Assembly (NCBI GenBank): GCA_011033025.1
Contig: WFMF01000022.1
Coordinates: 62,001 to 126,000 of the forward strand
Direction of reading: 5' to 3'
DNA length: 64,000 bases
DNA from: Beroe forskalii
Taxonomy: Eukaryota > Ctenophora > Nuda > Beroida > Beroidae
This document shows, piece by piece, positions 1-64,000 of this stretch. Both the position numbers and the translations under genes were made by a program. Positions within the stretch are counted from its first letter, which is position 1, and each line of letters starts with the position of its first letter. Under the pieces are notes generated by a model. The model did not search any database, had not been told where the DNA came from, and saw only the letters and a list, made by a program, of their open reading frames with translations.

Positions 1-3000
1 ACACAAGCCGAAAACGGAAATCAATATATATCATTCAAATATCAAATTGTGAAAATGTCAAAAAAAACCTTCTAAAAATAAAGTAATTTCCTAATGGGAC
101 ATAGGGTTCCGGTCCGTAATTACTGAGATAATTTACCATGACAAAACAGTTTTTACTTTTCATCACTTTTACTCCCATTTCTGGAAGTTCCTTTCAGCGT
201 TCAGACTGTGTACAATAACAAAGGCGGTATATAGAGGTATAACTTAAAACTTACATAAAGCGTCATCAATCATACAATGATACGCAATGATAATGACGAC
301 ACTCTCAGTCACCTACATACTATCGTGTGCAGCAAAATATCATGCCCAAAAAATTTAGAGCCTCTCTTACACCAGAACGCGCAAAAAATTAGTCTGGTTT
401 GATTGAATTCAATGCAGAGAATTAGTTATTGTTCGCGTATTAGTAACGGTGCGTTGAAATACCGAGCAAGAATCATAAAAATGCAGGAAATCGGTGTTTC
501 ATAAACCAGAAGGAAATAACAACACAATATAACCAATAGATTATAGACAGCCTGCTCAAGTGACTTTAAAAGCTTATGTAAATGCAAATTACGAATCATC
601 TGAAAGCAAATGTTGCTCCCTCACATAATGTCATTATTATTTGCCAATCGCCAAATTGTTGCCAAGATTCAAAAATCCATCTCGAGTGGTAATTATGACT
701 TTTGTAATCGAAACTATTGAAATATTCAATGTACTAATGTAGGATTAACCTGTGAAACTTGGATCAGGACGGTAGGTCGGTAGAATGAATAATGAATGCA
801 GTAAAAGGATGAATGCTTTCTTTTACGTCGATGTCAAAGGTTCTGAGATTTTAGAATGCCTTCTGAAATTTCCACATGACCACAATTTGTACGCGCGTGA
901 TACTGATAACAAGCGCGACTCGGAAATTTCAGAATGATTTTCATTTCTCGACCTCGCCAAATCTCAGTTACATACTGCTATAGGAAGCTGCTCGAATCTA
1001 CATCAGCAAAAAAGGCAGGAAAAATCACGACATATGCTGACAAGTCACGGCAAACCACGGGCATACCTAAACTTAGCGCCCACATTCCTACCAACGTTTT
1101 ACACTAAAACCAACACATTCCAAACAACTAAACAACACAAACACGTAGGTATATCACTGTATGGACGTGCTGCTGAAAACTTTAGGATTGATGCTATATG
1201 TGTCGTGCTACGCAAAAAACGATTTCTCGAGAGAGGTAGGGAAGGAATAGAAGTGTTGATGTGGCTGTAAAACGTCGACAACATATATTCAGAACTTTAT
1301 TAGCCTGAATATTTGGATTCCTTACCAAAACCTGGAACGAATTAACGTTATTAAACAATTAATCAGGTTGTTGAGTGATCTCAGCTTTATTTGAAGTTTG
1401 GATTTGACGAATTTTTAATTAAATCGAAGCGCTATATATTGAAGTAATTTAATAGTGAAGCATTTTACCAAACAAATAGCGTCTTGATAAATATTCGAGA
1501 TAGTTAGCTCGATTCTCGGAAATTAATCGATTAATCAGATTAATCAATCTGGTAATCGCAAATAGAACTATAAATTGATAACCTAATTTGATAATTGGTT
1601 GGCTGTTTCGTGTCGAGTTTCCTAATGAAATATATATAAATTTCTGCTTAACTTGCCTGACACAGAAATCACACGAAGAATTTCCCATTAATCAAAGCAA
1701 TGCCAAGGATCTTGCGATAAATTGTAAAATCATTGCCAATAAACATACGCGTGTCCCTTGTCCCCAGAGCAAAACCTCACTTCAAATTTCTAACAAAATT
1801 TAACTATATAATTATCTATCAGAATACAAAGGGCTGTATCCACGACCCCAAAGTTAAGACAAAAGTGCGAGTCTTTCATGTACACTGTATAATATAAGCT
1901 AACAGATGGTGGCCATATGTTTTGTAAGGAACTCAGAGAGACCTCAGCTCAATAGATAGCTAGAAATAGAGATCTCATGATGATACGATATTATATTTAT
2001 TGATATGATCATTACACACTGCTCTGAAGACTAAAGCTTCTTAGTTCAAGTTCAATAACATATTATATTCATCATCTTTTAAGTAAAAGTTCATCAATAT
2101 ATAACTTTAATATTAATGATAATAATTTACGAATATTAATAATAATTTACAGATATTGATCATAAGAGTTGCTAAAATTAATGATGGGAAGGGTATATCA
2201 GCAATGTGTCAAATTTCTATTGTTAACAATAAATATAAAGTCTTAACATCATATTTTTTGATTCTTCCTGCATTGGATTAACATCTAAGCTGATCGAATA
2301 GCGTAATAGCATGCCCCAAAACTACAAGTCCATGCGATCGGTTGATTGTGGCCAGTAATATTTCTATTCTTGTCTACCCCTTGTACTGTAGGTACATCAG
2401 TGATGTAAAACGATGAACCCATGTTTGTATTATTAGTAAATAAACAAACAGAAGAATATTTTATTTACGCAGCTCTGTTATTGCAAAATCTATACAATGG
2501 AGACTATAGGGACACCCTACACTCACTCACAAACTGTGAAGACAAAACAGGGACTTGATGTGTTATGAAATGGAAGCTTTTAAAGCAGGGGCACCGCATG
2601 ACTGGTAAATATATGGCACGAGACAGAGTTAAAATGGGAGTGACACTGATCGGCAAAAACCCTGCGCGCGCGATAAATAGGCACTTCAACTTCATATCAT
2701 GATGTACAACGCGCTATGATAATGACGTTATTTAACCGCCTATTTATGATCCATGGCCATGTAGACGTTACAGTGGGCACAAGACGCGTATCATAGACAT
2801 GAGACGTGGGCAAGACCAGGGTGACACTCCTGAAGGGTTACCATACACGTTAAGAGATCAGAGTACGTCAATGCGGGGTTATATCGAGGAAAAAGGGAAA
2901 AGTCCACCCAGAAACGATAGCTAAATCACAGTGACTGCGTGCTGATGGTTTAGAATGGGGAATTCATGATGACAGCAAAATGCTCGGATTCTGGTGGAAC

Positions 3001-3723
3001 TTATATGGTTAAAATAATAATAATGGTTTTTCGGGAGGTTAGCAGATTATCAAGTTTCACTATCCCCCGCGAAGATATTCCTGGAAATTCCAATCCCATA
3101 ATATATTTATACGTCCTGGGAAAGATTCAACTATTTATATACTTTCATTGGTAGATGATATAGTTTTATTCACGAATAATATCATTTAAATATGCGGATA
3201 AAGAGGGGCGTGCCACTCAAATCTGGACGAGTTTGCGGCTGAGTCAGGAGGAACTCCTTAACGAGCAGAAAACGAAACTGTAGCAGAACTGGGAAAAGGC
3301 AAAATTTCACCCACCACGCCCAAATATTACCCCAAACGGTTTCGATCTATTTGAAACTAATATTCGTTAGATTCTTTATACCAAAATCTGAAATGGCTCA
3401 ACATATAATATGCACCTTGAAGATTTGAAGTTTAACTGTTTAACCAGATGTCTAGTCTGTGAATTTAAGGGAAGAGGGAAGGGGTAAAATCTTAAAGTGA
3501 GTCTGGGAAAGTTTAATTGAAATTGGAAATAAACTATCAAAATTCAAGGCACGACACAACACCCCCGCTGGTGCACTGTGAACTATTAAAGTAGAGAAAT
3601 ATTATTTTGCTCAATTTCCAAGAAAAATTATCATGAAAACTCACGTTTCTTCAAAATTCGTTGATTGACGAATTGTCATTAAAAAATGCAAGAGCTTATT
3701 TGGTATGCTTTTAATCTTATTAA

Positions 3724-3824
3724 AGTGGATCTTTAAAACTCATAACAGCAAGTGGACTGGATCTTTAGAACTTAAAACATCAAGTAAACTGGATGAGGAT
3801 CTTTAGAACTCAAAACAGCAAGTT
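3724..3824. repeat. Short tandem repeat, about 3 units of 32-38 bp
   Basis: Three imperfect copies of a unit containing GGATCTTTARAACT followed by CAAAACAGCAAGT lie head to tail. No coding potential is seen. This is a small local minisatellite. Confidence 0.6.
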
Positions 3825-4315
3825 TTCAGGCCGATTCATGAATGAATCCCATCAGGATATATCGGTTCAACTACTCAAACAGTGAGCAAATAACCAATAG
3901 TATTAAACATATTGCCGCCATTATGAAGGTGCAAATGAAATACGTCTCAAACATATTACATTAATTTATAGCCGAGTGCCCTATAATCTATATATTATCA
4001 TTAGGGCACTAATATCATTGTATAAATATGTTTAAATGGCTACTGCGTAAACATATTAATAAACACAATCAATAATATAGATTCTATGATTCCCGTGAGA
4101 TTGATCTGCCATTAAGGAGTCTGGTAAATCTGTAATATTCACTTCTGACGGAGGCACAAGTCGTATGGCATGTGGCGCGTTCATGTAACCGATATATAAT
4201 GTATTTTGACGACATCAGTCCCCATTATAAGCCCTGAAGACACGGGACACCGCTCTGATATGTCTATAATATGTCTGTTATTCAAAACAACATGTTCTGA
4301 GTAATATCGGCGGGG

Positions 4316-4409
4316 TATAAGCTCACCCGTAGGATCCCGAAACCGTCTTGACATCGACCAATCAGCACGCGAGTTCACCGTCTAAACGCGCGCTGATTGG
4401 TCAGTGTCA
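4316..4409. repeat. Hairpin MITE, truncated copy
   Basis: A left end resembling the terminal repeat of the element at 10705 (AAGCTCACCC) is followed by an inverted repeat at 4349-4409: TGACATCGACCAATCAGC pairs with GCTGATTGGTCAGTGTCA around a short loop. The right terminal repeat is not recognisable. The stem contains CCAAT/ATTGG in opposite orientations. Confidence 0.55.
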
Positions 4410-6583
4410 AATATAAACCTGTAGCTATTATGCCATTGTACGTGTGGTGTCTGTAACTCATGCGAATGCTTGTAGTTGTACGTCACGAGGCCCGAACAGT
4501 CTAATGAACAAAATAATTACTACCAGGGCATGCAATTAGTTCCGGACAATGTAGGACTATCAGAATTAAGGTTCAAGTAGACTCGTGTGTCTGACAATAA
4601 AAATGATAAATCAATAATAAAAAGACGACTTTTGTGAATGGACAATATCATAATACCATGAAATTGCCACAATTAGAAATATGAATCCAATTAGCACGTA
4701 AAAAACGGTTGATCAAGAAAAATGGCCGTTCTTTTACGATACATTCGCCGACTATATTCACGAAACACAGCTCCTCAAATATCGCTAAATCGTCAAAAAT
4801 CGTATAATTTTGACAGAGCAAATCCCTCTGAGTCTCCTAAAACGAATCAACTTGCACATTGACAAAGCTGCCGCTTCTGGCAGCATTCCCTGGCCGACTG
4901 CAGGCCACTTCCTTCGTACCACTCAGGTGAAGACAGGTTTAGAGCGGGAATTATAAAGTTAGTACGGACCATCGGCCTCACATTTCACGTAAATATAGTA
5001 GTAAATACACGTAGAATACACTGCGATATTCTCGCACCGTCTCACTGCCGTTGACTCGTTGGGTTGTGAATGAGTAGCACACGACTAATAATGACGTCAT
5101 TATCAGGGTTTAATGTGGTCAGTTGCTGATGTCAAGACTGGTTATAATAAAGAAACGCACTTAGGTTCCGCTGCTGATCATTCTCAATGATGACCACGTG
5201 TCAATAAATTACACAAAGTGTCTGTTATAGAATATCTTCACGTGTGTGATCATACCGGGTCTATTCAAAGAGGAAACTTCGAAAATTATAAATTCAGTGA
5301 GTTGAAAAATTCGGTGAATTGAAAATTCACTGAACCGTATAAACGGTTATCAAATTTAAAGTAAACGGCATCGTGGAAATGAGACATTCCACGATTCATA
5401 GTTGGCTGCATAATTCTGCAGCGTGCCACATAACTACACATTTACACGAGTAAAAGCAGCTACGATAATGGGAGTAATGAATGCGACAGGCTTTTATATT
5501 GTTACGCGGGTAGTAAAGTACATAAATACTTGCCTGGCATATTTATGCTAAGAGCGTAATGGCAATCCACTCTTGCAACTCTATCGGAAGCTAATTCTAG
5601 AAGTATCTGCTCAACAAACGCGGGGAGTCTTCAAAGATACGCGAGATCATCCAAGAAATAATGTCATTGAGGCCAATTTCTGTCAATATTAGGATATTAG
5701 TAAAAATAATCCGAATTTCTGTCAACGTACTGACAAAGATATTATTTAATTTCATTAATTTATCATTAAATGAAGGTCAGTCCGGTAGGAGGAACTGTAA
5801 ATTATATATCAAAAATTATCAAACTTTGAATTGCAATTAATCTAAAACATTCAATTCGGAAGACAGGTGAAGAGAAAAGAGATTAACACTTCATATCAAA
5901 TTAGCGCTGTAGATCAAGTCACTTTCAACATAATATTGGTAAGTTGATACGGTAAAGTAAGTTAGAAATTTCCTACTGATAAGTGGTTATTCACATTTCC
6001 TATCTAGATTTTGACGTAGTGTCACATGATATTAGTATGATATTCCAAAATGGCAGTTAAATGCTTATTGACGCCGCGCACTGTTATTTTGCGGCGTGTG
6101 ACACCGCGCAAATAAGTTTGCTAAGCAAATAATATAATATGCTTTTGCTAAATCATTATAAACGACATTGCGCGCTATCATAGTCATAGGTTTATTGTTG
6201 AAATGACAGCGCGTGGAGACATTACACTGGCAGACTGCGCAGCCAAAAGCACATTGGTGAATGGTAAAGAAGTAAAGTCTATTCAATATCACTGTCAACC
6301 AGGACCGCATGTCATTTATTGCGTCAAACAAGGTGTAACCTTCAAGATTTTAAACATTTAAATTACGATTATTATGAGTCGGACACAAAACAAAACTAAA
6401 TCGTGCTATAGAAGCTTAGTGAGGATTAAAATCTAAATATTTAGAATACGAGCTCATGAGTAGAACTGTGTTTTCATAATAATGAATAAGAGCTGAAATG
6501 AAAATAAATTTTCATGTGTGCAACAAAGGGTATAAATTATGAGATCCAATTCCATGAGTCAGAAGCTCAATATATGGGCATGT

Positions 6584-6752
6584 TACACGTGTTAGCAACG
6601 TACCGTCTTTCGTCATAGTAACACGTGCAAGTCGCTATAGCAACGGGAAATATTAAAAGCACCACGTAACAACACACGGCATGAGATTGGTGGGGGGTGC
6701 AATAACATACAGTGAAAAGCACCACGTCATAGCAACACGTGCAAAGCACGTC
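6584..6752. repeat. Local duplication with CACGTG motifs
   Basis: A segment reading CGTCATAGYAACACGTGCAA occurs at 6611 and again at about 6725. A second shared piece, AAAAGCACCACGT, occurs at about 6655 and 6717. Together they form an imperfect duplication of about 110 bp rich in CACGTG E-box cores. No gene is adjacent, so a regulatory role is only a possibility. Confidence 0.45.
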
Positions 6753-7450
6753 ATAAAATTAATACTCGTTCTACAATAAACTTATTAAAAGTAAGATTGA
6801 TTAGGAAACGTAATGGCACCAGAGGTCCAGAGGCGGACTGCAATGACGTTAAATATTATTGGGAATGCTGAATATCTGAATATACACCTAAAAGTTAGAA
6901 AAAATATCATTGATTTAATCCGGGGCAACAGAGTGTAACTAAAACTACCGAAACTATAAACCAATATGTATAAATGTGATATAAAAGAGGCTAAGGGTGA
7001 CTTGAAGTCTGAGGGATCAGTGAGGATCAAAGGAGTATTAAAACACAAAAAGCTACACAAAATAATAAACGCATAGAAACAGAATAACGTAAATTTTCTT
7101 TACTGGAGTTGAAATAAAGAAATAAACTATAAAGGTCTCAGGAACACGTCACAAACTCACCACTTTAAACAGTAACAATGACGAAACACATGCTCTCGGC
7201 ACACAAAACAATTACCTCCACAATCACGATAGAATATATACACAAAATATAAGCCTTTCAATGCACGTGTGATCGATAGAAAGAGAGGGAAATAGTAACA
7301 CATCTGATGGACCCTAATGTTTCAGGGTGTCAAATAATCGTTTCGAACATATGTGTATATTTACACGGCGTCTTTAACGTCAGGACCACCACCACCTGTT
7401 CTAGTCTTATCTCACACGAGTAACTTCCATCACAAATCACAGGCGGATGA

Positions 7451-7475
7451 GAATGACGTCATTATCATGGTTTAA
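7451..7475. repeat. Dispersed TGACGTCA palindrome repeat (representative copy)
   Basis: This copy reads as a near-perfect palindrome centred on TGACGTCA followed by a GGTTTAA tail. Related copies, more or less decayed, lie at about 2717, 5086-5112, 9272-9289, 14319-14340, 18434-18458 and 32055-32079, the last in opposite orientation. The shared core approaches TGATAATGACGTCATTATCA. TGACGTCA is the CRE/ATF consensus, but these copies are not placed at recognisable promoters, so a mobile-element origin is the simpler reading. Confidence 0.55.
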
Positions 7476-10400
7476 AGTGGGGCGTTAGAGACGTAAAATC
7501 GTCCTTTGACGGGCTCAACTTCCACAAAACTCCACGACGAGTATTATTATATGGACACATGGTGAACTCCCAGAGAATCCAATCTAAATTATTGAACCCC
7601 GCACACCTTGAATATACGCCGCTAAACGTCACTGACTCAGCACTCTAAGCCCTTATGATGACATCACTCTGAACAGCCTATATTTCGTCACGTGACTGCA
7701 GGTTTTGTTGTAAGGGTTTTACACACGGTCCTGCAGGGGTGTATTATGATACACAAGAGAGAGGAGTATTTGTAATCTTTGAAATTAAACTGCTCCTCAT
7801 CCTAGAGATACTGCTCCTGTCACAAATTAAACTTGTGCGTGGTGGTGGTAATCTGGTATAAGACTGAGAAAGTTGGGGGCATGGTCAATCCTCCCAAGAA
7901 ATACGATTGAAAGGTCTCTTTATAAGTGGTACCCGTTACGAGTTGTGGAAACAATCCAAACCCTTTGAAATAAAATAAATTAAAACAGGATTAGACAGGA
8001 AAAGTAAACTGCTCATCCTTTTAAACGCTGCTCTTGTCACAAATTAAACTAGCGGTAGTGTGGTGTGAGCGGTAGCAGGTAGTCATCAAAACCTTTGAGC
8101 TTGAAATGGACGCAGTATCGCTTTTCAGGGGTCAACATTTAAAGATTTAAATAACCCCTTGATCAAAGCTTCAAGAATCTATGATATCCTATCTTTCCAG
8201 GTCAGATCAGAATAATTTTGGAATTTTGTGTGCTGCGAAAACGGTTCGGACCAACTTTTCGAAACGGAATTAAAAAAAAATGTAAAGAAGCATAGAAATA
8301 TAACTGATAGCACAAAAGTTGTGTAGAACTAGAAGTCAAACAACTTGAACCAACGAGTAGTTCTGTTCCGCATTATTTCTGTAGAGAAAAAATTCTCAAT
8401 TCTAAAGAATTCTAAATTATTGGAATATCGATTGTCTTTCATGTCAAAATCATTAATGCGCGATAATTCATCATGAAGAGATATTCCATTTTTGCTTCTT
8501 ATTCTGGTGAATAGCGTCCGAAATACCGATCAATAATATTCATAATGAAGCGTTACGTGACAATTTCACGAATTCCTGCTTTAACCTAAATTAGACATGC
8601 CATTTTAATTCATAGATTCTTAAAATAGAACTCGTTGGGAGCTAAAGTTTTATAAATAGCTGGCAACCCGAATTGACAAGTCGCAGGTCAAAATCGACGC
8701 AGGAGTAAACATCTAAAAATAACTAAAGGATCGCGACACTTGGTCGAGTTGACTATCCCCAGCACTTTAATAGCAGGTATATAACGCTCCGATAAATGGT
8801 AGGTTATAAGGTTGAACATGGGATATCACACAATGAAATCCTCCGAGTACCAGGTCTCCTATAGCGCCATGTAGAACGAACAAAAAGGCTGAACAATGAC
8901 AGAACTCAACGATATCTAAATGATATGGCTAAAGCCCACGTACATAGAAATAAGTTATATCAAGTGACGATATCATGACGGTTTAAAATACCCAATTGGT
9001 GGCATTAAGTTGCCTATCTTCCGTGCGCCGAAACAAAGAGCAGGACGAGTTCATATTGAGTCATTGTGAACACTTATAACGCGCACAAAGACTCCTACAC
9101 AGACACAGTGCACCCTAATTCACTGGGGGCGTAATATATTATTATTCATGACCCACCCATCTGAACACCACACTCACACACTCACTCACACACTTAAACC
9201 TTTATGAGGGTTATACTGTTATACACCTGAGAAAGAGGCGGTTCATCCTCATCAATAGTCCATTATAACGTGTGATAATGATGTCATTGGTACTTGCCAG
9301 CTATACTCAAAGGTGCTCGATTTAAGACTGACTTTACACAACCCAAAGGCTATGTATTGAGAACATAAGTGGCACCATTTCCTTTTAAATTCTAATCTTG
9401 CTACACGCACATAATGGACACCTTTCATGATATAACTCGAAGGTGGTGAGTTTTGGTTGGGATATACACTGGCAGGTTTGTATGTAGGTCTTTATGGTAC
9501 ATTGTAAGATTGATGAATATGTACCTATTCCCTAATCCCTATAATGTTTTTAGGCAGTGCATTTTGAAACCCTTCAGCACTCTTGAGCTGTTCAAAACAA
9601 TTTATTGTGAATCAGGAAAGCATAATTTATTATGATCATGCTGCTTGGAACAGTGCACAACCACTAATTTCGCACGGAAATGCCAGTTACACAACAAAAT
9701 TAGAATCCCAGACATCTAGGATTTCAAAATTCACTATTTCAACAAGTGAAAACCTCGAAACATAACTCGTAAGAAGTACAAACGTCTGTAATAAAAACCT
9801 CGGTCTTCGGCCTCGGTCTTAATGCACGAAATTACACACTTGAGCCAATCGTGTGTAATATCACGGTCTGTAAGTTTAACTCGTCACTTATTCTAAACCC
9901 TTCATTGTGTGATGAGACAATATTGTGTTTGTGTAAGATGTAGCTAAGTCAGCTGTTTAAAGCTATAATATGAATGAGGCAGTTTGGTGCTAAATGATGA
10001 ATGAACGCGAGGAAGGAAGAATATAATGAATGCCCTTTTATAACATTTACTCTTTCATGTCTTCAATGTTACCTGATCATGTCTCGAAAATATTCAATTT
10101 TGGTATCGCCCATCCCTTCCCCAAGAATCATACTTAAGGTAGAATTGTCCCCACTAAAATTCTAAAGAATTTTATTCAAGTAGATAGTAATTAGATGGAA
10201 TTGCACTTTGAAGAGTTCGGAAGAATTGTCCTTAGATTGAATTGTAAAGAGAAGGAAACGGGATTTTCCCATACCAGATCCTGAATTTCATTAAATATTT
10301 TGATGAATCAACTTAATTAACTAAATTACACGAGATTTTAGCATTAAAATAAGATAATAATCATAAATAACGGTGCACAATTATCACGAATTAGAAATTA

Positions 10401-10704
10401 TATATAGCTAATACATGTTATATTAATTTTACTAATTATCACAGAATCACAATAATTATAGTTTACCAAGACACGGTATCCAATTTACTCAAAAAACGTA
10501 AAAAATCTAAAAATAAAAGTAAAAACATACTGGCACAAGTTATCATATATCATGACCATACAGTTATTATACTACAGTATCATGATACACTTATTCAATT
10601 GGCTAAGTGCTGAAAATGGGCTTTTACGTTGGACAGAGGTTCTTTATTTGCATGTTTGCAGTCTCAATGCAGACTCTAGAACGCCAGCATATATTGAGGA
10701 AGTA

Positions 10705-10827
10705 TTAGCTTACCCACCTGGGTCAATTTGACATTGACCAATCAGCGAGCGAGTTGACCGTAAACTCGCGAGCTGATTAGTCAATGCTCGTTGTTATGAC
10801 GATTTGGAGATCCCCAGGGTGAGCTAA
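10705..10827. mobile_element. MITE with about 16-bp terminal inverted repeats and internal hairpin
   Basis: The left end TTAGCTTACCCACCTGGG is matched in inverse orientation by the right end CCCCAGGGTGAGCTAA. Inside, CATTGACCAATCAGC pairs with GCTGATTAGTCAATG. The length is 123 bp with no coding capacity, as expected for a miniature inverted-repeat element. A clear target-site duplication is not visible. A truncated relative lies at 4316-4409. Confidence 0.65.
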
Positions 10828-12549
10828 AACAGTCGATATTAGTGCAGCCGTATGAGATATAGCAATCTTACGCTGAATATTCACTTGGCGTTCCCGAGTC
10901 CGCCTGAAGGACTACAATCATGATAAAGAACCTACGTCAAGTTGTATGGAATAGGAAAGGCGAGAAACAACTAAAATATCAAGATCTGTAAAGTTTACAT
11001 GAGGATGTAAATAAGTAAATAATGGCATAGTTGATAGTAATTTTATGGCACAGTTATTCTATTATTCGATGATAGGTGCATGGGAAACTCAAGAATTCTG
11101 GACAGCTGAAGAGCTGAATTTGAAATGATCGAAGGAAATGTTTTGGTGAAAAAATCAATATAATAAAACAACTGAATTTATAAAAGAAGAGAAACGTGAG
11201 TTTGCAAATTACAGAATAAGAGAGAGTGAGCTCCTAAATTAGCGAGTAAGAGCAAAAAAGACAGGTATCATAACTAAAGTTACTATGATAACTGAAAACA
11301 CTGCTGTTTTAGTGTTTAGCACACTAACTGTAATCTAATTCCATCTGTTGACGAAATAATGACGGCACTGTGACGTGGTGGATCATGAAGTGCAGCTGAA
11401 CTTGTCTTTATGGTATCCTCTTATGTCAATGACGTTGATAGATTTAACTTATTTTATTTAGGGAAAACCGACAGGTTGTTGGCTATATATTGTGAAATCA
11501 TTATGTAATTGAATGATAGAATATATTACTTGAATAAAGTGACAGGTGTAATTCGCATTATTACTTTCTCCTATTGAAACTTAGTGTATTTTGGATGGAA
11601 ATTGGAGGCTTGAAGTGAGAACAGGAAACCTTGGAGCAATGGAGGGTGTATGAAAATTGCTGATTAGATCATCAATCAAAGATGAGTGCAAGGGGATACT
11701 GTTGACCTAAACAAAAAATATCCAATATTCACGCTAAACTAGCAGGCGTTCAGTCTTACATAACGAACAGGCAGATAAGTAGTGTGAATTCTCCGAAGCT
11801 TGCCGTCCATTTTGACATCGGGACGATTTAAAGTTTTTCATAATAGGAGTAGATTTCAGCATATCGTATTGAGTTTGTCCTGCAAAACTGAACTGATCAT
11901 ACACGTCATCATATCATCGTCACTCGAATCAATACACTAAGTAACCTACAGAGTATATTTATAGCTAGTATCGTCACAAGGAAATCATTTTAATCCTAGA
12001 TTGTGCGGTGTGCCGTAGCTGGCTTATTCTGGACGGTTGTACTTCTTGGCACGGCTCCTGTAAATACGGGAGAAGTTTTGAGGGGAGGGAGAATGTTTCG
12101 AATCGGTAAGGTCAAATATTGATGATTCTCCAAAGATCAATCTAGATGTTGGATTATAAAAACAGCTTGAGAGCGTGGATCAAAAGAGGCTTCACATAAA
12201 ATAAATTAAAGATCGCAAAAGTATTTATATGATTAGCTACAGCGAAGAAATGAGAGGAAGAGAAAATATAAAATGGCACAGCGAGGCATCATGGAGGGAT
12301 GGCTCGAGCCTTTGAAGACCGCGTGATATCGCTGAACTGTTACAGCACAGCTTCATTCATGCTTATCAGCCGGACTTTACTTTGTGGGCTAAACCGCCTC
12401 CCAAACTTGACACCAATTACCGTCAATCCCCGGATTGCAGCAGCAAAGGCAGAAATGTGCAATAAAAGAATATACAACATTTTCATTTCATGAAGCCAAA
12501 CCACGCCCCGTACCTTATAATCGAAGTAAAACAAAGGCTAGCACAGTTC

Positions 12550-15500
12550 CTACCTCATTTCCTGCTTGATGCAGATATACTCGCACCACAGGGCATTCGG
12601 TATCAGGGAGTAATCTTTGATCAGTAACTTGTCACATATGGGACTGAAAGACATGGCGGTGTCCTTAGAGGCACTTAGAGTTATGGAGATAAAGGAGATT
12701 TCCAATCAGGTCACAATGAAACGTATATAACGAAGCTCCAAGAATGATTTCTAGCCGAGGTTCAGAAAATTTCGTAATGAGATGAAATTTTTCTGAACTT
12801 CAGCTAGAAATAATTCTTTGGAGCGTATTTAGGTACAATTATGTTAGGTAAGTAATAAGTTATTAAACAGATCGCTGACAGAGACCACCCAATACTCCAA
12901 TAGCAGTGGCAGTTCGAACTGCAGTTTGCCACGCACAAAACAAACTGTGATTCGAACTGTCACCGTAACGAGGAAATACTACTCACGAGCTAGCGATAAT
13001 TGGGAAGTAAGGTCCCACGAACTTCTCCAGCAACACGAACCACAGGGTCCCCACTACACACCCGACCAGGAACCCAGCCCACACTTGGGAACACGTGTGG
13101 TACCGCAGATAATACCTAGACAGGGATTAATTACTGAATTCGTTGAGTGATGTCATTTAGCCCGGACCCTTGTCTGACAGGGCGCGCGCGGAGGCCGCGG
13201 AGGGGGCTGGGAACGCCTGACACAAGCGGACCCGGCCCCGTGTTGTCGTACGATGTATGACCCGCTGACGCCAGCCGCGAAGCGGCTGGCGTCAGAATCA
13301 GCGTCAGAATCAGCGTCAGAATCAGCGTCAGAATCAGCGTCAGAATCAGCGTCAGAATCAGCGTCAGAATCAGCGTCAGAATCAGCGTCAGAATCAGCGT
13401 CAGAATCAGCGCCGCGCGCGCGGCGCTGATTCTCGAGAGGGTCTGTCAACGCCAGACAAACCCCGTGTAGACATCACTGTCTCCCGTTGTTCAAAGGAGA
13501 GGTGACTGAAGGGGTTTAGATTTTTGCGCGCGCGACCGCGCGTTTTCTTCGAACAATCGAACATGCGCGGAGAAAAGGCGCGCAGACGAACAAACTGGGG
13601 AGTTGTAGGAATTTTACCCTACCCTCCGTCATGTGCAATTTTTTCACGGGGTCGTTTGCAAAACGACCCTCCAAATTTCCGAGTGTTGCGCGCTATGGAT
13701 GGAGAAATCAATCTAACTGGGGAGCCTGACAGCGCTAGTAGGATGTTACCATTCCCTCCGCCGCGCACACAGCGTTTTTCGGGTATGTCTCCCATGTAAA
13801 CGGGGTTACTCCATGTTATGGAGCCTTATTTTGCGCGCGAACAAACAGGGACACGTAACATGTGGTAAAAACGGGGCTGAGTGACGTCAGAGATCTAAAG
13901 TCGGCGGCAATTGAAAATACACTTGACTGGAAAAATGTACATCTTCTTTGTCTGAGTCGTGGCGCGCGCGCGAGGCCGAGGGGGTCAGGCAACGCCTGAC
14001 AACATCTTCTATGGCCGAAATAGAAAGAATTGCTCATTCAGGCCAGCTCAGGATCATCCAGCATGTCATTTTATGATGAGTTCAACCGTTTTCAACCGGC
14101 CCAAATGTTTAGTTTTTCTTATTTTGTGGACAGAAGACACTCAAATTTTCAGTCAAGTGTATTTTCATTTGCCGCCGACATTAAAGGTCAATTTTTCTGT
14201 ATCCTAAACCTAACCATGACCCTAACCTTAATCCTTACCCTAAACCTAACAAATTCTGACCCTAATCCCGACCCTAACCCTAACCTTTAAAGCGCTAGAT
14301 GCGCTTAATTATATTTTCTGAGTGACGTCATTGTCATAGATAATGAAGGCTCCCGTTTACATGGGAGACTAGCCGTTTTTCGCGGGGAGTCTGCAACACG
14401 ACAATCTAAATTTCGGAGTGGGGGGGGGTTGAGAAGGAAGCGATAAGCATGTTGTATCTTCATACAATTCCGACTCGGATTCGAAGTACCTGGTTGTTAT
14501 AGCTTATGAATTGAGTCAAATTTTAACACTGCACAAATCTAAATAAATTTGAATCGGCGATGACTTATCGAAAGTCATCTATTTTCGCTTTTCGAAAATT
14601 TTCCATAAATCGCTGTGCGCGCGCTCACGCGCGGCGTAAAACGTAGGTATCGGAGACACTTGTATCGAGTAAATGTCTCCGCGCGTTCCAACAAATACAC
14701 CGATCCGGTGCCACAAACCGCTAATGTGTTCCTGTCGGCGTGAAAGATAAACATCACCTGTCTAAAATAGACATTGTCTGAGGTAAACTCTATTACATAC
14801 ACACAAAAAGTGTTTGAGTGTGTAACAATGAACTCACCTACTATAGCACACAGCACCAGAAACCAGGATGGACTGAACAGCGAACACGTGCTTCCAAATC
14901 CTAGCCAGCGGTATGATGAACGTAACCTCTTTTATTCTGGAAGAAGTTATGTAAATTGCGCGGGAAAATTTGTGTCAAACGAGATGCAATTATCTAAGTT
15001 GGGTTCAGGGGACAGAATTTGGACATAAGATTGAGTATTTTATCCACGAACTTCAGTACAGAAGTGCTGTTCTCTGACCGCCCATGTTTATCGTTTAGCA
15101 GCTTTTGACTGCTATCTGTACCACTTATCAGTCATCATGATACATTAGGGTGTGATACAGTAGGGTGTAAAATCACGAAACTAACAGCCACCTTTGTACA
15201 CAAATACGCTGTTCAATACACCTGCAATTCATTGGGTTATTGTTACTAGACACGTGGTGCACTTTTCGAATAGCACAAGTCTGTACTCAACATCTGTAAC
15301 TGCTTAATTTAAAGGTTACTAATAAATCAAAAAGAAATTAAAACATGTTATGTTGATGATCTTGCACAATTTATAATTGCTTATAAAAATGATGAACTTA
15401 CACAATTTGGTTATAATTGTGATTGAGGACAAGTTATATCAAATATCATGAAATTATCCATTGAGTAACTTTCGTAAACCACCTTGGAAAGTTATAAGGT

Positions 15501-18500
15501 TAGCATTGACTTTCGATGAGTCAAATGGTCGCCAACAAACATACAATAATAACTACACCGCATTGAATGTGGTCATTTAGCAATATGTATTTGACGCTAT
15601 GGAAATACAATCGATCGCTATAAATAACAACCAATACTGTTACACTGTAACAGTGTTACACTGTAACTGATACATAATATTCAAGGTATGTTTAATGTAT
15701 GGGTATGGCAGTTATTTAAGAGACAAAACTTTCGTATGAAAATATTTCATATTTCCCGCCAAATTCCATCATACAAGGATACAGCATGTTTTGTCAACAT
15801 GATTACGCGGTCAAACCGCTGCTGAATGATGTGAGATGACTTACGTTTTGATAGGTACCTAGATGCTCGTTATACACCGTGTTCAATCTTCAATCAGAAA
15901 ATCTTAATCCGAAAGATTTCTAAATCCTACGGATTAAAATTTTGTGACAACTCAAAAGTAATTTGTAGTTTGTTTGTGATAACTCAAAAGTTATTTTTAG
16001 TTTCTTCACTCCTGTGAAAGTTACTTATAGTGATGTTTGAGAAACGTACATCGTATTTCTGAGCACAAACCCTCCTAACAGACTCATTCTCCGGTAGTAG
16101 TTTAGGTGATAATTTGACAAAGTATTAACTGCTTGCGTAGCGTGTACCGGACAGACTGTACATATTAATAATAATAATTTAATAATATTAATACTCTAAT
16201 GATATTAATATTACTCAAAATAATATTTTTATATCCATTCGCTGTAGAGTCCGCGATTTTCTAGCGAATCACAGTACCAATGGAAAAGTGAGAAATTGTA
16301 CTGTGTTTTAACTCTAGACCGGCTAGCAGCGGCTAGGTGGCCATGAAGCGGTCAAAGTTCGGTGCAGACATCCAAAGCTGTGATATTATAATATTTTGAA
16401 CGACAAAAAGGGGAGAAAGTTGGGGGATGATTAAATCATATTGGCATCTATAAGGGCTCCTGAATTATTTAAATCAAATTTTAGAATGAATAAAACATGT
16501 GACACCCCCTGAAAAGTGTAACAGTTAGTAATATATACAGCTTTAAAAAGCCCGTACAATAAATAGGAGCTAAGAAATAAGATGTTGGTTGTTGGCATTT
16601 ACTAAGCGCTACGCAGTAAGCTCATGACGTTGACCAGCCCATTCATTACGTGCGGGGTTAACATAGATGGTTAATATATTACGTTAATCAGTCAGGGGGA
16701 TGGGGGTTTTCATATGATTACGCTACACGTGAGCGTAGCAAATCATAAAGTTACTGTAAACTTGACTACAAAGAGGGGGGGGGGGGAAGGGTGATGGTTC
16801 CTTCAGAACCTGAGATGGAAGAGAGTAGTTCCTCTACTTACCTAAGGCAGAAGAGGATATTTATAATTTACCTAAGGTAGAAGAGGAGCAGGACGAAGAG
16901 AGTGAAGTACCCAGCGAACTGACTGTGGGAGGAGGGCATCCCGTACTTAGACCACAGTTCCGTGCCAGCAGCTGAAATATATAGTGCTCGGTGATTGGTG
17001 GAAATACAGTGCACGGTGATTGGTTGAAATACAGAGCTCGGTGATTGGTTGAAAGGAAGGGAAGTGGGTTGTGATTGGTTGAAATACAGTGCTTGGTGAT
17101 TGGTTGAAAGGGAGAAGAAGTGGGTTGTGATTGGTTGAAATACAGTGCTTGGTGATTGGTTGAAAGGGAGAAGAAGTGGGTTGTGATTGGTTGAAATACA
17201 GTGCTTGGTGATTGGTTGAAAAGGGAGAAGAAGTGGGTGAACGATGGGAAATTATGGTGATTGGTTGTCATTGCGATTCGTGCTAATGTAAGTGATTGAT
17301 CTATAACTGATGATTTATTAATCACGTCCAAAAACTTGAGAATTGCCCTTCCATTGAGTCAAGATACGGTCTTAGTTCCCCATAAATGGCCGTAAACATG
17401 AAAACGTTGAATTAAATAAATTGCATTAATTATAATCTCTAATAATTCGCATAAGACTAGACTACTCACTTACTTAGATCAACCAAACGATAATTTTCAT
17501 CTGCGCGTGTAAATTGACTGACGAGTGAAGGCACCTGTCACTCTACAGTAAAAAGTGAATAGTCTCTGACATGGAAGCAGTGAATAGAGTCTGACATGGT
17601 AAACAGTGAACAGTGTCTGATTTACTGTAAACTCAGTCTGTCGTGATTTGGTCTCACAGTTAGTTCCGATTATATGCAGCATCGTCACGATGTCGGAGAA
17701 ATGAGCTCCTTTCAACCTATCAAACGGCTTAATGAATGATTTCCAGTGAAAATAGGGTGTCAAACAATTACAATGACCGCCGTATTTATCAAGGAGTTGG
17801 GATTGTGTTACGTCACTCAAGAAGGATTTAAATATAATGACAGAACGAAGCTCATTTTGACTTATATGAAAAGTCATTTCTGAAGTTGTGTCTTACGCTG
17901 TTTTTGTTCCCCCCTCTGTTTTTACCTTCTCTCTAAAGCGCCTATGTTACAAGTCGAATCGTCCATGTAATATGTCTAGTGATATAATACACAGTTCAAT
18001 TTTAGAAATTATAAGAAATCTTGTTGATAATCTTTATTGATTATTTACGACCTGGTACAACATGTAGAAAAATACATATCGAATTTAAATAATCTGTACG
18101 TTTACGTTCTTTTAATGCTTAAAATAAAAAAGGAAAAATTTAGCTTCAATATTTAGACACGCGCGCTGCCTAAATCATTATCATTCTTTGACCTCGTTCA
18201 TCATCTAAAATAGAGCTACTGCTGCACTGAAAGTAGATTGAAGAATATTGAAGAAAAGTTAGAAAATTCCTCTCCACTATTATAGGAGATCTAGACTCCG
18301 ATTCCTTGTTGACAAGTCTATAGGTACATATAATACATAACTGTATGTGAGCTATATAATGTATCCGCGCGTGCTCAACTTCAAGTAGAACTACTCCAAG
18401 TGATTGGGCTGTATATTGTATGATACAATAGAAGGATGACGTCATTATCATAGTTTAACATGTTCAGCTGATGACGTTAGACAGTCTATTTCCCGTGCGT

Positions 18501-21500
18501 GGGGTGCTTAGTACTAGTAATAATAATACTAATACGAGTAGCTGTATAGAAATATTAGAACTGGTATAACATATTGTGCATGTTCTAGTACAGAGTGTTT
18601 TGTTATACCGTGTGTAAGGAGGGGGAAAGAGAAAGGGGGAGAGAGTTATATAGTGTGAGGTGCCACTTTGTGCCACAAGTGCAGCCACCTGAATGCCACC
18701 GTACAGCAGCAAGTGTAGCCAAAATGCCTTGTGCCATTGGATTTCCAGTCCACTATTTTATGTAGTACTATACTATTACAACTTGACACACTGCCATAGT
18801 AATACCATTCCTTCATATTATTCTCGTGATAAAGTGGTCGACTGTATTCGATAAGGTGGCGTCCATTTTTGTGAATTAGATATTGAAGAGTAGAAGGCTT
18901 AATATATTCTCTTAGCTTCCAAGCTAATTTTTTGATGATTCTTGTCATTGGCTGAAATACAGATCATGAAATAAAGAAGCCTCAGAGTGTTTTAGCTCCA
19001 CTCCTTTTCCAGCATGATATACACGGCAGACTCATCCAGTGTAACTCATGCTGCCCTCTAAGAATAGGCGTTTACACAACACCATATAACCTCACTCTTA
19101 CTCGGCTATTGTTTGCCAGCAACCCGTACACCGTCAAGTGTGACCCCTTACAAGGTCCGATGAACTCACTTTAACCCATTACCTCATTAGCAGCTTTAGA
19201 ACAATAGAGCATACCTTCCCTTCCTCACCTAGCTCCTACTCTCCTAAACTCAGGGCATTTCAATAGTGCCGGCTTATAGTCACGTGATATAGAACTTGGG
19301 GTATAAACTGAAACACCTGCAGACTTGAAAATGCAACGTGGGTCGTGGGGGCGTCACTCTGTGTTTAAAGTCTATTGGTTTTTAAGTTTCTGTCCCAGGT
19401 TTCATCAAAGTTTTGGGTCACGTGACCATTGAGTATAATCGAAGAGATCTACAAGTTCAAGAAGGATTGTATAATAATGTACAGGACAGAGAGGTACCTA
19501 TCCGCATGGGCTGAATGTCCGTGTATTCAGTACGGGGGTGAACACGAACTACTCAGCTTGGTAATTACAAACCTGACTTTGAGGCCATTTTACGTAAGTA
19601 CTATACAATGATGATTTGATATTGAGTTAGAGATCGTAGGTCCAGTCCCCGGCTAAATATTTCACAATAATTACAGACCTACTTAATTATACTTGCTACC
19701 TTCGTATTTGCAATTTGGTAATTACCATGGTAATCTCCATGGTTATAGATTTGGTAATTGAATGGCAAATGCTAACCATTACGTTATAACAAACATTACC
19801 ATCTTGTACTTCTTATACAATGTACTAATGTAAGCGTATATTGCGTAGTCAATCTCTAAGAGATTTAACATCTGGTTAGCCCGCACCATGCTTTGTCGGT
19901 AGGTCGGCACACGCATTGAGAGGTAGTCGGCAGAGAGGAAAATGAGTAGGTAGTAGTTCAGGACACGGTTCTCTGTGATTTAAACGATGACCTCAGAACC
20001 TTTTAATCATGAATTCGGAGGGGTACAATCCATAGCGTGTGCTTTGGGCTTAAAATCAAAGCTTCGATCGACAGACCCGGACAGACCGTAGCATTAAATC
20101 CTAATGTGAGCACCCTAACCAGGTGCTCAATGATCCGTGATCTGAGTGAAAAAATTCTGAGAAATGAAGCAGGAAAACAACTTGATATGTTCTGCACTAG
20201 CACAAAATAATCACTACACCTTGTTACATGCACACAGATAATAGTACACTGCAAACAGCAAATGTGCTGTGAGTGGCAGTACAATGTCGTGGTAGTGCTG
20301 TAAGAATACATAATGTGTACAATATGTGTATACATCGTATAATAACCCACACTAACTACAATATAATACTATGATGCTTACATTTGACACGATATGATGT
20401 ACAGTTATATTGGATCAGGATATCAGGTATTTTAGTGAATAGCGACAAAAGTTGATATTCAAAGTTTCAAAAACTGCCCAACGCCCCCTTGGGGCTGTGA
20501 AACTATGGGCCTCAAAGTGAGGTAGGAGATTATATGAAAGAAACCTCTTTGAATCACTTGAAATCACTAGAAATCACAAGAAATCACTAGAAATCACTTG
20601 AAATTTAATTCAATACCTACTTCTGGGAGGTCGAGGCTCGGCAATGATCCGCTTTAACACTTGGTTCGTTAGCTCGTTAACAAACATCCCAAGATAGAAG
20701 TACATCTGAAATATAAAACTTTTTAAAACCCAGAGGAGACTGGCGATGTTCCACACAGTAAGAGACCACTTAGAAAGAATTGTTTCATTATCATCAGAAT
20801 TCTCAAATTTGATTGTATAAAGTAGTGTTGTAAAGTTTAAAATAAGAGGTTTTCTTTCAGGACATATCGAGGAATGTGGCAAGAAATTAAGGAAGCTTCA
20901 GCCAATGTGGTAGAGTATTATTTTCCGTCGTTTCATCTCTGAAGGAAAATGTTATGATAATACGAATGATATGTGGTAAACAGGAGTAAATGAATATTAT
21001 GATCAGTCGAAGCCGCCATCCACACATCGCTTACTTTTCACCTGCAAAGTTAAAATGTCAAATCAATCAATGACCTGGTCACGGGAGAAAATATTAGAAT
21101 TATGATGATATCGTTATCACACATGTCACTAGAAGATTACGAGCGCTTTTGTTGTTTTTATACTTTCATGGCGCTATAAAAACTGCCCATTGCCCAAGCA
21201 AAATAATTCTTAGAAACCATGTACGCCAAATAAAAGACATTGTGGTTGACGACAATATATCATGATGAAAATGGTAGCATTATATATTCAGAGATTGAGC
21301 GCGCGATTGCCTTGCTTGAGGTATAACAATACTATGATGAATCCATTGAATCGGTTTCCTTTGTATTTCTTCGCTGCATATCTGAGATGTTTCTCATAAT
21401 GTGTGTCTGCAGCAACACTCAAAGTGGCATTGGAACTGACTGGCACCTAGCGTAATATTATTTTACTACTTTACTAGTAGTAGTATTATTCCAATACTAG

Positions 21501-24500
21501 CTGTTGTCAACTAAATAGCTTTATCAGAATTCATAGATAGACAGACAGGTACAGACAGAGAATTTAGATTTTGTATCGTGACGAATGACTAGATATCTAT
21601 TTTTCTCCGTAATTGTATCTATGCTTCTATGTAATTTTGTAGAATATATAATATTTTGGCATTTTTGCCAGCCCAGCATCGTGGGTTTCACAACACAAGT
21701 TTATACACATGTACAAAAACAAAAAAATATATTGCACCTCTCGAGCAAATAATTGAGGTAGCTGACAAGAGCGTATACAAAATACGGACGCGGAAAGTTT
21801 ACAGGTTAAACAGATCCTGTATAGTAGAAACCAACTTTATTTTTGTTTACATTTTTTTGGTTTTATGCTTTGTGCCAGTTTGTTAGTATATAAGTATGTC
21901 AGCATTTCTCTATTTTGTTTAGAATTATCTTTTTATTTTTTCTTTCGTCCATCTTTTGGCCAAGTGATGAAGAAGATGAACCGGTAATGACGAGCAGGCT
22001 ATTATACCGATTTCCGGCAAATTTCCTCCTAATTACAGACATGTTTCCTCCTTAATTAGTTAATTGTACAATATTGAAAATACACACACTGACGCATACT
22101 TACACATTTATACACCTTTCAAGGCTGCCATGTTATCATAACACACCATCCTAATAGAAGAATACTTCCATAATCGATGTCATCTTTCTGACAATTATCA
22201 CAAGATTTTCGAAAGCGTCTGATTACAATTCTCTCGTATCAGTTATTTCGTTTAAACTTCAATCTCTTGAGGTCATCTTTCTGGCTATGAAGATGGCAAT
22301 GGTATGATATTGATTAATGGGTCTTAACATTATCTGGCACTACAACACATTCGGCATCTGAATTTCAATGGAATTGATTCAGTATCATTTGTTTTGAGCC
22401 TTGTTTCTTGAGCGAATAAAACAGGACAGGTCCAAACACCTAGTGATAAAACGTTAGTATTGCTCAAAAAATGGTTTCTCTATCTCTTTAACCGATGCAA
22501 GTTCAGATTACAATGGTGACACCAATATATTCTATGACTATCATTCTATGACCATCATTATTATAATCAAGAGAGGTAGTTATAAAATACATAGACACGC
22601 GCCTATCGGAGTATCGGGTCCATTTCGGGATACTTCCCGAGGGCGTAAGCCCGAGGGATGTATCCGGTTTTGGCCCGAGCCCGCAGGGCGAGGGTCTAAA
22701 CCAATATGGACCCGATCAGGCAAGTATCTATATATTATAGACCCGCAAGAAAACGTCATAGGGTTCTATAAGTCTATAAGTAGGAGTCCTCGCTCTCCAT
22801 GAAGAAATGACACGAATGGAGTTGAAAACCCGCGATTTTTTGCAATATGGAGAGTTTGGCTAGAAATAATTTGAGGAGCATCCTATTTAACTGACAACTT
22901 TACGGAATTAAAACACGTTGTTTCCAGCCTCAGTTATGGAATTTTAAAAATTGTCTGTGATTACAGTTCGGACGTAAAAGCTTCTTTCGCGATTCCCCAA
23001 AATCGCCATAGAAACTTCGAAATCTATCTCCTCCAAAAAATTATTTTGAAAATCATCTTAAAACTTTCCAGATACAGATATGATATCTTAAAGTCTGTAC
23101 TAAAATCTTAAAAGCTTAAAATGAAGAGATTTGTCCTGGGGGTAGTCTTGTGGACTTTTGATTAGAACCAAAAATATTTGATTTTGAGTTTTCAGGTTTG
23201 GCAATTTTTCTCGAAAAATAGCTTCCTGAAAATTCTAAATAGAATATTTTGATAGATGGGCAAAGCAAGTTTAAAGATCATATCTCGAAAAATGTGTTCA
23301 AAATGGCGCGCTTCTTGGTATTTTTTGTGGTTCAATTTTGATGAAAAATACTCACAAATCATAAGCTCGTCGAAACGACGGGAAGATTTGAAAGTTGGAA
23401 TGTTAATGAAAGCTAACTAATAACCCCCCCCCCCTAATAAAGATAACAAATAAAGAGCACACTTTTAGTTTAAGCAAAAAACAATATTTTGAATGCAGAT
23501 TAAGATCCAACTGGAGCACGGTCCTGTCTTCCAAGCTGGTGCTCCAGGCATCTGGTGTAGGAAAACACGTCGATTCCCTCACGCCACAGTAAGAGTAACC
23601 TTATCTGACTCCCCTGCTTTTCCGTTCAAAGTAAACTTCGCAACCCACTCGCTGCCGTTAGAGAATAAGGAGCTTTTCTTGGAGTAGAATGTCCGGGTTT
23701 GACGGGAGATACGCCTAGCTATCTGCACGCACTTTGGCGTCGTCACCTTACTTTCACACAACTTCACACTTTCTATCCGAGCCTTGACAAGATCGCTGAA
23801 CGCATTGAGAATTTTGCCGTCGTATTCCAGATTGAAATGAACTCTGCATACCTTCTTTTCCTGCCAACAGGGCACTCTTTCGACCTGCAGTTTCACAGTC
23901 TTTGACTTGGGAACCCCGCACGTGCCTTTAGTTTTCTTTATGAACGCGTTGTGTCCTTTTGCGGTTGTAGCACCAAACTCTATAAATTCTGGATCCGTGG
24001 CAGAGGTGCACTTTGTAAGATTGTATTTAGGACCTAAGTTACTTGGAAGTTCTTGGTCAAAACACCCTCCGCAACTTGCATCAATTCCACAAGTATGTAG
24101 ATCGAAAACCGTTTCATGTTCTGTTAACTCAATATCAAGTTTCTTCCCTTTTAGAACTTTGTAACAGGACATGTCTGACGGACCTCCTGATATTGATTTG
24201 GCAAGTTGGGCCTGGGTTCGAACCTCAACCAGCATTGAAAGGATCCCCATAATGAGCGAAATCATCACCTTCATCGTATAACACGTTGCAAGTAACTTAC
24301 AAGCCAAATTAAATTTAACGGTTAGAAATGGGTAGAATGGGGAAATGGGGAATAATGCTGTTTCTATTATGTAAGAAGTGACGCCCCTCTGGGAATTAGT
24401 TTGTTAAGGTTTTAGCTTTTCCATTGCCTAATATAATTATTGCGGGCAATACAACGCATTCGGCATTATTAATGTCAATGGAATTGATTCAACATTATTT

Positions 24501-26402
24501 TGTTTCATTGATAAATCATTAGCTTTTCTAGCGAATAAAACAGGACAAGTCCAAACATCTTGTGACAAAACGTTTCACATGCTCAAAAAATTAGTTTCTC
24601 TAGAACTCTTAACCCGATGCAAGGTCAGATTACAATGGTGAAGCCAATAATTGATTGATGATTATAACTTACTAATTTGAATTCACTGGGTAATTGATTC
24701 CAGGTGTTAAACAGATAAATTTTCATCATAATGGAACTTGGAAGCCAATATATTCTGAAATTATGATAATACCAACTTCCTTAAATTCTATTATTTAAAG
24801 AAGTCGCTGATGATATGATACCCTATGATACTATGATCCTTATGATGGTAGGAAACTGTCTTCCCAGACAACTAGGCTTATTCATTATTGAGGAAAGCGG
24901 AAAGGTCACAATTTCAATAAAAGATTCGTGTGCTACGCGTGTCATTTTAATGATTGGCGACAGAAAACCACCCTTTCCCAGGCACTGTCTTTCTTTGTGA
25001 CCCAATCTTAATAAAATTTACTTACTATTCTTAATATTCTTAACACAGATAACAGAATGTAGTCACCTCTGACTCAGAGTGTATGTTTTATAATAATTAT
25101 ACATGATAATGTTAACATACTCTTCCCAATTTAACAGTGAATTCCTGTCATCAATCAACAATACTTATAGCCCAGCGGATATATTCAATACAAACCTTTA
25201 GCATTAGTCTGAGAACCAATTATATTATGTCATTAATATTATGTAATTAGAGGCAATTAAATCTATAATTCATACTCCTTACATTTAATTGGCTGTTTCT
25301 AAAAATAGGGACACGTTAATGCTGCATAAGTTTTCGTGATGTAACATGCAATCAGCTCAGTGTCTGTCTACAGCATTCACAGGTATTCTGAAAGCTAGCA
25401 GGTATTCTTTGAACTGTATTCCAGTATGATGATAAGGAAATGAACTCTGACAATCGGTGAGAAAGTAATTTGGTTGCTCAGTGTAAACTGTACACCATTA
25501 TAGAATCAGACTTCAGAGCATGTTTTACCAAGCACGTTATACCAAGCAACTATTTCACCAGACTTCGGCATTTGAATAGCACAGTAACACAGTGTAATGC
25601 TGTGTTACACCACAGAATTCATCTTGTTTATGAACACAGCATTTACCCTGTTTTATACCACAGCTTTTATCCTGTGTTACACTTCAGCATTCATGGTATA
25701 CCACAGCTTTCATTCTGTGTTATACCACAGCATTCCTGCTGTGTTATACCATATTGGATAGCTCATATTGGATGGTTTATTAGAGAGACTACTCACTAGT
25801 GGACCTGTGAATGACACAGGCACAAATGACACACCAAATGTCAACACATAGACACGGCACACAAGACACGGCACACACACACACAACAAAACGCACGGTA
25901 AGTTTACGTACAGATCATTTGACTCTATGATTACAGTTCATAATTTCATACTACTAACTATACATCCTATTTGTAATTTTGAATCAAACTCACTAAATGT
26001 TATCTTAATTTTTCAGGAAACAATCAGAGGGTTTTGGTTTAATAACGTTTCCCGCCTAAGGGATTTGGCTGAACAAAAATAGGAGAAAAGGATCAGGGTT
26101 CGGGGAATACTGTAAGGTTGCGGGTAAAAAAGGGGTTCAGGGAAGATTCTGGATTTAGGCTGAGGTTAATAACAAATGGTAATGACTAAGGGTTAAATGC
26201 CACTTGATACTTTGGAAAATACATTAAAATCTACTCAGAAAACATTTAAATCTACTCAGTAAACATTGAAATCTACTCAGTAAACTGTAATATCCACTCA
26301 CCGTAGTGAGGTCTCTCCTCAGCAGTAGTATAGGAATGAAGCTGATCACAGTTAGGCTAGGAAGCAAACTACACCACGCTAGCGCCTGGCCCAACCAGTC
26401 AC
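12550..26402 (-). CDS. DOLPP1: Dolichyl-diphosphatase (DOLPP1-like), six exons recognised, exon 1 not found
   Basis: The enzyme hydrolyses dolichyl diphosphate at the ER lumenal face to recycle the N-glycosylation lipid carrier. Exons read on the minus strand: 26302-26402, 20621-20705, 16872-16971, 14838-14936, 12987-13115, 12550-12643 (stop TAG at 12552-12550). Junction phases agree throughout when the GTAGGT donor at 20620 is used. Joined, they give about 202 residues plus an unseen first exon; human DOLPP1 is 238. The three PAP2-family motifs are present: K-x6-RP (KRIIAEPRP, exon at 20.6 kb), MPSSHS (exon at 16.9 kb), and SR-x5-H (SRYYLRYH, spanning the 14.9/13.1 kb exons). The GDWLG opening of the 26.3-kb exon and the SLIPN-LW-EY tail also match the family. 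Hydrophobic segments fit a multi-pass membrane protein. Introns range from 343 bp to about 5.6 kb. An alternative donor at 12553 could add a short last exon. Confidence 0.9.
13265..13432. repeat. Ten perfect 12-bp units capped by two strong hairpins
   Basis: The unit GTCAGAATCAGC is repeated ten times without change from 13291 to 13410. On the left is a 14-bp-stem hairpin with GAA loop (13265-13295, arms CTGACGCCAGCCGC). On the right is a 30-bp perfect palindrome (13403-13432) with a CGCCGCGCGCGCGGCG centre. It lies in DOLPP1 intron 5. Read on the minus strand it would encode an acidic Asp-Ser-Asp-Ala repeat, which I consider incidental. Confidence 0.9.
14208..14288. repeat. Degenerate interstitial CCCTAA repeats
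   Basis: About 80 bp of CCTAAC/CCCTAA variants (CCTAAACCTAACCATGACCC and onward) form a degenerate run of the animal telomere motif on the C-rich strand, embedded in the GC-rich intronic block. It may be an interstitial telomere-like tract or a satellite tail of the neighbouring element. Confidence 0.6.
16836..16886 (-). promoter_or_regulatory. Duplicated 5' splice site after the DOLPP1 MPSSHS exon
   Basis: On the minus strand CCTCTTCTACCTTAG|GTAAAT ends the exon at 16872. Thirty bases further the same sequence recurs as CCTCTTCTGCCTTAG|GTAAGT, with a donor closer to consensus at 16841-16836. Use of the distal donor would insert an in-frame TAA immediately after the Leu-Arg junction and truncate the enzyme before its SR-x5-H motif. 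Confidence 0.6.
16978..17240. repeat. 56-bp minisatellite abutting a DOLPP1 3' splice site
   Basis: Units start with TGGGTTGTGATTGGTTGAAA at 17065, 17121 and 17177 (56 bp apart), with a shorter partial at 17234. Related half-units GTGATTGGTTGAAATACAG extend down to 16978, seven bases from the acceptor of the DOLPP1 exon ending at 16971. On the transcribed strand each unit carries TTCTTCTCCCTTTCAACC, a pyrimidine tract. Two ATTGG (inverted CCAAT) motifs occur per unit. Confidence 0.85.
17547..17630. repeat. Short tandem repeat, about 3 units of 28 bp
   Basis: Imperfect units of the form AGTGAATAGTCTCTGACATGG repeat three times in DOLPP1 intron 3. No coding signal is seen. Confidence 0.55.
20551..20605. 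repeat. 10-bp tandem repeat beside a DOLPP1 5' splice site
   Basis: About five and a half units of AAATCACTAG or AAATCACTTG run in register. The array starts roughly ten bases inside the intron that follows the KRIIAEPRP exon (donor GTAGGT at 20620-20615). Confidence 0.8.
22331..22529. repeat. Direct repeat copy A flanking the nested secreted-protein gene
   Basis: About 200 bp with strong similarity to 24440-24651. Shared stretches include ATTCGGCAT, CAATGGAATTGATTCA, GCGAATAAAACAGGACA, GATGCAAG and CAGATTACAATGGTGA. It lies downstream of the minus-strand gene at 23579-24274, and the partner lies upstream of that gene. Confidence 0.75.
22613..22716. mobile_element. GC-rich hairpin element with 11-bp terminal inverted repeats
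   Basis: ATCGGGTCCAT at the left end is mirrored by ATGGACCCGAT at the right. The interior has smaller self-complementary blocks such as CCCGAGGGCGTAAGCCCGAG and GAGCCCGCAGGGCGAGGG. At 104 bp and clearly more GC-rich than its surroundings, it looks like a small foldback MITE. I could not define a target duplication. Confidence 0.55.
23579..24274 (-). CDS. Secreted cysteine-rich protein, intronless, nested in a DOLPP1 intron
   Basis: The open frame gives 231 residues from the ATG at 24274-24272; the upstream in-frame TTG is not a plausible eukaryotic start. The first 23 residues (MKVMISLIMGILSMLVEVRT and onward) look like a signal peptide. The mature part contains spaced cysteines, including C-G-I-D-A-S-C-G-G-C near the middle, a likely N-glycosylation site (NLT) and many lysines, and ends in a strand-like TLTVA. 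I do not recognise the family; an extracellular or secretory-pathway protein is the limit of inference. The gene lies on the same strand as DOLPP1, inside its largest intron, without visible introns of its own. It could be a retrogene, a nested gene or a lineage-specific secreted effector. A related 200-bp sequence flanks it on both sides. Confidence 0.75.
   Translation of the reverse strand: MKVMISLIMGILSMLVEVRTQAQLAKSISGGPSDMSCYKVLKGKKLDIELTEHETVFDLHTCGIDASCGGCFDQELPSNLGPKYNLTKCTSATDPEFIEFGATTAKGHNAFIKKTKGTCGVPKSKTVKLQVERVPCWQEKKVCRVHFNLEYDGKILNAFSDLVKARIESVKLCESKVTTPKCVQIARRISRQTRTFYSKKSSLFSNGSEWVAKFTLNGKAGESDKVTLTVA
24440..24651. repeat. Direct repeat copy B, upstream of the nested gene
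   Basis: This is the partner of 22331-22529. It sits about 170 bp upstream of the start codon of the minus-strand secreted-protein gene and so may include its promoter. Whether the pair reflects a dispersed repeat or a duplicated promoter cannot be told here. Confidence 0.7.
25570..25755. repeat. Minisatellite, about 28-bp units with CTGTGTTATACCACAG
   Basis: Six to seven imperfect units combining CCACAGCATTCAT with CCTGTGTTATAC. Each contains a short palindrome (CTGTG...CACAG). It is located in the largest DOLPP1 intron. The plus-strand open frame across it is a by-product of the repeat. Confidence 0.75.
26219..26301. repeat. 21-bp tandem array whose end unit is the DOLPP1 exon donor
   Basis: The motif CTACTCAG occurs at 26231, 26252 and 26273, exactly 21 bp apart. 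The fourth position, 26294, holds CCACTCAC, which on the minus strand is the GTGAGTGG donor of the exon at 26302-26402. The intron therefore starts with four units aligned on GTGAGT/CTGAGT. Confidence 0.85.
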
Positions 26403-26421
26403 CTGAAAAAAGCAGACATAA

Positions 26422-26518
26422 ATTAGGGGTAAATTGTGAGGGGACAGTTCAGAGGGGTAAACTTAGAGGGGTAAACTGAGAGGGGTAAATTGAGAGGGGT
26501 AAATTGAGAGGTAAAGTG
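26422..26518. repeat. 14-bp tandem array just upstream of a DOLPP1 3' splice site
   Basis: Six to seven units of AGAGGGGTAAAYTG. On the transcribed minus strand each unit reads CARTTTACCCCTCT, so the array supplies repeated pyrimidine tracts about 20 bp upstream of the TTTTTTCAG acceptor at 26403. Confidence 0.85.
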
Positions 26519-26544
26519 AAGGCTAATGATAAATTGGAGGTCTG

Positions 26545-26564
26545 TGTTAGGGTTAGGGTTATAG
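26545..26564. repeat. Short TTAGGG run
   Basis: GTTAGGGTTAGGGTTATAG gives about two and a half copies of the animal telomere hexamer, too short to be more than an interstitial trace. Confidence 0.5.
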
Positions 26565-29500
26565 TCTCGCCCAACATGCCACTTGAAATATAGAATTTAG
26601 ATAGTAATTTGGGAGAAATGCAGGGTTCAGTTCTTCAACGAGAGCTGCATAATAACATGGAGCAGTCCATTTTGCAGTTTGAGCAGACACACGCCGAGAT
26701 CGCGTTCAAAAGACTTGTCATTTGCATTTTGATGAAGTCATTATGGATTGTGGGGTCTGGGTAATACAGTAGGTGGTATCATCGCTTTAAACTTAAAGTA
26801 TAATGATATTTCGAAGAACCCAGAGAATCCAGGCAATTCCTTGTGGTAATACAATCCCGCACGGCACAAAACACCATAATTATTATCAAAACTCTACAAC
26901 ATATTATTCAGAGTTTCAGACTTTCAGATACTTCACACAGGCAACCCAGCAACTCTGTAGCACTGTTACATATGAGCTCTGTTTTTTGACACAAACACAA
27001 CACACAAACACACATTAGACTCATTAGTGAAGTCCTACAATTAGCTGAACGCTACATGTTATAAAAAACATATAACACTCATGTATATAGGTCTGCGACA
27101 TATCATTATCATAACATATATTCGAGCTCTGTGAGTTAAATCCGTGTATGTGTGAGACTCTAATCACCCTGACACATGATGGAGTGTGAGATTCGTTGAC
27201 AAGAAGTGTCGGACTATAAGTGGGTATGTATGCGGATCAAAGTTCAAAGTTCAAACTGAAGGCTTGTTATAGTATACCGATCTCTTGGAGCTGAGATTTA
27301 TCTGACTTTCTGAAGGTGTGAAGTTACAGTCTGCCTTCACAGTTTCTGGCAAATTGAACTTGATAAACAAGACATTTATTTCAAAGGGTTAGACTCAAAA
27401 TTAAGAGAACTTCTTACATTTTTGAATATTAGGTTTATGATAAAACGACGATAAGATTTAAGTTCAAATATTGTATGATAAAACGATGATAGGATTTGAA
27501 TTCATTAGCGCATAACGGACACTTCCATCACGTTTCTAATCGTATTTATGTTGTAAGCTCGTTTACAACAAGAAACACAATGTTACCTGGAAGTGATGTG
27601 GCTTCCCAACAAATCACCTTGTTTTTTGCTATTGCTTCTCCGTTCCCACCCAATGTATACTATATATAATGTCCATACTACTAGTGTGTTACAGTTCACT
27701 ATATACTGCAGTATTTATAGCCAGTGTGAGGAAATAGGACTATAAGTGTATACATCAAAACACATAGTGCACTAGCCACTGAGCATCACACACCGACAGG
27801 TGTACCATCGTCTAGCCGTGCAATGTTTGCACTTAATTTGTGCGCTAAATGCGTTTAAGAAACATTGAAATTGAGAATTTATGTTATTTTCAGTGTCCAG
27901 GTTTCAGCTAGATGTAACCATAAGCTGCTAAACATATGCCACTTAGAGGTTTACAGTTCTGCGATGGAAAAAATAATTCATGGATATTTGCCTTGTAATT
28001 TAAGTGGGCGTTTCACTGCCCCAGGCCCTGCGAACCTTAACGGGTGTTTTCCGTCTATTTCTTGTGTGTAACGTTGCGCGCGCAAGGATGGGGTATTAGG
28101 GTAACATCCAGCGATGAAAACTGAAGAATTCGTCCATTTCGTTATCACCCCTTTCTCCTCCAGTATATCTACACTTCTGAGTCCTGCATACTAGAATACA
28201 ACCCTCTCTCTCTACAACACTACAAGCAGTAAGGCTGGTTGGTAGCCCGGGCACGTTGGAATGTGTGGAATAATTAAAATATTGAGGTGGCAGCAATTAA
28301 CTAATTAATATGTTTTATAGCATTATACCGAACTCTACTACTAGAAACCAACTACCACTGCTTTATTATAGTCCACACAATAAATAATACAACATTTTTC
28401 CGGCTTCCATCCAGAGTCCGAGGGCTATAGATTTTGTGCCTGTGCGAGTGTGTGTGGGTGCGTGTGTGGGTGTTCTACTTTTATATTATTTTCTGTATAA
28501 AATGCGAACATACACATCCCGGAGAAAATAATATATTATGTAAAATTATAGTAAAACATATTATAAAATTATGATTTTAAATCGTTTGAAATGTTGAAAG
28601 GCCAGTGTTTAAACCCACCGAAAAGTAGCTACTCTGCAATACGTGTACCTGTCACGTACAATGCCATAGCTATTTTTAGAAGGGGAATGTACAAAAGGCA
28701 GAATTTCTTCAAGCAATAATATATTTTTATATTGATTATATGAATTATTTTTAGCAATTATTGTACAATTGAAATTATTATATTTGAGAGTTTAGTAACT
28801 TCTTTAAACTCAATCGAATCTGGCAATGATTTCATCTGAGTTGAATGAATAAATTCCAGATGGATGCCCCCGCAAAATTTTTGAACGTCTATTTTGTTAC
28901 GGCATTTTGAATATTTTTCTCAGATCTTCCTCTTCACACTATTTTCATTACTGCTGTGTGTAAGCACAATACTTAAATATATTAATAGCGTGCTTTCCCT
29001 CCTCCAAACAATGCCAGCCACTCACTTTAGGTATGTTACTCCAGCCTTATGAAATGATAGAGTGCCTCTATTTTCTAATAAAATGAGCTCGTGACGCTGA
29101 AAGAAACGTATTTATAAGCCAATGAATAGAGGATGTAATATTTCAATGGCAGTCAACCAATTATAGGTATTTTAGTTCGATACAACTACTTTAAAGTGAA
29201 TAGTCTGTACTCCTCAAACAATTATAGGAACTAATTGGAGGCTGGCACAGCGAACTAATGATTGAAAAGTTTTCAGAATAACTTTGGAGAACGGCAATTC
29301 TAACTTTCTAACTTGAGCAGTGAGCTCGGTTTAGGAGTAGTTTTCACATATTTAATTATTTCATGAGCGCGGCGGTGTGAGCACGTTTTAGTGCGGAGAG
29401 GGCGCGCACTGTTACGCTTACACTGTGCCGCGCGCTGCCGTGAAAACTGCCGTGGTTAGCCTTGCGTGTGATTGGCGTGTACCTGAGAGTAGGAGCTTTT

Positions 29501-30900
29501 AAAATGTATACCATGAACTGACAAACAAACACGAAAATTTTATATTCGCATGTTTGACGTTCTCAGCACGAGTTTGTAAACATGTACTTGAATTTGTTTG
29601 TCTAGATTCTAGAAGTGGAAAAGTGCGGGATGTTTTACGAATGTGCGTGTGTTTGTGTGTGTTTGAGTGTGTTTGAGTGTGCAGTGTGCTTGTGTGTGTT
29701 CATACAGTGTGTGCCTACTGGCCAGTCTGCTCAGGTGTAGACAGTTAGTCTAAATAACACACTCTCTCTCTCCCTCGAATAATTCTGCCTTTCGGCGGTT
29801 TTCTCAGTACCTCTCAACTTTTTCTACTGAACTCTAATTTTCTCTCCTTTTTCTCTCCAGCTATTAGAAATACATACACACTTCGCACTTCATCTTATAG
29901 CGGCTTCTCTCATGGTAGTATTTCTTATTTTAATAAAGCACAGTTAATATCATATGAACCTACGTGTCTACAGTCTACTATACTACCACGAACCAAGCAA
30001 CTTGTAAAGCAACGACCAAGGGCTGTTTCAAGGGCTGTTTCATATCTTATCAAGAAATGATAAATAAATTTTCAGGCATGAAACAGTTTCACTATCAAGA
30101 GACACTGTTTGAAAAATATTCACTTAAAATGGACACAGTATTGATTATTCCAAAACTCCAAAGCTTCTTTGATAGAGCGCAACACAATACTTTTCCGATA
30201 CACACGAACCTTTCTTCACTTTCGACCTTTCACAAACTATTTCATACAAAGTTGCTGTCTTTGTGTTTCGGCCATTTCTTACTCTCTTAGATTCTCATTA
30301 TTATTCCTAAATTCTGGGAAATATAATATATCAAAATGGAATTAATGTCATCCCTGCTCTGTAGCATGATGGTGAGTAGCTCACACTAAAAATTCATCCG
30401 ACGTATAATAAATTCATGTAATATTTTTGCTGAAAAAATAATATTAGATGAGTAGAGGTAGCTTAGAACCTCTGTAGATGTGAAGCATAATGAAATTTAG
30501 ATGCGTTGGAGCTGTTGATTACCGCCCACAATTATTATTGGCTCTTCAGTCAGTTAACACTAAATAGAGTTCAATGATTTGCGGACAGAGTTTTGACTTG
30601 GGTAGCATAAATATGCCGTCTAAAACCAATTAGTTAGGTTATTGATGACAAAATGAGAGGGATATTTGAACGTCGATAAATAATATACCACACTGCTTTT
30701 AGTATATGCTATGGGATATAAGCACTAATAGGAAATTATGTCATTTTATGACATTTTGAATGAAAAATTGATGACGTTAATCTGGCTTTATTTTGCGTTA
30801 AAACTTCATTCTGAAACATACTAGGGATCCCATACTACATATCACCAAGTATTAGATTATGTCACCAAATATCACCAGACACTTAATTGAATCCCCTACC

Positions 30901-30970
30901 GGCTACAGCATCTGGCTGAGTGGTTGACGTGGTCCGTGAGAGTCAGTGCTGAGGGTATGAATTATATATG
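30901..30970 (+). repeat. Possible tRNA-derived SINE head (Leu/Ser-like)
   Basis: TGGCTGAGTGGTTGACG strongly resembles the A box of class II tRNAs, and GGGTATGAATT about 40 bp on resembles a decayed B box. No acceptor stem pairing is evident, so a functional tRNA is unlikely; a SINE remnant fits better. Confidence 0.35.
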
Positions 30971-32560
30971 CGTTGACATTTAGACTGTGTAAAAACATAA
31001 TATATTCTAGGTGTCAGTATGAACGATATACCGTCCAAACTGAAGCCAATATCAAGGTTAAGAATAATAAATTCATGACAAAACAAAGACTATTTTTCGC
31101 GGGAGACATATTTTATCCGGTAGAGAGTAGACCGGTTTTAAAACAGGGATAGCTGTGTTTTAAAACGAATATTATTTCGGGTTTATTCAGATTATACATT
31201 CACACGTACACTATGTGAGTCTTCGTAGGGATTTGGATACAAACTTTGGGCCATGTTTGGGTTTTGAGAAACGGACGAAAACATAACCTTATTACTTTTG
31301 TGAACATCCGCTTTGAGATCTCAGCTTATGTTTTTTATCTCCCTTGAGGGTTCAGGAAAAGGGTCATATTACGATAGTATGATAATTTTATGCAAATTAT
31401 TACCAGATATGACTGTCATGATAGCATGACAATGCTGGCTGTTTGGGGGGGCACGACTCTTAAGATAAAGGCAAAAGAGTCGCAATTCGAAAAAATACAT
31501 AGAAGAGAAATTCAATATGATCAAAAATAGCCGAGGATGATTCGTCATGTCCGCGTCTGAAAAGTTATAGTCAGTTACTGAAACTTGTCTTGGAAAGCTT
31601 TCAACCGCTGAGAATAACAAATTTAAAGATAATTATTCTTCTCAACGTATCTCCTGAAATCATGCTTGATAGAATTCATGAGATGAGTTTAACTTTAATC
31701 CATCACAATTCACATCGTGAGAAGTGTATCGAAGTACATAATTCTGATACTCTGATAGGCAATTGCTGTGTATACTGTATACTATCAACTTAAAAATTTT
31801 AAACTCCCCCACAATCCGGTTCAGGATTCGGAATATTAGAAAATTTTGCAGAATAATTATCCTGGAGAGCCTCTCGAAATACCGCAAATACTCTTTGGAT
31901 AATTATACGACCTGGTACACTAATGTCTGCTGTCCGCGAGAGAGGTCTGAATTACATACCGCCTTTAGCTCATCTCTGTTTGCGCAGAATGTATGTATAT
32001 AAGCTGCTCCCTGCGCTGAAAAAATAGACAATTCCGTGCCCTGAACACGCTCCATTTTAACCCCTGATAATGACATCACTCTCAACCGCCCAGTTATCAT
32101 TCGTATATATTCGTGAGCCTGATCATTACATACTCTATGCAGAAAATCAAGAGCTCTGAGGGTATATATACTATGGATCAGAGAGTGTATGCTTTTCTGT
32201 GTGTAGAAGGAAGAGAGGGAGGGGCTCTATATATATATTTACACAATGTGCAGCGAGGTTATTACTCGAGTTAAGATTTTAAATTATAAATTGTGAGTGT
32301 ATATTAAAGAAATTTTGTACCCTCTATACTGGGTTATACAGGGTAGGAAGGCGGTTGGGAGACATGATTCCACCTCTTTGAACTGTGATGAGTGTGCCAC
32401 TTCCCAGTGCCTATTGGTGGGGCATGTCCTGTAATATCAGTGTAGCAGGGGCATTGTTAGCGGTACTCTCAGTCTTTTCATGGATGTATTCAATACTCGA
32501 GAGAGAGTGGTTATCGGTAGTAGTGGAGCAACTACTGTTATGCAGAGAGGAAGGGTAGAG

Positions 32561-32600
32561 TGGGGGGGGGGAGTGGGGGAAGGAGTGGGGGTGGGGAGAG
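32561..32600 (+). repeat. G-rich run, possible G-quadruplex
   Basis: Runs of 9, 5, 5 and 4 guanines separated by one to three bases satisfy the simple G-quadruplex pattern. No gene is next to it. Confidence 0.5.
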
Positions 32601-33107
32601 TTAATGGGGAGCGGAAGTAAGAAAGTTTGGACTGTAAAGCCTGCCGGAATCTAGAGGTCCGAGGTAAGGGTTTTCTCCTTTCCTGCACAACAATCGGCTC
32701 ACCGGGGATCAGATACAGACAAATCTGATAGCTGATAGGAAAGTAATATTAGACCATAATCATGAAAATATCATGGTCCTCGTATACTTTACATGAGAGG
32801 AACAAGCAACATATCACATATCATTATGCACATGACATACACAGTATACATGATGCACCGTATTATACACACATACACTTAGATACTGTACAGCCTTGAT
32901 AATTGGTTATTGTAAACACAAAACACATCATTTTAAATCGGTTATCATAGTGATCATTTATCATTACAATGTCAAATTATCTAAATGTTTATTAGATTAC
33001 TCAGTGGGAAATTTGATCTGTAATTCTCTGGATGATAATCGCATTAAATAAACAGTTCTATTACATTAAATACACATATAATCGAATATTTGCCTGTATG
33101 GGGTTGT

Positions 33108-33116
33108 GTATCGCGT
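33108..33116. repeat. Target-site duplication, left copy, 9 bp
   Basis: GTATCGCGT directly precedes the TAGCCTATGCCC terminus of the foldback element, and the identical 9-mer directly follows its other end at 38015-38023. Confidence 0.85.
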
Positions 33117-33954
33117 TAGCCTATGCCCTTTTGAAAAAAAGTGCTCGGATTTTTCCGTTTCAGTGTTTTATATGTCTATTGGGTCATTACGAAGTACTGT
33201 GCAAAGTTTTGGATCGAAAAAATGAATTTAAATGGTTCGGCGGCCACGCCTATTTTTTAAACGAAATTTGGCCATATCTCAGCTTCCTTTGGAGTAAAAA
33301 TTACCAGAGAAACGGGCAAATTCTTATTTACTTGCTCTAAACGCGACACAATTAAAATGAATTGGACTCCGTTCATTTTTCTGTGATTTGATTTGCTGCT
33401 GCAGCACGTTCATGCTGCTCTGCTTAACTTAATTAGGGCTCGCTCGCACTCCGCGAGTAGTCACGTGATTATAGCCTGTACTAGCGCGAGTCACGTGGGT
33501 AGTTAGGGAGGTGGGAACTGCGGTGTTGTTTGTGTTTCGAGGATCCGCACGGTGTACAAGGCGGGATAATGTTTCGATTGCCTTATATTCCTACCTATTC
33601 CCGCACAGGATAAACTGACGGTTCAACAACATTAACATACCACGTTGAGCTTTGATAGTGATGTCATCTCGGCCACATTTTATTGGTATCCTGTGCATAT
33701 TATTATTCGAATACACTCGAGAGTACTGTGTAAGCTATCAAAGGTATAACGTAATATGGGAAAAAGTAAACTGCATTCACTTTCAGTAAAAGGAATAAAT
33801 GATTAATGAATTCAATAATTCAAAATTAAACGAGTATAATCCAAGTTCTAATGAAACATATTAAAGCTGGTAAGTAGGTACTATAATTATTATCACTGAT
33901 ATGTACCCATTGTGCATGGAAACATTAAATAATTGGGCAGATGGGCACCTTGCA

Positions 33955-34325
33955 ATCGGCGCCGATCAGCGCTGATCAGCGCCGACCCACCGCCGATCAG
34001 CGCCGATCGGCGCTGATCAGCGCTGATCGGCGCTGATCGGCGCTGATCAGCGATTGATCAGCGCTGATCAGCGACACCGCCGATCAGCGCTGATCGGCGC
34101 TGATCAGCGCCGATGGAAAAAATTTAAAATTTTATCGGCGGTCGTCGGCGCTGATCAGCGCTGATCAGCGCCGATCGGCGATCAATCAGCGCTGATCGGC
34201 GAAATTGGCCGCCGATCAGCGCCGATCAGCGCTGATCAGCGCCTACCAAAACACCTGCATAAGAGCCTTAGAAAACTCCATCGGCGCTTATCAGCGCTGA
34301 TCAGCGCCGATCAGCGCCGATCGTT
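33955..34325. repeat. GATC-centred palindromic array, left arm
   Basis: Dense imperfect repeats of GGCGCTGATCAGCGCC-like units, each its own reverse complement, interrupted by short unique words (AAAATTTAAAATTTTATCGG, ACACCTGCATAAGAGCC). A mirrored array occupies 36655-37045. Confidence 0.85.
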
Positions 34326-35055
34326 AACTTACTATGTTCGCACTGATATGGACATTTGGGTACGTTTCCCTTGCAAAATATAATTCCGACTGGCCCTGGG
34401 TGACGTTGAGAGTCCGATCAATTGATCAAAGTGGATAGATCAAAGAGGATGGGCACTGGGCAGGTCGTCAGGAAGGAAGGAGGTTAATGGTTATAAAGTT
34501 ATAAGAGGACAGTCTTCCTATCTGCTTTGGGTGTATCTCAACACCCATACACCCATATGAGCCGCCCCTGGTCCGAGCTGGTTGATGTGTTAGTCTAACC
34601 GCTTACACATGTGAAAGAAAAATCTCTCCTGCCCAATCCATAGAAAGACTTCCAGCTGCATGAGCAGGAGCAAGGGATAGGATCCTCGATCATCGATATC
34701 TCTCACCATACCTCCAGCGAGGCTACTGCGGAATGTGACCCACTTCCAGGGGGATAAAAGTGTATTGTGGAATTGCAGCCTTCCCCCCCCTTAGAATACA
34801 GTACAGATCAAAGGTAAGCAGGGGGTTAAAGCTTAAAAGGTCGCACCTGTACCCTAGGCTGGTAAAAAGGCGGGGGATAAAAAGTTGGGCGTAAAAGGTC
34901 ATATCACCCATCTCCCAATGCCCTAATTTCTTAAATAAAATTATCACAGAAAGCTATTCCATCAATCACCATCACAAAAATCGGAATTTCAAAAGAATCT
35001 GTCTTACAAATACATTGTAAAATCGTTACGACACAGTAGGACCGTTAGGTCCTAC

Positions 35056-35201
35056 GGTCATACGAGCGAATTACTGCGGGAGACTCCCGGGAGTCCCCCG
35101 GGAGTACTGCGGGAGTACTCCGAGAGTCCTCCGGGAGTACTGCGGGAGTACTCCGAGAGTCCTCCGGGAGTCCTATACGGGAGTAATTCGCTCGTATGAC
35201 C
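35056..35201. mobile_element. 146-bp hairpin element nested in the foldback element
   Basis: GGTCATACGAGCGAATTACT at the left is perfectly inverted at the right (AGTAATTCGCTCGTATGACC). The interior is made of GGGAGTACT / CCGGGAGTCCT words that are themselves partly palindromic. It interrupts the 19-bp array only on the left side, and no equivalent is visible on the right, so it was probably inserted after the palindrome formed. Confidence 0.7.
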
Positions 35202-36180
35202 ACACAGTAACACCGTTACGACACAGTAACACCGCTACGACATAGTAACACCGCTACGACATAGTAACACCGGTACTACACAGTAACACCGTTACGACAC
35301 AGTAACACCGTTACGACACAGTAACACCGTTACGACACAGTAACATTGTTGCGACACAGCAACCCCTTTGCGACACGTCACACCGTCACGACACAGTAAC
35401 ACTATAACTCTAAGTCTATAATTACGACAAAGTAACATCGTAATTACGACGCAGTAACGCCGTTACGACACAGTTACACCGTTACGACACACTCACAGTA
35501 ACGTCGGTCGTCGTTACAAGTACGCATCAGTAACGGTGTAACGACTCGGTAACATTGTTACGACACAATAACACCGGTGCGACACACTAACACCGTAAAG
35601 CCAAAATAACACACTTACGACAGAAAACGCCATTTTACTTTTAAGACCCGTTGATATAGCGCTTTTGATGGTTAACAAGTAACAACATTACTGTGTTGTA
35701 ACGGTGTTACTGTGTTGTAACGGTGTTACTGTGTCGTATCGGTGTTACTGTGTCGTTATATCGGTGTAACTGTGTGAGTGTCGTATCGGTGTTACTGTGT
35801 CGTTACGGTGTTAGTGTTTCTTAACGACGTTACTGAGTTGTAACGACGTTACTTAGTCGTAACGACGTTACTGAGTCGCAACGACGTAACTGAGTCCTAA
35901 CGGCGATACTGTGTCGTAACGGCGATACTGTGTCGTAACGTTGTTACAGTGTCGTAACGACGATACTGTCGTAACGTTGTTACTGTGTCGTAACGGCTTT
36001 ACTAGGTTTCGTAACAACGTTACTGTGTCGTAACGGCATTACTTTGTCGTAACGAAGATACTGTGTCATAACAGCATTACTGCATTACAGTGTCGTAACG
36101 GTGTCACTGTGTCGTAACGGTGTTTCTGTGTCATAACGGAGTTTCTGTGCCGTTACTTCGCATCTCTGTCGTAACAATGT
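35196..36180. repeat. Convergent 19-bp arrays at the centre of the foldback element
   Basis: From about 35200 to 35640 the unit is CAGTAACACCGTTACGACA (19 bp, best preserved 35262-35345). From about 35690 to 36180 the reverse complement, TGTCGTAACGGTGTTACTG, is repeated. The 50 bp between them (35640-35690) form the centre of the giant palindrome. Confidence 0.85.
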
Positions 36181-36587
36181 TGCGGTCTAGTAAAGAAGTA
36201 AAGGTATCATACGACTATCCCGAGCCGAGTTATGAACGAAATACGTTCGATTATGACCTCAGTAGGACTTCGAATATTTTTGCGTCCAATATTCTCAACG
36301 TCCAATTTACGAAATTAGGGCATTGAGAGATATGGGCCCATCTTATACGTACAGACTTTCAAAGTTAATAAATCGTAGTTTGTATGAAAGTACGTCAAAC
36401 TATCTGGCCGCTTATTTTGATACTACTTTTTTGAATATTTGTTAAAGAATGCCTATAATCGGCCCGGCGCAACGGGTCTGTAGTTGTTTACAATGTTTAA
36501 TTATGTTGTTGTTGACTATTGACGTGGTTATTGATGTTGTGATAACCCTAGGTGCGAGGATTTGCCATTAAACGTTTCCCAGGGCCA

Positions 36588-38014
36588 GCCGGAATTATAT
36601 TTTTAAGGGAAACATACCCACATGCCCATATCAATGCGAATTTAGTAAGTTAGCGATCGGCGCTGATCGGCGCTGATCGGCGCTGATCGGCGCTGATCAG
36701 CGCCGATGGAGTTTTCTAAGGCTCCTATGCAGGTGTTTTGGTAGGCGCTGATCAGCGCTGATCGGCGGCCAATTTCGCCGATCAGCGCTGATTGATCGCC
36801 GATCGGCGCTGATCGGCGCTGATCGGCGCTGATCAGCGCTGATCAGCGCCGACGACCGCCGATGAAATTTTTAATTTTTTCCATCGGCGCTGATCAGCGC
36901 CGATCAGCGCTGATCGGCGGTGTCGCTGATCAGCGCTGATCAATCGCTGATCAGCGCCGATCAGCGCCGATCAGCGCTGATCAGCGCCGATCGGCGCTGA
37001 TCGGCGGTGGGTCGGCGCTGATCAGCGCTGATCGGCGCCGATTGCAAGGTGCCCATCTGCCAATAATTGACGCGATGAATGTCGCATAACTTTTCCGTTT
37101 AATTCTAATTATATAGTTATATGTACCCCGTGGTTGCAGGCTCGTACCTATTGGTGACCGACGACCGTGTAAGTTTGGTTGATAAAATTATTTAATGTTT
37201 CCATGCACAATGGGTACATATCAGTGATAATAATTATAGTACGTTAACGTACTTACCAGCTTTAATATGTTTGATTAGAACTTGGATTATACTCGTTTAA
37301 TTTTGAATTATTGAATTCATTAATCATTTATTCCTTTTACTGAAAGTGAATGCAGTTTACTTTTCCCATATTACGTTATACCTTTGATAGCTTACAGTTA
37401 CAGTACTCTCGAGTGTATTCGAATAATAATATGTGCACAGGATACCAATAAATGTGTGGCCGAGATGACATCACTATCAAAGCTCAACGTGGTATGTTAA
37501 TGTTGTTGAACCGTCAGTTTATCCTGTGCGGGAATAGGTAGGAATATAAGGCAATCGAAACATTATCCCGCCTTGTACACTGCGTGGATCCTCGAAACAC
37601 AAACAACACCGCAGTTCCCACCTCCCTAACTACCCACGTGACTCGCGCTAGTACAGGCTAATCACGTGACTACTCGCGGAGTGCGAGCGAGCCCTAATTA
37701 AGTTAAGCAGAGCAGCATGAACGTGCTGCAGCAGCAAATCAAATCACAGAAAAATGAACGGAGTCCAATTCATTTTAATTGTGTCGCGTTTAGAGCAAGT
37801 AAATAAGAATTTGCCCGTTTCTCTGGTAATTTTTACTCCAAAGGTAGCTGAGATATGGCCAAATTTCGTTTAAAAAATAGGCGTGGCCGCCGAACCATTT
37901 AAATTCATTTTTTCGATCCAAAACTTTGCACAGTACTTCGTAATGACCCAATAGACATATAAAACACTGAAACGGAAAAATCCGAGCACTTTTTTTTCAA
38001 AAGGGCATAGGCTA
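36588..38014. repeat. Right arm of the foldback element
   Basis: Inverted copy of 33117-34400, about 140 bp longer, mainly through array-length differences in the GATC-rich part. Open frames in the arms are not conserved as proteins. Confidence 0.85.
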
Positions 38015-38023
38015 GTATCGCGT

Positions 38024-39464
38024 GTATTCCTTACCACTTGAATCAACATTCAGCATTGCTTTGTATGATGTATTCATGTAAGGGCTTAGGACAGAGCACA
38101 CGTTTGATGTAAACACAATGAACAACAAATATATACATTCGAAAATTTAACAATGCAACTAGAATTCTATAAGTTATTTACACTTTCGACAATGAAAGGT
38201 ATATTTGGAAAAGTATAGTTGATTGAAACGTACCTTTTGGGTATTCGACATGCGTGAAGGTGACAGGTACCCATAACTCCGCTTCCATATCCCTCAAAGA
38301 TTAAGAAACTTAAAATTTTAGGCTTCCAGTTAGCTAAATTCAATTATTATATTTTGGTCCTTATCAAAACCTTGGCGGGTTTAATGAAACTTACTAAATT
38401 GTAGAGAGCTATACTCATAAAATCAATCCATTAAAAGAGGATATCTCTACAGTGTACACGTTAATAGTTAATTAGATAATTGACAATCACGGGCAAATAT
38501 AACATTTATTGTGTTTGGATAATTGGCGGTATAATTAATGAATATGAGTAAGGAGGAGTTATTTCATGTTTCATTAGTGGAAGATAATTAGTCAGGCCTG
38601 GTTTCAGTGCTAAATTTCCTGTTACATCCAAAATCTCTATTCAAAGCTAGAGTCGGGCATTGTAGGAAAATAAATGATCACCAATTCCTTGCTTGTGTGG
38701 GCGTGTGGCAGATGAAATTAAATTTTTCATTCAAAATTTTATGATTTAGGAATTGGCTTAAATAAGAATTATAACTAGCTATGTCGTAAATCTATTGAAG
38801 AAATTGTCTGTAACAATTTCAGAAGGCACAAGTCAAAAATGTGATGAATACCAAGTCAAAGTATAAAATAAATAATAAATATAAACTGTATAATATACTC
38901 AATCACGATAGAATACAAATGACAGAAATTCCCAGACTATTTTGGTATATAAATCACAAAAATATTACGTCAAAAACAAAAATTTTAAATTAATTTCAAT
39001 TTAAACAGATTAACCCCATATGAATAAGATGCTTACATCAAACATCAAAGTAAGATTATGTTAAGACAATACCTCTCAAAAGTCTGATCTGTGAATTAAA
39101 AGATTTATTTGTCAAAGCAATCATCGGAAACGTCAAAAGAGAATGAAATTGTTAGCAAATATACAGATAAAAAATTAATTCAAAACGTTGAAAGAAAATT
39201 ATCGTTATCAGATTATCGAAGAATTGACTCATCAATATTTCAAAAGACCCCAAAATTAAAAATTTAAGCTATAAAATTATGGAAGTAAAATAATTAACCC
39301 CAGCAAAAAATCGAATATATAATTAATCATAAGTAAATAGGTCCTGAACTCCTGATTAATAAATAAGTATTTACTATATATCTGATACAGATAGCTATCA
39401 TCATCTGAATTCATTAAGTATTAAATTCACGGATAGTAATCCTGCATTCCCCACAGGATTCTCC
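38024..39464. other. AT-rich spacer and 3' flank of the BTB gene
   Basis: No coding signal. A minus-strand AATAAA at 39109-39104, about 360 bp past the BTB stop codon, is a reasonable polyadenylation signal for that gene. Confidence 0.5.
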
Positions 39465-41144
39465 TCACTGAGTGTTGTCGTAGTAGCACATAAGCCTTGC
39501 CTTGTGAGTGTCTCCCCACTGCCAGCCGCCCCATCGTATCTTGCTCCCCAAACCTTCCCCTGGCTCACTGAACTGAGGAGTTCCTCGAGCCCATGAGATT
39601 TCCATGTTTATCCCATCTTCCTGACCGTCGTTAAACATTTCCACCACAAAGTGCATCCGTTCTGGTATCACAATATGACGATGATAGTGCATTTTGTGTT
39701 CCGTGTATAGAGCAGGATCCTGGACGACTTCCAGTTTGAATTTCTCTGATGTTTCTTTGCCAAATGGGGTTATTTGAACTAAGATGCCACATTGTGTGGG
39801 TAAGATAACACAGTTGGTTGTCCTGGGCCGAGGAAATATGAACTTGTGGACCTTTTTCTCCAGAAGGAATTTCTTGGGTGTAGTTATTTCATCACTGATC
39901 ATTTTTGTGTGGTTAGTATCACTGCAAAGTGCAGGACACTCCTTTATCCATTTCAACTTGTCGGGACACTCATTCAACCAGTAGAGACTGCTAAGAAATG
40001 CGCGAGGGATCTTGGTCCAGCCACGGGTTTGGATGGTTGAGATGACTTTCTTCAGGGACTCATCAGTGAACTTCTCCCATGCCCCAAACATGTCAACAGA
40101 TTCCAGCATCATGAAGAGGCTCTTAACTTCCGATGACAAGGATAGGATATCGAGGAAGTCATCAAAAGGCAAGTCATCCATTATATCATAGCATTGGAAA
40201 ACGTGATACTTTGATGGCAGAAGTTTCAGCTCTGTCTTGCTTCCCATACGTTTCAGTGACTTCAGAGCACGTGAAGCAAAGGACACAGTATCTGACCTTG
40301 TGATAGTCTTTACTTTAGGATCAGTCTTAGCTTTCAACTTTGCTGTAGCATCTTTGTGGAGCTGGTTTACAAGGGTTTTATCTTGTCGACTAATGTCATT
40401 CGTTTTCTTCAGAATCAAATCGATTACCTCATTGTACAATGTCAAATCCAGCTCCATACACTTCACCAGATCAAGCTGCTTCAGCAATTGCCGGGATATC
40501 CAATCAAACAGCTGGTTCTTGGACACATTTTTCCGGATTATTCTCAAGAATACAGTGTAGTCTGGTGGATCAAGCTCAACAATCAGATCCACCTGTGCTT
40601 TGGAAAAACTAAGATATCCCACATTTGTGTAACGCTCAATAAATTCAGATAGCTTGTATTTAGAACCCTTGATTTTCTCCAGCACTTTTTCAATGTAAAC
40701 AGTGTCACCAATGTGGATTTTAATCGAGCATGCTTCCTCAAAAAGCAGGAACATATCATCGACATCATCGTCACCCACATTCTCCAGCAGCTTCATGTAA
40801 TAGTCATGACACTTCAAAATCAGCCAGGCTACTTTAAAAGTGCTTGCCAACTTGCTGAAGTCCCTGAGATCATGTTTCTGGATGGTGATCCGGCCAGTGT
40901 AGAGCGATTCCATGAAGAGTCTCACCACACTAGGAGTGTATTCCCTCATATCCAGGACTCTGCTGTCTTCCTTCCTGAACAGATCGACAAATACAGGGCT
41001 GTTCAGGGACAAGATGATGGAATTGACAAGCAACTCTGAGTACCCTTCCAACTTCAGTGTTATGTTGCCATGCAGCTTTGAGTTCAGGTTTTCAATTCCA
41101 AAGTCAGCTGGAACGATAACTTTGGCTGGCAATTCTTCATACAT
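39465..41144 (-). CDS. BTB/POZ-domain protein, single long exon
   Basis: From the first in-frame ATG (41144-41142) the frame encodes 559 residues. A BTB/POZ fold is visible at about residues 25-115: the pattern ITLKLEGYSELLVNSIILSL, then FVDLF, LDMREYTPSVVRLFMESLYTGRI and FSKLASTFKVAWL. A helical BACK-like region follows, then a long C-terminal part ending in an aromatic-rich segment (IRWGGWQWGDTHKARLMCYY) that I do not recognise. BTB proteins typically dimerise and often act as cullin-3 adaptors; no Kelch repeats or zinc fingers are present here. TTTTCTAG|G just before the ATG looks like a 3' splice site, so an upstream exon is possible. The apparent extension to 41210 begins at GTG and is not a likely start. 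Confidence 0.8.
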   Translation of the reverse strand: MYEELPAKVIVPADFGIENLNSKLHGNITLKLEGYSELLVNSIILSLNSPVFVDLFRKEDSRVLDMREYTPSVVRLFMESLYTGRITIQKHDLRDFSKLASTFKVAWLILKCHDYYMKLLENVGDDDVDDMFLLFEEACSIKIHIGDTVYIEKVLEKIKGSKYKLSEFIERYTNVGYLSFSKAQVDLIVELDPPDYTVFLRIIRKNVSKNQLFDWISRQLLKQLDLVKCMELDLTLYNEVIDLILKKTNDISRQDKTLVNQLHKDATAKLKAKTDPKVKTITRSDTVSFASRALKSLKRMGSKTELKLLPSKYHVFQCYDIMDDLPFDDFLDILSLSSEVKSLFMMLESVDMFGAWEKFTDESLKKVISTIQTRGWTKIPRAFLSSLYWLNECPDKLKWIKECPALCSDTNHTKMISDEITTPKKFLLEKKVHKFIFPRPRTTNCVILPTQCGILVQITPFGKETSEKFKLEVVQDPALYTEHKMHYHRHIVIPERMHFVVEMFNDGQEDGINMEISWARGTPQFSEPGEGLGSKIRWGGWQWGDTHKARLMCYYDNTQ

Positions 41145-44100
41145 CCTAGAAAATATTTGGATAAGTTGGGAGTGCTTAATGATATCAATTAGCCAAAAAT
41201 TCCTGTCCACTACTTAGACTTTTCATGATTTCATGAAACCGTTCCTAATGAATGAAATTGTGTATTCCCAGGATAAATTCTCTGTTGAAATAGCAGTATC
41301 TGTTCAACAATATATTTACTTATTTATACATTAAACAACTGCTCAGAGCCGTCTAACAACAATTGTCACAATTACCCTAGGCATCTCGAGTCAAAGTAAC
41401 AAGTTATTAACAAAATGCCATATGTAATGCATTTTAGCCTGGTTCAATAAATTAGAGAATGTCTTATATGCCAATTCTCTGAATAGAAACTAATCCTACT
41501 TCGTTCGGCTCATTTTATGTAATTACAAGATAAATTAGCTTAGCTTTGTTGGAATTAAACAATCGCCGGTCGTGCCCATCACACACAAACTGCTCGGAAA
41601 GTTATCTTGTAAAACTGGCATTGAATTAACGTTGCATGAATTGTTCTGCTACTGCAAGTTCATCGAAAAGTTGTAAATATAGCACAGTTGTGATAGGTAC
41701 TTAGGAAGTGGGTAGTGCTGTATCCAATAATAAACTAGTTCAGTAAATTTTGCTTCATTAAGTCATATTATGGACTCCTGATAAGATTACAGGCATCAGA
41801 TAGAAAATTTTTAGGCGAACTATTCATTGTTTTGCATGTTTAAGACTGTATGAAATTGGCTATCTGAAAGGTGTACTGTAAGTGTAATATATGAAATAGA
41901 TCAGAACATTCATTACATGGTTAGACAAAGTCAAATAAATGTCAGAAGAGGGAAATATTTAGCCATTCAAGCGTGACTAGAAAGAGTAGGTAGTTGAAAG
42001 TCTCTGAAATCAAAAGAGTTATTACATTATTACAGACTTTGATAATTAATGCTAGGATCAAAAAAGTGTATCCAAAGTCTAAGCAAAACAAGAACCCTAT
42101 CGAAACAACACTCATATACCTATTCGCATACCCGGATCATAACGAAAATATTCACTGATACATGTCAACTATGACGATGCTAAAGTTGCATAAATTAACA
42201 TAATATACACTCCATGAATACAATGAGCGAACTCCTACAACAACTGAGCAGGACACGGAAGCTCACAAAGTAAGTGAAGATGTTGTTGGCACTGAAGCAG
42301 AGATGCGGTGATTTGTAACAGTTCCAGGGTGAGTCATGACAACACATATATATCCTTATTAATATATTATCATGTTGCATGGATGACAACATGTCCTTTA
42401 CAGTATATATTATCACAACATACATATATAATACAGTGCAAGAAGTGTGACAAAATACTGCAGTGAATCACGACATCAAGGAGCTATGACGAGGGTAGGA
42501 CCAATCACCGTCCACCACGTCATAACAACTTGTGTCATCACAAATGACAACAATGGAAGTCATGTTCCAAACAACTGCAACACATCATAACTCACTGCAC
42601 GCTGTCCTTATCATAGTACATGATGTATCATTATACAGTAACACACAATGGTGCTGCATTCATTCAATCACCCAACATAGCAAATCACATACAGATTCCA
42701 ATCAACTAGACACAATACCACAATACTCCAGGGACGCGATGACTTGAAGCTTCTTAAGAAGGGTTTTTATTACAGCTCAGGTGTCTCTAGATCTTGATAA
42801 TTGATAGCTTAATAGGCCAATTAGGACTGCAGATAAGTAATTGTATTATTCAGTAAATATGAAACGGCAGTGTGTTGCCAATGCTGTCGATTAAAATTGA
42901 TCAAAGGATGTGTAGCTAATTTCCTAATTTGTGAAGTATTATTGAGTCTAATTAACACAGCTATCATCAAGTTACTTTTCAGTAAAATATTGCACTTAAG
43001 CATATAGATGTACAGTATGTTGTTCACTATTCCTCTATTTCAATATTCTTGACTCATAATGTAACTTCAAACTTGGCAAAATCATCATAACAAAAGTTAC
43101 AATGACAAATCGGTAGTAAATTCTCCTCCAATCTTACCATATAAGGCGATATAAGAACCGTTTCAACACCTTATATGGTCTAATTAAAGTTTAGTACTGG
43201 TAGAGACCACTGGTCTGCCCTTGCAAGGAGAAGCCACAAAGGAGATAGCCTGACAACTACCCTTTTTTTTCAAGAAGTGAGAAATGTGTTGATAGAATTC
43301 GTCATTAAAATAAGTAGAATATTTATTTATAAAGTGATTTCTGGGGACTGTACATATTACTCCCCGACTTATAATGTGTAAATATTATATAATGTATATA
43401 TTATGGACTATATAATTAAATATATACGTTTGTGGTAAAATACTTCACCACTTTTATAGAGGGTAGTGCTCTGCAGCCTGTTTAGCCTGCATTGTCAAGC
43501 CTGGAGTAAATTTTCACGAATAGAGGAAAAGTATAAGGTAGACTTATTATAATTTAAATTCTCAAGTATGTCTAAAGCGAAGCGAGTATAATTGTTCAAT
43601 GAAAATTGTATTGAATGAGCACATACCATGCTCCTTTCCTGCATATATCAGCTTCTTTGAAGTTCAGTTCTCTCAATTATACATCAAAAGTATTGATAAT
43701 TCTCTAGAAAATGAAAATGTAAAATCACATTTTGAATGCGTAGGTATATAAAGGAAATGCAATAAAACATACGTTGACAGAATAAAATGGTATTTATCCC
43801 AAAATAGCCCATTAATAGGTTTATAACGAACTCATATCGAGGCAAAGCGTGTGATAAGGACGCCAATATATAACTCAATAACCTTACAAATTGACTGAAC
43901 ACAAACTTTGGCTTCCTTAACCACACACGTATCAACTTGGTGGATAGTGAGCAAGTGAACATACCATTTCTTTATAGCTGTAAAATATTTCCTTGTGGTT
44001 TTCATACAAACCAATGAAAATCAAGATAAGGATTCATAAACTCTGGTTTTCGTTAAAGTCATAAATTTAATGCTAGGTTTCACTTTGATCACCATCAGCT

Positions 44101-45197
44101 CACCACGTCATATTCTTATACATAACGTTAATTCTCTACTATTTACAGGTAATTTAAAAATATATCATATATCTCTTGACAACAAAGACACTCCAAATAT
44201 TACATGTAATATGTGGTTTAAATCTTCAAATTTGCTGATAATTCTTCATTGGAATTTATGTAACATTGAGCTATGATTGCGTAACTAGATAAGGATTTGT
44301 GGTTTGGTGATGAATTAAAAATTCGACTCTCCGTCTGCCCTTGAATTACTTGCACCATTCTTTAAATAAAAATGTGTAGAAAAACATCAACTTCAACGAT
44401 AAATTAATTTAAGACAGTTCAAACTTGCAAACCATATTATGTTGATGGAATTTACACAAGTTTATTTTGCTACAATGAAACTTTACAACTACAGTAGAAC
44501 TTTACAATCGCTTTACATAGGTTCATTTCAAACTTCAAAAAGATATCACAAAACTTTGGATAATGATTCGGTTTATTGGTAAATATTTCAATCCGTCATA
44601 GTGATATAAACTTATGTAAGAGGAGTAGGTAGGATTATCGTATGGCAGAGAAGATTTATCAGGATTATAATATTGTCAGTAGATATTGATTCATGAGTAT
44701 CTAGATAAGAAATTCATTTAAAATTATTAACAGCCATCATCCCATGACATATCAATTTTCTCAAATGATTACTAACTTCACTCCTAGACATAACAAAATT
44801 AACCACTCTATTGATTTAATAGGAGGAATAACAGATTTTGGTCTCTAAGAATAGGAATAATACATCTCGTTTTAAAAACATTAGATTTTGTGGTTTATAT
44901 TTAAAATAACTAAGAAGGGATGTCAACGAATGTTTTCACATGTGCAGTTATTGTCTTATTGTGGTGTTGTACACGTCTCTATGGTAATACATTATGTCCT
45001 GTCAATAAATATTACATTTCTAGCTAACACTATCTAAACAAGTTCTCCATATATAATCAGAAGTCTCTCTCTTTATTTCGTATAATGTATTCTGTTACCC
45101 GACCCAGAAACACAAACACACATGACGAGACTACATTAGCTTAACCCCTAACTCTTCAGCAGTACAATATCATATCATATATAACGTACTATATTCC
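41145..45197. other. Intergenic stretch without recognised genes
   Basis: No exon could be supported. It is strongly AT-rich, with no long open frame. A segment at about 43190-43270 ending in eight T residues (TGGTAGAGACCACTGGTCTG ... CTACCCTTTTTTTT) could be a SINE-like piece with a pol III-type terminator, but no internal promoter boxes are clear. The distal part contains the MCU 3' UTR. Confidence 0.5.
45072..45077 (-). terminator. Polyadenylation signal of MCU (AATAAA)
   Basis: AATAAA on the minus strand, about 120 bp downstream of the MCU stop codon. Confidence 0.5.
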
Positions 45198-46626
45198 TTA
45201 CACGTGCTTGTGCTTTGCAACCAGAAGGGCCCCAATGTTCTCCAGCTGCCTGAGGTTTTCCTCGATTTCATGCTTCTTGCCGGCGATGGCATTGTACTTG
45301 TCAATGTCAAAGCCGCTCCTCCTACTTTTCTTGTGGAACACTCTCAAGTTCCACCTGTCCCTGGCTGCATCGTAGTTGTACTCGTTCTTCACCATGACGA
45401 AGTAACAGAACATGATGATGGAGGTACCGTAGGTTACGAAGTAAGTCACAGGTTCCATGATATCCCAGGAGTAATCCCACCAGACAAGACGAGCTAGAAA
45501 GCCAAATTGGAATCCCATAGTGAACAAGCCTCCCCAAACTACTGCACTGGTCTTCACACGAGACTTTGAGAGCAGACTCTGAAGATTCATCAGATTTAGT
45601 GAAAACCAAATTATAAAATATAAATCTAAATCTAATTGACATACCACTTCCTTTTACAATTCTAAAGCATAGTTGGAAACTAGCAACGTAACTTACCATC
45701 CTCTTTTCCTCCAGAGGAGCAAATTCCATCTGGAGTTCATCAAGCTTCTTACGAAGATTGTTTTGGATTGTGATCTTATTCTCCACAACTTCCAGAGAGC
45801 CAGCAAGTGACTGCAAGGTATATATATACAGATAAGTCTAGGCAGAATTTATTATCCGGGCACTTGAGGGGCAGTATTTGAGGAGGGAGGCCCAGATTGG
45901 TAGATTTCTATTTGCAGTGTTAATAATGTGATCTGTCAACATTCTCTGTGCGTCATTATTCATTAATTACATTGCTTTATTTCCTAGCACATTAAGTCTA
46001 ATAAATTTAATAAACTCATTGAATATTCAATAAATCAAGGGTACTGTGCAGTACCTCACAATAACATACCTTAATTTTATCGTGCACTTCATTTACTACA
46101 GCCTCAGTTATAGGGGTTGGTGCAATTGTTGTCGACTGCTTGACCTGGTGGCCATCCAGTAACTCCAGAGTGAAGCCATTTTGTATCAAGTATGTCAGAG
46201 GAGTGAACTTCGAAAACACCAATCCTGAATTGAGTTTGGTCAATTGAGTCATTTTGGAAAAATTTTTGAGAGTAAAGGCAAATCACAAAATGAAAAATCA
46301 ATATAGGTATTCTGTATTGTAAATAGTCAATGGAAATTAGAGATCTCTATTATTATGCAATGAATTAATTTATATCAAAGGAGAAAACATTTACCATCTG
46401 CACTGACAGCACTGACTGACTGCACAGAAGAATCCTCAGAAATGATAGCTTCCTGCAGATCCCCTAAGGAGTTTAGAGTTGAGGTGATAACAAAACTCCT
46501 TGGTTCACTGAGTTCTGGTAGTTTCACAGTGAGAAGTGGTGCTGCTACTGCAGCACCCGACAAGTTCCTGGAGATACATTGAACACCAATGCCTTTAGCA
46601 CGGAGCACTAATTTGAATGCATGCAT
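45198..46626 (-). CDS. MCU: Mitochondrial calcium uniporter pore subunit, four exons
   Basis: MCU forms the Ca2+-selective channel of the inner mitochondrial membrane. Minus-strand exons: 46395-46626, 46070-46224, 45697-45810 and 45198-45578, with all phases consistent, giving 293 residues (human MCU 351). The ATG at 46626 has an in-frame TGA two codons upstream. The Arg/Ser/Ala-rich start suits a matrix targeting peptide. The middle exons encode the N-terminal domain and a coiled coil (LRKKLDELQMEFAPLEEKR). The last exon holds both transmembrane helices and the selectivity-filter signature WDIMEPVTYF, followed by YFVM and the C-terminal coiled coil. The Arg in FLARLVWWDYSW and the acidic residue after WW match conducting MCU rather than the inhibitory paralogue MCUB. 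An alternative MCUB assignment is therefore unlikely. Confidence 0.93.
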
Positions 46627-47232
46627 GTCTCATAAGACACTGTGCCTTGTAAGTGTCTACTTTGCTACCTCAAATTTGATTGAAGTTATTGAATAAAGTA
46701 ATAGTACTCAAGTACCATGAAATTTTTATAACAAATCATCTAAATAGAAGGAGAATTCTCAATAAGCAAACAGCTATTTTGATTCTTTCATGGAACAATA
46801 TGTTATTTCCATTATTTTCTACATCAACATGTAAAACTGATTGTATTGTATCTCATTCTTAATTTTGTCTGTGCTTGAATGGAAATTTCAATATGTCTAG
46901 ACTGATTGTATAATTGTTAAAATTAGAAATAAATAAGGATCATTATTGTAAACAATCAAAATCAATATAAAAATGATTTGAGACTTTCATAAATAAATAA
47001 ATTAGTTAAAACATTTCTGAAATATAAAAGTGAAGTCCCAGCTTCATTTCAGCACACCTTTGTTCATATTGCATCAATTGAAAGAAATAAAATAAAATTG
47101 TATATGGTGCTTGTCTTATGCTTCTCTGAAAAAGAGTAAATTATATAAAGGATAGTGAAGCATTTACCCATTCAAAAGAATAGATAATTACAGATTATAA
47201 CACATCAGCTCATCAATAGAATTCATATATAA
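46627..47232. other. MCU-SNAPC3 intergenic spacer
   Basis: About 600 bp of AT-rich sequence separates two genes on the same strand. It must contain the SNAPC3 3' end and the MCU promoter. No TATA box or CpG cluster stands out. Confidence 0.4.
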
Positions 47233-50200
47233 TCATCCATCCTGTTCCTGCTTTATTTTTGGTTCTTCCATATTTACTTTTCCTACACCTATCTCATCTT
47301 TAAACTTTTGGAATGCTACCTGGTACCCCACCCTGTCATCCATATTTTCTAAGTAGACAAAAGCATTGAACTCATGAAGTTTCTGTCCCTCCTTATTATA
47401 GTGAAGCATGTGGAAGCAGTGGAAGCAGAAGAAACAAGGGCTAGAAGGAGCTTCTTCATCATTGTATGTAATCCACCTTGCTAGACGTTCTGTGCAGATT
47501 GTACAAGAGATACGTCTTGGTCCACCACGAAATACCTGCCAAAATAAAAAGTTTGTACATTTGTTCTGGTGCTGATTCATGGCCATGATACAAAATATGA
47601 TAAGTTGCATATTATGTATATGTTGGGATTTTAAACCATGGTAAAATGGACACCAGTAATATAGTATTACTAGTCTAGAGTCACACCATAAATTTGATGG
47701 AATATATTGCCAACCTGTCTGGGGTAGTTGGCAGTACGTGGTTCATCTCCAGGATGAAAAAGTCTAATTTGCTCTACAACCACAAGATGTTCACATCCCC
47801 CCTGGTGAAAGAACACATATGGTAGACCTAGGTGAAGCTCTAAATCTTGGAACTTGGTCTGAGTGATGTCCCCTTGTTTTTTGACAGGTTCCAGGCCCCT
47901 GTTCAAGTTCCCAACATGTAAATCTAAGAACTTAGTTATCTCTTCAGAATAGTCTATGTAGCCCGGTGTCCTCTTGTCAATATAGATAGTGTCTCCTAAG
48001 TAAAGAGCACTAGAATTACGTGTCTTGGTTATCCAGTCTACATCATTTAGCATAGGATTCTCACTGAAATGGTCAGTTATAAACTCATTAATATAGATAT
48101 TGACCTCAGTAAGAGACTTATGCCATCAGTTTCCATATCAAAATGCCTACTGACTGGGTGAGATACCCAGTGGAATAATATGGGGAATTTAGGAATTAAA
48201 TTCCCAGTCAAATTTCCAAATAAGAAATCGAAAAAAGCTCAAGTTCGAACGAAATGAGCCTTTCTGGACACATTCTGTAATTGATGCACTCAAAATCATG
48301 AAATTCATAGAGCCCCGGTTGGAATAACCTGCAATCCTGGCAATCCTAGCTGGGCAACATTATTTGTTAAAGCAACCATGAAATTTCAGAATTTAACGAC
48401 TTAAAATTAGGTGTGCAGCTACAATTTTACTGTTACATCAGTCAGTTTTCAAAAATGGAGAGTGAAACGTGCAATCATAGTTTGCTACTCACTGTATCAC
48501 CATCAGTATGCAATGCATAAAATTCCCATTTTATTCTTAGCACTAGTCAGGATTAGAAACACTGAATAACGTACATAACGTTGGTATCATTCATATTATG
48601 ATATTACACCTTCTCGCTTTAATAATTACTGCAGAAGGGATATGCGTAGTCTATCTACTTCCCTCATAATATCCAGCATATATCCAGAATTCCATGGACC
48701 ATGCTAGCGCAACCAGAGCAACCCAACTTGTTACTTTTTTCGGAGGATTGTAAGCGGAGCTTACAATCCTGGAGGCTCTCTAGCAATCCTGGTTGCGATC
48801 CTGGTTGCAGCTGATTAGATTATTGTGAGGGTGAGCTGTAGTAAAACACTGCTGCTGACTCAGCAGCAGCTTGCAAGCTCTCTAAAGCGGTGGTTGCACT
48901 TCCAGTCGGCATGATCTGATCGAGTTTTAACTTTTAAGGAGTGGACTTAATTTTAACAAAAACAAAAATCCAATTAGAAATAAAAACCAGGAGTATATCT
49001 AATATTCGTATTCAAGATACAGCGACACATAGACAATATTAAATCATGATCAATATTCAGCCTGAAATTTGTTTTTTCGAACTCCTGTGTATGAGTAAAG
49101 GTGACGTTTTGACTCACTTATCAAACAAAAAATCTGTGCTTCCATTTTTTAGGATAGTAATATATCAAACGACCGCCTTTTTAGCTGATTATATTTGTTA
49201 GTTATTAAGTTATAAGCCTGACACACAATTGATCTTTGAAACATGAACATTTACTTTTTACAATTCATCAATTGGTTGAGTAAAAGAATTGTGAGCAGTG
49301 AGTAAGTGATTCAAATTTTGTCTGTCAGGTGGAAATAATTATGAATTACATAATGTAGCCTACTCGGGGCTTCTGAATCAAAAAATTAGAGATTTTTGAA
49401 TGAAACACGCTGTTTAAATCTCGGATATTTTCTTGCTCAAATGAAGGAAAACCCTGCAAAATTATACATTTTTAGCAAAATTTTCCGGGGGCTTCGCCCC
49501 TAGACCCTACCAGGGGCTCTGCCCCTGGACCCCATGGGGCTGCGCCCCAGACCCCTACTGCAGCTTCGCTCGGCGCGCTTCGCGGCACCTCGCTCGCAAC
49601 CAAAAGCTACCGTGCTCGCTTCGCTCGCACAGGATTGGCAACCAGCCTAACCTTTATTCCAACCGGGCATAGAGCTAAATACCATAATCGACCTTTCCCA
49701 GTGCCTAATCCGAATCCAGCAGCTGCATTCCCACCACATTCCCAAACCGTCCATCATATTCCTAAACCAGCCACCGCATTCCCAAACCAGCCACCGCATT
49801 CCTAAACCAGCCGCGATATTTCCTTGTGTTTGACTTGGGTCAAACTTTTTTAGTGAAAACTATCTAAATAGCCATCATAAACAATTTGAAATAATTACCA
49901 TATTCAATGAAAAACATTTTTGCACGTTTCTACTGTTTCTCTAGCTAGCAATCGAACTTATTTTTTTAGTGAAAACATGTCAAAACCAGCTGGTCTTTAC
50001 CCCAAGCTGAAAAAGCCACTTTTTACTCTTATTTACAGATTCCCAGCCACTTTTTAAAATTATTCCACTGGGGTGAGATACCTGTTATCTTGCCAGCAAA
50101 GAGCCAGGTCCATGGTACAGTCAATAGCATCAACAAAGTCTGCCAATGTTTGAGATCCCAACATTAATAAGCCCTTGGTTTTGATGAGTCTGTTTTGTTT

Positions 50201-51004
50201 ATACACAGCAATTTGTAGCACTACTTCAGGAGTTGTAACTAGCTCAGTTTGGTTGACCTGATTAACATCTATCAAAGTTTCAAGAAATTGATTCATCTTC
50301 AGATTATATTTCATTGTGCTAATGAAAAATCGCATATATATTAAAGCCTTCAGATTAAAGATGGAATAAAGGTGAGTAGTCATAAAGGGCAGTACCTGCA
50401 ACTGAGCTTCATAATCAAGAGATATGTTTTCCTTTTCAAATGGCTTGTAGTAATTTAATGTCATCTGCTTCTTAAGAGGGTGTTTTTTATCTGCTTGGAT
50501 CTCTCTGAAGAATTTGTATGCATGAAGTTGTTTGGGTATGAGCTTATCTCTTTTTTCATCATAAAAATCACTGTTAGCTGGGGGCAGAATTTCGCCAAGG
50601 AGTGCATTAGGAGTTAGAAGCTCATCATAAATTTCTGCCTCATCCAAGGAGATACCTGTTGCAAGAGCAGCAGTTTCTGATACATCATCAACATCCAGAA
50701 CAATCCCTGAAATCAAAACAGAAATAAAGAATAAGACCCACAAGCTAGAATAGTTTTGTACAATCTCTTGCTTTACCATGATATGTGTAATTTCATGTAT
50801 AGGTGATGTAACTGTGAGTATGTTTGTTGATAATAATATATGGTACCTATTAAAGGGACATGAATGATGCATATTAAAGGACCAACCATGAGAAGGGAAA
50901 ACAGATTCTGGCACCTCTTTGCTCCATAATTCCTTGTAGTGTTGAATATTAACTTGAAAGCCTATTTTAGATAGATTCTGATCCTTCCGTCCTTTGGGAG
51001 GCAT
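47233..51004 (-). CDS. SNAPC3: snRNA-activating protein complex subunit 3, five exons
   Basis: SNAPC3 is the DNA-contacting core subunit of SNAPc, which binds the proximal sequence element of snRNA genes for pol II and pol III. Exons on the minus strand: 50887-51004, 50396-50706, 50082-50296, 47715-48063 and 47233-47535, all in phase, giving 431 residues (human 411). Conserved blocks are the GSQTLADFVDAIDC segment, LGLPYVFFHQGGCEH, and a C-terminal zinc-binding region with C-T-I-C, then RWITYNDEEAPSSPCFFCFHCFHMLHYN. The second intron (50297-50395, 99 bp, multiple of three, open frame) could be retained, and its acceptor is weak. The third intron (48064-50081) contains a 1.35-kb transposon. 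The start ATG at 51004 is the first in the open frame. Confidence 0.93.
48314..49667. mobile_element. Non-autonomous TIR transposon, 1,354 bp, 8-bp target duplication
   Basis: CATAGAGC occurs immediately outside both ends (48306-48313 and 49668-49675). The ends are inverted repeats starting CCCGGTTGGAATAA and becoming imperfect after 14 bp, with a further shared CAATCCT. The interior has no transposase. It contains a 12-bp-stem hairpin (48744-48770, AGGATTGTAAGC / GCTTACAATCCT) and a GC-rich hairpin series near the right end. An 8-bp duplication fits the hAT superfamily, although the terminus is not the usual hAT sequence, so class assignment is tentative. It sits in SNAPC3 intron 3. Confidence 0.85.
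49485..49630. repeat. Series of GC-rich stem-loops inside the TIR transposon
   Basis: Successive self-complementary words occur within 150 bp: GGGGCTTCGCCCC, CAGGGGCTCTGCCCCTG, TGGGGCTGCGCCCCA, then CTTCGCTCGGCGCGCTTCGCGG. Composition contrasts sharply with the AT-rich intron. Confidence 0.75.
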
Positions 51005-51619
51005 TTCATGGAACAGGCCAATAGCTCAATAGATTCTGAAATTAGCTAGTTGCAAGTTGTTACATCAAGTCACATGTTGTCTCTCAATCATTAGAATAGT
51101 TGTTCATTCAATAACAGCGAGAAAACCTTATGAACTGGTTGAGTGGTTGAGGTCAGTCATCCAAGTTTACTGATGAATACTCAAAAATAAAATAGATAAA
51201 ACCAAACAACTTCTTGGTAGAACAAATACAGTCAAAATAAAATAAAATAGAATATCTTCTTTGTAGAATAGATACAGTCATCTTTGTAGTCAAATGGGTT
51301 CCAGCACCCTTAAAATTTTAAAGGATCCCGGGCCCAAAACCCTAGCTCCCTTTTTATAATTTTTTTTTACTAAGGAAAAAATGAATGAAAATAACCAAGA
51401 TGAAAAGACAAAGTCTTAAAAAGGGTGAGGATGAAATCTCAAAAAGGGAATTTGGACAATTTAAAAAGGTTTGAAAAATGCATTCCTAATCATTTGAAAA
51501 CCCAGGTGGGTACCTAAGGGTTTTTGAAAATAAAAACATAAATCTAAAATCATTCCCCAAAAAAGTAATTTTTAAAAACTCACTCAACAAAACTAAATAG
51601 TATGAAAAAAATGCGCTTC
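51005..51619. other. SNAPC3 5' flank
   Basis: AT-rich sequence without exons. An imperfect tandem pair (CTTCTTKGTAGAAYARATACAGTCA) lies at about 51210 and 51255. It must include the SNAPC3 promoter; no clear core element is seen. Confidence 0.4.
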
Positions 51620-51689
51620 ATTAGTTTTGTGATTTTTTATCAAAACTCTTTAAATTTTTCCCAAAACCTAGAAAAATAGGGGAACAATA

Positions 51690-52496
51690 AAATTCACATC
51701 TAGCGATCGAAATAATATCATCTGTTAAATGATCACGATCCGTTGAGTTGACCACAGCCCTACAAAACCAAATTTGATTTTGTTTTCTGGGATCACCGTC
51801 ACGTTTCTTCTTCAACTCTTCAATAAGAGTTTTATGTGCGGCGTTAAGTCCATAATTCTATCGGTCTAATAAGACTGAACTGAACTTCTGTAGGTTCCGC
51901 AGCTTCTTGGCCTGCACTAGATGTGTCTAGATATTACTCGTACCGACAACACCTTCACACTGGTCTTGGCTTCTGGTCCCGGTCTTGCCCACACGACAAA
52001 CCTCAGCAGCAGGTTTGATTCCCAGCTCGAACACTTCAGCACCTTACCAGACAAGTCCTCATCCTTTTCTTCAGGCACACCAAACAACATCAGGTTCCTA
52101 CTCCTATCTTCTTCCTGAACAACATCATAACTACACTTTTCAGCGTCTGCTGACTGATCTGCTTGCTGATTCACCTGCTTTTTTACAGCCTCGCTGTATA
52201 TGTGATTGCTCTTCAACAGTCTTCGTTACTGATTCCGTCACCGCACTCTGTACTGAGTTCAACATCTTGTCGACTTCCGACCTTGCAAATAATCGTCCTC
52301 GCATGCTGATGAACAATAATAACAAGCTTCTGCGACTTCATTGTCTTCCTTTCAACTCTCAGCACTTTGTGGCGTAACATGGGGTCGGATCGTCATAAGG
52401 TCAACTCCGCCATTGCCCTCCGAGCCAAAGACTTGCCCCCACCAAATCGTCAATTTCTCTGTCATTAGAGGGCTTTGTAGAAGTATTTGCAGCCAT
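51690..52496 (-). pseudogene. Decayed LINE ORF1 (coiled coil plus RRM-like type)
   Basis: Starting from ATG at 52496, pieces in different frames give a typical LINE ORF1 order: a coiled-coil part (SEVDKMLNSVQSAVTESVTK), then DRSRNLMLFGVPEEKDED, which resembles the start of the RRM-like domain, then a C-terminal piece with KKKRDGDPRK and RAVVNSTDR. Several frameshifts and stops separate them. No adjacent reverse transcriptase of the same element is visible, so this is a truncated relic, distinct from the LINE at 53-58 kb. Confidence 0.65.
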
Positions 52497-52499
52497 GGT

Positions 52500-53320
52500 A
52501 TTTAGGAATACACACAGCCACTATTTAGCTACTATTTAGTTCTTTAAATCTTTAATTAGAATGTTAATAATGTTCAGGATTATTTAATTGTTTCGATCAT
52601 TTTTATGAACAGTATGAATATTCAATTATTTTTACTGGCCATTTTCTTTTTCTACTTAAGTTAGGGGGAGGGTAAGAGCCCTTGCTCAAGGGATTGAAGT
52701 TAAAACGAAAAAACTGATACCTACGAAAGGATTGTAATCAGGAGCTTTCGAAAATCTTGTGATTATCTTCGTAAGCTGAAAGTAAAGTATAGAGCAGTTT
52801 TTAAAATATGAGTGATTGAGAGTGTCAAAGGAGGGTGAAGGGTGTTAGGTGGGTGGCAGCTCAGAATAAAACAAAATTTTTCAGAATAAAACAAAATTTT
52901 CTATTGACATTCCATTAATCATTCCTACATACTGGAAAATATATCAGAACAAATATCTTGTCTTGCTGAGTATTAGAGGGCATAGGGGTGTTGGTGTTGT
53001 GCAATCAGAGTTTGTAAACAAGATAATTCATTTTCCTAGGCTCAGCTCATAAACTTAATAAGGACCTTCCACTTGGTATTACAAGTGGGCTCTAAAATGA
53101 GGGGCGGAATGCAGGGTCACAGGGCTTGAAGCTTGTTGTTTCCCTTTAATGAACCATCATTTAAAGCAAGGATAATTTTATAAATCAAGAGTATATATTC
53201 AGGGTGAAGGTGTTACAGTTATATATATTGAACTGAACCTAGTTATTGACTGCCTTTTGTTCATAAAAGATTGCCAATAGTGAGTTTAAAACAAAAACTA
53301 TATATAAACAAATTATAATA
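52500..53320. other. Spacer between two LINE remnants
   Basis: AT-rich with no supported exon. A short direct duplication of CAGAATAAAACAAAATTTTTC is seen at about 52862-52900. If SCAPER starts close by, its promoter and first exons should fall in this area, but I could not recognise them. Confidence 0.4.
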
Positions 53321-53641
53321 TATAACCAAAATAAGTTTTATTGAATAAATAAATAGCATAATTTGATTAGAATATTAGAACATATTCTAGTTTTCCTTTG
53401 TAACAAGGGCAACCCATAAATCCAGAGAATGGTTTTGATTATTTGAGGATCTGTGAATGCGACTACTGCTTGAAATCAACTAAATATGATAGAGGTTTAA
53501 CTTAATGCTATTCCAACAAGATCTGTCCCATTCATGTGGATCACCGTCTGCCTGGATCTCCAACAATTTCTTTTGAGCTCAGATTTTATTGAGAGGATTT
53601 GGTATTAAGATCATACATTTTGACAAGGTCACGGACAACAT

Positions 53642-56600
53642 TCAGATTATGCTTCCACGATATCTAAAAGTTTTCGTGGGCATTGGTGTCAGTAAATATG
53701 TGTCTTTCCCAGCCCTTTTAGAAAGTTCAAATTTGCTGTAAATTCCCATTGGTGATCTAAATTTGAGAATTTTAAACATTTCGTTTTCCACAGTGATATA
53801 CATATAGGTTTTGATGTTCATTATCAACTGTGAGTTGAAAAGTGGCTTGGTGTGCTCACGCCCGTAAAATTTTTCATCTAGATGTTGCTCCCCATATGGG
53901 CGAACTCGTGCACATGTTCTGAATTTATCAAGATATTTTTCTTTATTGCCAAATAAGATCCGAATGCACTTTTTCTGCATTCTAAATAGAGGTTCGAGTT
54001 TTATGTTACTGACACCACCCATACTGTTATACCATAAGTGAGATGACTTTCAAATAATGTATAGTAGATGTTTTTAAGAAGCTCATCTGGCATGTTGTCT
54101 TTGATGACATTTATAACCCCAGTACTACATGATAGCTTTTTAGTTAGGTTCCTTATGTGAGCATTCCAATTAAGTTTCTCATCAATTGTCACCCCCAAAA
54201 ATTTTGTTTCTAAAACTCTATCAATTTCATTTTCATCAATTTTCAATACATAATCTGCAGTGTCATTTTCTTGGAGTTCAGTGGGTTTAAAGTCAATGTA
54301 ACAGCATTTAGACATGTTTATGTGCAATCTATTTAGGAGCATATAGTAACTAACAGATTTAAGAATTTCATTTGCTTTTTTTGTAGACTTCTATTTTATC
54401 TTTACCACTAACAAATATATTTGTGTCATCTGCAAAGAGGACAAATTCAGCATCAATTTGGGCATTTGAAATATCATTAATGTACATTAAGAAGAGTAGG
54501 GGACCAAGGCAGCTACCTTGAGGCACTCAAATATTACTGGTAACTTATCTGAGATTTCATTGAGAACGCTCACATATTGTTTCCTATCTGACAAATAGCT
54601 CTCAATTAATTTCAATGGGATGCCACGAATTCCATAAATTTCGAGTTTTTCAAGGAGTATTCCATGATCAATTGTATCAAATGCTTTGCTTAAGTCAATA
54701 AATATACCTAATACATGTTTTTTGTTTTGAAGTGATTGATTTATGTGGTAAATTGAATAATTAAGTGCATGTGAAGTTGAGTGACCCTTCCTAAAACCGA
54801 ATTGATTATCTTTAATTACTCCATTTGATGCAAAAAAGCTATAAAGTCTGGTGTAAATAATTTTTTCAAAAATTTTCCCAAATATTGGGAGTGTAGACAC
54901 AGGCCTATAATTTTCTAATAGTTGTTCATTATCCTTCTTATACACTGGGGTAACTTTCCCAATCTTCAGGCATGAGGGGAATACTCCCTCTGACATTAAG
55001 TTATTAAATTGGGCTGTAAGGATTGGTGTTAAAATTTGGGAGAGTTTTTTTATTACTCGTATGGGAAAATCACTTGCCTTGCCATTCTCAAGTTTGCTAA
55101 TAATTTCAGCAACTTCCTCTTCAGTGCAGTCCTCAAGAAAAATGCTCTTCTCAAGGGGAGGGGGCATAAATTTTCTAAAGGAGTTGTTGACCACATTGGC
55201 AGTTGAATCTAGATTTACTTTGTCATTGAGATTGGATGCTAAGGATGCAAAGTATTCATTAAACTTATTTGCAATTAAGCGGCGCTGTATGATGACTGTG
55301 CCATCAATCATGAAGTTTGGCTTTGTAGCTTTTTTGCTCTTGCCTCTCAATTGGTTTATCACTTCCCACGTCTTTTTGATATCCCCAGAGGTTTTTTCTA
55401 TTTTATTTTTGTAGTACTTAGCCTTTTGATCTTTAATGATTCTTTTGAGGGCACGCCGGTATTTACTAAAATTTTCATAAAGAATTTGGTTACCTGTATC
55501 AACTGCATTTTTCTTGGTCTTAAACCAGTCAAGATATAAATTATTCTTGTGTTCAATGGCATCAATTATTCCATCAGTTATCCAAGGATTGTTGACAGGA
55601 TTTCTTTTGGAGTGAATAGCTTTTTTCAATTTGCAGCACTGGTCGACACTATTCAAAAATAATTCAAAAAATGACTCAAAATCTAGTTCTTTACAAACAT
55701 CAATTAAGTCACCATTCAGTTCTTCATACAAAGCCTCAATATTTTCATTCGAATAACAGTATTCTTGTATCTGGATACCGGAGCTGTGATTTTTGCCAGA
55801 AAAGTCTATGTTAAAGAATGAGAATATAGGTGAGTGGTGGCTCCCCATATCACGAACAACTCCTGACAAGCAAACAGCCCCAATATCACTCACTAAGATA
55901 TTGTCAATACAGGTACTCTGTCTACCAGTGCTATGAGTGGCTAGGGATACCAGGGGGAATAAACCATTTGAGAGGAATATATTTTCAAAACTAAGCACAG
56001 ATGGATCTAATCGTTTGAATAAATTAAAGTTAAAGTCACCCATTATTATTGATTTTTTTTGGAAACTGTTCAATTAATGAGGTAAACTCTTCAAAGAACT
56101 TTTCATTATCCCCATTTGGAGATCGATATATGGTCCCAATATTTATGTCCTTACCCTCATTTTGAATTGTTAAAAAAAGTGATTCCATATTTGAGGAGAC
56201 TGAACTAAGTTTTTCATTTACCACTGCACTAAATGCATCATGGACGTACAGAGCAACTCCAGAGCCTTTTAGTTTTTCCTTTATTTTTTCACCATAAAAA
56301 GCTCTGTAGTTGTCTATTTTGAATAAGGATGATGTTTCATCCTTGTCTATGTTAGTTTCGGCTAAACCAATCACTGAAAATTTCATTGATATTGTTGAAA
56401 GTTCTGAAACAAATGTGTCAAAGTTTGATTTATTACCATCTATGTTGTAGAATAATGTGCTGAAGTCCATTGCTGAATCCAGCTTCAATGCCTCTAATGA
56501 ATTCGCAAAATAAGTTTTGCAGTTGTCTAGTATTGTAGCAGTATCCTGAATGATTGAGATCTCTTCCTGGACTTCACGGTCATAGAAGTGATCAGAATCA

Positions 56601-56836
56601 GAGATACCGTTTGCTTCATTATCATAGTCACCAAATGGAGTATACCTTTTTGGTATGGATAACATGCAGGTTTGACACATTTGTTTTGCGTTGTGATATG
56701 AAAATTTCGATTGCTTGTAGCATTTTTTTATGGACAATTTTCGAGCAGTTTTCACAGACCATATATCGATGACCAATAAGTATGTTTCCCTTGCAGCAGT
56801 CGCATTTCTCTCTCTCTCTATATCAACATTCATCAT
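53642..56836 (-). pseudogene. LINE ORF2: zinc finger, AP endonuclease, reverse transcriptase (frameshifted)
   Basis: From ATG 56836, a treble-clef-like Cys/His cluster (KCDCCKGN, MVCENC, HKKC, CQTC) is read only if a GA-run shift (about 56808-56819) and an extra base in a seven-T run (56723-56729) cancel. The endonuclease follows with GLAETN, GVALYVHD, IYRSPNG, IMGDFNF, IDNILVSD and SHHSPIF, so the catalytic Glu, Asp-Asn and His are kept. The reverse transcriptase has [44 protein letters not shown] and FLGVTID. Shifts occur in T8 at 56053-56060, near 54537, T7 at 54376-54382, at CCC 54018-54020, and near 53643. The protein would nick DNA and copy the LINE RNA by target-primed reverse transcription. 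Confidence 0.85.
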
Positions 56837-56858
56837 ATCAAAGAATTACAGATGTGAT

Positions 56859-58424
56859 CTAGATTGGATTTTCAGGGCCTCCCCTTGTTACATTTGCATA
56901 TGATCTCCTATCAACAGACTTATTCCTCTTAGATCTGAAAATTGCTTGTTTTATGAGACTGACTAACAAACGCACACCTTTAGTGTTGTTGATGTGGAGC
57001 ACATCATTTCCATCAGCAACTGAAAGATCAGCCCTGAGTAAATATGACTGGTTGTTTACAAAACCGGAGAAGCCCTCCACAAGGACTGTCTTGAGATTGG
57101 ACTGGATGAGATCATTATAGATGTACTTGTTAAACTTGAAGATCCTCTGATTGATGACTGTAGACTTTGTAGGTAGTACAGGACAGATGAAGATCTTTCC
57201 CTGGGGGTTGTGGTGACGGATTTGAGTTATTTTAAGCTTGTATAGCTTGTAGAGTTCACGGATCTCAGGATCTGACATGTTGTTTTTCAAATTATTTGTG
57301 CCCACCATAACAACAACATTTCTGAATGCTGAGCAAGCAATTGGATCAATGTCAGCAACTTTTGGAGCGAAGGTTCTGACACCTGGAGTGGCTTGTCCAA
57401 CTTTTCCCTTTCCAGATCCAAATTGGATCTTTCCAAAATTAGAATCCCCAACCAGGATGGTGGAGTTGAAGTTGGCCCAGTGCACAGCACGGAATGTCAG
57501 ACTATATCTCGTTGCTGAATTACCCTCAGAGTCAGACTCAGCCTTCATCTGATGTTTGAAGTAGTCCTGGCTAACCCGGGTCATCTCGTACATACTTCTA
57601 CTCATGCAATGTACTGGTGTCTCCAACCCACTGCCCAAGTTACGAAATGTTATTGTACGAGTTGATCCAAGGGAGACAGTGAAGATAGAGGACCAGGGAC
57701 ATATATCACCCTCATTATCAGAGTGCTCAGGCAATGACGATTCATTACCCTGGTATCTATTTACCAAACATGAGTTCAGTTCATAGAGGTACCTTTTGTC
57801 TGCTTGCTTCCTTGGTATGGCACCATTGATTTTATCCATGACTTTCTTTATTACCTCTGGACAATCTTTTGGCTTAGTCTTTGACCCCATATACTTGTAG
57901 TACTCCCCATATTGAACCACACCACGATTACCCTCCATAACAAATGTTTCATTTTCAAGAAATTCAGTTATTTCTTGCTCTTCTTCTTCACTGATAAAGC
58001 CTTCAATGAAATCTTCAATGTAGTTTGATTTGTGTGGTGGTATTGAGTCTTCGATTTCAATTGGAGTAGGGGATGGTGATGTTGGGCTTGGGGGTAACTG
58101 ATCAAGCTGTGGCAATGGGGAGTCTCTAAAGGCTTCAATTTTCTTCTCCAGTTGCTCAAGTTGTGTTGCAATAGCACTTATTGACTCCGTGTTGACATTG
58201 AGAATATTAGATAGTTTTGAGTCCACCATATTTTCAAAGGAGCTGGTGACAGTTGAGAGAAAGGTGTTTGCCTGATTAATGTTTTCAAGTGAGGTTTTAT
58301 CCTTTTCAGACTTGTGGGTTTTGGGACAGGGGAATGGAACAACAAAACACCAGGGACACATCCAATGGCGCAGCTGTGACGAGAAAATCAAATAAACAAT
58401 GATACAATAATTATAGCAAGACAA
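56859..58424 (-). CDS. LINE ORF1 with AlkB-like dioxygenase fused to SGNH esterase
   Basis: The open frame of 521 codons has no in-frame ATG proven as start. A Cys-rich fragment HWMCPWC near residue 20 may be the end of a PHD-type finger, followed by a coiled coil (about 45-100) and a proline/acidic linker. Residues about 160-315 match the AlkB 2-oxoglutarate/Fe(II) dioxygenase layout: LNSCLVNRYQGNESSLPEHSDNE gives the H-x-D pair (H234, D236), FKHQM the second His (H291), and RYSLTFR the two Arg of the co-substrate site (R306, R312). Residues about 322-495 form an SGNH hydrolase: GDSN (Ser328), VGTNN (block III) and DGNDVLH (Asp474, His477). SGNH esterases are known in ORF1 of CR1/L2-type LINEs; an AlkB domain beside one is, to my knowledge, unusual. 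It may repair or demethylate alkylated element RNA or cDNA, which is inference. Confidence 0.8.
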   Translation of the reverse strand: MSCYNYCIIVYLIFSSQLRHWMCPWCFVVPFPCPKTHKSEKDKTSLENINQANTFLSTVTSSFENMVDSKLSNILNVNTESISAIATQLEQLEKKIEAFRDSPLPQLDQLPPSPTSPSPTPIEIEDSIPPHKSNYIEDFIEGFISEEEEQEITEFLENETFVMEGNRGVVQYGEYYKYMGSKTKPKDCPEVIKKVMDKINGAIPRKQADKRYLYELNSCLVNRYQGNESSLPEHSDNEGDICPWSSIFTVSLGSTRTITFRNLGSGLETPVHCMSRSMYEMTRVSQDYFKHQMKAESDSEGNSATRYSLTFRAVHWANFNSTILVGDSNFGKIQFGSGKGKVGQATPGVRTFAPKVADIDPIACSAFRNVVVMVGTNNLKNNMSDPEIRELYKLYKLKITQIRHHNPQGKIFICPVLPTKSTVINQRIFKFNKYIYNDLIQSNLKTVLVEGFSGFVNNQSYLLRADLSVADGNDVLHINNTKGVRLLVSLIKQAIFRSKRNKSVDRRSYANVTRGGPENPI

Positions 58425-58440
58425 GAAGATGTGTCAGTAG

Positions 58441-59600
58441 ATGGAGAAGTGGACTCCTGAGTCTGTGGGTTTGAAGGTAGGGGAAATCCTAGGGAGAATA
58501 AGATTCCAGAGGGGACTGCACTTGGGGGCGCTGTCTGTTCTGTTGAGGGTAGGTTTCCTTGTTGAGATGGCAGCCTGTTCTGTCAGATCTAGGTGGGAGT
58601 GGAAGGGAAGGGCCCTGAGGATGTGGATGTCGTTCCAGGCGATGTTGTGTCCGGTGGTGATGAATTGAAGAGCTGATCAGTTTGTTGAAGGAGGCAAGGG
58701 ATTGGTGGTTGGAGGGTTTGTTAAACTTCTTGGAGACTTCTGACATGATGGCGGTGATGTGGGAAGGAGGGAATCCGCTCTGGAGGAGGGTGTGTTGTAC
58801 TGTCTGGAGTTCTGTGTCGAGGTGTCGAGGAGAGCAGAGTTTGTAAGCACGTTTCGTCAGTGATCTGATGACACTGTCCTTGGAGGATGTTTAGGTGCAG
58901 GAATTGTAGCCTGTGTAGAGGTTGGTGTGAGTGGGTTTCCTGTAGACCGAGATGGACTTGTCAGGGTGGATGAGGATGTCGAGGAAGGGTATGGTGCCGT
59001 TGGGAGAAGGGTGTTCCAGAGTGAAGGCCAGGTCGTTGGTGAGGGAATTGATGAATGTGAGAAAGTGTCTGCATGAAGTCCGCCTCTGAAGGATCCCAGG
59101 CCGTCGTCAACGAAGTGGCAGTAGGAGGGCCAGGAGAGGTGAAGAGGGCTAGTTCTTCAACTTCTGCTACTCTGATCTCTGCTAGTTGAACCCTCAGGGG
59201 GAACCCATAGGACCACCAACAGTCTGAGAGTAAAAAGAGCCGTTTAACTCAAGGTAGGTGTTGTCGAGGCAGAAGGTGATGAGGGAGCGGATGGGGGCGC
59301 CAGGTTTGTGGATCTTTGGTTGTCCATAGAGCTGAGGCAACCGAGGATGTAGATTCCGCATCTGCTTGAAGAAGGAGGAGTCGATCTTCTCCTTCAGGAG
59401 TTTCTTCAGGATGGCGTAGAGTTTGTTCCTGATAGACTGGGTGGGGTCGGATTTCAGAGGTTTGTAGCTACCTGAAGTGGTCGTTAACCTTGTCAATGTA
59501 TTGTTGGTTGGTCAGGAAAATGGCAGCGTTGCCTTTGTCAACAGGAAGAAAACGAAGTAAGCCATGATTACGTAATATTCTCCACAAGAGGGGGGGGGGG
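58441..59600 (-). mobile_element. Penelope-like retroelement, internally deleted and frameshifted
   Basis: Minus-strand pieces in order: FLPVDKGNAAIFLTNQQYID (about 59555-59500), then LPQLYGQPKIHKPGAPIRSL and TVGGPMGSP of the Penelope-type reverse transcriptase (59194-59496). Further fragments at 58950-58800 correspond to the distal RT, and SGFPPSHI at about 58790 follows. Finally TTGHNIAWNDIHIL plus RKPTLNRTD (about 58670-58540) match the C-terminal half of the GIY-YIG endonuclease, including its conserved Glu and Asn. The Cys-rich linker and the GIY-YIG half itself are missing, so an internal deletion is likely, with several frame changes. It is not functional. Confidence 0.75.
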
Positions 59601-59714
59601 GTTGGGCTTTGATTAAGTTTGATAACAAGGGGGAGGGAGGGGGTTGAAAATAGCCAAAAATTGATTACATGATATGTGAACGATCCCTTAGATAGTGATT
59701 TTCTTATACTTCAG

Positions 59715-62700
59715 GGCTGTTGGTTACATCTATTCAATGTGTGAACAGGATGGTGATATTGAGGAATGCAAGGTAATCTTCATTTTATAATTCTTTCGAT
59801 CATCAAATTCAATTCAATTCAATTCAATTTATGATGTAAACCATGTGATTGTAAATCCACTGGAACTTGGTATGTATCAAGTTCCTGATACAAACCAACA
59901 TATCCACTATTTTATAAGTGGATATATAATCAATTGAATATTTTCACTCAATGTTCAATTGATCTGACATTGGACAACTTATTCAAAATTCACGTCATGA
60001 CTGTTTTGTTATTTTGCAAGAAGACATGTTTTTAAAGTATTCTATGAAATATTATCTTCTATTTTGTTATGTTGCTACAATTCCCATTACCCACCTCTTC
60101 ATAGACAAAGTTTTATGTGGAAACGAGAGTAACTATTTAAATTGTTTTTAAATTGTTTTTACAGTATTTTGTAAAATATGTAATATAATCTTTCAGCTTC
60201 AAAAGTCTAATAAATTGCAATTTTCAGGAAGCAATTATGGTTCTGCATAATAGAATCAAAGAATTTGAAGGTCTTATTCAATATATAGAAGTACAAGCAT
60301 CATATGAGACCTCAGATGAAAGGCAAGTCTATTAAACTAATATGCTATATCTCCAGAAATATGATAGCAAACAATTTTCTAAGCCTTAGCTAGCCATAGA
60401 ATTTGGTTAATTATGTGCAATAAGAATTCCCTTTTGATAGTCTGCAATCTATCCCAGGCCAAGTTCAGTAGCATGGGAGGTGCCAGTTTCTGCAATAAAG
60501 CAACCAAGTCTGCCTTTTCAGCCTAATGGAGACCCCCAATTATATTATTACCAGTGTCTACCCCAGGTATATTAAACTCTGAACCTATTCCGATTTCCAA
60601 CTATAAGTTTAATTTTCTGTATTCAGAAGGTTACCCTCATACAATGGAATTAATATTATATACTTACTGTATGAATTAGGCTATGAAGCTTGTGAGAAAC
60701 AATTTGTGATAGGTAGGTAGGTATTTTCATTTACAATGATTTATTGAAGACGCCCCGGGGGTTCTGGCATGTGAAATAAACAATTTAGTTTCTGCTAACA
60801 TGTAAAACTAAAAAGAAACTATTTCAGGCATATACTCAATATTCTATGACGGGGACCTATCCCATGATGGATCCCAATTTAGTCAACTATATGCCATACA
60901 ATCAGCAATATACTGGGTATCCAACAGACTACACCGCTTCAAGTGGATCTTCTCAACAACAGATGCATCAATATCAACAATATACCAATTACACAGATTT
61001 TACTAATGTCAGTCCATCTGCAAGTAATAATAATAAGACTAGCAAGAAGAGTTATTCCAAATCACGTCGAGGTAAACATGATTATTATAAAACCCAGAAC
61101 CCTGAAAATAATGCTACAGTTGTCCCACAGATACAAAATCTCAATGCACTTGATGTTCCTGTGGATACAGTGCCAGGTACTGAAAATGATGTAAATAATC
61201 AGACAAAATCAGAAACCACTGATAACACAGGTTCAAGTTCCTTGCTATTAAGCACGAATCCCAGTGATCACAAAACGAGTAGTAATTCAGATAAGACAGT
61301 GGAAGACCAGAGCGAAATGTCAGTATCGGATCCAAAAATTAGTTCTGTTGAGAACATCTCATTAAATGAACCAGCTGTTGATGTCCAAGAGACCCCAAAA
61401 GTTAGTTCTGTTGAGAACATCTCAGTAGATGAACCAGCTGTTGATGTCCTAGAGACCCCAATTAAGACCTCTGAGGTTGAAAATGTTCCTTCCTGTGTTG
61501 ATGGTAATTGTACTGCCATAGATGAAAAAATTGCTGATGCAATTGATGATCACAGTAGCCTTGATGATGATTCTTCCTCAGTCAAGAATGATGTGAAAAA
61601 AGCAGAATGGACAGTTGTGAATAATGATTCAGAAAATTATGTCCATATATCGGAAAACTTATCAGATCATAGCATACCAACAAGTCCTAACAGCAAAGAA
61701 AATGAGCCACTCAATAGTGAAGAAAAACTTAGTGATATGAATCCTGGAATTGATTCGGAATCTCCTAATTCAAGTACTGATGTCATTGATCAAGATGTTG
61801 CAACCATCGACAACTGTTTACAGAATGATGAAAATTCTCATAATATGGAGCAAACTAATAATGAATCTGAGAATGTTGTGATAGCCAGTAAACCAACTGA
61901 GACAGAGATTGAGAATCATGACAATGAAGAGCCCATTCCATCTTCCTCTTTGGATGGTGATAAAACCAGAGTTGAAACAACTGAGTCAGAATTAACTGCG
62001 GATATAACTAGTGTTTCTGGTAGTAACATTGAGTTAGGTGAGAATGACAAAAAGATTTCTGTTGAGGATAACGTTGAAAAATCAGAAAGTAAAGCTGAGG
62101 AAAATCCGAGTCAAAATACTTCTGTTTTAAAACAAGAATCTAAGAAGCCTTCTAATGCTCAGATTTGTGATGTAAAAAGCCATGAAACCAAGGAAAAAGT
62201 TGTAAAAGAGTCGGAAATTGATCCTCATTCTACACCTCAGAAACCTCTTGCATCCAAACCTGTTTCTAAGCAATCCAGTGAGCAGTCAGAAAATGCACCT
62301 GCTAAAGAATTGAAACTATCCTGCAGTTCAGAAATGACTGATCTGGACACCAAAGAGGTTGATCTGCTATCAGAGTCTGGACTGTCTACTGTTTCCTCAG
62401 GCTCTGTTCAGTCTTGCATGTCATTGCCAACTAACCCTCTTGCCAGATCAACATCTTGGGCTGACCTTGTCCGAAAAGGTAAATCTGATAGTCCTGTTCC
62501 TGGTGCCCCAACGAAACTAGCTTTATCTGCAAAGTATCAGTCTACTCCTAGTAGATATCTCTCACATAGGCAATCTGATGTCAAAAATGTCAAACCTGCT
62601 GCCCAGCTTGCTTTGACAAAGTCAAAATCAGTACCATCCCAAAGAATGTTAACGAAAGCTCCTATTTCCAGAAAAACCACTGCACCCAAACCTAAGGAGC

Positions 62701-63812
62701 CTCATATAACTGAGGATGGTTGGTGCGTGTCATCAGGTAAGGGTCGATTCAAAACCCTTGCAGGAGGGCCCTCCAAAGTTTCAAATGCAGTCATAAAATC
62801 AGGAGATGAGAAAGCATCGAATGATATTTCCAAAAACATATCAAATAGCAATGACACTAATTCCAAAGCAAAGGTTATTGATGCTACGACCAAATCAAAG
62901 GCAGGTGATGTTACTGACAAGCCAAAAGCTCCCAGAGCGTCTAAAGTAAAGACTACTACTTTTAATAAACCTATTTCTGGAAAAGTTAACTCTCGAAGCA
63001 GTAGTGCTGGAATTGCTTCTAAAACTAGTCCTAAAATAAATGCCATGGCAAAAGGTCAAGCTGTAAATGAAACCGGCCCTAAAGTGAATACTGGCATTAG
63101 GTCCCATATTACATCTAGGAGTAACTCTATTTCAAAATCAACAAGAATGGTTTCAGCCAAAGTTGACAGTGGCATTTCAAAAAATGTAGCACCTAAGCCA
63201 TTGACTAAAACAAAATCTCTTGAAAGTCCAACAAAACTTTCAGACAATCTCAAAGTAAACAACTCCCAAATGACCAAAAAGGCAAAAAGCTTAGATCCTC
63301 TTGAGAAATCTAAATCTACAGAGGACTCCACAACAGACAAAAGTGAGTCAGGTTCAACAGAACTGATATACTCTGAAGGAGCTGATGAAATTAACAAAGA
63401 AGTCAAGGAAATCACAAGTGAAATCATTCAAGAGTTTACTGAACCAATGAACGAGAATAATGCAGATCAAAAACCCGATGATGAGGCAATGAATGCACCT
63501 GAAGCAGAAGCTGTAAAGCCTGAAAGTGCGACTGTTGAAGATATTCCGCAAGGAAGTGACAGTAAGGATCAAGTTTCTGAAGCAAAAGATCAAGTGGCTG
63601 TGCCTAACTCTCTGGTTCTCGTTCCAAGACAAGAGGTTAGATATCTTGCATCAAATATTGGTTTTCTCACTAATGAATCACAAATGTACCTTATCGGACA
63701 TTGTTTGGCCGTACATAATAATATGGGCGCTGAAGACCTAATAGTGCTCATAATTATGTCCACCCAAATCAATACCGACCATTTAATGTCTGGTCATTCG
63801 AATGTCCGCTAA
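59715..63812 (+). CDS. SCAPER: SCAPER homologue, N-terminal part (gene continues past the window)
   Basis: SCAPER is an ER-associated cyclin A-binding protein also linked to cilia and translation. Plus-strand exons: 59715-59772, 60228-60322, 60458-60566 and 60828 onward. The first three encode AVGYIYSMCEQDGDIEECK, EAIMVLHNRIKEFEGLIQYI and RPSSVAWEV, a clear match to the conserved SCAPER N-terminal domain. All phases agree. The intron after 60322 uses a GC donor (AG|GCAAGT). The fourth exon is very long: a Tyr/Gln-rich start, then about 900 low-complexity Ser/Asn/Lys/Glu-rich residues with a duplicated 63-bp unit (about 61336-61470), then STSWADLVRKG (about 62446-62478) and a DGW segment (62713) that also occur in SCAPER. 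The open frame ends at 63812, but the true exon end is uncertain; GTTAGA at 63636 and GTAAGG at about 63562 are candidate donors. Earlier exons were not found. Confidence 0.85.
59804..59829 (+). repeat. (AATTC)n microsatellite
   Basis: Five copies of the pentamer AATTC lie in an intron of SCAPER shortly after its first recognised exon. Confidence 0.85.
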
Positions 63813-64000
63813 ACTTTTTATAGGTAATTTGGTCTCTTTGACACAAGTAACCTATAGTCAGATAAATACTTTGTACTTTTGTACAAGCTAAGTTTCATGA
63901 AAATTTTCCAAATAATGGCTTTAAATGATGTATAGATGGAGTATTAGATGAAACAGTAAAGAATAAAAAGTTTCATGAAAATGTTATAAATAATGGTCTT
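63813..64000. other. Probable SCAPER intron to window end
   Basis: AT-rich, no open frame of note. It includes a repeated phrase TTTCATGAAAAT at about 63893 and 63970. It is most likely intronic because SCAPER is expected to continue. Confidence 0.4.

Follow-up and report, generated by a model that had tools for sequence, protein, structure and literature searches.

The ORF1 protein of a LINE retrotransposon in the ctenophore Beroe forskalii joins an AlkB dioxygenase to an SGNH esterase. The combination, which an earlier note had read from one open frame of the window (the whole 64,000-nucleotide stretch of contig WFMF01000022.1 analyzed here), is backed by profile matches, predicted fold, residue conservation, many genomic copies and purifying selection. 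The feature is genuine and under selection; its exact chemistry is proposed. An AlkB-type demethylase kept intact in ORF1 suggests that these LINEs bring their own eraser of methyl damage or marks, an enzyme that is unnamed in the LINE ORF1 classes surveyed. We judge it an even call that a large, old group of LINEs encodes a nucleic-acid dealkylating enzyme as a central part of what ORF1 does, the enzyme being paired with the esterase in both orders. If true, template repair or mark erasure would be built into the retrotransposition particle. The finding also opens to experiment the questions of whether methylation of RNA bases limits retrotransposition and whether elements evolve erasers of their own.

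Architecture of the window element

The element is a LINE, probably CR1/L2-like by its ORF1 type. The full ORF1 consists of a PHD-like finger, a predicted coiled coil, the AlkB dioxygenase and the SGNH esterase (Table 1). A second genomic copy (L043, contig C314) aligns with the window copy at 98.2% identity over 5536 positions (blastn). Against it, the 5′ end of the window copy falls inside the PHD-like finger of ORF1, at about position 58373; about the first 17 codons of the open frame are therefore flanking DNA, and its TTG start is an artefact. The ORF1 of L043/L002 is longer (680 aa from ATG, 705 codons from stop to stop) and contains the N-terminal PHD-like finger that is missing from the window copy, followed by AlkB and SGNH. 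PHD_4 scores 20.3 bits in the L043 ORF1, under the cut-off of 30.6. The AlphaFold2 model of the full-length ORF1 has a mean pLDDT of 53, with the SGNH part below 50. ORF2 of the window copy is broken into four frames, and the copy itself is therefore dead; its first ORF2 piece has no Pfam match below E = 0.04. The same six nucleotides, GCAGCT, stand at the two ends of the element and could be a target duplication or a coincidence. A repeat search of positions 50000-62000 found no LTRs at the element's ends.

Directly upstream of the truncated LINE, positions 58450-59560 (-) hold fragments whose motifs look like those of a Penelope-like element, including a 100-aa frame without a Pfam match. 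Elsewhere in the window are a 988-aa open frame with no Pfam match at E ≤ 0.01 (60846-63812, +) and a 581-aa frame with a BTB domain (39465-41210, -; E = 3.7e-11).

Table 1. Features of the LINE copy in the window; residue numbers are those of the ORF1 open frame.
Feature	Positions	Strand	Basis
LINE copy, 5′-truncated	52860..58373	-	blastn against fetched loci; 98.2% identical to L043 copy
ORF1 open frame, 521 codons (the initial 17 or so are flanking DNA)	56859..58424	-	frame list and blastn
Last Cys pair (HWMCPWCF) of PHD-like finger, remainder gone by 5′ truncation	58344..58373	-	comparison with L002/L043
Predicted long helix, residues 43-100, read as coiled coil	58125..58298	-	AlphaFold2, full ORF1, pLDDT about 56-66 there
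AlkB (2OG-Fe(II) dioxygenase) domain, residues 134-325; Pfam match 164-312	57450..58025	-	Pfam, alignment, fold
Iron ligands H234 and D236 (HxD)	57717..57725	-	45/45 retroelement rows
Distal iron ligand H291	57552..57554	-	44/44 rows reaching that site
2OG-binding pair R306 and R312	57489..57509	-	44/44 rows reaching those sites
SGNH esterase domain; S328, G375, N377, D474, H477	56862..57449	-	Pfam, alignments, class C1 profile against 4c1b
ORF2 piece 1: N-terminal region, endonuclease start	56036..56836	-	position and likeness to L002/L003
ORF2 piece 2: end of endonuclease, reverse transcriptase	54487..56073	-	RVT_1, E = 8.1e-19 (Pfam)
ORF2 pieces 3 and 4, shifted frames (54001-54342, 53642-54022)	53642..54342	-	within L043-aligned stretch
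Two 20-nt tandem units, 3′ end of element	52861..52900	-	repeat search

Copies and classes in the genome

The assembly searched (216 Mb, 1134 contigs) contains 88 matches to the window ORF1 protein, many within open frames of 600-860 aa. PF13532, the AlkB profile, has at least 150 matches, all over cut-off, with 150 of 189 candidates scored. Fifty distinct loci were read (L001-L052, where L001 is the window copy, L043 is L002 and L045 is L005): 45 lie in retroelement-like frames, and five resemble host ALKBH genes (L009-L012 and L025). L010 and L025 are near-alike ALKBH3-like frames on contig C592, with the AlkB region of L025 spread over two frames.

The 45 loci were sorted by eye, fragments included, into five classes. 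C1 (20 loci) has a PHD-like finger, coiled coil, AlkB and SGNH; C2 (16 loci) has a short N-terminus, AlkB and SGNH; and C3 (five loci) carries a different N-terminus before the same two domains. The order is reversed in C4 (two loci), with SGNH preceding AlkB and then proline-rich repeats. C5 (L047 and L049) is assigned to no element type; its AlkB proteins lie in long frames, the domain is clear in L049, and minisatellite repeats are found behind L049. Among the 26 long C1-C3 ORF1 frames, PF13532 matches all 26 at E ≤ 0.01, Lipase_GDSL_2 matches 17, PHD five and PHD_4 three.

An APE-type endonuclease and a reverse transcriptase, as expected of a LINE, are present in a downstream ORF2: C1 loci L044 and L050 have ORF2 frames of 1154 and 1141 aa with endonuclease and RVT_1 matches. 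The endonuclease is also found downstream in C2 loci L020, L023, L026 and L033. The ORF2 link of C3 is less sure: L052 has RVT_1 about 2 kb past ORF1, and behind L037 lies a finger resembling the one of its ORF2. In L002, L003 and L037, ORF2 starts with a Cys/His-rich finger of its own, for which C1_1 and PHD_4 are below cut-off in L037.

Both C4 proteins exceed the cut-offs, AlkB with 78.3 and 72.3 bits and Lipase_GDSL_2 with 43.2 bits in L015 and 33.9 bits in L024. Their SGNH-AlkB order is followed by long proline-rich repeats (L015:682-3408, L024:766-3393; genome open frames of 1169 and 2026 codons). The 2A-like (StopGo) motif DVEENPGP occurs in the frame L024:405-824 (+), immediately upstream of the L024 protein. 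The C4 and C5 loci read showed no ORF2.

The reverse transcriptase of the window gave 84 matches, of which 82 were used, the second piece of two places being dropped. Judged by position only, 34 of the 82 have, on the same strand, an AlkB or ORF1 match no farther than 7 kb upstream and 48 do not; 26 of the 34 are PF13532 matches, 20 of them 1.4-1.64 kb away. ORF2 frames of at least 1000 codons occur at 19 places, 14 with an upstream match and five without. These five and two more (L053-L059), seven of the 48, were fetched for reading. The AlkB profile matches no frame longer than 90 codons in them; five have no ORF1, and L058 and L059 keep only the esterase end. We read the missing ORF1 as 5′ truncation, with decay as the alternative. 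Copies of this LINE without the domain would have pointed to chance insertion; among the loci read, which cover seven of the 48 AlkB-negative places, there is none with a complete ORF1 and no AlkB.

The AlkB and SGNH domains

The profile search recovers the dioxygenase of the earlier note: 2OG-FeII_Oxy_2 (PF13532) matches residues 164-312 of the window frame at 52.6 bits, over the cut-off of 31.2 (E = 9.1e-14). Searched with phmmer against PDB sequences, the frame has 18 matches at E ≤ 1, of which 15 are to ALKBH2 or ALKBH3 (best E = 2.3e-6), and ALKBH2 is the top match of the window copy by both sequence and predicted fold. Structure prediction yields the AlkB double-stranded β-helix, in an ALKBH2/3-like form.

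Residues were compared in an alignment of 45 retroelement and four host rows (A1), with the duplicates L001, L043 and L045 and the split L025 left out. H234, D236 and E238 are present in all 45 retroelement rows, and H291, R306 and R312 in all 44 that reach them, the frame of L052 stopping earlier. Y224 is kept in 44/45, M281 in 42/45 and N217 in 38/45, C3 and C5 deviating at N217. The five residues that had been picked out in AlkB order (H234, D236, H291, R306 and R312) are each kept in all 26 proteins of a second alignment, A7, which holds the long C1-C3 frames among the 45 at a mean column identity of 24%. Its 23 invariant columns include these five and E238, together with S328, G375, N377 and H477 of the SGNH domain. 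The same AlkB residues are invariant when eight bacterial and IMG/VR AlkBs are substituted (A8). The AlkB domain thus has the full catalytic set, and its predicted fold is ALKBH2/3-like.

The complete Ser/Asp/His set claimed directly behind AlkB is also preserved, with S328 and H477 in 26/26 proteins and D474 in 24/26. In the Pfam search, Lipase_GDSL_2 matches residues 342-422 of the window copy, with a score of 23.2 bits that stays below the cut-off of 32.9. A profile of the C1 SGNH domains matches the esterase of ZfL2-1 ORF1 (4c1b, E = 2.8e-6) among other SGNH hydrolases; the C2 profile reaches only E = 0.46 against 4c1b.

Selection

The AlkB domain is maintained by purifying selection. Nei-Gojobori estimates were made on AlkB codons for all pairs at least 55% identical, with host, duplicate and fragmentary rows out and L002 standing for the window copy. 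Of the 62 pairs, which are mutually non-independent, 60 have pN < pS in 990 or more of 1000 codon bootstraps; the remaining two reach 982 and 847. dS is saturated in most pairs, and the 12 with 0.05 < dS < 2 have a median dN/dS of 0.14 (range 0.09-0.39). Across 19 chosen pairs divided by region, AlkB and SGNH are mostly alike in constraint, and many pairs have a less constrained N-terminal part. The window copy and L002, which differ by few changes, give dN/dS of 0.17 for AlkB, 0.10 for SGNH and 0.72 for the N-terminal part. Chance insertion is rejected by the many genomic copies, the conserved catalytic residues and this selection.

Phylogeny

In a tree of 57 AlkBs, from which L061 (short) and L069 (a fragment) were kept out, a weakly supported branch (70/87) separates C1, C2, C3 and C5 from host and human ALKBH2/3, bacteria, phages, IMG/VR sequences and C4. 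C2, C3, C4 and C5 are each supported at 100/98 to 100/100, and C1 is unsupported (53/0). A common origin of all AlkB classes does not follow, because the branch is at 70/87 and C4 falls on the host and bacterial side. Host L009/L010 cluster with human ALKBH3, and host L011 with human ALKBH2 (E = 2e-64 between the two). Recent capture of a host ALKBH gene is set aside, since host L011 and L009 stand apart from the LINE AlkBs, by a branch of only 70/87.

Trees of the AlkB and SGNH domains from 29 ORF1s have 18 of 26 splits in common, against at most four in global and at most 10 in within-class shuffled controls (2000 each). The common splits fit joint inheritance, and on this comparison of sequences the AlkB and esterase domains appear to have been passed down as a pair in a large, diverged set of this genome's elements. 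Very long branches join the SGNH classes, so one esterase origin for all of them does not follow.

Scans of viral contigs gave 0, 1 and 3 loci, and the profile search found no AlkB frame in L060. Scans of other genome contigs yielded 0 and 6 bacterial AlkBs. Six phage records have distant AlkBs, none with an SGNH part.

Proposed role

By the ranking of relatives, an ALKBH2/3-type activity (m1A/m3C) is more likely than one of the ALKBH5 type. Profiles of the LINE AlkBs place ALKBH2 first for C1 and ALKBH3 first for C2. For C1, ALKBH8 (E = 6.5e-11) and a DNA N6-methyladenine demethylase (E = 3.6e-8) come next; ALKBH5 has E = 0.0035 for C2 and is unlisted for C1 (limit 0.01). One study reports that m1A and m3C hinder reverse transcriptases and are taken off by AlkB treatment, which has a modest effect on intact tRNA and increases the capture of most 3′ tRNA halves (PMC12140624). 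Because the profiles are ALKBH2/3-like and these methyls hinder reverse transcriptases, we favor the clearing of template or cDNA as the mechanism. The ORF1p oligomer would coat the element's RNA within a ribonucleoprotein, where the AlkB domain would oxidatively strip base-pairing-edge methyls (m1A, m3C) off the RNA bound as template or off single-stranded cDNA. The element's reverse transcriptase would thereby be spared blocking or miscopying, and the esterase would probably handle a step of that particle involving membrane or lipid. That AlkB and the esterase are paired again and again suggests that both enzymes act in one particle. Dealkylation of the element's RNA or cDNA is a plausible role for AlkB, and we put the probability that the AlkB domain of ORF1p clears methyls that block the reverse transcriptase at roughly 0.5.

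A less likely reading is epitranscriptomic counter-defense, with AlkB erasing m6A or another host mark on element or host RNA and so evading silencing or sequestration by host readers. The AlkB of an orchid Ty3/Gypsy element demethylates m6A in single-stranded RNA in vitro, and the DNA N6-methyladenine demethylase among the C1 matches points the same way. However, the orchid enzyme is ALKBH5-like according to its authors (PMC9289625), and the LINE profiles place ALKBH2/3 far higher.

Slightly less probable again is DNA repair, in which alkyl lesions would be cleared from the nicked target or the new cDNA during target-primed reverse transcription. The top match of the window copy by sequence and fold, ALKBH2, is a DNA repair enzyme. 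The long loop of ALKBH2 carries its dsDNA finger, and this loop is shortened in the LINE copies: the stretch F161-G173 has 13-16 residues in 42 of the 45 retroelement rows (the exceptions are one fragment and two C5 rows). Host ALKBH2 has 21 residues there and host L012 has 14; for two ALKBH3-like rows of the host the count is 23-25. At 13 residues, the window AlkB would fall outside the ALKBH2 subfamily as defined by the long finger-bearing loop. ORF1p is, moreover, expected to bind RNA.

It is improbable that the domain oxidizes protein (ORF1p itself or histones) or merely senses 2OG or oxygen, its link to nucleic acid being indirect. Some other 2OG oxygenases act on proteins, and the PHD-like finger of the same ORF1 hints at chromatin, but in both sequence and fold its closest relatives are enzymes that demethylate nucleic acids. 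A fusion by accident in a single dead copy, or a functionless captured host gene, would suit the truncated and frameshifted window copy and is refuted by 45 retroelement-like loci with conserved catalytic residues and purifying selection.

Comparison with known systems

The proteins described here resemble the type IV ORF1 esterases of LINEs (CR1, L2, RTEX; ZfL2-1, 4c1a/4c1b) in ORF1 position, coiled coil and SGNH triad, and differ from them in having AlkB directly before the esterase and a PHD-like finger. ORF1 esterases have been described across several animal phyla, in CR1, RTEX and Penelope-like clades (PMC3905857), and esterase ORFs are common to several classes of rotifer retroelements (PMC5408684). 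In a survey of 448 Jockey-superfamily elements, the esterase is reported in vertebrate groups only, and the main text makes no mention of AlkB or dioxygenase (PMC4120745). The six terms sought in a paper on gastropod non-LTR elements are all absent from it (PMC11203168). Among the open-access literature matches listed (titles and beginnings of abstracts), an AlkB in a LINE ORF1 is unreported. Acquisition of other enzymes has precedent, insect LINEs having acquired viral helicases according to two reports (PMC5563155; PMC6338049).

In contrast to animal ALKBH2 and ALKBH3, the LINE AlkBs are fused to an esterase and have a shorter loop in most copies; in the tree, the weak 70/87 branch also separates C1, C2, C3 and C5 from the ALKBH2/3 proteins of host and human. 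Plant RNA viruses of the Alphaflexiviridae, Betaflexiviridae and Closteroviridae carry AlkB, as cited in the orchid study (PMC9289625). They too are selfish RNA-based elements with their own AlkB, for which RNA repair is the proposed role; they belong to another element class. Another retrotransposon with an AlkB enzyme is an orchid (Phalaenopsis) Ty3/Gypsy lineage, whose ALKBH5-like ORF is reported as an m6A demethylase in vitro, with cofactor residues intact (PMC9289625). The orchid element is of LTR type, recent, and has its m6A-type enzyme in a separate ORF, whereas the elements described here are LINEs with an AlkB-esterase fusion in ORF1, many diverged families and an ALKBH2/3-like enzyme.
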